Positions 1-41,966 of a DNA stretch of 41,966 bases are shown piece after piece; position 1 is the first letter of the stretch; the number at the start of each line of letters is the position of its first letter. The notes below the pieces were generated by a model. That model did no database searches. It saw nothing but the letters and a program-made list of their open reading frames with translations, and was not told where the DNA came from. This stretch comes from Butyrivibrio sp. GTDB lineage: Bacteria; Bacillota; Clostridia; Lachnospirales; Lachnospiraceae. The stretch is taken from assembly GCA_017413105.1 (NCBI GenBank), contig JAFPVA010000075.1, forward strand, positions 1 to 41,966, read 5' to 3'. Both the position numbers and the translations under genes were made by a program.

Positions 1-1
1 A

Positions 2-355
2 ATCGCAGAGGCTGAGGCATATCCGGGACCTTCACTCATCATCGCTTATGCTCCTTGTATCAACCAGGGTCTTAAGGCCGGCATGAACAAGGTTATGGAT
101 GAGGAGAAGAAGGCTGTTGCTACAGGATACTGGGATATGTTCAGATTCAATCCTCAGGCAGAGAACAAGTTCACTCTTGATTCTAAGCCAGCAACAGAAG
201 ACTTCCAGAGCTTCCTTGATGGTGAGGTTAGATACCTTTCACTTAAGCTCAAGAATCCTGAGAGAGCAGCTAAGCTCAATGCAGCTGCTGCAGAGCATGC
301 TAAGGAGCACAGAGCTTACCTTGAGAAACTTGTTTCTCTCTATGGCAAGAACTAA
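2..355 (+). CDS. nifJ: Pyruvate:ferredoxin (flavodoxin) oxidoreductase, C-terminal fragment
   Basis: The 5' end lies outside the window. The visible 117 codons read in frame from base 2 and begin IAEAEAYPGPSLIIAYAPCI, followed by NQGLKAGMNK and a WDMFRFNP segment. This matches the C-terminus of the single-chain pyruvate:ferredoxin oxidoreductase, near the thiamine-diphosphate domain. The enzyme oxidises pyruvate with CoA to acetyl-CoA and CO2 and reduces ferredoxin in the cytoplasm of fermentative anaerobes. The YAPCI cysteine and the NQG motif are family hallmarks. The gene ends at TAA (353-355), 32 bases before a strong terminator, so it closes its transcription unit. The ATG at base 83 is internal and is not the start. 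Confidence 0.88.
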   Translation: MAEAEAYPGPSLIIAYAPCINQGLKAGMNKVMDEEKKAVATGYWDMFRFNPQAENKFTLDSKPATEDFQSFLDGEVRYLSLKLKNPERAAKLNAAAAEHAKEHRAYLEKLVSLYGKN

Positions 356-387
356 TGCTACTTAAAGCATAATATGTAAAGCAATAA

Positions 388-420
388 AGGCGCTGCCCGG
401 TTTCGGGTGGCGCCTCTTTT
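388..420 (+). terminator. Intrinsic terminator of the pyruvate oxidoreductase gene
   Basis: A 12-bp stem (388-399 with 404-415, including two G-U pairs) has a four-base loop and is followed by CTTTT. It lies 32 bases after the stop codon. Confidence 0.85.
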
Positions 421-500
421 ATGTATTAGGAAAATGCGTCCTATTACATAATAACGTTCCTCTATTAGTGCGACTGGTGCGCAGATGTGGATGCAAGCTA

Positions 501-538
501 AAGAAAAAAGCGTAGAAGCTATGAAGCCTCTACGCTTT
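501..538 (-). terminator. Intrinsic terminator of mecA
   Basis: Arms 507-519 and 526-538 pair almost perfectly. On the minus strand the stem is followed by a T-rich run (complement of 501-509). It lies 12 bases beyond the mecA stop. Confidence 0.82.
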
Positions 539-549
539 GATCATGATCA

Positions 550-1347
550 TCATATCTTAGAAAGTGCCTGTACTGCGTTGTCCTTAATTACAATAGTGTA
601 ATGCTCATTGAGATATTGCTCGTCTGCAGTGCTGCCAATTTCTGTCTTGCCATATTCGGTAAGAAGAGAACAGATATTAGCAAACTTGTTATTATCAATA
701 TCACCCTGATGAAGTATAAGGAAGAATTTTCCGTTTACTTCGTTCTTGTACAGGGTATTAAGTCCATTGAATTTCCTGCTTACTGTTGCAGCGAATCTGA
801 TAACCTCATGGATAGAATCAAAGGAAAAAATCCGTGAGCCTCTTCTGACCGGGGAATCCTTTTTCTTAGGATTACCTGTTTTCTCCTTGAGCTTCTTGGA
901 ATCAGATAGAGGAGAGTTCATGGATGAGTTTCCCAAATCCATCATATTGCTGTGCTGGAGACGCTGGAAAAGATTCATTACATCTTCTTCTTCGTCCTCC
1001 TCGTCTTCATAGTCCTCGTCGTAGTAGTCGTATTCCTCGTCCTCATCCTCTTCGTGAACAGATGGGGCAAAGTTGGAAAATCTTGTATCCAGTTCTTCCG
1101 GATCATCTACCTTGGTAATAACAAGAACAATGCACTCTGAGTTTATCGGGATGGCTTCGATCATCAAAGGAGTATCCTCTGCGTCAAAACCATATTGTAA
1201 ATTCGCCTGCTGCATCATGTCCTGAAACAACTCTTTTGCCTTGTCAGTTCCATATGCAAGCTCTGAAATCTTAAGGTCACGCTTCGCAAGGTCATCTTTG
1301 GTAAGTGTGCATCTGATTTGATGATCATTGACTTTTTCAATTTTCAT
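550..1347 (-). CDS. mecA: MecA-family adaptor protein for ClpC
   Basis: This 265-residue protein has the two-domain layout of MecA/YpbH adaptors, which deliver substrates to the ClpC unfoldase for degradation by ClpCP. The N-terminal domain begins MKIEKVNDHQIRCTLTKDDL and runs to about residue 85; this is the substrate-binding part of the family. The C-terminal domain (about 155-265) carries FSFDSIHEVIRFA and YKNEVNGKFFLILH, the ClpC-binding part. Between them, residues 99-122 are 20 acidic residues and 4 tyrosines, longer and more acidic than linkers I know. The start is set by AGGAGG seven bases upstream of ATG. The gene is monocistronic, with its own promoter (1379-1407) and terminator (501-538). 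Confidence 0.88.
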   Translation of the reverse strand: MKIEKVNDHQIRCTLTKDDLAKRDLKISELAYGTDKAKELFQDMMQQANLQYGFDAEDTPLMIEAIPINSECIVLVITKVDDPEELDTRFSNFAPSVHEEDEDEEYDYYDEDYEDEEDEEEDVMNLFQRLQHSNMMDLGNSSMNSPLSDSKKLKEKTGNPKKKDSPVRRGSRIFSFDSIHEVIRFAATVSRKFNGLNTLYKNEVNGKFFLILHQGDIDNNKFANICSLLTEYGKTEIGSTADEQYLNEHYTIVIKDNAVQALSKI

Positions 1348-1378
1348 GATGCTTACCTCCTGACTTTGGAATACATTG

Positions 1379-1407
1379 ATACTAAATAAAAGTAATTATT
1401 ATGTCAA
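1379..1407 (-). promoter_or_regulatory. mecA promoter
   Basis: On the minus strand TTGACA (complement of 1402-1407) is separated by 17 bases from TAGTAT (complement of 1379-1384). The element lies 32-60 bases before the mecA start codon. The -35 is perfect and the -10 matches 4 of 6. Confidence 0.65.
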
Positions 1408-1408
1408 T

Positions 1409-1444
1409 AGATGTATCGACATTTTTGGTGAAAGATGTATCAAC
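1409..1444 (-). promoter_or_regulatory. Two direct repeats abutting the mecA -35 box
   Basis: On the minus strand GTTGATACATCT (1444-1433) and GTCGATACATCT (1420-1409) match at 11 of 12 positions. They are 24 bp apart centre to centre and end one base before the mecA -35 hexamer. That placement is typical of a tandem activator site; the regulator is unknown. Confidence 0.45.
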
Positions 1445-1482
1445 TTTCTCTTGATAAAATGTGAATTTTTTGTGTCTACATA

Positions 1483-1519
1483 AAATCTTAAGAAATTTCG
1501 ACTGAATTTCTTAAGATTT
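1483..1519. repeat. Perfect 15-bp inverted repeat
   Basis: Arms 1483-1497 and 1505-1519 are perfectly complementary around a seven-base loop, and each arm contains CTTAAG. No T-run follows directly on either strand, so it is not a clear terminator. It lies between divergent mecA and the GH18 gene and could be an operator or an RNA hairpin. Confidence 0.6.
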
Positions 1520-1520
1520 A

Positions 1521-1813
1521 TGTGCTACCATTGTTTTTGTGAGATGCCTCACCAAGGATATGAATCCGGAAGGGAGGCGATAAAATAACATTAGGGTAGT
1601 TTTTCATTTTTTTCTTTCAATTTTCCCGTCCACACACGGGATGTCTTAGAAAGTTTCGAGTAATGATCCCCTTTAATGAAAAATATAAACAACGTAGCTT
1701 AGACAAATTGTAGTATTGTTTTCAATACTATTATACCATATTTGGCATCACGACAAATGCCAAATAGACAGGATTCTGGCTGGGGCGTCTCAAAAGATAA
1801 TATACGTCAACTG
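1521..1813. other. AT-rich intergenic stretch with two short palindromes
   Basis: I see no convincing gene here. Two palindromes stand out: TAGTATTG/CAATACTA around TTTT (1711-1730) and ATTTGGCAT/ATGCCAAAT (1740-1765). A promoter-like TTGTAG (1708-1713), 17 bases, TTATAC (1731-1736) overlaps the first palindrome, so it may be an operator for a transcript running into 1814-2015. Confidence 0.35.
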
Positions 1814-1884
1814 TATTTTCAGACGAAAAAGGCATGGCAAGGAATATATCACATTTAATGACCTTTTGGTTTCGACTGAAAATA
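1814..1884 (+). promoter_or_regulatory. Potential RNA hairpin upstream of a small ORF
   Basis: Arms 1814-1828 and 1870-1884 pair at 14 of 15 positions (one A-A mismatch) and continue inward with AAGG/CCTT across a bulge. A Shine-Dalgarno-like AAAAGGAG and a small ORF follow immediately. This may be a leader or small RNA. Confidence 0.35.
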
Positions 1885-1898
1885 CTAAAAGGAGAAAT

Positions 1899-2015
1899 AT
1901 GCATAAAATCAATCAATCGCTTAGAATTTATGAGAGAGGACCCCGCCTTGACATACACCAATCTATTGCTTGTAAATGTATATTGACCTGTCTGAGGACT
2001 TTAATAATGACGTAA
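1899..2015 (+). CDS. Possible 38-residue leader-type peptide
   Basis: ATG at 1899 follows AAAAGGAG at good spacing (about six bases) and opens a 38-codon frame beginning MHKINQSLRIYERG and ending at TAA. I recognise no family. It ends 48 bases before the GH18 start and overlaps a promoter-like TTGACA-N17-TGTAAA (1948 onward). The good ribosome binding site is the only positive evidence; it may be a leader peptide or chance. The same frame stays open upstream to 1716 without a better start. Confidence 0.25.
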   Translation: MHKINQSLRIYERGPRLDIHQSIACKCILTCLRTLIMT

Positions 2016-2035
2016 ACAGTTTAGTCTGTTATAAT
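2007..2035 (+). promoter_or_regulatory. Promoter of the GH18 gene and downstream genes
   Basis: ATGACG (2007-2012), a 17-base spacer and a perfect TATAAT (2030-2035) place transcription start near 2042, about 20 bases before the GH18 ATG. AAAGGAG follows at 2050-2056. Confidence 0.6.
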
Positions 2036-2062
2036 ATAGGACGATTGAAAAGGAGCTAGAAC

Positions 2063-3766
2063 ATGAAAAAGAAAGTGTTACCGGCGATTTTTATAATCGT
2101 CCTTATTTTTATTATAGGAGGAATATATGCCGGGCAGATAGCAATGCAGCATTATTCCTATAGTACAGAAAAAGCGGATCTTAACAGCTATTTTAAGATA
2201 TCTGACGAACAGGACACAGCAATTATTCTCGGAAATGAAATGATTTCGGAACGAGCAAAGCTGATTGATGGATATTACTACATGGATTTCTCCACTGTTC
2301 AGAAGCTGTTAAATGACCGCTTTTATTATGGTCAGGCGGACAATACTCTTGTGTATACCACCGCCAGTAAGATAATCACAGCAGAAATTGATGGGAAAAC
2401 CTGGACAGATTCAGACGGAGCATCAGGAACTGAGGACTATATCATTGCAAAGAGTGATGGCGACACAATCCTTCTTGCCCTAGAATATGTAAAGAAGTAT
2501 ACAAATTTCTTTTACGAGGGATTTGGCGAATACAATCATATACAGCTTACTACCAGCTGGGAAGATGAGAATGTAGCTACTATTAATAAGGATACTCAGC
2601 TAAGACTTCGCGGTGGTGTTAAAAGTGAGGTTCTAAGAGAGCTTTCCAAGGATGATACAGTAGTGGTTCTTGAGGAACTTGAGAACTGGAGCAAGGTAAA
2701 GAGCGCAGATTCTTATATCGGTTATGTTGAGAATAAGCGTCTTTCAGATATTACTACCATAAGTCCTATTCCGGTTACAGATTATGTTGAAGAAGAGTAC
2801 ACATCTCTTTTGCGTGACCACAAGATAAATCTTGGATTTCACAGTATAGCTGGAGTGGGTGGCAATGATACTCTGCTTTCAAGCATACAGAATGCAAAGA
2901 GTCTCAATGTCATAGCGCCTACCTGGTACACAATAGCAAGCGAGGATGGTTCTATAAGGAGCTTCGCTTCTGCGTCCTATGTTAAGACTGCCCATGAAAA
3001 GGGACTTGAGGTGTGGGGCGTAGTGGATAACTTCAATGGTGATCTGGATTTCTCCACATCAGAGTTTCTTGCCCATGCGTCAAACAGACAGAATGCGATT
3101 AATGCTCTTGTTGCTGAGGCACTGGAGATTGGACTTGACGGTATCAATATTGACTTCGAGATGATAGCCTCTCAGGATGGACAGGCCTATGTTGAGTTCA
3201 TTAGGGAGTTTTCCATTGCCTGCAGAAAGGCAGGGCTGGTTCTTTCTATAGATAATTATGTTCCCATGAATTTCAATGACTATTATGATCTTGAGGAGCA
3301 GGGAGCAGTTGCGGATTATGTATTGATAATGGGATATGACGAACATTATGCAGGCTCTGCAGAAGCCGGTTCTGTTGCATCCCTGACCTATGTCGAGAAT
3401 GGAATCATCAACACCCTTAAGGAGGTTGATCCTTCAAAGGTTATAAATGCACTTCCTTTCTATACAAGAATATGGCATACCTCGGGAAATTCTCTTTCTA
3501 GTGAAGCTGTTGGTATGCAGACAGCAAAAGAATATGTGGCAAATCATAACATTGAAATGACCTGGGATGCGAATGCAGGACAGAATTACGGGGAATATAC
3601 ATCTTCTGACGGAACCCTTAATCAGATTTGGATGGAGGATGCAGAGTCGATAAAGGCAAAGCTTACAGCCATGAAGTCAAATGGTATCGCAGGTGTAGCA
3701 GCATGGCGTCTTGGTTATGAGACCCCGGATATTTGGGATGTAATTGCAGAGTTTGTGAATAATTAA
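2063..3766 (+). CDS. Membrane-anchored GH18 hydrolase with SH3-like domain (SleL/YaaH-type)
   Basis: This 567-residue protein begins with a short basic stretch and one membrane segment (about 5-24), so it is probably anchored with its bulk outside. A beta-rich region (about 40-170) is followed by an SH3b-like segment (about 180-230: LRLRGGVKSEVLRELSKDD...WSKVK...GYVENKRL). A GH18 barrel follows, with the signature DGINIDFE at 359-366; E366 is the expected catalytic acid. The usual middle Asp is Asn, as in spore-cortex and cell-wall members such as SleL. GH18 enzymes of this branch cut beta-1,4 bonds next to N-acetylglucosamine in peptidoglycan. No LysM repeats are seen, unlike Bacillus SleL. 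AAAGGAG precedes the ATG. The gene ends 19 bases before sua5, suggesting co-transcription. Confidence 0.82.
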   Translation: MKKKVLPAIFIIVLIFIIGGIYAGQIAMQHYSYSTEKADLNSYFKISDEQDTAIILGNEMISERAKLIDGYYYMDFSTVQKLLNDRFYYGQADNTLVYTTASKIITAEIDGKTWTDSDGASGTEDYIIAKSDGDTILLALEYVKKYTNFFYEGFGEYNHIQLTTSWEDENVATINKDTQLRLRGGVKSEVLRELSKDDTVVVLEELENWSKVKSADSYIGYVENKRLSDITTISPIPVTDYVEEEYTSLLRDHKINLGFHSIAGVGGNDTLLSSIQNAKSLNVIAPTWYTIASEDGSIRSFASASYVKTAHEKGLEVWGVVDNFNGDLDFSTSEFLAHASNRQNAINALVAEALEIGLDGINIDFEMIASQDGQAYVEFIREFSIACRKAGLVLSIDNYVPMNFNDYYDLEEQGAVADYVLIMGYDEHYAGSAEAGSVASLTYVENGIINTLKEVDPSKVINALPFYTRIWHTSGNSLSSEAVGMQTAKEYVANHNIEMTWDANAGQNYGEYTSSDGTLNQIWMEDAESIKAKLTAMKSNGIAGVAAWRLGYETPDIWDVIAEFVNN

Positions 3767-3785
3767 GTTATTTTGAGGAAATATC

Positions 3786-4844
3786 GTGTTAACCGAAGTA
3801 GTAGAAATATCAGAAAATGAATTAGATGGCAAGGCCCTTGAAGAGCTTTCAAGAGCCGGAGAGATAATAAGGGCTGGAGGTCTGGTTGCGTTTCCCACAG
3901 AGACAGTCTATGGGCTGGGGGGAGATGCTTTAAATCCCGATTCTTCCAGAAAGATCTATGCGGCAAAGGGCAGACCTTCGGATAATCCTCTTATTGTGCA
4001 TGTGTATAGATTTGAGGATGTTGAAGAAATCGTGTCTGAAGTGCCTGAAACAGCAAGGAAGCTGGCAAAAGCTTTTTGGCCCGGACCTTTGACCATGATA
4101 ATGAACAAAAACCATAAGGTGCCCTATGAGACTACAGGGGGCCTGGATACTGTGGCAATCCGTATGCCAAACAATAAGATTGCTCTTAAACTGATAGAGA
4201 AATCCGGTGGATATATAGCAGCTCCCAGTGCAAACACTTCAGGAAGACCGAGCCCTACTGTGGCAAAGTACTGTGTAGAAGATTTATCCGGCAAGATTGA
4301 GATGATAATTGATGGCGGTCAGGTTGGAATAGGCCTGGAATCAACCATTGTGGATCTTACTTCTGATGTTCCGATGATATTAAGACCTGGGTATATCACG
4401 CTGGATATGCTAAAAGAAGTTCTTGGCGAGGTCACAATTGACAAGACGATAATAGACAGCACATCCACGCAGAAGCCTAAGGCTCCGGGAATGAAATATC
4501 GTCATTATGCGCCTAAGGGTCAGCTTATGATAGTTCAGGGGAAGCAGGAGGATGTTGTTTCCTTTATAAATGAAGAGACAAAAAAAGCTATGCAGGAAGG
4601 CAAAAGAGTTGGAGTAATCGGCACAGATGCCACAAGAAAGCTGTATAATGCTGATGTTGTTAAGAGTGTAGGTGACAGAGCGGATGAGTCTACTGTTGCG
4701 CATGAACTGTTTAAGGTTTTAAGAGAATTCGATGATGAGAATATCGATGTGATGTTCTCGGAGTCTTTTGACGACAGCGGTATAGGTCAGGCCATTATGA
4801 ACAGGCTCTTAAAAGCGGCAGGACATAACGTAAAAGTACTATAA
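3786..4844 (+). CDS. sua5: L-threonylcarbamoyladenylate synthase (Sua5/YwlC)
   Basis: This 352-residue full-length Sua5 makes threonylcarbamoyl-AMP from threonine, bicarbonate and ATP, the first step of t6A37 tRNA modification in the cytoplasm. The YrdC domain (about 15-205) shows FPTETVYGLGGDAL, KGRPSDNPLIVHV, WPGPLT, APSANTSGRPSPT and GLESTIVDL. The inter-domain linker has the conserved PGMKYRHYAP, followed by the C-terminal Sua5 domain (about 240-352), so this is the two-domain type rather than short TsaC. It starts at GTG (3786) preceded by GAGG; no ATG lies near. It is followed at 62 bases by rpiB and then upp, the same relative order as ywlC-rpiB-upp in Bacillus. Confidence 0.93.
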   Translation: MLTEVVEISENELDGKALEELSRAGEIIRAGGLVAFPTETVYGLGGDALNPDSSRKIYAAKGRPSDNPLIVHVYRFEDVEEIVSEVPETARKLAKAFWPGPLTMIMNKNHKVPYETTGGLDTVAIRMPNNKIALKLIEKSGGYIAAPSANTSGRPSPTVAKYCVEDLSGKIEMIIDGGQVGIGLESTIVDLTSDVPMILRPGYITLDMLKEVLGEVTIDKTIIDSTSTQKPKAPGMKYRHYAPKGQLMIVQGKQEDVVSFINEETKKAMQEGKRVGVIGTDATRKLYNADVVKSVGDRADESTVAHELFKVLREFDDENIDVMFSESFDDSGIGQAIMNRLLKAAGHNVKVL

Positions 4845-4906
4845 TGTGATATGATATAGGTGTTGAAAATTTAGGAAAATAGAATATAAAAGGGGAGTCA
4901 GATATT

Positions 4907-5353
4907 ATGATAGCAATAGCAAGTGATCACGGCGGATTAGAGCTTAAGGAATCAGTGAAGAAGCATCTTCAGGAGAGAAATATAGACTGCAAGGATTTTG
5001 GTACCTACTCCATGGATTCCTGTGACTATCCGGATTTTGGTTACGAAGCCGCAAAGGCAGTAGCAGCAGGGGAGTGTGAAAAGGGAATTGTAATCTGTAC
5101 CACCGGAATTGGTATTTCAATAGTAGCCAATAAGGTTAAGGGAATCAGATGCGCGCTGTGCTCAGAAACTACTACAGCAAGACTTACCAGAGAGCACAAT
5201 GATGCCAACGTTCTTGCGATGGGTGGCGGATTTGTCGGACCTCTTTTGGCAAATGAGATAGTTGATGTATTCCTTGATACCGAGTTTTCAGGTCTTGAAA
5301 AGCATAGCCGCAGAATTTCAAAGATTGCTGAGATTGAGAAGAAGGAAAACTAA
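4907..5353 (+). CDS. rpiB: Ribose-5-phosphate isomerase B
   Basis: This 148-residue protein interconverts ribose 5-phosphate and ribulose 5-phosphate in the cytoplasm, feeding PRPP and nucleotide synthesis. It starts MIAIASDHGGLELKE, the RpiB/LacA/LacB phosphate-binding start, and has DYPDFGYEAAKAVA and CTTGIGISIVANK, with C64 in the position of the RpiB catalytic base. REHNDANVLAMGG is the conserved substrate-binding segment. The length is typical. The ribosome binding site AAGGGGAG lies nine bases upstream. It sits between sua5 and upp. A LacA/LacB-type sugar isomerase is the alternative, but the context favours RpiB. Confidence 0.92.
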   Translation: MIAIASDHGGLELKESVKKHLQERNIDCKDFGTYSMDSCDYPDFGYEAAKAVAAGECEKGIVICTTGIGISIVANKVKGIRCALCSETTTARLTREHNDANVLAMGGGFVGPLLANEIVDVFLDTEFSGLEKHSRRISKIAEIEKKEN

Positions 5354-5406
5354 GGCGTAAGTACTTTGCTTAATGCATTTATATAATGAGTTTATAGGAG
5401 GGTAGT

Positions 5407-6036
5407 ATGGGAAAAGTAGTTATAATGGGTCATCCGTTGATCCAGCACAAGATTGGAATGATCAGGAGGACAGATACAGGCACTAAGGATTTCAGACAGA
5501 CTATCAGTGAAATTGCCATGCTTATCTGCTATGAGGCTACAAGAGATCTGCAGCTTAAAGATGTTGAGATAGAGACACCTATCTGCAAGACTACAGTAAA
5601 GCAGCTTAAGGGCAGAAAACTTTGCGTTGTTCCTATTTTAAGAGCGGGCCTTGGAATGGTTGATGGAATGCTGGCACTGATTCCTGCTGCAAAGGTAGGA
5701 CATATCGGTCTTTACAGAGATCCGGAGACTCTTAAGCCAGTAGAGTACTATTGCAAAATGCCTGCTGATGTGGCTGAAAGAGAGATCTTCGTTGTTGATC
5801 CTATGCTGGCTACAGGCGGATCTTCAGTGGCTGCAATCCAGATGCTCAAGGACAGAGGCTGCCAGAAGATTCACTTTATGTGCATAATCGCTGCACCTGA
5901 GGGACTTAAAGCTATGCAGGAAGCACATCCTGATGTTGATATTTACGTTGGCTCTCTCGATGAGAAGCTCAACGAGCACGGCTATATCGTACCTGGACTT
6001 GGAGACGCCGGAGATAGGATCTTCGGAACCAAATAA
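5407..6036 (+). CDS. upp: Uracil phosphoribosyltransferase
   Basis: This 209-residue enzyme makes UMP from uracil and PRPP, the pyrimidine salvage reaction. It starts [20 protein letters not shown], typical of bacterial Upp, with [32 protein letters not shown] and the PRPP-binding loop DPMLATGGS (131-139). [19 protein letters not shown] closes the protein as in the family. AGGAGG sits six bases before the ATG. It lies 53 bases after rpiB and, across a structured 234-base gap, before a dCMP deaminase gene, so the cluster is biased to pyrimidine nucleotide supply. Confidence 0.95.
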
Positions 6037-6270
6037 GTGATATAGGGACGAAAAGTTACATTTTTGACTGCTTGCAGGCATAAAAATGTAACCTTGAGGA
6101 CCGAACATACATGAAGAAAGAAGACGTACGAATGCAATGAGTACGTCGATTTCTGAATGTATGCAGGATTGCGAGAGCGAAGCGGAGCAATCCGTATATC
6201 ACGGTCACGGAGCAGCGCGCAGCAAAGACATGCGTATTTGGTTAAGTACCTAGAGCGGAGGACATTTCAC
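6037..6270 (+). repeat. Structured intergenic element between upp and the dCMP deaminase gene
   Basis: Three hairpins occupy this 234-base gap. The first is a perfect 11-bp stem, GTTACATTTTT (6055-6065) with 6082-6092. The second is nested: CATACAT/ATGTATG (6106-6112, 6157-6163) encloses AGAAA/TTTCT and GACGTAC/GTACGTC (6123-6129, 6141-6147). The third is GGATTGC/GCAATCC (6166-6172, 6187-6193). The order resembles the repeat family at 31783 and elsewhere, but the sequence is not clearly the same, so kinship is only a suggestion. A deaminase start inside it is rejected. Confidence 0.5.
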
Positions 6271-6753
6271 ATGAAAAGAGAAGACTACATAAGTTGGGAC
6301 GAGTATTTTATGGGTGTCGCAAAGCTTGCTGCAATGCGTTCCAAGGATCCGAATACTCAGGTTGGAAGCTGCATTGTTAGTGAAGACAATAATATTCTTT
6401 CCATGGGATATAACGGCTTTCCTAAGGGGTGTTCAGATGAGGATTTTCCATGGGAGCGCGATGGAGAGGATGAGCTTTCTACCAAATATCCTTTTGTGAC
6501 TCACAGTGAACTTAATGCAATCCTCAACTACAGAGGCGGAAGTCTTGTTGGAGCCAAAATATATGTTTCTCTTTTTCCATGTAATGAATGTGCCAAGGCT
6601 ATTATACAGGCAGGTATCCGCACGGTTGTCTTTGACAGCGATAAGTATATGAGTTCCGCATCTACCAGGGCAGCAAAGAAGATGTTTGATGCTGCAGGAG
6701 TTAGATATTATCAGTATCAGCCCAGCGGGAGAAATATAAAGATTACTATCTGA
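6271..6753 (+). CDS. comEB: Deoxycytidylate deaminase (ComEB-like)
   Basis: This 160-residue zinc enzyme converts dCMP to dUMP, precursor of dTMP, in the cytoplasm. The metal and catalytic motifs are visible: HSELNAIL (H78 and E80) and PCNECAKAI (C104 and C107). MGYNGFPKGCSD and AAMRSKDPNTQVG are the nucleotide-binding parts of dCMP deaminases and distinguish it from plain cytidine deaminase. The start is ATG 6271, which has GGAGGAC upstream; the open frame extends back to 6157, but that part is repetitive intergenic sequence. It is five bases from the following wall-hydrolase gene, so those two are probably co-transcribed. Confidence 0.92.
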   Translation: MKREDYISWDEYFMGVAKLAAMRSKDPNTQVGSCIVSEDNNILSMGYNGFPKGCSDEDFPWERDGEDELSTKYPFVTHSELNAILNYRGGSLVGAKIYVSLFPCNECAKAIIQAGIRTVVFDSDKYMSSASTRAAKKMFDAAGVRYYQYQPSGRNIKITI

Positions 6754-6758
6754 CGACT

Positions 6759-7940
6759 ATGAAAGCTAGAGAGGTAAAGAGATTACTCAAAAAGTTCATA
6801 TTAGTAGCTCTTTTTCCAATTGTGATAAGTGGCAGTTTCTTTAAATCTGTACAGGTAAATGCTACAGAATCCACAAGGAAACAGCTTGAGGAAGCCAAAG
6901 AGAAAAAGAAACAGTCTGAGGACGCCCTTGGAAATACCAAGGACGATATAGCTGAAATGAATGAGGAGAAATCTTCTCTTCAGGGAGAACTTAATTCTCT
7001 GAATAATCAGCTATCTGAGGTTAGTAATAATCTGCAAAACCTCGAGGAACAGATTGAAAATAAGGAAACTGAGATTGAAAACACTCTTGCAGAGCTTGAA
7101 GTGGCAAAAGAGACAGAGAGTAACCAATATGCTTCGATGAAAAAGCGGGTTCAGTTTATCTATGAGAAGCAGAACTTTGTTTTTATCGATATGATAATGG
7201 GAGCCAGAAGCTTTGCGGATTTTTTGAATCAGAATAACTACATTCAGCAGCTATCAGCCTACGACAGAAAGATGTTTCTGCAGTACATAGAGAGCAGAAA
7301 GAATGTAGAAGCTAAGGAAGCAACTCTGGAGGAAGAGAAAACTCAGCTCGAGGATTATAAAGTTAAAGCTCAGGCGGAGCAGAGCAGAGTTTCGGGCCTT
7401 GTGACCCAGACCTCCGGAACCATAAAGCAGTATGCTAACGATATTTCTGATGCGGAGGCGAAAGCTCAGGCCCTTGAAGATCAGATAAAGGCTCAGGAAG
7501 CGGATATAAAGGCTTTGGAGGCCAAGCTTGCGGAGGAGATACGTCTTTCAAAACTGGCTGCCAAGTCATCCTGGAGAAATATCTCAGAGGTTACCTTTGC
7601 GGAGGGCGACAGATATCTTTTAGCAAATCTTATCTACTGCGAAGCCGGAGGAGAACCCTATGAGGGCAAGGTGGCAGTAGGTGCAGTCGTTATTAATAGA
7701 GTACTTAGTTCCGTGTATCCGGATACAGTAGTTGGAGTGATTTATCAGAATAAGCAGTTTTCTCCGGTGGCAAGTGGAAGACTTGCACTGGCGCTTGCAG
7801 AGGGAAAAGCAACGGCAGCCTGTTACCAGGCCGCCGACGAAGCTATGAGTGGCTATTCAAATGTAGGAAACTGTGTATATTTCAGAACTCCGGTACCCGG
7901 ACTATCAGGACTTAATATCGGAGGTCACGTATTCTACTAA
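6759..7940 (+). CDS. Secreted coiled-coil (PcsB-like) protein with SleB/CwlJ-type hydrolase domain
   Basis: This 393-residue protein has an N-terminal signal/anchor (about 12-30) with likely cleavage near VNATES. A long coiled coil (about 38-265) is rich in E, K and Q; its middle (MKKRVQFIYEKQ...IDMIMGARSFADFLNQ) resembles the regulatory coiled coil of PcsB/CwlO wall hydrolases. The C-terminus (about 283-393) is a SleB/CwlJ (Hydrolase_2) domain: LANLIYCEAGGEPYEGKVAVGAVVINRV, with E295 as the expected catalytic Glu, then QFSPV and the C-terminal GGHVFY. Such domains are lytic enzymes of cortex or vegetative peptidoglycan. PcsB-type coiled coils usually carry CHAP or NlpC domains, so the SleB pairing is notable. 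The coiled coil suggests control by membrane partners, possibly FtsEX. It starts five bases after the deaminase stop. Confidence 0.82.
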   Translation: MKAREVKRLLKKFILVALFPIVISGSFFKSVQVNATESTRKQLEEAKEKKKQSEDALGNTKDDIAEMNEEKSSLQGELNSLNNQLSEVSNNLQNLEEQIENKETEIENTLAELEVAKETESNQYASMKKRVQFIYEKQNFVFIDMIMGARSFADFLNQNNYIQQLSAYDRKMFLQYIESRKNVEAKEATLEEEKTQLEDYKVKAQAEQSRVSGLVTQTSGTIKQYANDISDAEAKAQALEDQIKAQEADIKALEAKLAEEIRLSKLAAKSSWRNISEVTFAEGDRYLLANLIYCEAGGEPYEGKVAVGAVVINRVLSSVYPDTVVGVIYQNKQFSPVASGRLALALAEGKATAACYQAADEAMSGYSNVGNCVYFRTPVPGLSGLNIGGHVFY

Positions 7941-7987
7941 GTCTTACGACTGGGTAGAATTTCGGGGAAATGTTAGAATCCCGTAGA

Positions 7988-8464
7988 TTATATGTATGCT
8001 TCGATAGGAGCAGCAAGGGGTTCAATACCGCCTTCGTAGAGATCATTAAGGAGCTTGTTCAGAGAGAGCAGGCTCTTTTTAAGAAGAGTTTCATCAATAA
8101 GCCGTTTTTCAAAGGCTTCAGATAATTCATCCAGGTCAACAACCTGGATCCGCCCATCGGGATATATTTTTACATCTGCCAGAAGATCGATGACAAGAAG
8201 AGTATTCTGTTCGGCATTGTAATCGTGGGTGATAATATCGCAATACCAGCATAGGAGTGAGCCGTCGTCTTTTAGAAATTTACTGATCTTATAGCCCCTG
8301 TCCAGATAATAGCAGGAGTAGCCGCTTGACAGATCGTCTCTCTTTTTTATGGTGGTCCATTTGGTCACAATAATAGACTGGCTGCACTCAAGAAAGATAT
8401 CATTTTTTAGAAGAATACATTCGTCGGGAATAAAGCGTTTGCGGTACAGAATGGGATATTTCAT
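7988..8464 (-). CDS. DUF402 family protein
   Basis: This 158-residue soluble protein has WYCDIITHDYN followed by LLVIDLLADVKIYPDGRIQVVDLDELSEAF, the order seen in DUF402 proteins (FomD/YgaC-like beta barrels). Some members hydrolyse nucleotides or nucleotide conjugates, and others are fused to RNA-binding domains. Acidic residues in the LLVIDLLADV and DLDEL segments fit the family's metal-binding positions. The substrate is unknown. AGGAGG lies eight bases before the ATG. It is a single gene, divergent from 8545 and convergent with 6759-7940; I see no clear terminator in the 47 bases between. Confidence 0.7.
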   Translation of the reverse strand: MKYPILYRKRFIPDECILLKNDIFLECSQSIIVTKWTTIKKRDDLSSGYSCYYLDRGYKISKFLKDDGSLLCWYCDIITHDYNAEQNTLLVIDLLADVKIYPDGRIQVVDLDELSEAFEKRLIDETLLKKSLLSLNKLLNDLYEGGIEPLAAPIEAYI

Positions 8465-8544
8465 AGGAATTACCTCCTAAAAAGACTGCAAACAACCGAA
8501 ATTGTTTTACAAAATATTACTCTTATTCAAATTGAAAGTCAATT

Positions 8545-11109
8545 ATGCGGGAAAAATCAATAAAATATACGCTTATTAAAATTATATATGCCATCCTGCT
8601 CTTTGCTATTTCGGTTTTTATCATTAGCAGACTATCAAATGATGACAACCAGGATATGACAGCGCAGATGGCAGAGTCGGCATTCCCTGTGGTCAGCTTT
8701 GTGTCTGAGGGACAAAAGGTAAACCCTCTCCATGGATATGTTAACGAGATGGATGTCAGTCATATGCGCGGCCCTGTTTTTCCAATCGGCTCAGGGAGAG
8801 AAATTTCTTTTTCCATAGATACCTTTGGGAAAATAGTGTCAGGAATAAGCTTTGAAGTCAGAAATATCAACGGGAGCGGACTCGTAGAAAATACCAAGGT
8901 CACAGAATACAGGGAGGCTTCCGACAGGATAACGGGGAAATTTCAGCTAAAGGATCTTATCTCGGCAAATTCAGAATACATGCTGGTCATGCTTCTTGAT
9001 ACGCCAAATGGGACTGCAAGATATTATACAAGGGTTGTATGGACTGAGGATGGCAGCTGCTATCATGTAAAGGATGAAATTGATTTTGTAAAAAGTTTTA
9101 GTCAGGCTACTTTTGACAAAGAAGCTATATCAGAGTATTCAAGATATCTTGAATCTAATTCAGAGGGCGACAATACTTCTTTTAGTAAGGTAAATATTCA
9201 TAGCAGTTTAAATCAGGTGAGCTGGGGAGACCTGGAAATCACCGAGCATACTGAGCCGGAGGTTTTTGTCTCGGATATTCATTCTCAGACAGGAAGTTTT
9301 CTCCTAAGATACAGAGTAAGGATAAAAGAGGGAGCTTCGAGTAAGCTCTATAACGTCAAGGAAGCTTTTCGTATCAGATATACTTCAGACAGAATGTATC
9401 TTCTCAATTATGAGAGGAGAATGAACTATATTTTTGACGCTGATTCTTTTTCCATCAGCAGTAATACAATAGGTCTTAGCATTTCTGACCCGGATATTGA
9501 ATTGGTGGAGAGCAGCAGTGGAAGTGCCTTTGCTTTTGTAAGTGAGGACAGGCTATACATGTTCAACAATTCCGAGGATAAACTGGCTTATCTCTTTGGC
9601 TTTTATGATAAGGATAATGATGATGCCAGAACCTGGGATGACAATAGTACTATCAAGGTTCTTAAGGTTGATGAGGCCGGCAATGTAAAATTTGCTGTAG
9701 CAGGATACATGAGCCGCGGAATCCATGAGGGTGAAGTCGGAATCGCAGTTTACGAGTACAATGCGACTATCAATGCAGTTGAAGAGCTGGCATTTGTAAA
9801 GAGCAGCTATGATCCGCAGATAATCATGGAGTATGTGGATACGATTTGCTATGCCAACAATAATAATGTCTTTTACGTGATGTTGGATCAGAATATATAC
9901 TCGGTAGATCTGACGGACAGGACTGCAATGTCTGTTGTGGACGACATTGGAGCCGGAGCCTATAAGATATCTGAATCCATGAGCACCATAGCCTGGCAGA
10001 GCAGCGATCTAAAGAGCCTTAGCATGATGGACTTAAATACCAAGGCCAGGTCCGAGATCATGGCGGATGAGGAAGACTATATCAGAGTTCTTGGATTTAT
10101 GGGAGAGGACATGGTATACGGTCTTGTGCATGAAGCAGATGTACAGCTGGATCAGATTGGAAATCCGGTTTATGCCATGTACAATATTAAGATACAGGAC
10201 AAAGATGGAAACGTGCTTGAGAACTATCATCCGGAGGGAATCTATGTAACTGATGTCGCTATCAGCGATAATCAGATAAAAATGTCCAGAGTGGTAAAGG
10301 ATGAGGAGACAGGGAAGTTTGTAAGTACCTATGATGATCAGATCATGAGTACTTTGAAGGCGGAAAGCGGAAGTAATGTTATAAATGTTGTATCGGTAGA
10401 TGTATACGAAAAGATAGTGCAGATATCAACTAAGAGTGAGGTGAAGACAAAGCAACTCAGAGTGCTCACTCCTGCGCAGACTCTTTTTGAAGGAGACAGA
10501 AATGCCTATATAACTTCCGACAGAGATGCAAAAGAGAAGCCTTTCTATTATGCCTACGGCTTATTGGGAATCGAAGGTATTTTTGTGGATCCGGCCAGAG
10601 CAGTTGAACTTGCCTACAGTGCGCCTGCAACCGTTGTTGGCGATAATAACAGATATGTGTGGCTTAAAGGAAATCTTTTAAATTCCAATCAGAATATGAC
10701 CATTACGAGGGCTGCTGAGAGTTATGAAGGAATGACTGAAAAGAATTCAGTGGCTGTATGTCTTGAACTGATGCTTTCCTACGAGGGCGTCAGCAGGAAT
10801 GCCGAATCTCTTTTGGATTCAGGATACAGTTTAAATCAGATACTGGAGAGCTCTTTGCCGGATGCAGATATACTTGATCTGGATGGATGCCCGCTCTCAG
10901 CAATGCTCTACTATGTGAATCAGGATATACCTGTAATGGCAATGATGAATGACGGCAGCAGTGTTCTTATAATCGGCTTTAACACCCAGAACACAGTGCT
11001 CTTGAATCCGCAGACGGGAACTGTTTACAAATACGGAATGAAAGATTCCGAGAAACTTTTTGAGGAAAACGGCAACCACTTTTTAACCTATTTAATGGAG
11101 GAAGATTAA
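8545..11109 (+). CDS. Large membrane-anchored protein of unknown function with degenerate C39-peptidase-like C-terminus
   Basis: This 854-residue protein has one N-terminal membrane segment (about 10-28) and a long, acidic, probably extracytoplasmic part. The middle (about 290-700) is made of beta-strand stretches that look like propeller blades (for example DRLYMFNNSEDKLAYLFGFY and NVFYVMLDQNIYSVDLTD). The last 140 residues resemble C39-type peptidases: NSVAVCLELMLSYEG, a helical stretch, PVMAMMNDGSSVLIIGF, then NTVLLNPQTGTVYKYG. In active C39 enzymes the first motif starts with Cys, the second carries His and the third Asp. Here the aligned residues appear to be S735, Ser and Asn, with C739 four residues off, so it is probably inactive or a binding fold. 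The ribosome binding site before ATG 8545 is poor. The next gene starts immediately after the stop. Confidence 0.6.
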   Translation: MREKSIKYTLIKIIYAILLFAISVFIISRLSNDDNQDMTAQMAESAFPVVSFVSEGQKVNPLHGYVNEMDVSHMRGPVFPIGSGREISFSIDTFGKIVSGISFEVRNINGSGLVENTKVTEYREASDRITGKFQLKDLISANSEYMLVMLLDTPNGTARYYTRVVWTEDGSCYHVKDEIDFVKSFSQATFDKEAISEYSRYLESNSEGDNTSFSKVNIHSSLNQVSWGDLEITEHTEPEVFVSDIHSQTGSFLLRYRVRIKEGASSKLYNVKEAFRIRYTSDRMYLLNYERRMNYIFDADSFSISSNTIGLSISDPDIELVESSSGSAFAFVSEDRLYMFNNSEDKLAYLFGFYDKDNDDARTWDDNSTIKVLKVDEAGNVKFAVAGYMSRGIHEGEVGIAVYEYNATINAVEELAFVKSSYDPQIIMEYVDTICYANNNNVFYVMLDQNIYSVDLTDRTAMSVVDDIGAGAYKISESMSTIAWQSSDLKSLSMMDLNTKARSEIMADEEDYIRVLGFMGEDMVYGLVHEADVQLDQIGNPVYAMYNIKIQDKDGNVLENYHPEGIYVTDVAISDNQIKMSRVVKDEETGKFVSTYDDQIMSTLKAESGSNVINVVSVDVYEKIVQISTKSEVKTKQLRVLTPAQTLFEGDRNAYITSDRDAKEKPFYYAYGLLGIEGIFVDPARAVELAYSAPATVVGDNNRYVWLKGNLLNSNQNMTITRAAESYEGMTEKNSVAVCLELMLSYEGVSRNAESLLDSGYSLNQILESSLPDADILDLDGCPLSAMLYYVNQDIPVMAMMNDGSSVLIIGFNTQNTVLLNPQTGTVYKYGMKDSEKLFEENGNHFLTYLMEED

Positions 11110-14214
<3,105 letters not shown>

Positions 14215-14225
14215 ATAAAACTAAA

Positions 14226-14265
14226 AACCAAGAAATGCTGAAAAATGCATTTCTTGGTTCTTTTA
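14226..14265. terminator. Bidirectional terminator between lacZ and the HAD gene
   Basis: A perfect 13-bp stem (14226-14238 with 14247-14259) with an eight-base loop is followed by CTTTTATTTTA on the plus strand. On the minus strand it is followed by TTTTTAG. It serves two convergent genes. Confidence 0.88.
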
Positions 14266-14267
14266 TT

Positions 14268-14927
14268 TTATGCAGATAGTAACGTTTTAATATCAAGTAA
14301 TGATGGAACGCAGGCATAGAGCTTGGTGTTAAGCTCTTCGTCCGGCTGGGTGAGATCCGGGACCATGATGACATTGCAGCCGGCAAGGAATGCGCTTGTC
14401 ACGCCGTTTGGAGAATCTTCAACCGCAAAGGTCTCCTTTGGGTGAAGACCCAGCTGCTCGCAAGCGTATGCATAGATATCAGGAGCCGGTTTCCCGAGCT
14501 TTACCATATCCGAGCAGATTATTCGATCAAAGTATTCAAATAGTCCAAGCTTTTCAAGATACCCTTTGGTGCGTTCATAGTCGTTGGCTGTGGCAATACA
14601 GGTAAGGATTTTCTGCTCACGAAGCCAGGTCAGGATTTCTTTTACCCCCGGTTTAAGCGGAATTCCCTGTTCTTTTATCATATCTACAACAATGGCCTTG
14701 CGATATTCTCGTACCATATTGTAATCAAAGTCCTGGCCGAACCATTCTTTGAATTTCTCCGGAGCAAATGGCCTTCCGAGGGAGCGAAGTTCTAACGGCA
14801 TCCAGGGCTCGCACTTATAGCCAAAGTGCTCCAGCGCCTTAGGCCATGCCTTTTGATAGAATTTTTCCGTGTCTGTCAGCGTACCATCCAGATCAAAAAT
14901 AACAGCTTTAATATCTGATTTATTCAT
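14268..14927 (-). CDS. HAD-superfamily hydrolase, beta-phosphoglucomutase-like
   Basis: This 219-residue protein has all four HAD motifs: VIFDLDGTLTD (nucleophile D12, general acid D14), TCIATAND, KLGKPAPDIY and FAVEDSPNGVTSAF. The helical cap after motif I places it in the beta-phosphoglucomutase/phosphatase subfamily. Such enzymes dephosphorylate sugar phosphates or isomerise beta-glucose 1-phosphate; which one cannot be told from sequence alone. It could serve sugar metabolism beside lacZ, but it is convergent with lacZ and has its own promoter (14952-14981). The ribosome binding site is weak. It ends at the shared terminator with lacZ. Confidence 0.8.
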   Translation of the reverse strand: MNKSDIKAVIFDLDGTLTDTEKFYQKAWPKALEHFGYKCEPWMPLELRSLGRPFAPEKFKEWFGQDFDYNMVREYRKAIVVDMIKEQGIPLKPGVKEILTWLREQKILTCIATANDYERTKGYLEKLGLFEYFDRIICSDMVKLGKPAPDIYAYACEQLGLHPKETFAVEDSPNGVTSAFLAGCNVIMVPDLTQPDEELNTKLYACVPSLLDIKTLLSA

Positions 14928-14951
14928 AATGTGTTATTGCCATCCAATGTC

Positions 14952-14981
14952 ATTATATAGGACATTCAGTTTAGAATCCAA
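14952..14981 (-). promoter_or_regulatory. Promoter of the HAD gene
   Basis: On the minus strand TTGGAT (complement of 14976-14981) is followed by an 18-base spacer and a perfect TATAAT (complement of 14952-14957). The -35 overlaps the last codons of the LUD gene. Confidence 0.55.
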
Positions 14982-15609
14982 GGTTGTCGTTAACAAGAAT
15001 TACATGAATTCTGTCTTTGTGACGTGAGAAGCGTGTAATAAGGAACTGGCAGCAGATCGTATCCGGGGACTTGCAATTCATGCAAGTGCCTGTCTTGGAG
15101 CATGGAGTACTAAGCCCAAAGCGCTGTGCATTTATAGGAGCTGCAACGTTTCTTGCTCTCTTCATGGCGCTGTCTATATCACCGCAGATCTTATTCATAC
15201 CAACTATGAAAAGAACGTGTTTAGGACCCTGGGCAATCATGGAAACCCTATTGGAATTACCATCAATATTTACTATCTCACCGTCATCAGTCATGGCATT
15301 GGCGCTTGATAAGAAAAAGTCAGCATCATAGCCTGCCAGCATTGCAGCTCTTTTTTCCTCAGGAGTATTTGCTGTTTCTCTGTCGATAAAATTGTATTTG
15401 CCTGACTTGACTGCATCGACAAGACCAATCTCATGAGCACTCATAGCTCCACCCATTGTTATACTGCTTCCCTCGGGAATGAGCTCCAGAGCCTTTTTAA
15501 GAGCCTCTTCCTTATTTGCTGCATAGTACCCGGTCATATTTCTGGACTCAAGTCCTTTAATAACCTTTTGTGCCAATAATTCGTTCCTTTTTACGATGTT
15601 CTCATTCAT
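14971..15609 (-). CDS. LUD-domain (LutC/YkgG-like) protein
   Basis: This 212-residue protein belongs to the LUD (DUF162) superfamily related to the lactate-oxidation protein LutC and to the ferredoxin-like LutB. GSSITMGGAMSAHEIGL, FIDRETANTPEEKRA, ADFFLSSANAMTDDGEIVNIDGNSNRVSMIAQGPKHVLFIVGMNKI and RNVAAPINAQR are family hallmarks. Four of its cysteines cluster near the end (CMNCKSPDTICC), which may bind a metal or Fe-S cluster. Stand-alone members like this are common in clostridia and their substrate is unknown. A GTG at 15615 also opens the frame, but AGGAG sits only about three bases from it and nine from ATG 15609, so I chose the ATG. Its own promoter lies at 15675-15703. Confidence 0.82.
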   Translation of the reverse strand: MNENIVKRNELLAQKVIKGLESRNMTGYYAANKEEALKKALELIPEGSSITMGGAMSAHEIGLVDAVKSGKYNFIDRETANTPEEKRAAMLAGYDADFFLSSANAMTDDGEIVNIDGNSNRVSMIAQGPKHVLFIVGMNKICGDIDSAMKRARNVAAPINAQRFGLSTPCSKTGTCMNCKSPDTICCQFLITRFSRHKDRIHVILVNDNLGF

Positions 15610-15674
15610 AGCCACTCTCTCCTCTACAAAACTTTATTTGATACTATTTTACTTGCCATTCATATCTAACAGAA

Positions 15675-15703
15675 AGTATACCAATCACCCTTCATAATCA
15701 CAA
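15675..15703 (-). promoter_or_regulatory. Promoter of the LUD gene
   Basis: On the minus strand TTGTGA (complement of 15698-15703), a 17-base spacer and TATACT (complement of 15675-15680) lie about 65 bases before the start codon. Confidence 0.6.
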
Positions 15704-15727
15704 CAAGAAAGAATGAGGCATAATAAT

Positions 15728-16981
15728 TTATAGTTCATAAAATTCGGCGTTGATGTACTTGGTGTCGTCTTCGAAAGGGGAGGGTGCAGGTTGCTCCTCG
15801 TCTCTATCTTCACCAAATCCGAAGAGACCGTTAAAAAGAGATTTGATATTGGTACTTCCTATGAAAGCAACATCTCTTGATACAGCGCTTACAGCGGCTT
15901 TCTGCTCGTTTGTGCAGGTTACTTTTGCACAATCTCTAATCTGAAGTCTCTGCCTGATAAGTTCCGAAGGAACATCTTTTTCAATCTTTAAAAGTGCGCA
16001 GTCTCTTACGGTTAATCCGCCTACGGCTTCTTCCAAAGTGGCTCTGTCAACAATACCCATGGCAACATCTCTGATTTCTTTTCCCTTGCAGATGGTAAGT
16101 TTCTCATAGCGTGCGTTTATTTCATTGAGCCGCTGAACACACTCCTCATCAGCAGTTACCTCACCTTCTACAGTCAGGGATTCAACTTTTTCGAGTGTTT
16201 CATAGTTATCGGCTGAGATATGCGCATTTCCGATGATATACAGGTTGCCTCCATTTGCATTTACAAAAGAATCATCTAGTTCATTTTTGTCAGACACGAT
16301 TACTTTGCAATTATCCGGAATCTCCACAATATTTGCTTCGATGTTGATAAGTGGAAGAGCTGTCTCAAGATGACACTTTCTTATATAAGCTTTGTCAGTG
16401 GAAAATTTTATATTCTTCTGCGCCAGTTTTCCAAAATCGGTCTCGGGATCGTTGTCATAAATGAAAGTTGCTGCAAAGTAGCCGGAATTCTCGGTTGCCC
16501 TCATGGGGAAATACTTATCCAGCTTGTATTTGTTGTCCATAAGTACATAGTCATCAGGATAAGATTTGGTCAAACCGTTGATAGAAAGACCTGGGAAAGG
16601 CAGGATTGCTGCGATGCTCTTAGGACAAAGAATAATGCCGTTTACAGTTATCCTGCCGTATTTTTTGAGTACTTCCTCAGTGCCGGGAGCAATCTTTAGC
16701 ATTCCATTTATTGTAAGTGATGACCCTTCAGCGACATTAGATGCCGGTGATATCTCATGCACACCATTAATGCTTAGTGTCTTGCTGCCCGGATCCTCAG
16801 CAAGATCCTTGCTCCTTACTTCCTCAGCCTTAATATTGAAGGGAAGTCTGTTCAGTATTTCTTTACTTCTGTCATCCACGATGAGTTCTTCGGTATATAT
16901 GCGAATAGAGCTGAACTCCCTGTAATTTTCCTCGTTGATCTTTCTTGCATCACATCTTTCGCAATTGATTCTCAGTTTCAT
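15728..16981 (-). CDS. Cytoplasmic beta-repeat protein paired with an ECF sigma factor, function unknown
   Basis: I do not recognise this 417-residue protein. It has no signal peptide or membrane segment. The first 60 residues include a CERC pair (7-10). From about 69 a repeat of roughly 21 residues begins with [ST]-[IV]-N-G (ING at 71-73, 91-93 and 134-136, VNG at 113-115), each followed by a proline or short loop. Further imperfect repeats follow (NLYIIGNAHISADN, SLTVEGEVTADE, GLTVRDCALLKI, RLQIRDCAKVTC). This pattern suggests a parallel beta-solenoid, as in bactofilins. The last 40 residues are acidic and disordered. It starts 12 bases after the sigma-factor stop with AAGGGGA upstream, so it is co-transcribed and may be its regulator or effector. 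Confidence 0.65.
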   Translation of the reverse strand: MKLRINCERCDARKINEENYREFSSIRIYTEELIVDDRSKEILNRLPFNIKAEEVRSKDLAEDPGSKTLSINGVHEISPASNVAEGSSLTINGMLKIAPGTEEVLKKYGRITVNGIILCPKSIAAILPFPGLSINGLTKSYPDDYVLMDNKYKLDKYFPMRATENSGYFAATFIYDNDPETDFGKLAQKNIKFSTDKAYIRKCHLETALPLINIEANIVEIPDNCKVIVSDKNELDDSFVNANGGNLYIIGNAHISADNYETLEKVESLTVEGEVTADEECVQRLNEINARYEKLTICKGKEIRDVAMGIVDRATLEEAVGGLTVRDCALLKIEKDVPSELIRQRLQIRDCAKVTCTNEQKAAVSAVSRDVAFIGSTNIKSLFNGLFGFGEDRDEEQPAPSPFEDDTKYINAEFYEL

Positions 16982-16993
16982 TTTGTCCCCTTT

Positions 16994-17470
16994 CTACAAC
17001 ATTTCCTTCAGATGTTTTCTGGCATCATGGAGCTTGCTCCTGACTGTACCTGCCGGCAGTCCCAGCATCTGGCCTATCTGCCCTGACGAAAAGCCTTCAA
17101 CATACCGTAGGATAAGAATTTTTCCCTCAAGTACTTCAAGTGATTCAATAAGGCACATGAGCTCTTTTTCCGAGTACTTGTCAAAAGAGCTGACGGACTG
17201 ATCAAAGCCTTCATCTGATATATCAGATGTCAGGTTCTCATTCTTACCACGTCTTAGTGTATCGATGAAGATGTTCTTGATAGTTCGGTAAAACCAGGCG
17301 CGTTGCTGAGCAAATTCAAGGCCTTCGATATCGCTGTAATGATCTATGGCTCTAAGGAAGCCTTCCTGTATTATCTCTCTGGCCATTTCATCATTCTGTG
17401 TCATCAGGCAGCACCATTTAAAAAGCTCAGTATGAAGTTTTTCGTACAGACTTTCGATTTCCTGCTCCAT
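16994..17470 (-). CDS. RNA polymerase sigma factor, ECF type
   Basis: This 158-residue protein has sigma region 2 (about 10-75: FKWCCLMTQNDEMAREIIQEGFLRAIDHY...RAWFYRTIKNIFIDTLRR) and region 4 (about 108-158: LEVLEGKILILRYVEGFSSGQIGQMLGLPAGTVRSKLHDARKHLKEML), the minimal ECF architecture. It directs RNA polymerase to dedicated promoters, usually under anti-sigma control. No typical membrane anti-sigma (zinc-finger plus membrane helix) is adjacent; the downstream gene is instead a cytoplasmic repeat protein. A lipoprotein gene is divergent and may be a target. A GAAACGTT string upstream (minus strand, near 17520) resembles an ECF -35 element, which would imply autoregulation; this is weak evidence. 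Confidence 0.9.
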   Translation of the reverse strand: MEQEIESLYEKLHTELFKWCCLMTQNDEMAREIIQEGFLRAIDHYSDIEGLEFAQQRAWFYRTIKNIFIDTLRRGKNENLTSDISDEGFDQSVSSFDKYSEKELMCLIESLEVLEGKILILRYVEGFSSGQIGQMLGLPAGTVRSKLHDARKHLKEML

Positions 17471-17636
17471 ATTATGTCCCCAACAATTGTCTGTAAAAGC
17501 GCTTTCTGTATATATAACGTTTCAAATTGAAAAAGTGTTGAAAGAAATTGAAATTTTTTTCTAAATCATTAGCTAGTCACAATTGTAAAGCAAAAATATA
17601 GTTTTGTAAGATACAATATTTAGATTTTTCGCGGAT

Positions 17637-17714
17637 TTACTGCACCCATATAGTGTATAACTTTTCAAAGTTTTTAGAATTGTTTATATTTGTTTAATTT
17701 TATTGGTGCAGTAA
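17637..17714. repeat. 10-bp inverted repeat bracketing an AT-rich segment
   Basis: TTACTGCACC (17637-17646) and GGTGCAGTAA (17705-17714) are perfect complements 58 bases apart. They lie in the 332-base gap between the divergent sigma-factor and lipoprotein genes. A small AACTTT/AAAGTT hairpin lies between them. Either paired operators or a leader RNA is possible. The rest of the gap (17471-17636) is AT-rich and I see no gene in it. Confidence 0.4.
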
Positions 17715-17743
17715 TCGTAGTAACATAAACTTCGACGCAACAT

Positions 17744-17789
17744 TATTTCACATGAGGGGTGAGATAGTGAAATATATATTTCACATGAG
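17744..17789 (+). promoter_or_regulatory. Tandem duplication and 18-bp palindrome at the lipoprotein start
   Basis: TATTTCACATGAG occurs at 17744-17756 and again at 17777-17789, 33 bases apart, each followed by a purine-rich Shine-Dalgarno-like run. Between them GTGAAATATATATTTCAC (17767-17784) is a perfect 18-bp palindrome. It could be a repressor operator or an RNA hairpin exposing one of two ribosome binding sites. Confidence 0.5.
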
Positions 17790-17802
17790 AGGGAGAAATA
17801 TT

Positions 17803-18759
17803 ATGAAAAAGAAGTTGGGAAAGAAGGTAGTTTCTGTTGCAGTAGTTACAGCTATGGCAGCAATTATGCTTGCAGGCTGCGGAAGCGCTTCTGAGGAAGT
17901 AGCTGAGGTCGAGCAGGTAGAGCTTGAGGGAACAATTGCTGAAGAGCCTGTTGCAAAGGCTGACACCACTGGAACAGAAAAGGCTACAGCTCCATATCTT
18001 ACAAAGGGTGTGTATGCTAACTATTCTGCTGAAGCAGAGAATCCTCCAAAGGATTATTTCTATGTGTTCAGCGATGACAACTATGGATATACAGATGATG
18101 CAGGAAGTGGGGTAAGTCTTCCGTTTGACTGCACACAGGAAGCCGGAGCGATTACCTTCTATTTCGGGGGTTCGGGAGAGTCAATAGAGAAGTTCATTGT
18201 AACGGACGTGAAGAATGGCATTGTTTATGGATATTTCGAAGGCGTTGAGGATCGTGAGCTTGTGTTTGAACTTATGGCAGACGCAGATCCGGTCGGCTTC
18301 AATGCTCAGAACTACAAAAGTGATGGCGAATATGTCTACAACGATGCAAATGGTTGGAGCATAAAGTATGATCCAAAGCGTTTCGATATCACTCAGGAAG
18401 GAAACAAGGTTGCCATTGTTTATAATGGCGAGGGCGTTGGAACTAATATGGTGCTTGTAACTTATGACGTCGAGCACAACGGAAAAGAAATGAGAGATGA
18501 GATAGCAAAGGGCTATGGGGAGAATGCTACCAAGTATGATGCAATATTCCCAGGAACAGAAGATGTTGAGGGCTTCTGGGCTATCTGTCCTCCCGCTGAA
18601 GATGGTTCAGGTCTTTACATGACATCTATTTCAAGAGATTACATGGGTGGATCACTTACCTTCGAGCTTACAGGACACAACACCGGAGATGATGAAGTTG
18701 ACATGGAAGTATCCGATTCAATGGCAATGATCATCGATTCTCTGACATTCACAAATTAA
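17803..18759 (+). CDS. Lipoprotein of unknown function
   Basis: This 318-residue protein has a lipoprotein signal peptide: MKKKLGKKVV, a hydrophobic core, and the lipobox LAGC with C26 as the acylated residue. An acidic linker rich in E, V and T (about 30-60) leads to two beta-rich parts: about 65-165 (GVYANYSAEAENPPKDYFYVFSDDN...) and about 170-318 (ANGWSIKYDPKRFDI...). The second ends in a typical surface-domain tail. I recognise no catalytic motif. ATG 17803 is chosen because the lipoprotein signal begins there and GAGGGAG precedes it; an in-frame ATG at 17752 adds 17 residues without signal character. It is divergent from the ECF sigma gene, so it may belong to that regulon, and it ends at its own terminator. 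Confidence 0.78.
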   Translation: MKKKLGKKVVSVAVVTAMAAIMLAGCGSASEEVAEVEQVELEGTIAEEPVAKADTTGTEKATAPYLTKGVYANYSAEAENPPKDYFYVFSDDNYGYTDDAGSGVSLPFDCTQEAGAITFYFGGSGESIEKFIVTDVKNGIVYGYFEGVEDRELVFELMADADPVGFNAQNYKSDGEYVYNDANGWSIKYDPKRFDITQEGNKVAIVYNGEGVGTNMVLVTYDVEHNGKEMRDEIAKGYGENATKYDAIFPGTEDVEGFWAICPPAEDGSGLYMTSISRDYMGGSLTFELTGHNTGDDEVDMEVSDSMAMIIDSLTFTN

Positions 18760-18790
18760 GAGAACAAAAACTTTTTGGGAAAACAAAGAA

Positions 18791-18816
18791 GAGCTGCCGT
18801 ATGGCAGCTCCTTTTT
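18791..18816. terminator. Bidirectional terminator between the lipoprotein gene and prs
   Basis: A perfect stem GAGCTGCC/GGCAGCTC (18791-18798, 18803-18810) with a GTAT loop is followed by CTTTTTA on the plus strand and TTCTTTGTTTT on the minus strand. Confidence 0.85.
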
Positions 18817-18817
18817 A

Positions 18818-20032
18818 TCAGATTTTTTTCTCGGCCTCAAGTGATGCACGAAGCTCACCTGAGTTATAGCGTTCGATGATGCTATTGATACGCTCAACAG
18901 GATTGAGAAGATCACTGATTGATGCGTCATGGTTAAGGGTATCAATAAGGTAAGCAATGTACTTACTCATATCACAGCTGATATACCACTCTCTGGATAA
19001 GAGCTCCGGAGTCTGGTAGATAAGGTTTGTTGTAAGGACTCTGTCGATGATACCTTCTTCATAAGCTTTATCAAATTCCTCAAGACCATTGGTAAAGAGA
19101 CCAAAGGTTGAGAAAGCATAGATTCTAGAAGCTTTTCTCTTCTTGAGAGCTTTGGCTACATCGATAAGGCTTTCGCCTGATGAGATCATATCATCTACGA
19201 TGATAACTGACTTACCTTCAACACTTGTTCCAAGGAACTCGTGAGATACGATAGGGTTACGTCCATCAATAACCTGAGTGTAGTCGCGTCTCTTGTAGAA
19301 CATACCTACATCCAGACCAAGTACGCTGGCAAGATAGATAGCACGTCCCATTCCGCCTTCGTCGGGAGATATAACCATCATGTGGTCTGAGTCGATCTTA
19401 AGATCCCAAACGTTGCGAAGAAGAGCTTTAATAAACTGATATGTAGTACGAACGGTCTCAAAACCGTTGAGAGGAATTGCATTCTGAACACGTGGGTCAT
19501 GGGCATCAAAGGTAATGATATTGTCTACACCCATGCTAACAAGTTCCTGAAGAGCGATAGCACAGTCAAGAGATTCTCTTGAACTTCTCTTATGCTGTCT
19601 GGACTCATAGAGGAAAGGCATTATTACTGTGATACGACGGGCCTTGCCTCCAACAGCTGCTATGATTCTTTTGAGATCCTGATAGTGATCATCAGGAGAC
19701 ATGTGATTTTCCTGGCCAAAGAGAGAATAGGTCTGAGAATAGTTACATACATCAACGAGAAGATAGAGGTCATCTCCACGTACAGATGCCTTTATGACAC
19801 CCTTTGCTTCACCGGTACCGAATCTTGGTACCTCTGCATCAAGGATATAAGTCGGGCGCTCGTAGCCTGTAAAAGCAAGGCTTCCTTTGTGCTCATTTTC
19901 CCTTTCTGCTCTCCATTTTACGAGATAGTAATCAACCTTTTCTGCAAGGGATCTTACTCCCTTAAGTGGAATGATTCCCAGAGATCCTACTGGAATTGTC
20001 TCCAGATTACGTTTCTCTTCTCTTCTTGGCAT
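18818..20032 (-). CDS. prs: Ribose-phosphate pyrophosphokinase
   Basis: This 404-residue enzyme makes PRPP from ribose 5-phosphate and ATP, feeding nucleotide, histidine and tryptophan synthesis. Family motifs include GRNPIVSHEF, FDAHDPRVQN, MMVISPDEGGMGRA and the PRPP-binding loop SVIIVDDMISSGES (first Asp D280). It is about 90 residues longer than the classical 315-residue Prs, mainly at the N-terminus and C-terminus; I know this longer form from Lachnospiraceae. The start ATG overlaps the dnaC stop as TAATG, so translation is probably coupled. It is the last gene of a dnaD-dnaC-prs unit and ends at the bidirectional terminator. Confidence 0.92.
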   Translation of the reverse strand: MPRREEKRNLETIPVGSLGIIPLKGVRSLAEKVDYYLVKWRAERENEHKGSLAFTGYERPTYILDAEVPRFGTGEAKGVIKASVRGDDLYLLVDVCNYSQTYSLFGQENHMSPDDHYQDLKRIIAAVGGKARRITVIMPFLYESRQHKRSSRESLDCAIALQELVSMGVDNIITFDAHDPRVQNAIPLNGFETVRTTYQFIKALLRNVWDLKIDSDHMMVISPDEGGMGRAIYLASVLGLDVGMFYKRRDYTQVIDGRNPIVSHEFLGTSVEGKSVIIVDDMISSGESLIDVAKALKKRKASRIYAFSTFGLFTNGLEEFDKAYEEGIIDRVLTTNLIYQTPELLSREWYISCDMSKYIAYLIDTLNHDASISDLLNPVERINSIIERYNSGELRASLEAEKKI

Positions 20033-21015
20033 TACTGCAAATCCTCACTTTCTTTTCGTGCAATCTTTTTTAAAGTACGAATATCCTTTCCGGTCAGTTT
20101 TAGAAGCCGGAAATTACTGGTTATCCTAGAAAAAATTCTTTCAGAATAGTTGTTTTGCAAATGTTCCAATGAAAGGTTGGTGGTAATTATTGTTGACTTC
20201 TTGCGATTATCTCTTTCATTCAGCAAAGGAAACAACTGGGATAAAGTAAATTGATTTATCCCTTCAGTACCAAGGTCGTCAATAACCAGCAGTTCACAAT
20301 TGTACAGGTCATCGTATATGCCACGGAGTTCAGACTTGAGCTTTGCGTCAAAAACGTACTGAGAGAGCATATCAAAAAGACCCGATGCGCTGAAATATAT
20401 GACGGAACAGCCTTTCTTAAGCAATTCATTGGCTACACAGATAGATAGGAATGTTTTGCCAGTACCCACTGTACCATAAATGAATAAGTTTTGGTAGTCA
20501 GAGTTAAAATTATTAATAAAATCTTCACAGGCTCGCAGTGCACCCTTAAAGCGGTCCAGATCTTCTCCTGAATAGTACTTGTCCGTAAGAAGCTTGAAAT
20601 TAGCACTTTTTGTGAGCATCCTCAGATTTGATTTGTCATAAAGAGCTTCGATGATCTTCTGCTTAAAACAGTGGCATTTTTCGTTGCCGATGTATCCGGT
20701 GTCCTTGCAGTCCTGGCAGGTATAACCCATATCAAGATAGTCGGAAGAAAAACCCGATTCGGTAAGAAGAGTCTGTTTCTGCTTTGCCAGTTCATCAAGT
20801 TCAGCTTTCAGTGCAGAGCGGTCCAGCCTTTCTCCCGCAAGAAGTCTTTTGCCAAAGTTTACACTGGTAGTGGCAGTCATGTCCTCAAGATCCTTGTATC
20901 CGGGAACATTTTCATACACATAACGCTGTCTTTCTTCAAGTTCCTGTCTGTGAAGAGAGCGTCTCTCCTCATATTCGTGCATTATTGCATCGTATTGAGC
21001 ATTGGTTAATGCCAT
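20032..21015 (-). CDS. dnaC: Replicative helicase loader, DnaC/DnaI type AAA+ ATPase
   Basis: This 327-residue protein loads the DnaB-type helicase at replication origins. The N-terminal part (about 1-110) is helical and ends in a zinc motif CQDCKDTGYIGNEKCHC, as in DnaI-type loaders. The AAA+ domain follows, with Walker A GTVGTGKT (181-188), Walker B LLVIDDLG, a sensor-1-like STIITTNLS and the arginine-finger region ERIFSRI. It lies 138 bases downstream of dnaD and overlaps prs by one base. A transposon-borne IstB-like ATPase is the alternative, but the zinc motif and the dnaD neighbour favour the chromosomal loader (called dnaI in Bacillus). Confidence 0.9.
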   Translation of the reverse strand: MALTNAQYDAIMHEYEERRSLHRQELEERQRYVYENVPGYKDLEDMTATTSVNFGKRLLAGERLDRSALKAELDELAKQKQTLLTESGFSSDYLDMGYTCQDCKDTGYIGNEKCHCFKQKIIEALYDKSNLRMLTKSANFKLLTDKYYSGEDLDRFKGALRACEDFINNFNSDYQNLFIYGTVGTGKTFLSICVANELLKKGCSVIYFSASGLFDMLSQYVFDAKLKSELRGIYDDLYNCELLVIDDLGTEGINQFTLSQLFPLLNERDNRKKSTIITTNLSLEHLQNNYSERIFSRITSNFRLLKLTGKDIRTLKKIARKESEDLQ

Positions 21016-21041
21016 GATGCCTCCTTGTTTTCATAAATATA

Positions 21042-21142
21042 GCCCTGTACGTGAATTAGGGAAGGCAAATCAAATGCCGCCGCCAAGCCAAAGTACAGGG
21101 CCAGACCTTTGTGGTGTTCCTCCGTCTGATTCCCCAATCAGA
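21042..21142 (-). promoter_or_regulatory. Two hairpins in the dnaD-dnaC intergenic region
   Basis: GCCCTGTAC (21042-21050) pairs perfectly with GTACAGGGC (21093-21101) around a 42-base loop. TCTGATT/AATCAGA (21125-21131, 21136-21142) forms a second hairpin with a CCCC loop. Neither has a T-run, so they are more likely mRNA structures or processing sites than a full terminator. Confidence 0.4.
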
Positions 21143-21153
21143 TGGTCGGAATA

Positions 21154-22266
21154 TCAGTTGTCCAGAAGCTGTTCCTCGAGTTCGGCAAAATTAATTGTTT
21201 TGGTGTTTTGCTGAAAATCGGTGAACCGGTTCCGGGTGCCGCCCTGGCGAATATATGATTCGTCTAAGCGGTCTTTGGTATAGATGGATGATACGGAAGC
21301 CTTTTCCTTCTTCTTGCGAAGGTCAGCGGAATGCGAAGCATCTAATCTGGCAATATCCTCCCTTGTAGTTACCTTGCTCTCATGCCAGTTTCTGAGAATT
21401 CCGTCGCAGTATTTCAGACGGTTTTTCTGTGTTGCCAAAACAGTCCTGTCGCAGGCTTCCATAATAATATCCATCGGAAAACCCAACTCCCCCTTCCAGG
21501 CACTGATAAAAGAACCTTCCTTGATAGTGGGGGCATTTTCCATACCGAGCGCTTTCATTATTGCAATGATATCCCCATCATGCTTGAAACTTTCCGCACG
21601 GGCCTGTTTTGGTGTTTTGATGCCCTGCTGGTTCCAGTTAATGGCTACTTTTTCCATATATCTGAAATCAGCTTTATGATTATCGACGCAGTACTGCATC
21701 AGATAGTCCAAAAGATCATCACTGAACTTAAGCTCATCATGTATATAGTAAATTGTAGACATCTCCGTAGGGTTAAGTGGTCTGCCATAGTACTGCTCAG
21801 CGATAAACATGATCCCGCTGCCTTCGCTCTGCTTGAAAGCACGGAGCTGTGCGGCGCTATAGCTGGGCTTAACAGGAGCTGCCTTTTCTTCCTCCTTGAT
21901 GGTTTCGGATTTTATAGAAGGAAGTGCCTTGAGCATGTCGTCTCTACGTCTGCCAAATCTGTTCTGGCTGGAAATATCCTCCATATGGATGCTGGTAAGA
22001 TTCTGAGCATCGTCATACTCAAGGCTGATAAGACCTTTTTTTTCCCAATATTTAAGGGCTCGAACAACGTCCTTCTCAGTGTGGTTGAATTTATCGGCCA
22101 GATCCGGAACACTTGTCGATAAATTCGAACTCATCATACGCAGTAGAAAGAGATATATCTTGAGCTGTGCGTCGTTAGCGTCCTGCATGTATTCATCGAT
22201 AAATATGTTGGAAACATAAGTAGAATCCTCCCCCACATTATTATTGATAGTCACTCTCCCCATCAT
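21154..22266 (-). CDS. dnaD: DnaD/DnaB-type replication initiation protein
   Basis: This roughly 370-residue protein has a winged-helix N-terminal part (about 20-95: IFIDEYMQDANDAQLKIYLFLLRMM...LADKFNHTEKDVVRALKYWEKKGLISL). It has a DnaB_2-type helical domain ending in YMEKVAINWNQQGIKTPKQA, the family's single-strand-DNA-binding signature, and a second helical copy (about 230-300). It remodels origin DNA and recruits the helicase loader. An in-frame GTG at 22278 lies inside the GAGGTGA ribosome binding site, which is correctly spaced (eight bases) for ATG 22266, so I use the latter. A long leader with a hairpin precedes it, and 9-mers resembling DnaA boxes lie upstream of the promoter. Confidence 0.88.
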   Translation of the reverse strand: MMGRVTINNNVGEDSTYVSNIFIDEYMQDANDAQLKIYLFLLRMMSSNLSTSVPDLADKFNHTEKDVVRALKYWEKKGLISLEYDDAQNLTSIHMEDISSQNRFGRRRDDMLKALPSIKSETIKEEEKAAPVKPSYSAAQLRAFKQSEGSGIMFIAEQYYGRPLNPTEMSTIYYIHDELKFSDDLLDYLMQYCVDNHKADFRYMEKVAINWNQQGIKTPKQARAESFKHDGDIIAIMKALGMENAPTIKEGSFISAWKGELGFPMDIIMEACDRTVLATQKNRLKYCDGILRNWHESKVTTREDIARLDASHSADLRKKKEKASVSSIYTKDRLDESYIRQGGTRNRFTDFQQNTKTINFAELEEQLLDN

Positions 22267-22315
22267 AAACGCATTCACCTCATTCTATAGTTACGGCTCA
22301 GAGGTAGATTTTGCT

Positions 22316-22379
22316 CAAATGGATTTAGATAAATATGCGAACCTGTGTGGTAGTTCGCATCTATATCAAAATCCGTTTG
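22316..22379 (-). promoter_or_regulatory. Long hairpin in the dnaD leader
   Basis: Arms 22316-22342 and 22353-22379 pair over most of their length, with a perfect apical ATGCGAAC/GTTCGCAT and a basal CAAA..GGATTT/AAATCC..TTTG. It would form in the dnaD 5' untranslated RNA. No T-run follows on the minus strand. Confidence 0.5.
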
Positions 22380-22395
22380 CCTCCGAACAATTGGA

Positions 22396-22404
22396 ATTAT
22401 AGCA
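22396..22404 (-). promoter_or_regulatory. Extended -10 promoter of dnaD-dnaC-prs
   Basis: On the minus strand TGCTATAAT is a perfect extended -10 (TGnTATAAT). TATCTT lies 17 bases upstream as a weak -35. Transcription would start about 120 bases before the dnaD ATG. Confidence 0.55.
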
Positions 22405-22482
22405 TGCAGTTTTTTGAAAAGATATGGAAAAAGTGACGAAGAAATAAAGCATGCCACAGCATGAAAAACCTTTGTTCGTTCT

Positions 22483-22642
22483 TGTGGACAATGTGGATAA
22501 CGTGGATTATTTATTAAATAAAAATAAAGAAACAGCCATTCCATCTAACCTTACAATCCAAAAATGTAAGTGGAAAATGGATGGCTGTTATCCACCGAAA
22601 ACGTTTAGTATATCGATTTACAAAAAGTGGAAATGTGGAAAA
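22483..22642. promoter_or_regulatory. Cluster of DnaA-box-like 9-mers between murC and dnaD
   Basis: TGTGGATAA (22492-22500) is a perfect DnaA box (reverse complement TTATCCACA). It is flanked without gap by TGTGGACAA (22483-22491, one mismatch) and CGTGGATTA (22501-22509, two mismatches). Other near matches are TTATCCACC (22588-22596), AGTGGAAAT (22626) and TGTGGAAAA (22634-22642). An AT-rich run follows the triplet. The cluster is upstream of the dnaD promoter. Confidence 0.55.
22521..22589 (-). terminator. Terminator of murC
   Basis: On the minus strand 22589-22577 pairs with 22544-22531 (AACAGCCAT..CCAT, one bulge), enclosing a smaller TTACA/TGTAA stem. A T-rich run follows (complement of 22511-22530). 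It lies 57 bases beyond the murC stop. Confidence 0.75.
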
Positions 22643-22645
22643 ACT

Positions 22646-24040
22646 TTACCTGCCTAGGAGTTCATCCCCTATTTTAACCACATCTCCGGCACCCATGGTT
22701 ATCAACAAATCTCCTTTAGTGCAATTTTGCAAAAGAAATTTTTCTATTTCACTAAATCCTTCAAAAGTTGGAAAATAATTACACTCATGTCCAAGGTCTT
22801 TGATCTTATCGCAAAGTGTTTTAGAGCTGATTCCAAGAGTATCGGTCTCTCTTGCGGCGTAGATATCAGCCAGGATAATGTGGTCTGCAATAGAGAGCGC
22901 ATCAGCAAACTCATTCATCAGAGCCTTTGTTCTGGTGTAAGTGTGTGGCTGGAAGACGCACCAGATCTTGTTGTGAGGGTAATTCTGTGCTGCTGTAAGT
23001 GTGGCCTTTATCTCTGCGGGATGGTGAGCATAATCATCTATGATCGTTACTCCGCCAATTTCACCCTTATGTTCAAAACGTCTGCTGGTGCCTCCAAACA
23101 TTGAAAGAGCTGATACCATATGCTCTTTATCAATTCCAAGAATGTCTGCTACAGCAATTGCTGCCAGAGCGTTATATACATTGTGGATTCCCGGAACTGC
23201 CAGAGAAACGTCTAAAGTATCACCTTCGGGAAGATGTGCTTTGAAGGATGGATTTCCTTTTTCATCATATTTTATGTCTGATGGATAATAATCAAATTTA
23301 TCATTTGAACCATAGGTGATCACACGGCAGCTCAAGGAATCTGTAATCTCACTTGTGTTGTCGATGTCGCCATTTATTACAAGAGTTCCGTCATCAGGAA
23401 GAAGATTCGCAAACTTTTTAAAAGAATGTCTTATGTCATTCAGGTCCTTGAAGAAATCCAGATGGTCAGCATCAATATTGGTTATAACACTGATCTTTGG
23501 GAAAAAACTGAGGAAGCTGTTTGTATATTCACAGGCTTCAGTGACAAAATATTCAGACTTGCCGACTCTGATATTTCCGCCGATATCCTTGAAGATACCA
23601 CCGATTGAAAGAGTAGGATCAACATCTGCTTCCAAAAGAATCTTGGAAAGCATTGAAGTTGTTGTGGTTTTGCCATGTGTTCCGCTTATGGCGATTGGAA
23701 GTTCGTATTCCTTCATTATCTGACCGAGAAGCTCTGCTCTTGTAAGCATTGGGACTCCGGCTTCTTTTACCGCAATAAATTCAGGATTGTCAGGATGAAC
23801 TGCAGCAGTGTAAACAGCCACATCTATTTTTTCTGAGTTCTTAATATTCTCAGCCTTTTGTCCATAGAATATTTTGACGCCGGCATTCTCTAAGGATTTA
23901 GTGATAGGAGATTCCTTGGAATCGGAACCTGAAACTGTAAAGCCTTCTTCAATAAGTATCTGGGCAAGACCACTCATAGAGATTCCGCCGATGCCAATAA
24001 AATACACATGTACAGGTGATTTAAAATCAATTTTATACAT
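22646..24040 (-). CDS. murC: UDP-N-acetylmuramate--L-alanine ligase
   Basis: This 464-residue Mur ligase adds L-alanine to UDP-MurNAc with ATP in the cytoplasm, the first peptide step of peptidoglycan synthesis. The N-terminal UDP-binding domain shows VYFIGIGGISMSGLAQIL, typical of MurC. The ATP loop is GTHGKTTTTSM (from G120), followed by TEACEYTNSFLSF, SVITNIDADHLDFF, VPGIHNVYNALAAIA and GGTSRRFEHKGE. IDDYAHHPAEIKATL marks the start of the C-terminal domain. The length is normal. GAGG precedes the ATG, a near-consensus promoter lies at 24091-24118, and a terminator follows, so it is probably monocistronic. Confidence 0.95.
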   Translation of the reverse strand: MYKIDFKSPVHVYFIGIGGISMSGLAQILIEEGFTVSGSDSKESPITKSLENAGVKIFYGQKAENIKNSEKIDVAVYTAAVHPDNPEFIAVKEAGVPMLTRAELLGQIMKEYELPIAISGTHGKTTTTSMLSKILLEADVDPTLSIGGIFKDIGGNIRVGKSEYFVTEACEYTNSFLSFFPKISVITNIDADHLDFFKDLNDIRHSFKKFANLLPDDGTLVINGDIDNTSEITDSLSCRVITYGSNDKFDYYPSDIKYDEKGNPSFKAHLPEGDTLDVSLAVPGIHNVYNALAAIAVADILGIDKEHMVSALSMFGGTSRRFEHKGEIGGVTIIDDYAHHPAEIKATLTAAQNYPHNKIWCVFQPHTYTRTKALMNEFADALSIADHIILADIYAARETDTLGISSKTLCDKIKDLGHECNYFPTFEGFSEIEKFLLQNCTKGDLLITMGAGDVVKIGDELLGR

Positions 24041-24090
24041 TTATATGCCTCGATTTCTTTGAATCTTAAAATACTATTTTAACGGATTAT

Positions 24091-24118
24091 ATTATATTAC
24101 TTATTTATGTAATGTCAA
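24091..24118 (-). promoter_or_regulatory. murC promoter
   Basis: On the minus strand a perfect TTGACA (complement of 24113-24118), a 16-base spacer and a perfect TATAAT (complement of 24091-24096) precede murC by about 50 bases. Confidence 0.75.
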
Positions 24119-24200
24119 AAAACAAACTATTAAAAATATAGGTATTATTTCAACACAAATGTAATTATAAATGTTATACTTTATTAATAGAAAGAATGCT

Positions 24201-24293
24201 CATTGCTTAGGCAATGACAATATAAGCGATTTTCTGTGGCATGCAATTTGCATGTTTGGTGTATCAGAAAATGCATACCGTTTTTACGCGGTA
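24201..24293 (+). promoter_or_regulatory. Structured leader of glgC-glgD
   Basis: Three successive hairpins precede glgC: CATTGC/GCAATG (24201-24206, 24211-24216); ATTTTCTG/CAGAAAAT (24229-24236, 24265-24272) enclosing CATGCA/TGCATG; and TACCG/CGGTA (24276-24280, 24289-24293). The ribosome binding site follows within 20 bases. I recognise no known riboswitch class. Confidence 0.4.
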
Positions 24294-24316
24294 GCAATAC
24301 AGCAACGAGGTGGAAC

Positions 24317-25585
24317 ATGATAAAGAAAGAAATGATCGCCATGCTCTTGGCAGGGGGCCAGGGCAGCAGACTGGGGGTGCTGACAGCCAAGATGGCTAAG
24401 CCGGCAGTCTCATTCGGAGGGAAATATCGAATCATTGATTTCCCTTTGAGCAACTGTATTAATTCCGGAGTGGACACTGTGGGTGTCCTTACACAGTATC
24501 GACCACTCAGACTTAATTCTCACATTGGCATAGGTATCCCGTGGGACCTTGACCGTAACTTCGGAGGTGTAACAGTCCTTCCTCCATACGAGAAGAGTTC
24601 CAACAGTGAGTGGTATACCGGTACCGCCAATGCTATTTACCAGAACCTTGAATATATGGAGAACTACAATCCGGATTATATTTTGATCCTTTCAGGAGAT
24701 CATATATATAAGATGGATTATGAGACAATGCTTGATTTCCATAAATCAAGCGGCGCTGATGCTACTATTGCAGTTATGCCTGTTCCTATGGAAGAGGCCA
24801 GCAGATTCGGCATCATGATCACAGATCAGAATAAGCGCATCATAGACTTTGAGGAGAAGCCTGAGCATCCGCGAAGCAATCTTGCTTCTATGGGTATTTA
24901 CATTTTTTCATGGCAGGCACTTAAGGACGCCCTGATAAAAAATAAAGACCAGGCGGGACTTGATTTTGGTAAGCATATCATTCCTTATTGCAAGGAACAG
25001 GGACAGTCACTTTTTGCTTATGAGTTTGACGGATACTGGAAGGATGTAGGAACACTTACATCATACTGGGAAGCCAACATGGAGCTTATCGATATCGTTC
25101 CTGAGTTCAATCTCTATGAAGAGTATTGGAAGATTTATACTGCCAGTGATGTTCAGCCTCCACAGTATCTGGGACCTGACAGTGCTATCGAGCGCAGTAT
25201 TGTCGGAGAAGGCTGTGAGATCTACGGAAAGGTTTATAACTCAGTTATAGGACCCGGAGTTAAGATTGGCAAAGACACAGTCGTAAGCCATTCGATCATC
25301 ATGAATGAGACCAAGATCGGTGAGGGGTGCTCCATTGAGAAGTCAATCATTGCTGAAAAGGTTACTATAGGTAATAAGGTTACTCTTGGAGCCTTTGAGG
25401 AAAAAGAGAATGAAACCAAGCCGGGCATCTATTGCGAAGGCCTCTGCACTATCGGTGAGAAATCGGTTATTCCGGACAATGTTAAGATTGGTAAGAATAC
25501 AATGATTTCAGGCATAACAACTGCTGAGGATTATCCTGACGGAATCCTTGAAAGCGGCAGAACATTTGATAAGGCAGGTGATTGA
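24317..25585 (+). CDS. glgC: Glucose-1-phosphate adenylyltransferase, catalytic subunit
   Basis: This 422-residue protein makes ADP-glucose from glucose 1-phosphate and ATP for glycogen synthesis. The N-terminal nucleotidyltransferase domain has [43 protein letters not shown], with the AGGxGxRL phosphate loop intact, plus [24 protein letters not shown] and FEEKPEHP. The C-terminal part (about 290-400) is a left-handed beta-helix of hexapeptide repeats ([24 protein letters not shown]). The frame is open upstream to 24236, but ATG 24317 has GAGG and lies directly before the conserved [14 protein letters not shown] start. It ends one base before glgD. Confidence 0.94.
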
Positions 25586-25586
25586 C

Positions 25587-26705
25587 ATGAGAGCGATTGG
25601 CATTATTTTAGCAGGCGGTAGCAGTAGCAGAATGCAGGAGCTCTCCAAGCGCAGAGCAGTGTGTGCTATGCCGGTGGCAGGTTTTTACAGAAGTATCGAC
25701 TTTGCCCTGAGCAATATGACCAACTCACACATTCAGACAGTTGCCGTTTTCACACAGTATAACGCAGGAAGCCTTAATACACACCTCAGTTCTTCCAAAT
25801 GGTGGGACTTTGGACGTAAACAGGGAGGCCTGTACGTATTCACTCCGGCAGTAAAGGCATCCGGTAATCTCTGGTACAGAGGAACAGCAGATGCTATTGC
25901 ACAGAACCTTGATTTCTTAAGAAGCTGTCACGAACCATACGTGATCATTGCTTCAGGAGACTGTGTATACAAGATGGATTACGCCAAGCTTCTTGAATAT
26001 CATATTCAGAAGCAGTCAGATATCACGGTTGTTTGCAAGGATATGCCGGCTGATGTTGATACAGAGAGATTCGGAACTATCCGCATGAATGAGGAATCCC
26101 GAATCGAAGAGTTTGAAGAAAAACCTGTAGTATCAAGATCTAACACAATATCCTGCGGAATCTACGTTATCAGACGAAGACAGCTCATCGAACTCATTGA
26201 GAGAGCTCAGGCGGAAGAGAGATACGATTTTGTAAGAGATATTCTTGTAAGATACAAGGATATGAAACGTATCTATGGATACAAGATCAAAGAGTATTGG
26301 GCAAACATAGCCAGTGTTGAGGATTATTACAGAACCAACATGGATTTCTTAAAACCTGAGGTAAGACAGTATTTCTTCAGGGAATATCCTGGTATTTATA
26401 CCAAGGTGGTTGATCTGCCTCCGGCAAAATACAATGTTGGCGTAAATGTAAAGAACAGCCTTATTTCCAGCGGATGTATAATTAACGGAACAATTGAAGA
26501 TTCCGTGATATTTAAGGGGGCATTTGTTGGCAATAACTGTTACATCAAGAATTCAATAATTCTTAATGATGTTTATATCGGTGATAATTCTCACATAGAG
26601 AATTGCATTGTTGAGAGCCATGGAACCATACAGGCCAACTCCTATTATAAAGAGGACAACGGCATTAAGGTCGTGGTGGAGAATAATGAACGCTATGTCA
26701 TCTAG
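25587..26705 (+). CDS. glgD: Glucose-1-phosphate adenylyltransferase, GlgD subunit
   Basis: This 372-residue paralogue of GlgC in Firmicutes forms a hetero-oligomer with it and modulates its activity. The loop reads LAGGSSSRMQELSKRRAVCAMPVAG, with the glycine-rich catalytic site altered compared with GlgC (GSSSR for GQGSR), as expected of GlgD. NLWYRGTADAIAQNL and ASGDCVYKMDY are kept, with Cys replacing the His of Glg[10 protein letters not shown]. The C-terminus is a hexapeptide beta-helix. The start ATG is one base after the glgC TGA, which sets the start and implies coupling. Confidence 0.92.
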   Translation: MRAIGIILAGGSSSRMQELSKRRAVCAMPVAGFYRSIDFALSNMTNSHIQTVAVFTQYNAGSLNTHLSSSKWWDFGRKQGGLYVFTPAVKASGNLWYRGTADAIAQNLDFLRSCHEPYVIIASGDCVYKMDYAKLLEYHIQKQSDITVVCKDMPADVDTERFGTIRMNEESRIEEFEEKPVVSRSNTISCGIYVIRRRQLIELIERAQAEERYDFVRDILVRYKDMKRIYGYKIKEYWANIASVEDYYRTNMDFLKPEVRQYFFREYPGIYTKVVDLPPAKYNVGVNVKNSLISSGCIINGTIEDSVIFKGAFVGNNCYIKNSIILNDVYIGDNSHIENCIVESHGTIQANSYYKEDNGIKVVVENNERYVI

Positions 26706-26762
26706 CAACTAAATAAGGTCATGCTGACACAACTTCAGTTTTAACCAAGAGGGGGTTACATA

Positions 26763-27059
26763 ATGAAGATCACAGATGTTAGAGTAAGAAAAGTCACAAA
26801 GCAGGGAAAGATGCGCGCAGTAGTATCAGTTACTTTTGATAATGAATTTGTGGTTCATGACATCAAGGTAATTGAAGGCGAGAGAGGCTTGTTTATAGCA
26901 ATGCCCAGCAAAAAATCTACTGACGGCGAGTACAGGGACATCGCACATCCGATAAATTCCGATATGCGAAAGATCTTGCAGGATACAATCCTTGAGGCCT
27001 ATGACAAGGCAGCTGATGAGGCAGTCGAGGGGGATTCGGCTGAAGGGTCGGCAGAGTGA
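26763..27059 (+). CDS. spoVG: SpoVG family regulator
   Basis: This 98-residue protein begins [11 protein letters not shown] and has [42 protein letters not shown] and a helical tail, matching SpoVG over its full length. SpoVG binds nucleic acids and affects septation, sporulation and virulence genes in Firmicutes; its role here is unproven. The acidic C-terminal tail varies in the family. GAGGGGG precedes the ATG. It is followed by pth and mfd in the order found in Bacillus, and by a strong terminator at 27141, so it is not obviously co-transcribed with pth. Confidence 0.94.
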
Positions 27060-27064
27060 CACAA

Positions 27065-27127
27065 GTTACAGTTCACATCAGAAAAGTGAGAAGTCATTAC
27101 TGAAGCGAGCTATAAGAGAGTGAACAG
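27065..27127 (+). repeat. Deletion derivative of the structured repeat family, 3' of spoVG
   Basis: GTTACAGTTCAC (27065-27076) and GTGAACAG (27120-27127) correspond to the outer arms of the full copies at 31783 and 32994. The inner text keeps CAGAAA, GTGAGAA and the ATTACTG-AAGCGAGC module, but both central hairpins are lost. It sits between the spoVG stop and its terminator. Confidence 0.5.
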
Positions 27128-27140
27128 AAAATGAAATTTT

Positions 27141-27169
27141 CAAGGGGGCTTAGAAAATAAGCCCCCTTG
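27141..27169 (+). terminator. Terminator-like hairpin after spoVG
   Basis: A perfect 12-bp stem CAAGGGGGCTTA (27141-27152) with 27158-27169 has a GAAAA loop. It is followed by TGTTATTATT, a moderate T-run. It lies 81 bases after the spoVG stop. Confidence 0.75.
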
Positions 27170-27253
27170 TGTTATTATTGTAATACACTACGCAAAGTCC
27201 ATTCATTTGGATTTTGCGCATTTACGCATGCCCGCAGAAGGGGATTTGGGGAA

Positions 27254-27889
27254 ATGTTTGGGTTTTTGAAGAAATTCTTTGGCAAAGAAAAGGAAGAGGA
27301 AACAGGAAAGATGTATATAATTGCAGGTCTTGGCAATCCTGAGAAAAAATACTTTGGAACAAGACATAACGTGGGCTTTGATACTATCGATGCCCTTTCT
27401 GATAAATATGGAATCGAGCTTACTGAGACAAAGTTCAAGGCAGCTTATGGAAAAGGAAGAATTGGGGCAGAGAGAGTTATTTTGGTAAAGCCCCTTACAT
27501 ATATGAATCTGAGCGGAGAAGCTATACGACCTTTATGTGATTACTTTAAGGTGGATTCCACCACGGACCTTATAGTGATCTCTGATGATGTGGAACTTGA
27601 TGTCGGAAATCTGAGGATTCGTCCCAAGGGCAGTCACGGTGGGCACAACGGCCTGAAGAATATCATTGCTCAGCTTGGGCACAGTGATTTTTGCCGCGTG
27701 AGAGTTGGCGTCGGTAAGAAACCCAGGGAATACGACATGGTGGACTGGGTTCTTGGTCATTTTCAGGGAGAAGATGAAGCTGCTATGAAGGATTCGATAA
27801 AGCGTGCGGCAGATGCTGTGGTGGAGATCATGGAAAACGGTGTGGACAGCGCCATGAATAAGTTTAACGGTAATCCGGGATCTAAGTAA
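27254..27889 (+). CDS. pth: Peptidyl-tRNA hydrolase
   Basis: This 211-residue enzyme frees tRNA from peptidyl-tRNAs that drop off ribosomes. The active-site motifs are present: IIAGLGNPEKKYFGTRHNVGFDTID (Asn and catalytic His), VKPLTYMNLSGEAI, VISDDVELDVGNLRIRPKGSHGGHNGLKNI (Asp and second His) and FCRVRVGVGKK. Two starts are possible. ATG 27254 (after GGGGA) gives a 19-residue basic lead MFGFLKKFFGKEKEE; ATG 27311 (after AGGAAAG) gives the usual length near 192. I report the longer because its lead looks translated, but the shorter is almost as likely. It lies between spoVG and mfd, the conserved Firmicute order. Confidence 0.9.
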   Translation: MFGFLKKFFGKEKEEETGKMYIIAGLGNPEKKYFGTRHNVGFDTIDALSDKYGIELTETKFKAAYGKGRIGAERVILVKPLTYMNLSGEAIRPLCDYFKVDSTTDLIVISDDVELDVGNLRIRPKGSHGGHNGLKNIIAQLGHSDFCRVRVGVGKKPREYDMVDWVLGHFQGEDEAAMKDSIKRAADAVVEIMENGVDSAMNKFNGNPGSK

Positions 27890-27949
27890 GCAGGTTAGTC
27901 TGAAGAAATGTTCACAAGTTGATACATATATCAGAATACAGGTAAAAAC

Positions 27950-30900
27950 ATGAGAGCGATTACTACTCCTTTACATGAACTTAATGAGTACGAACAAATA
28001 AATAAATATCTGGAGAAGCCCTTTGCCTGCGCAGAGGTTACGGGCTGCGTGGATTCCCAGAAGCTCCACTTTATTGATGGACTTGGGGCTGATTTTAAGT
28101 ACAGGATCATAGTGACTTACTCAGATCTGCGGGCAAAAGAGATCTATGAGGATTATAAGTTTTATGACCGCAATGTCACGGTATATCCCGCAAAGGACCT
28201 TATCTTTTACCAGGCGGATGTCCACAGCAATGAGATCGTAAGGCAGAGGATCCGCACCATGAGAAGGCTTCTGGAGGGAAGACCTGTCACTGTGGTGACG
28301 ACTTTTTCTGCACTTATGGCGCCTCAGATAAAGCCTGAGATCATCAGAGAAAACATCCTGGAGATAGACAGACACAGACCTATTGACGAGATAGAGATTG
28401 CAAAAAAGCTCACTACCATGGGGTATATCAGAAACTACCAGGTGGAGGGACCTGGAGAATTTTCGGTTCGTGGTGACATTGTGGATGTTTTTGATCTTAC
28501 AGAAGAGAACCCTTATCGTATCGAGCTTTGGGGGGATGAGATACAATCTATCAGAAGCTTCGATATTCTTTCCCAGAGATCACTGGAAAAGCTGGAGTCC
28601 ATAGAGATATATCCAGCTTCAGAAATAATTCTGGATGAGAAGCGACTGGAGGAGGGCTTTGATAGAATCCAGCAGGAGACAGACACTGCTGTAGAGGCTC
28701 TTAGAAAAGAGTTTAAGACAAAGGAAGCTCATCAGCTTAAGACCCAGACGGAGGAGCTTCGTGAACAGCTTTTTGAGCTAAAGTCTGTTGTGAACCTTGA
28801 GAGTTATATCAGATTCTTTTACCCTGATACTGTAACCATGCAGGAAATGTTTCCCAAGGGAAAGAGCTGCATTTTCATCGATGAGCCTCTTCGCGTACAG
28901 GAACATGCAATGGCGATTGAGACGGAGTTTAGGGAGAGCATGACCCACAGGGCTGAGAAGGGATACGTGCTTCCGGGGCAGATGGACATTCTTTATTCCA
29001 TCGACAATGTAATCGCCAGAATGGGGAATGGAAGGCGCGTCCTGATATCAGCGCTTATGACCCCTAAGAGCCAGAATCTCTTTTTGCCGGAAAAGAGCTG
29101 GGACATAAAGGCAAGGAGTATTGCTCCATATAACAACAGCTTTGAGTCACTGGTTTCGGACCTTAAGAACTATGTAAAGAACGGATACCGTGTGCTTATC
29201 CTATCCGGATCAAGAACCAGGGCAAAAAGAATTGTCGAGGACCTTAGAGATAATCTGGTTACGGCGTTCTATAGTGAAGATCCGGGAAGGATACTTAAAC
29301 CCGGTGAGATCATGACTTATTATGGCAGGATTCTTAAGGGTTTTGAATATCCTGATATCAAATTCGCAGTAATTGCAGAGAGTGATATTTTCACTGAACA
29401 TACCAAGAAAAAGAGAAAGAAAAAGAGTGAGTATAAGGGCGAGAAGATATCAAGTTTTTCGGATCTAAAGATTGGTGACTATGTGGTTCATGAGGATCAT
29501 GGTCTTGGAATCTATCGTGGAATTGAGAAGATAGAGACGGACCAGGTTGTCAGGGACTATATCAAAATTGAGTATGGCGGTGGTGGAAACCTTTATGTCC
29601 TGGCAACAGGTCTTGGAGTAATCCAGAAGTATGCATCCGGTGGAGATGATGAAACTGCCCATAAGCCAAAGCTGAACAAGCTGGGCTCCGCTGACTGGAG
29701 CCGCACAAAGAGTAAGGTCAAGGCAGCGGTTGAAGAGGTGGCCCAGGATCTGGTTGAACTCTATGCCAAGAGGCAGGAAGCCAAAGGATACCAGTTTAGC
29801 GCTGATACAGTATGGCAGCAGGAGTTTGAAGATGCTTTCCCATATCAGGAGACAGAGGATCAGCTTTCTGCTATAGAAGATACCAAGAAAGACATGGAAT
29901 CCTCGGTTATAATGGACAGACTTGTCTGCGGAGACGTGGGCTTTGGCAAAACAGAGATCGCAATCCGTGCAGCGTTTAAGGCTGTTCAGGATGGAAAGCA
30001 GGTGGCAGTTCTTGTGCCCACCACAATCCTTGCTCAGCAGCATTACAATACTTTTTCCGAAAGAATGAGAGATTTCCCTGTAAGGGTTGATCTTATGTCC
30101 CGTTTCAGGACGGCAGCAGAACAGAAGAAAACGGTTGTTGATCTGAAGAAGGGACTGGTTGATATTGTAATCGGAACCCACAGACTTCTCTCCAAGGATG
30201 TTCAGTACAAGGACCTGGGACTTCTTATTGTAGATGAGGAACAGCGCTTTGGAGTTACTCATAAAGAAAAGCTTAAGACATTAAAAGAGAACATTGATGT
30301 TCTGACATTATCAGCTACACCTATTCCAAGAACCCTCCACATGTCCCTTGTGGGAATCCGTGAGATGAGTGTTCTTGAAGAGGCACCCAACGACAGGCTT
30401 CCAATCCAGACCTATGTCATGGAATACAATGATGAACTGGTCCGGGAGGCTATTGTCAGAGAACTTGCCAGAAACGGGCAGGTTTATTATGTGTACAACA
30501 GAGTCAATACAATAGCTGATGTAGCGGCCCAGATCCAGAAACTGGTGCCTGAAGCCAATGTTGCTTTTGCCCATGGACAGATGAAAGAGTCAGAGCTTGA
30601 GAGGATCATGTACGACTTTATCGATGGAACTATTGATGTCCTGGTTTCAACGACTATCATTGAAACAGGACTTGATATCCCAAATGTCAACACCATGATC
30701 ATTCATGATTCCGATAAGATGGGACTTTCACAGCTCTATCAGCTTAGGGGGCGTGTGGGCAGATCCAACAGGACAGCCTATGCTTTCCTCATGTACAAGA
30801 AGGATAAGATGCTAAAAGAGGTTGCGGAAAAGAGGCTTTCTGCTATCCGTGAATTCACTGATCTTGGAAGTGGATTTAAGATTGCTATGCGTGACCTTGA

Positions 30901-31516
30901 GATCAGAGGCGCCGGAAGTCTTCTTGGAAGAAAACAGAGCGGACACATGGCAGCTGTAGGTTATGACCTGTACTGTAAGATGCTTGGTGAAGCGGTAAGA
31001 CACAAAAAGAGTGACGAGGCTGATGCCGACTATACACTTGAGGACATCAATACCAGTATTGATCTTGATGTAAGTGCATTTATTCCGGACGATTATATCC
31101 TTAACGAGGAACAAAAGCTCGAAATATACAAGAGGATTGCCAGCCTTGAAAATCAGGGTGAATGCGATGAGATGAAGGATGAGCTTATCGACAGATTCGG
31201 AAAGGTTCCGGATACTGCAATTAATCTTCTTCGAATATCTCTTTTGCGGACAAGGGCCCACGCACTTTACATTCATGAGATCAAGGGCGGAGACGGCAAG
31301 ATTGAGATAAAGATAAATCCGGGAGCAAAGATTGATTCCGGAAAAATACCGGGCTTTGTGGCAGGATATAAGGGGAAGATGGCTTTCCATGCTTCCGGAA
31401 TGCCTTTATTTGTGTACACCTATCAGAAGGATAAAAATCCTGTTAAGGCAGAAAAACATCTTCTTGAAGATACAGAAGCACTGATAGAGAAAATGACAGA
31501 GGTACTTATGGGGTGA
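27950..31516 (+). CDS. mfd: Transcription-repair coupling factor
   Basis: This 1188-residue ATPase displaces RNA polymerase stalled at DNA lesions and recruits UvrA. The order is: a UvrB-like N-terminal module (about 1-350, including [14 protein letters not shown]), the polymerase-interaction domain (about 485-560: [20 protein letters not shown]), and a RecG-like translocase. The translocase has Walker [10 protein letters not shown] (661-669), DEEQ (D762-Q765), [13 protein letters not shown] and [15 protein letters not shown]. Last come the TRG motif region ([17 protein letters not shown]) and the C-terminal TRCF domain. The length is normal. The ribosome binding site is modest. The last four bases overlap the GTG of the next gene, so the nuclease is co-transcribed. 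Confidence 0.96.
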
Positions 31517-31764
31517 GTAACTACGCATATATTTTGGAGTGTGCCGATGGTTCATATTACTGTGGCTGGACCAATGACCTGGAGAAAAGAGTGAAGACTC
31601 ACAACGAAGGGAAAGGCGGAAAATATACAAGAGCAAGGCTCCCGGTGAGGCTGGCTTACTTTGAAGAATTTGAGACAAAAGAGCAAGCCATGAGCAGAGA
31701 GTGGCATCTAAAGCGGCTGAGTCATAGCCGGAAACAATCGCTAATTATGAAAAAGAGTATTTAG
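31513..31764 (+). CDS. GIY-YIG nuclease-domain protein (YhbQ/UPF0213 type)
   Basis: This 83-residue single-domain protein contains the GIY-YIG fold: [18 protein letters not shown] (the GIY and YIG positions appear as YIL and CGW), [20 protein letters not shown] with the catalytic-region Arg, and [18 protein letters not shown] with the metal-binding Glu. The family (UPF0213, YhbQ-like) has proposed DNA-structure-specific nuclease activity. The GTG start at 31513 overlaps the mfd stop (GTGA), which fixes the start and suggests translational coupling. A role beside Mfd in DNA repair is inference from position. A full structured-repeat copy and a terminator follow. Confidence 0.88.
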
Positions 31765-31782
31765 AACATTTGATATTAAAAG

Positions 31783-31927
31783 GTTACTGTTCAGACAGAA
31801 ATGCGCACTAAGCTGCGCATTTCGTGAGAACTTGATGCAGGAGTGAGCGCATTCCTTCGATGAAGTCGAATTGGAATGAATGCGCGAATTGGTTACTGGA
31901 GCGAGCTGCATGCGAGTGAACAGTAAC
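31783..31927 (+). repeat. Structured repeat, copy 1 (145 nt)
   Basis: Outer arms GTTACTGTTCA (31783-31793) and TGAACAGTAAC (31917-31927) pair perfectly. Inside are hairpin 1 (AAATGCGCA/TGCGCATTT, 31799-31822), a linker CGTGAGAACTTGATGCAGG (31823 onward), and hairpin 2 (GCGCATT/AATGCGC, 31847-31885, tip TCGAT-GAA-GTCGA). Then comes a second GTTACT (31892) that can also pair with the right arm. It differs from copy 2 at only five of 145 positions. Confidence 0.85.
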
Positions 31928-31930
31928 ATT

Positions 31931-31964
31931 AAAAGAAGCGGTCGCTAAAACGATCGCTTCTTTT
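31931..31964. terminator. Bidirectional terminator between the GIY-YIG gene and the first U32-like gene
   Basis: AAAAGAAGCGGTCG (31931-31944) pairs with CGATCGCTTCTTTT (31951-31964, one G-T) around a six-base loop. The arm ends provide T-runs on both strands. Confidence 0.82.
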
Positions 31965-31976
31965 GGATTATTGTCA

Positions 31977-32888
31977 TTATCTTTTTCTTGCAGCCATTTT
32001 TTTTGCATTTATTTCTGTAAGGCGCTTGTTTATCTGATTTCTTATGAATTCTTCCTCGCCATCTTTTACCAGGAAGTAGAGATATGAGTCAAGTACCAGA
32101 TCCTGAGGAAGACCTCTGCCCACCAGCTTAAAATTCCTAAAGCCCATATCAATATATTCCTTCATCTGCTCCTTGGAGATGAAAGCGGGTTTGTTCTGAC
32201 AGTCGGCAAAGCTCTTTTTCTCCTGCCTGTTTGGACATGGGAAAGGAGCTGCAATTTCAAATTCAAGCTGTCTCTTGGCTTCGTCCCTATAGTGCTCTAG
32301 GCGCTTTGGGCAGTTAGGAAAGCAGATCTCATCTACCAGAATTTCTACTCTGTCTGCCACAGGTCTAAGACTTTCAAGGACAGCCTGATCATGATTCATA
32401 TCGTAGTCAAGAACTACCATAAAATAGTCTTTGTCCAATTCCTCATGTAACTTATCAGGATCAGTTATTCTCTTGGTTGTTGAAGAAATGAATTTGTAGC
32501 CTGGATATTCTTTCCTAAGATAGTTTTCAAGAATTTCAGTATTTACAAGAACCTGATTTTCTCCATCTGCGGCAAGGCGCATGATCATGTTGCAGAAAGT
32601 ATCGTTTAAATGTTTCTCCTCAATAAGTGGATTAGTCCAGGTAAATCTAAGTGGAACATGTCTTGAATTGAACATTTTTATGGTGCGTTCTATTTCGTTT
32701 TTTGGACAAAAGCCAAGCACCGTTCTGCCCCCATTCCAAATAGCGCCGGGAAATGTTCCATAGACACTTCCAATCTTGTAATTCTCATTAAATGAATTTG
32801 GGTATTCCTTCATGAGCTCAACAATGGTAAAGTTGAGGTCGCGAAATACGCTAAAGCCCGGCAGATGCCAGTAAATGTAATCCCTCAT
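31977..32888 (-). CDS. U32-peptidase-like Fe-S protein, paralogue A
   Basis: This 303-residue soluble protein is a diverged relative of the U32 family (YdcP, YhbU/UbiU, TrhP), whose characterised members carry a 4Fe-4S cluster and assist RNA or ubiquinone hydroxylation. Points of match are RFTWTNPLIEEKHL, the strand-helix ILENYLRKEYPGYKFISSTT, VVLDYDMNHD, EILVDEICFPNCPKRLEHY and MGFRNFKLVGR (the family's G-x-x-x-FKIEGR motif). Four cysteines at cluster-like positions (CFPNC, then PC and DC) are shared with the paralogue at 33246. It lacks the long C-terminal domain of YdcP. The substrate is unknown. GGGGG precedes the ATG. Confidence 0.65.
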   Translation of the reverse strand: MRDYIYWHLPGFSVFRDLNFTIVELMKEYPNSFNENYKIGSVYGTFPGAIWNGGRTVLGFCPKNEIERTIKMFNSRHVPLRFTWTNPLIEEKHLNDTFCNMIMRLAADGENQVLVNTEILENYLRKEYPGYKFISSTTKRITDPDKLHEELDKDYFMVVLDYDMNHDQAVLESLRPVADRVEILVDEICFPNCPKRLEHYRDEAKRQLEFEIAAPFPCPNRQEKKSFADCQNKPAFISKEQMKEYIDMGFRNFKLVGRGLPQDLVLDSYLYFLVKDGEEEFIRNQINKRLTEINAKKMAARKR

Positions 32889-32937
32889 ATATTGCCCCCG
32901 TTACAAAACTTAATATCGGATTTAATTATACTAAAAA

Positions 32938-32964
32938 AGCAGCCGAAGGTAAAATTCGGCTGCT
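32938..32964 (-). terminator. Intrinsic terminator downstream of paralogue B
   Basis: A perfect 10-bp stem AGCAGCCGAA/TTCGGCTGCT (32938-32947, 32955-32964) is followed on the minus strand by TTTTTTAG. It lies about 280 bases beyond the paralogue B stop, with repeat copy 2 in between. Confidence 0.8.
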
Positions 32965-32993
32965 ATTAATTACAATAATAATGATGGGTGATG

Positions 32994-33138
32994 GTTACTG
33001 TTCAGACAGAAATGCGCACTAAGCTGCGCATTTCGTAAGAACTTGATGCAGGAGTGAGCGCATTCCTTCGACGAAGTCGATATGGAATGAATGCGCGAAT
33101 TGGTTACTGGAGCGAGCTGTATGCGAGTGAACAGTAAC
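32994..33138 (+). repeat. Structured repeat, copy 2 (145 nt)
   Basis: This copy has the same length and architecture as copy 1, with five substitutions. Outer arms are 32994-33004 and 33128-33138. The tip of hairpin 2 is TCGAC-GAA-GTCGA, where copy 1 has U-G for C-G at the same pair. GGGTGATG precedes the copy (32986) and follows it (33139). Adjacent genes are on the minus strand, so any transcript of them would carry the antisense form. Confidence 0.85.
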
Positions 33139-33146
33139 GGGTGATG

Positions 33147-33181
33147 GTTACAGGAGCGAGCTGTATGCAGCGAACAGTAAC
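33147..33181 (+). repeat. Partial structured repeat (right-hand hairpin only)
   Basis: GTTAC (33147) to GTAAC (33181) encloses AGGAGCGAGCTGTATGCAGC, a copy of the last hairpin module of copies 1 and 2. It is again followed by GGGTGATG (33182). It looks like a tandem partial duplication. Confidence 0.6.
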
Positions 33182-33245
33182 GGGTGATGCTACTGCTTGT
33201 GTTGTACTGCGCACTGGATGTGCGGCTTGCTGCAATGTGTATGGG

Positions 33246-34202
33246 TTAAGGTTTAAATACGGAAGGACGAGGCTTGTTGACCTGGATGATCCTGTTGGCT
33301 TCAAGATTTCTTAGAAGCAGGAGTCTTACCTTACCTACATATTCTGGCTTTATCATGAAGAAACAATAGGTTTCAATAAGAGAGAACAGGTTAGCAGTTC
33401 TTCCCTCAATCTTAAAGTTATTGATTCCCATGGGCACGTATTTTTCCCAGATGAGTTCCGGAGAAACAAAGGTACAGTAATCCTGGATTGTATAAAGGTT
33501 GTTCATATCACCGTATTCACATTTCCATGGGATGATATGCTTTCTTTTTTCCGGAGGGAGAGTTCTGTTCTCCTTCATTATAGCCTGGTTGAGAGCGATG
33601 TTCTTGTAGTGATCGCCACGTCTTGGGCAATCCGGAATACACAGTGCGTTTATAAGGACTTCGAGCTTGTCCTTGTGCTCAAGACCTTCCAGGATATCCC
33701 AGTGATTATTCATATTGTAATCAAGAACTACATACTTATAGTCTTTTTCCAGCTCTGCATTAAGGGTCGCAACATCCTTGATTTCTTTGCAGGTGGTGGA
33801 ATCAATCTTGTAGGAAGGATAGTTCTTGCGGATATATTCTTCGAGAATAGGTGAAAAGACAAGGACTTCATTCTTGCCATTATCGCCTGCCTTCATGCAG
33901 AAGTTGCAGAACTCGTCATCCAGATCCTCCTCTGTGATAAGGGGATTGGTGAAAGTGAAGCGAACAGGAATGTCCTGGGCGTTTATGCTGCTTATAACGT
34001 GTTTTACAAATGCGGCGTCGCACTGATCGTCGGAAATAAGACGACCGCCATTCCAAAGAGAGAATGGAAAACAACCAAAGAAGGATGCAATCTCAACTCC
34101 GTCTCTGAAGTACTGCGGATATTGCTTCAGCAGGTTCAGCCAGAACATATTCAGGGGAAAATTGTATCGAAGCCCCGGTAAATGAAACTTAACTTGTGAC
34201 AT
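33246..34202 (-). CDS. U32-peptidase-like Fe-S protein, paralogue B
   Basis: This 318-residue paralogue of the gene at 31977 is clearly alignable along its length but strongly diverged. Shared landmarks are FPFSLWNGGRL, VRFTFTNPLITEEDL, ILEEYIRKNYPSYKIDSTT, VVLDYNMNNH, EVLINALCIPDCPRRGDHY and MGINNFKIEGR, the last being a near-perfect U32 signature. Cysteines in CIPDC, WKCEY and QDYCTF match those of paralogue A, suggesting a 4Fe-4S site. Start 34202 is set by GGGAGG seven bases upstream; the frame is open further back but has no better start. A role in modifying tRNA, rRNA or a small molecule is possible; none is shown by the sequence. Confidence 0.68.
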   Translation of the reverse strand: MSQVKFHLPGLRYNFPLNMFWLNLLKQYPQYFRDGVEIASFFGCFPFSLWNGGRLISDDQCDAAFVKHVISSINAQDIPVRFTFTNPLITEEDLDDEFCNFCMKAGDNGKNEVLVFSPILEEYIRKNYPSYKIDSTTCKEIKDVATLNAELEKDYKYVVLDYNMNNHWDILEGLEHKDKLEVLINALCIPDCPRRGDHYKNIALNQAIMKENRTLPPEKRKHIIPWKCEYGDMNNLYTIQDYCTFVSPELIWEKYVPMGINNFKIEGRTANLFSLIETYCFFMIKPEYVGKVRLLLLRNLEANRIIQVNKPRPSVFKP

Positions 34203-34317
34203 TGTGTAACCTCCCGGTGAATGTACAATAATACTGCTGATCGACAAAATATGTACATACACCAATACTTAATAAATATGATCAGCATAGAATAGTATAT
34301 CAGTATAAGCAAGAAAA

Positions 34318-34345
34318 AGACACCCATGGATTTGCATAGGTGTCT
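34318..34345 (-). terminator. Terminator downstream of ddh
   Basis: AGACACC (34318-34324) pairs with GGTGTCT (34339-34345), the loop partly pairing. The minus strand continues TTTTTCTT. Repeat copy 3 lies between this site and the ddh stop. Confidence 0.72.
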
Positions 34346-34366
34346 CGAAAAATGCTTAAGTCATGA

Positions 34367-34506
34367 ATTCTTAGATAATATTTCAGAAACACGCATTTAC
34401 TGCGGGTTTCGTGAGAACATGATTCAGGTGGCAAACAAGCCCTTCGACGTAAGTCGACTGGAATAGGCTTGTTTGCTGATATCTAGAATGTTTCATTCAA
34501 GATATC
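34367..34506 (+). repeat. Structured repeat, copy 3
   Basis: Hairpin 1 (AAACACGCA/TGCGGGTTT, 34387-34409, one mismatch) is followed by linker CGTGAGAACATGATTCAGG. Hairpin 2 is a perfect 11-bp stem GCAAACAAGCC/GGCTTGTTTGC (34431-34441, 34466-34476) whose tip is TCGAC-GTAA-GTCGA. TATCTAGAAT (34480-34489) can pair with ATTCTTAGATA (34367-34377) or with CATTCAAGATATC (34494-34506). Confidence 0.8.
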
Positions 34507-34514
34507 ATAAAATA

Positions 34515-35501
34515 TCAGAGCAGATGTGCCCTAAGCTCCTCGCCGCTTAAATTTGAGAGATATGCAGGTGGGATATCAAGCATTGTCTTGCAGCCGGTCA
34601 TACCCTCAGACTGCATTCTGAAAGCAGCTCTTGCTACAGCTACAAGGACACTTGTTGTGAACTCTGGGTTGGAATCGAGCTTTAAGCTGTACTCAATGAT
34701 GTGATTGTGCTCCTTATCTGCTCCGGTCTTGCCGCTCCTGAATACGAAACCGCCGTGAGCCATGCCGCTATGGTTCTTAAGAAGCTCTTCTTCGCTGATG
34801 AAATGAACGGTTGTGTCATAATCTGCAAAGTAGTTTGGCATTTCCTTGATCTCTTTTTCTACAGCTGCAGCATCGGCGCCATCCTCAAGAACAACAAAAC
34901 ATTCTCTTGTGTGCTTTTCTCTGGTAGTAAGCTCAGGATTCTTGCCGCTTCTTACAGCCTCAAGAGCACTCTCAACAGGAATAGTGTACTGCTTGGCGTT
35001 TTTAACACCCTTTATGCGACGGATTGCATCGGAATGACCCTGAGATACTCCTTTGCCCCAGAAAGTGTAGTCGTTGCCGTCCGGAAGAATCGCATTTGAG
35101 TAAACTCTGGCCAGTGAAAACATGCCCGGATCCCAGCCGCAGGAGATGACAGCAACTTTGCCGGCAGACTTTGCTGCGGCATCAACATTGCTGAAATGTT
35201 CAGGAATCCTTGCATGAGTATCGAAGCTGTCAACAACGTTGAACATTCCGGCATATTCAGGGGTCTGAACAGGAAGATCAGTGGCGCTTCCTCCGCAGAG
35301 GATCATAACATCAATCTTGTCTTTGTACTGAGCTACCTCAGAAACAGATACTACAGGAACACCCTGAGTTCTGATTGAAAGGGAAGAAGGATCTCTTCTT
35401 GTAAAAACTGCAACAAGCTCCATATCAGGGGCAGCAGCTACAGCCAGTTCAACACCTTTTCCCAGATTACCATAACCTAAAATACCAATTCGTGTACTCA
35501 T
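34515..35501 (-). CDS. ddh: meso-Diaminopimelate D-dehydrogenase
   Basis: This 328-residue NADPH enzyme converts tetrahydrodipicolinate, ammonia and NADPH to meso-diaminopimelate in one step, supplying lysine and peptidoglycan cross-links. The Rossmann start is MSTRIGILGYGNLGKGVELAV. Substrate-side motifs are VVDSFDTHARIPEH, VISCGWDPGMFSLARV, FWGKGVSQGHSDAIRRI and HGGFVFRSG, all typical of Ddh. AGGAGG lies seven bases before the ATG. It follows the GH5 gene by 66 bases and has an extended -10 (35555-35563), so it is probably transcribed on its own. Repeat copy 3 and a terminator follow. Confidence 0.95.
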   Translation of the reverse strand: MSTRIGILGYGNLGKGVELAVAAAPDMELVAVFTRRDPSSLSIRTQGVPVVSVSEVAQYKDKIDVMILCGGSATDLPVQTPEYAGMFNVVDSFDTHARIPEHFSNVDAAAKSAGKVAVISCGWDPGMFSLARVYSNAILPDGNDYTFWGKGVSQGHSDAIRRIKGVKNAKQYTIPVESALEAVRSGKNPELTTREKHTRECFVVLEDGADAAAVEKEIKEMPNYFADYDTTVHFISEEELLKNHSGMAHGGFVFRSGKTGADKEHNHIIEYSLKLDSNPEFTTSVLVAVARAAFRMQSEGMTGCKTMLDIPPAYLSNLSGEELRAHLL

Positions 35502-35554
35502 CCGTTTCCTCCTAAAACAAAACTATTTAAAGCCTATTTTATTTTACAGGGTGA

Positions 35555-35563
35555 ATTATAACA
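35555..35563 (-). promoter_or_regulatory. Candidate extended -10 promoter of ddh
   Basis: On the minus strand TGTTATAAT fits TGnTATAAT and lies 54 bases before the ddh ATG. I see no good -35. Confidence 0.4.
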
Positions 35564-35567
35564 TAGA

Positions 35568-36914
35568 TTACTCCTGATTGCTGTAGCTTTCGCGGATAAT
35601 GGTATCAACAACGTCTTCTCTGTACCAGGTGAGATTTTTGCGGTCAAAGATGGCAAACTTTTCACCGGAAGCATTGTATATTCCGTTATCCCACCAGAAA
35701 CAAGGGATACCCTTCTGTGTTGCTTTTGAAACGTAATACTTTGCCCATTTATTTACTTCTTCGCCGTTATCCTTCTTTTCCTCTGCGCCATATTCGGTTA
35801 TGAGTACTGATATTCCTTTGTCAAGGAACGTCTTTTTGAGATCATTCATTACGCTTACGATATCGCTGTTATGGCTCCCGTTCCAGTCAAATACTTCATA
35901 GCTTTCACCATTGGCATAGGTAAATGCATAAGGAGTATAGGCGTGGATTGAAACTGCAAGATGATCGTCTTCAGGGATAGCAAGATCGTTTATGGTTGTG
36001 AGAACGTGGGAGGCTGCAAAGCTTGTTATAAGAACAAGACGCTTTTCGTTGTTGCCGCCTGTAGCTCTGACTGTATCAACAAAGGATTGATTGAGACGGT
36101 CGAGACATCTTCTTCCTTCTTCGGTTCCGCCATTCCACTCGTTTTCGCCACCCTTTACTCTGGGCTCATTGAGACCTTCAAAAATAAGGTGATCGCCGTA
36201 ATCTTTAAAACGTTCCGAAACCTGTTTCCAGAGAGCTATGTTCTGGGCATCTGCCGCATCAATATGTGCGTTATCGGGAATTCGCCAGTCTTCCTCGTGA
36301 TGGGAATTGATGATAACATACATTCCGTCATCAAGAGCATAGTTTACAACTTCTTCTACACGGTCAAGCCACTCGGGCTCAATGGTGTAATCCGGAGCTG
36401 CTGACATGTGATCTGCATAAGTTACAGGGATGCGGATAGCATTAAAACCCTTCTCACATACAGTATCAATCATCTCTTTGGTGGTTGTCGGGTTTCCCCA
36501 GGAGGTTTCAGCATTCAGACCGCTGGTGCCGAAAGCATCAAAGGTGTTGCCAAGATTCCAGCCGGCCTTTATCTCAGAGACAAGCTCTGCGGGGGTGATG
36601 TCTCTCATTTCGTCGTTCCTTTCAGTAATACCGATGACCTGGATTTCTTCCTGGACCTCAGCGTCGGTTTCTGTTGATGTTGATTCTGCCTCTTTTGCAG
36701 TGGCTTTTGCATCAGCAGCATTTTCCTCGGTTGTTTCAGCTGCGGCTTCGGCTTCTGGGGGCTGTGTATCTGCATTTGCAGAAACTTCAGTGCCTTCAGC
36801 AGAACTGCTTGTTGTAGCGGGCTCTGTCTGGGGATTACTATTCCCGCAGCCTGCAAGTAAAGCAGCAGAAACAAAAGTTGCAGTAACCATAGATAATAAT
36901 TTCTTTTTTAACAT
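35568..36914 (-). CDS. Lipoprotein glycoside hydrolase family 5 (endo-beta-glucanase type)
   Basis: This 448-residue protein has a lipoprotein signal (lipobox LAGC, C23), an acidic, Ala/Thr/Glu-rich linker (about 25-95) and a GH5 barrel (about 100-448). The barrel opens GWNLGNTFDAFG and ETSWGNPTTTKEMID, followed by GFNAIRIPVTYADH, VIINSHHEEDW, the acid/base E250 in FEGLNEPR, and the nucleophile E374 in LITEYGAEEK. This order is that of subfamily GH5_4, which attacks beta-1,4-glucans, xyloglucan or mannan; the exact substrate is not decided. Lipidation implies it sits on the outer face of the membrane and cuts polysaccharide there. It is preceded by a terminator of the esterase-GH43 gene, so it has its own promoter. 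Confidence 0.92.
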   Translation of the reverse strand: MLKKKLLSMVTATFVSAALLAGCGNSNPQTEPATTSSSAEGTEVSANADTQPPEAEAAAETTEENAADAKATAKEAESTSTETDAEVQEEIQVIGITERNDEMRDITPAELVSEIKAGWNLGNTFDAFGTSGLNAETSWGNPTTTKEMIDTVCEKGFNAIRIPVTYADHMSAAPDYTIEPEWLDRVEEVVNYALDDGMYVIINSHHEEDWRIPDNAHIDAADAQNIALWKQVSERFKDYGDHLIFEGLNEPRVKGGENEWNGGTEEGRRCLDRLNQSFVDTVRATGGNNEKRLVLITSFAASHVLTTINDLAIPEDDHLAVSIHAYTPYAFTYANGESYEVFDWNGSHNSDIVSVMNDLKKTFLDKGISVLITEYGAEEKKDNGEEVNKWAKYYVSKATQKGIPCFWWDNGIYNASGEKFAIFDRKNLTWYREDVVDTIIRESYSNQE

Positions 36915-37013
36915 TTTTTACCTCATAAAACTGAATAATTGTAGTGACAGAATAATTGTATTATGCAACCTTTGGAGGCATTTAACAAGCAGAACTGTAT
37001 TGTGCATAAAATA

Positions 37014-37055
37014 ATGACTTCCTATGGATAAAGTTGTTATGCCATAGGAAGTCAT
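37014..37055 (-). terminator. Terminator of the esterase-GH43 gene
   Basis: A perfect 14-bp stem (37014-37027 with 37042-37055) has a 14-base loop. The minus strand continues TATTTTATG, a modest T-run. It lies eight bases after the stop codon. Confidence 0.72.
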
Positions 37056-37062
37056 CTGCAAT

Positions 37063-39840
37063 TTAATGAAGCAGTTCAATGGATAACAGGCTTGGAGTTC
37101 CGCTTCCTACATAGCGCAGGTACAGCGCATGCACTCCTGAAACTGCCGGGAAGTGGCACTCAAAGTTTTCCCAGATGTTTGAGCCGATGCCGTCAATCTT
37201 GCCAAGTACTTCGCCGTCGAGGCTTGTCCTTACCTCAAAACTTCCGTTGAAGTATGCTCTTGTTCGGATTTTAAGACCTGTCACATTCTTGAAATCAAAA
37301 TACTTAAAGCCAATAGTTGTACCATCAACAATGCCTTTGATGTAGCCGTTGTTCTGGTCGCCGTCGCCGCCTTCCTGAACAACTCTTGGGGCACCGGGCT
37401 CAACATAGAGCTTGTGCTCATCTGTAAAGATGTTGCAGGCAATGTATGAAGGATATTCGCCAATATCTGAAAGAGGACCGTTATTAAGTCCGCAGGAAGT
37501 AATCTCAACCTGCTTTATGGAGCCGTCTTTTTCAAAGTGAATCTTCTCTGCGCAGCCCTGTCTGCTAAACCAGGTACCGTTTGTATGTCTGTGATAGAAG
37601 ATGTACCAGTCCGCTCCGATCTGAACAATACTTCCGTGGTTGTTGGCACCATAGGCTGTTGCCTCATCGGCCTTTTTGTAGCTGTCGATATGAAGGTCTG
37701 CATTGCTGACAATTACGCCGCCATAGGTATATGGTCCAAGAGGATCTTTGCTGGTTGCGTAGCACAGTTCGTGCATAACTTCTGAGGAATAAATGAAGTA
37801 GTAGGTATCGTCATGCTTTCTGATGGAAGGGGCCTCAAAGAAAGCGTGCTTCTCAAAGCCGGTTCCCTCACTGTACATGCAGCCTGGAGCAATAAATTCG
37901 GGAGTTCTCTTTATTGTGAGCATATCTTTGTCAAGAACTGTGAGCATGGCGCCATGTCTTGACTTATCGCCTTGTCCGCAGAAGCCGGTGAAGAGATATG
38001 TATTATCACCCTCGGTTAATACGCCTGGATCGAACTGTGGCTCATCTCCCTCTTTTTCTCCAAGACGAGTTCCGTCCTCATAGTGAACATAACCGTGGAA
38101 CTTGAAAGGACCTGCAGGAGTGTCGGCGACTGCTACCGATACAACACATACCTTATCAAGTACATAGAAGAGGTAGTATCTTCCATCGGGACCAACAGTT
38201 ACGTCAGGAGCGTAAAGACACATGTTGCCCCTTTCATTAAGAGCATCTGCATCCTTGGGATAAATAACGCCTTCGTAGTGCCAGTTGCCAAGGTCATCTA
38301 TCGGAGCTGACCAGCATACATAATCTCCGAGGCAGAAGGTCTCGCCGCCATAGAGGTCGTGGGAGCCGTACACATAAACTCTGTTGTTAAACACATAAGG
38401 CTCCCCGTCGGGAATATATTCCCAGGAAGGAAGGTATGGGTTAACGGCCTGTTTTTTGCTGTTTTGTCTGATACCGCCCTCAAGCTTTGGAGTAGCACCT
38501 CTTCCAAGGAATTCCATCTCGTGCTTTGCGCTTTCCTTGTAGGCTTCCCATTTAGGAAGCTTCTTTGTATCGCTTCCGATTCCGTTAGGGTCACCTGTCT
38601 TTATGAAGTTTGCAAAATAGTCGCACATCTGGCGGGCAAGATCAAAATGTCTTCCAGTGTATGGACGATGACACTTTTCCAGACTTCCGAAGAAAAACCA
38701 GAGGTCAACTGAATGGAAGGTTCCGGGATAGGAATCGCCCTCATGGCCATCCCCGGGAATGTCGGGATCAAACCTATAGTAGTAGAAGTTCTGGGAAGGA
38801 GCGTTCTTCTCAGCACCTTTAAATGCATATTTAACTGAATTCTCAACGGTGTTAACTCCGGCAAAAGAGAATTCGTCTGAAGTATTTCCTGCAATTACAG
38901 GGACATCCGCACAGTCTCTTGCAATGAACTGCTCGACAGGGTCTCCGGTGCAGAAGAAACCATCCTGAATAGGGAACATCCTTGGATGATCTGCGACAAA
39001 CTTATTGTAACCGCTAAATACTTCTTCCTGGCTAAGGGCGCGGGCCTCCTCAAGAGTAGAAACGCCAAGGCTTGCAAAAAATTCTTTTCCCAGAGCCTCA
39101 GCCTTCTCTAGATTAAGAGGTTTGAAGATGTCTGCATCAACAGAAGCAGGCTTTATGATTCCGCTTATTACGGCAGCGCCCTTGACGATGTGACGGTTGT
39201 CCTTATTGACCAGCTGGTGCATTGTGCTGGCACCGCCTGCAGACTGACCTGCGATAGTGATTCTTTCAGGATCTCCACCGAAAGCAGCGATGTTTCTGTA
39301 AACCCAGTGAAGTCCTGCCTGCTGATCAAGAAGTCCGAAGTTAGATGGTTTCTCGGGAGCCTCCTTTGTTATATCAGGATGAGCAAGGAAGCCGAAGCAG
39401 TTAAGGCGATAGTTGACGCTTACTACTATTACTCCGCGTTTTGCCAGCTGCTCACCGTTAAACTCCATCTCTGCTGTATATCCCCACTGGAAGCCACCTC
39501 CAAAAAACCATACAAGGACAGGAAGCTTCTCATCTGCTTTTTTGGCAGGAGTCCATACGTTGAGGTAAAGACAATCCTCATTTATATAGATACCCGGATC
39601 TACGTGCCATTCTCTGCAGTAGATGTCAGTGCCCATTCCCGGGCGATCCTGAACTGATATTGGAGCAAAATCAAATGCCTCCAGTGTGCCTTCCCAGTCC
39701 TTTGCAGGCTGAGGAGCACGCCATCTGTTTTCGCCCACCGGAGGTGCAGCAAATGGAATTCCTCTGTAAACTGTGATTCTGGGATTTGTTCCGGCCAGAC
39801 CCCTTACAAAGCCGTTTTCTACCTTGGTTTCTCTAAGCAT
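37063..39840 (-). CDS. Bifunctional carboxylesterase (type B)-GH43 fusion
   Basis: This 925-residue single frame contains two enzymes. Residues 1 to about 470 are a type-B carboxylesterase: IPFAAPPVGENRWRAPQ, NEDCLYLNVWTP, WFFGGGFQWG (oxyanion hole), the nucleophile S200 in GQSAGG, an acid in GNTSDEFSF and a His in GTFHSVDLW. From about 465 a GH43 five-bladed propeller follows: base D478 in YIPDGEP, YAPDV (D546), modulator D604 in FDPGVL and acid E669 in FEAPS. A C-terminal beta-sandwich of CBM6 type (about 790-925) ends the protein. There is no signal peptide, so it is cytoplasmic and probably removes ester groups and arabinosyl or xylosyl units from imported oligosaccharides. GGGAGG precedes the ATG. 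Confidence 0.88.
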   Translation of the reverse strand: MLRETKVENGFVRGLAGTNPRITVYRGIPFAAPPVGENRWRAPQPAKDWEGTLEAFDFAPISVQDRPGMGTDIYCREWHVDPGIYINEDCLYLNVWTPAKKADEKLPVLVWFFGGGFQWGYTAEMEFNGEQLAKRGVIVVSVNYRLNCFGFLAHPDITKEAPEKPSNFGLLDQQAGLHWVYRNIAAFGGDPERITIAGQSAGGASTMHQLVNKDNRHIVKGAAVISGIIKPASVDADIFKPLNLEKAEALGKEFFASLGVSTLEEARALSQEEVFSGYNKFVADHPRMFPIQDGFFCTGDPVEQFIARDCADVPVIAGNTSDEFSFAGVNTVENSVKYAFKGAEKNAPSQNFYYYRFDPDIPGDGHEGDSYPGTFHSVDLWFFFGSLEKCHRPYTGRHFDLARQMCDYFANFIKTGDPNGIGSDTKKLPKWEAYKESAKHEMEFLGRGATPKLEGGIRQNSKKQAVNPYLPSWEYIPDGEPYVFNNRVYVYGSHDLYGGETFCLGDYVCWSAPIDDLGNWHYEGVIYPKDADALNERGNMCLYAPDVTVGPDGRYYLFYVLDKVCVVSVAVADTPAGPFKFHGYVHYEDGTRLGEKEGDEPQFDPGVLTEGDNTYLFTGFCGQGDKSRHGAMLTVLDKDMLTIKRTPEFIAPGCMYSEGTGFEKHAFFEAPSIRKHDDTYYFIYSSEVMHELCYATSKDPLGPYTYGGVIVSNADLHIDSYKKADEATAYGANNHGSIVQIGADWYIFYHRHTNGTWFSRQGCAEKIHFEKDGSIKQVEITSCGLNNGPLSDIGEYPSYIACNIFTDEHKLYVEPGAPRVVQEGGDGDQNNGYIKGIVDGTTIGFKYFDFKNVTGLKIRTRAYFNGSFEVRTSLDGEVLGKIDGIGSNIWENFECHFPAVSGVHALYLRYVGSGTPSLLSIELLH

Positions 39841-40089
39841 TTTTGCCTCCCGTTACATTATTATTATCATTATTAGATTTGCATTATTTCCCCTAAAAAT
39901 CCTAACCTTAATTAATTGTAATATATAGTCTTGGAAACTTTACCATCCACTCAAATATTGCTATGAACTATCAAGTCCTTGCTAAACGCAATTTATGAAA
40001 TTAAATCAGCAATTTTTTGGTGGTGCAAGGTGATGTTTATCGCATATATTACAATTTGTAATTTACTTAGAGGAATAGGTGAGGTGGTC
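39841..40089. other. Divergent promoter region of the two GH43 genes
   Basis: This 249-base AT-rich gap lies between the divergent esterase-GH43 and GH43 lipoprotein genes, so both promoters must be near here, but I find no near-consensus pair. A small palindrome ATTACA-ATT-TGTAAT (40048-40062) lies about 30 bases before the lipoprotein start and could be an operator. Confidence 0.35.
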
Positions 40090-41742
40090 ATGAGGAACAA
40101 AAAAATCAGCACAATCTCGAATAATGTTAAATATCCTTTTAAGATCCTAAGCCTTGTGACTGCCACGTCTTTATTCCTTAGCTCCTGCGGTTTCTTGGGG
40201 GAGAAAGAGACAGAGAATGAGGCGGTCCTGGTGGAAGCTGAGACCGATACAAAAGAGCAAGATTTGAAAAGTGAAATAAAAGATTCGACGGAGGAAAGTG
40301 AGATGGTATCAAAAATTGAATTGCAGACAAGTGCAAAACCTGTGACAGACCATAATCCTGTAATGGTTCAGCGCTTTGGTGCAGACCCTTACGCCCTGGT
40401 TTACGACGGAAGAGTTTATCTTTATATGACAGGAGACAAGCTTTCCTACAATCCTGATAAGACTGTAAAAGAGAACACATACGGCAATATCGATACAATC
40501 TGTGTGATCTCATCTGATGATCTTGTTAACTGGACAGATCATGGAACAGTGTATGCTGCAGGCAGAAACGGTGCGGCTAACTGGGGTAACAATTCATGGG
40601 CTCCTGCTGCTGCTTACAAGAATATCGATGGCAAGGACAAGTTCTTCTTATATTTTGCAAATAATGGAAACGGCGTTGCTGTACTTACTTCAGATACACC
40701 ATACGGCCCGTTTACAGATCCGATTGGCGGTCCTCTTATTTCAAGAGAGACACCTACCTGTGCAGAAGTAACCTGGCTCTTTGATCCGGCCGTTTTGATG
40801 GATGATGACGGTGAAGCTTACATTTACTTCGGAGGAGGAGTTCCTTCACCTGAAAATGCTTCTAATCCGGGAACAGCAAGAGTTGCGAAACTTGGCGCTG
40901 ATATGATAAGCCTTGATGGAGATCCAAAGCCAATCGAGAACGTTGATTATCTGTTTGAGGATTCAGGAATCAACAAGATAAACGGTTCATATTACTACTC
41001 TTACTGCTCAAACTTCAGTGTTACTCCTGAAGCAACAAAGGAGCTTGACATTGAGAGCGGAGAAATAGTTACCATGAAATCTGATTCTCCAATGGGACCT
41101 TTCGAGAGGTTTACCGGAGTTCTGAAGAATCCGGAGAGATTCTTTGGCAGAGGCGGTAATAACCATCACTGTATCTTCGAATTCAATGGAGAATATTACA
41201 TCACTTATCACACAAGAATTCTTGAGGAAAAGATGGGATTAGACGGTGGCTATCGCAGCACCAACATTGACAAGCTTCTTTTTGATGAGAATAATGAGCC
41301 TGCAGCCAGCAAAGGAACCAGAGCAGGTGTTGATCAGCTTAAAGCCTTTGATCCTTACACAGAAGTTAAGGCAGTTACTATGTCTAATGCAGCAGGCATT
41401 AAGACCAAGCAGTTTGGTGAGGAAGCAGAGAAGTACGGCTCAGGCGACATGATCCTTGCGGGAATCTCAGACGGAGCATGGAGTAGTGTGTCAGGCGTTG
41501 ACTTTGGCACTGATGGCGCAAAGAAGATTACTTTCAAGGTAAAAGGAACAGGAAACGGAAACATTCGTGTATGCCTCGATCTTCCTTCAGCTGATCCGGT
41601 TGGAGTTGCAATGGTAGAAGCTCCGGGTAAGGAACTTGCAGAAGTTGTAGCAGAGCTTGTTGCACCAATCACCGGGGAACACAACATTTACTTTGTATAT
41701 GAAGGTAAAGACTTCGAAGTATATTCCTGGCAGGCGGAGTAA
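40090..41742 (+). CDS. Lipoprotein glycoside hydrolase family 43
   Basis: This 550-residue protein begins with a lipoprotein signal (LFLSSC, C33) and an acidic linker (about 36-85). The GH43 domain (about 85-420) has base D99 in GADPYALVYDG, WAPAAAYKN, modulator D232 in FDPAVLMDDDG and acid E290 in FEDSGINKINGSYYYSY, plus HHCIFEFNGEYYITYHTR. The last 130 residues form a beta-sandwich resembling CBM6 (AGISDGAWSSVSGVDFGTDGAKKITFKVKG...NIYFVYEG), which would bind xylan or arabinoxylan ends. Expected activity is beta-xylosidase or alpha-arabinofuranosidase. ATG 40090 is chosen over 39979 because GAGGTGG precedes it and the signal peptide starts there. It is divergent from the esterase-GH43 gene. 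Confidence 0.88.
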   Translation: MRNKKISTISNNVKYPFKILSLVTATSLFLSSCGFLGEKETENEAVLVEAETDTKEQDLKSEIKDSTEESEMVSKIELQTSAKPVTDHNPVMVQRFGADPYALVYDGRVYLYMTGDKLSYNPDKTVKENTYGNIDTICVISSDDLVNWTDHGTVYAAGRNGAANWGNNSWAPAAAYKNIDGKDKFFLYFANNGNGVAVLTSDTPYGPFTDPIGGPLISRETPTCAEVTWLFDPAVLMDDDGEAYIYFGGGVPSPENASNPGTARVAKLGADMISLDGDPKPIENVDYLFEDSGINKINGSYYYSYCSNFSVTPEATKELDIESGEIVTMKSDSPMGPFERFTGVLKNPERFFGRGGNNHHCIFEFNGEYYITYHTRILEEKMGLDGGYRSTNIDKLLFDENNEPAASKGTRAGVDQLKAFDPYTEVKAVTMSNAAGIKTKQFGEEAEKYGSGDMILAGISDGAWSSVSGVDFGTDGAKKITFKVKGTGNGNIRVCLDLPSADPVGVAMVEAPGKELAEVVAELVAPITGEHNIYFVYEGKDFEVYSWQAE

Positions 41743-41836
41743 GTACTAGATAAGAGGATTCAGATAAACGGTAAAGAGCAGCTAAGGGTTTATGTAATGA
41801 ACTTTTGCTGCCGAGTGATTCGGATTGCATGAGTTC

Positions 41837-41966
41837 TTGGATAAAATTACAGAAATCCGCACTTGCTGCGGGTTTCGTGAGAACATGATTCAAGAGTCAA
41901 CCAAGCCCTGCGACGTTAGTCGCCTTCAAATGGCTTGGTTGATACATTCTTGGATTTTATATCCAA
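41837..41966 (+). repeat. Structured repeat, copy 4, cut by the window end
   Basis: Hairpin 1 AAATCCGCA/TGCGGGTTT (41853-41875, one G-U) and a linker identical to copy 3 are followed by hairpin 2. That is a perfect 11-bp stem TCAACCAAGCC/GGCTTGGTTGA (41897-41907, 41932-41942) with tip GCGAC-GTTA-GTCGC. TTGGAT recurs at 41837 and 41950, and ATCCAA at 41961 can pair with either. It lies 94 bases after the GH43 stop. Confidence 0.78.

Follow-up and report, generated by a model that had tools for sequence, protein, structure and literature searches.

The window analysed here, the whole of a 41,966-nucleotide stretch of Butyrivibrio sp. DNA, contains four structured repeats, which were located at about the coordinates given for them in a preliminary description of the sequence. 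All four share a 93-nt core composed of hairpin 1, a near-invariant linker (CGTRAGAANNTGATNCA) and hairpin 2. A covariance model of this core (R1; 19 rows, structure supplied by hand) was built partly from copies 1-3, and a search of the window with R1 returned exactly four copies above 80 bits and two more matches below 14 bits. The preliminary description gave the four copies one common order of outer arm, hairpin 1, linker, hairpin 2 and last arm. The outer arms, however, come from two element types, one represented by copies 1 and 2 (A) and the other by copies 3 and 4 (B). The features of the region are as follows.

31775..31782, no strand: target duplication ATTAAAAG, left copy, 8 bp, repeated at 31928-31935
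31783..31927, plus strand: copy 1, complete A-type element, 145 bp, terminal inverted repeats (TIR) GTTACTGTTCA / TGAACAGTAAC
31796..31888, plus strand: structured core of copy 1 (hairpin 1, linker, hairpin 2), matched by R1, which derives partly from copy 1
31892..31927, plus strand: hairpin 3 of copy 1, read from the sequence and formed between arm 2 (GTTACTG) and CAGTAAC at the 3' terminus
32986..32993, no strand: target duplication GGGTGATG, 8 bp, with further copies at 33139-33146 and 33182-33189
32994..33138, plus strand: copy 2, complete A-type element, 145 bp
33147..33181, plus strand: mini-element of 35 bp, similar to the hairpin 3 end of A-type elements, with the 8-bp repeat of copy 2 on both sides
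34365..34508, plus strand: copy 3, B-type element, 144 bp, with the same core as A and different ends
41831..41966, plus strand: copy 4, B-type element, about 8 bp of which are lost at the contig end

Comparison of the four copies agreed with the earlier account of hairpin 1, of the linker, of the three stem variants of hairpin 2 and of the TGGAAT motif that follows the tip in copies 1-3. The tip itself requires two amendments. Its stem is paired as described but is not an exact complement in copy 1, which contains one G-U pair, and the loop, given as GNA, is GAA only in copies 1 and 2, whereas copy 3 has GTAA and copy 4 has GTTA. Between 31700 and 34600, six promoter-like sites were detected against 5.9 in shuffled sequences, with none on the plus strand inside the copies. 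One minus-strand promoter-like site has its first hexamer within the left end of copy 2.

Copy number and mobility of the two element types

Further copies, which the preliminary description had expected elsewhere, were found both in the window's own genome and in its relatives. The linker pattern TTTCGTRAGAACNTGAT has 112 exact matches in the own genome and the reversed control has none. R1 identified at least 150 core matches there; this value is a lower bound because only 150 of 1783 candidates were scored, all 150 of which matched. A family survey, in which ten candidates were scored per genome under stricter filters, detected the core in 52 of 397 sampled Lachnospiraceae genomes, own genome included. 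In a class-wide sample whose listing shows 16 genomes of the own family, the core was present in four of 391 genomes, all of the own genus. A scan of named records matched at least 119 stretches, and the 80 titles among the matches listed name genera of Lachnospiraceae or bins with loose names (Lachnospiraceae, Eubacterium, Eubacteriales and Ruminococcaceae). No exact pattern match was present in viral contigs, and a query consisting of one A copy had no match in plasmids or phages. The preliminary description knew of no named family with this linker, and no Rfam 15 family reached its cut-off over any copy examined (searches at the gathering score and at E up to 1, two of them on 6 and 10 loci). 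The lone sub-threshold match over a copy, MIR8041 on the antisense strand of a B element (28.1 of 80 bits, E 0.05), is chance-like.

Copies 1 and 2 are complete 145-bp elements with inverted ends and exact 8-bp target duplications. Among own-genome A copies with both ends and both flanks, a set that leaves out one copy at a contig edge and eight rows without a recognised 3' end, 12 of 15 have an exact 8-bp duplication and three of 15 have one mismatch. In relatives, an automatic rule detected duplications of at least 7/8 together with inverted ends of at least 9/14 at 58 of 131 linker sites. Across nearly all loci, a collection that keeps only elements with duplications of at least 7/8, and applies a stricter rule on the first bases, comprises 91 distinct elements, 63 of which have exact duplications. 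The A type is a miniature inverted-repeat transposable element (MITE), a short element without its own transposase: it possesses terminal inverted repeats, target-site duplication and many copies, and at 145 bp it is too short to encode a transposase.

Both types, A and B, are mobile. Four loci were joined with relatives in a search for empty sites, and a clear boundary was obtained for L070 (A type) and L050 (B type) and not for L027 or L040, while L363 was below the score used. At L070 the relative L365 is continuous and retains a single target copy, as judged by eye after the aligner had misplaced the right flank, and the L070/L365 match also spans the junction. At L050, where the element is bordered by AT on each side in the own genome, only one AT is present in the relative L357; this pattern fits either a 2-bp duplication or none, and L357 also carries a tandem duplication of approximately 21 nt beside the site.

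An 8-bp target duplication is a hallmark of IS66, and transposons of this type carry ends like those of the A type. In the own genome, contig C88 (3663-6152) has A-like ends GTTACTATTCAC, with A for G at position 7, around a 601-aa frame matching PF03050 (IS66) at E 2.1e-14. A deleted remnant on C166 (14063-14971) has both A-like ends around a 92-aa frame with a marginal IS66 domain (E 2.8e-5), whose PF03050 score was 24.1 bits against a cut-off of 23.1 in one search and 22.1, below the cut-off, in another. Both A-like ends also surround a 581-aa frame at L293:1863-4069 (PF03050 E 9.7e-20), and L296:1-2293 combines such ends with a 413-aa frame (PF03050 E 1.1e-23), its first end lying at contig base 1. 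C88 and L293 encode transposases that share 27% identity over 398 positions. None of these four elements has a core match (R1, E up to 1); a weak match is present at L292 (14.4 bits, E 0.06). No 8-bp duplication was seen by eye around C88, C166 or L293, so these give no sign of present activity. The published IS66 ends GTAAGCG and GTAACCG resemble the GTAAC-type ends of many relatives' A copies (PMC12888890). In the portions drawn on here, two MITE papers that name IS66 do so only in insertion-sequence tables (PMC9769881, PMC3189936). Because IS66-type transposons carry A-like ends, the A form is best read as an IS66-mobilised MITE, probably moved in trans by an IS66 transposase.

The B type has neither IS66-like ends nor an 8-bp duplication, which leaves half of the window's copies unexplained by IS66. 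Its boundaries read AT|GAGTTCTTRGAT...|AT, and the 144-bp units are often arranged head to tail in tandems, with AT at the joins. Two loci, L016 and L061, are composites in which a B element lies within an A element. A search with the B 5' end gave 47 matches in the fragmented own assembly and no autonomous B element; 45 of the 47 lie at core copies and the others belong to shortened copies, one with an internal deletion (C240) and one truncated (C316). A Y1 transposon with B ends was likewise not found in this fragmented assembly. A Y1/RAYT protein is disfavoured as the mover: the sole own-genome match to PF01797 (Y1) adjoins its own unrelated repeat. No Y1 transposase flanked by the core repeat was found, and L081 has no core match.

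Covariation and the strand under selection

The preliminary description had interpreted the changing but still paired stems as selected structure rather than decay, and had named a lack of supported covariation as evidence against that reading. Covariation proved strong. In 122 distinct rows (130 matches from 100 of 148 relatives' loci), 721 cells carried double changes, compared with 218±12 in shuffles and at most 191 with slid partners. All 25 pairs showed changes on both sides, compared with 22.3 in shuffles. Paired cells make up 95.2%, 77.2% and 55.7% of the helices in an alignment that was fitted to R1 and leans towards its structure. An automatic rule classed the tip loop as GNA in 77 of 122 rows. 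In the 100 relatives' loci the linker appears better conserved than the stems, a difference that is partly built in because 80 of the 100 were found by the linker pattern; model-found loci also display a conserved linker, with exceptions such as L130, L133 and L135. Sense-strand folding gave z values of -4.7 to -9.4 in five copies (one of them copy 1 of the window) and antisense folding gave -4.5 and -8.0 in the two copies tested. As both strands fold well, folding energy alone does not name the strand.

In hairpin 3 an internal arm (arm 2) pairs with the inverted end on the 3' side (arm 3), and its mismatches bear on which strand is selected. Across the 91 elements, arm 2/arm 3 contains 599 Watson-Crick pairs, 28 G-T, 1 A-C and 9 other, while the control provided by the inverted ends (arm 1/arm 3) contains 587 Watson-Crick pairs, 7 G-T, 20 A-C and 23 other. 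Counted per distinct arm, the G-T:A-C ratio is 15:1 in hairpin 3 and 7:9 in the inverted ends. Arm 2 pairs with arm 3 at 39 of 50 positions where arm 1 fails, and the outcome is unchanged whether arm 2 is placed by its pairing to arm 3 or by its resemblance to arm 1. The bias of G-U over A-C is weaker in hairpins 1 and 2 (41:23 distinct contexts, p 0.03), hairpin 2 in the own genome runs in the reverse direction (2:4), and unrelated best-match stems show no bias (73:76). Hairpin 3, unlike the inverted ends, keeps G·U and not A·C, which argues for selection on one strand. This asymmetry upholds the earlier proposal of a selected RNA or single-strand DNA structure and favours one strand over double-stranded DNA. 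Single-strand DNA could also yield a bias of G-T over A-C. The selected form is most likely RNA, a preference that comes from the placement of the repeats relative to genes.

Placement beside genes and alternative explanations

Open frames for the placement analysis were called by a simple custom script. The 130 sites in relatives comprise 48 sense, 22 antisense, 33 divergent, 10 convergent and 17 edge sites, and the complete genome CE91-St56 has 13 sense, 2 antisense, 11 divergent and 4 convergent (30 of 36 matches). In the pooled relatives, from which one site common to both sets was removed, the 3' neighbour lies in the element's sense at 104 of 142 sites (p 2.8e-8) and the 5' neighbour at 74 of 142 (p 0.67). 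In the own genome, 20 sense and 12 antisense sites amount to no significant orientation bias (p 0.22); its other sites are 9 divergent and 8 convergent, and 41 of 90 at contig edges were dropped. The best 25 clusters of neighbour proteins include no recurring gene family, the largest holding 6 of 448 proteins. In antisense, hairpin 1 of copies 1 and 2 is terminator-like (two of six such sites; shuffles 2.3, sd 1.4), and selection against antisense insertion is therefore a live part-explanation of the placement.

We favour the reading, with a probability of about 0.72, that these are small, non-autonomous mobile Lachnospiraceae repeats in which the A type is an IS66-mobilised MITE, the B type is a second chassis, and both carry one conserved structured RNA. 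Its direct support consists of the mobility of both types, the ends shared with IS66, the covariation, the strand-specific pairing of hairpin 3 and the sense placement in relatives. IS66-type transposases would recognise the GTWAC...TTC ends, move the A type in trans and make the 8-bp target duplications, and the B type would insert the same core at an AT by way of its second, TIR-less chassis. Transcription from a neighbouring gene's promoter would then allow the sense strand to fold into hairpin 1, the conserved linker, hairpin 2 (tip usually GNA) and hairpin 3. Such an RNA is presumably made and may act in cis within mRNA 5' leaders, affecting stability, processing or access by ribosomes, and the linker would be its putative recognition site. 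We put forward only tentatively, at somewhat poorer than even odds, the wider proposal that the repeats represent a novel class of structured regulatory RNA, known to date from Lachnospiraceae alone and carried as cargo by at least two unrelated transposition chassis. It would have spread into the 5' leaders of many unrelated genes, and its sense transcript would fold there around the conserved linker, which a host factor or the RNA itself would use in controlling the mRNA.

The repeats might instead be plain MITEs whose palindromes serve at the DNA level, as cruciforms or transposase binding sites, with no RNA role and with the orientation bias reflecting the purging of harmful antisense insertions. 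The A type has every MITE property tested, the neighbours lack a recurring gene family, and the terminator-like hairpin 1 of copies 1 and 2 suggests that elements inserted in antisense ahead of a gene could do harm. Against this, hairpins 1 and 2 are internal and not terminal, the mismatch ratio of hairpin 3 departs from that of the true inverted ends, and one core occurs in two different chassis; we consider this explanation unlikely. Single-strand DNA elements of IS200/IS605 or REP type, folding in the lagging strand with a Y1 transposase as their mover, would account for the end hairpins of the B type, its AT-joined tandems and its lack of TIR and of 8-bp duplication, and they also predict the G-T bias. 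The A type has 8-bp duplications, however, the Y1 and autonomous B searches described above argue against such a mover, and a hand count in the complete genome, with the origin assumed near base 1, gave no replichore bias (20 against 16 of 36), making this explanation very improbable. A gene-specific riboswitch or leader RNA would fit the strong covariation and the 5'-leader placement in relatives but is scarcely credible for copies with target duplications and empty sites, and the absence of a recurring neighbour family indicates that this is not a classical riboswitch.

Returning to the favoured reading of a conserved RNA carried by mobile repeats, its interest is that repeats of this size are often taken for passive debris. 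Here one RNA architecture would be kept through extensive stem turnover and in two mobile chassis within a gut and rumen bacterial family. Comparing G-U with A-C in the terminal hairpin, with the inverted ends of these elements as the reference, offers a direct test of RNA-level selection on a transposable element.

Comparison with known systems

Among the titles listed by literature searches, none describes this repeat family. It could be among the 3161 candidate structured RNAs reported in human microbiomes (PMC8040213). BOX of Streptococcus pneumoniae, compared here by description, is similarly small, with TIR, target duplications and ends like those of a resident insertion sequence; its transcripts have strong structure, and BOX is expected to affect co-transcribed genes (PMC3049150). 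It differs in its modular A-B-C organisation, its Streptococcus host and its insertion sequence, ISSpn2, and the passages on BOX in that source describe no sharing of one core between two chassis (PMC3049150). ERIC and Correia elements are also MITE-like with transcripts that fold; cleavage by RNase is reported for Correia transcripts and has been proposed for those of ERIC (PMC10969869, PMC3049150). These two differ from the present repeats in hosts and sequences. REP sequences with RAYT are likewise dispersed, structured and intergenic; here, however, the own genome's Y1 gene adjoins a different repeat. The IS66 family resembles the A type in its GTWAC-type ends and in the 8-bp duplication seen in the MITE, and is set apart by the transposase that IS66 elements encode and the repeats lack.

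The surroundings of copies 1 and 2

A frame with a GIY-YIG domain (PF01541, E 5.8e-21) occupies 31513-31764 and ends immediately 5' of copy 1. Copy 2 sits between two genes, 31977-32888 and 33246-34265, whose proteins are related to each other (36% identical); a Pfam search with both proteins returned no match at E 0.001. One further feature was located beside copy 2:

33147-33181, 35-bp mini-element resembling the A-type hairpin-3 end (the terminal hairpin that contains the 3' inverted end)

This mini-element is bounded on either side by further copies of the 8-bp repeat GGGTGATG and looks like a deletion product with a tandem pair as its source.

Unusual arrangements and target sites elsewhere

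At locus L075, a copy on the minus strand near 2492 stops within the linker, yet its flanks carry the exact 8-bp repeat GATAATGA, as if the element had moved without one end. A B element lies inside an A element at two sites (loci L016 and L061), and since the left flanks of these differ, the composite may have transposed as a single unit. The 8-bp duplication at locus L125, AAAAGGAG, itself resembles a ribosome-binding site, so that insertion there doubled a ribosome-binding-site-like sequence.

Transposase genes and known RNA families

The IS66-type elements, transposase-bearing transposons with A-like ends, contain a small upstream frame both in relatives and in the same genome (contig C166, 14225-14536; 104 aa, as searched), for which a Pfam search gave nothing above the cut-off. 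A RAYT-like Y1 gene on contig C9 of the same genome (L081) adjoins another repeat, GGAACGAGGGGACGG. A sub-threshold T-box match (44.4/93 bits, E 7.5e-7) at 2943-3055 of locus L119 adjoins a copy without overlapping it, and a Clostridiales-1 RNA (RF01699, 102.6 bits) is located at 6037-6202 of the window.
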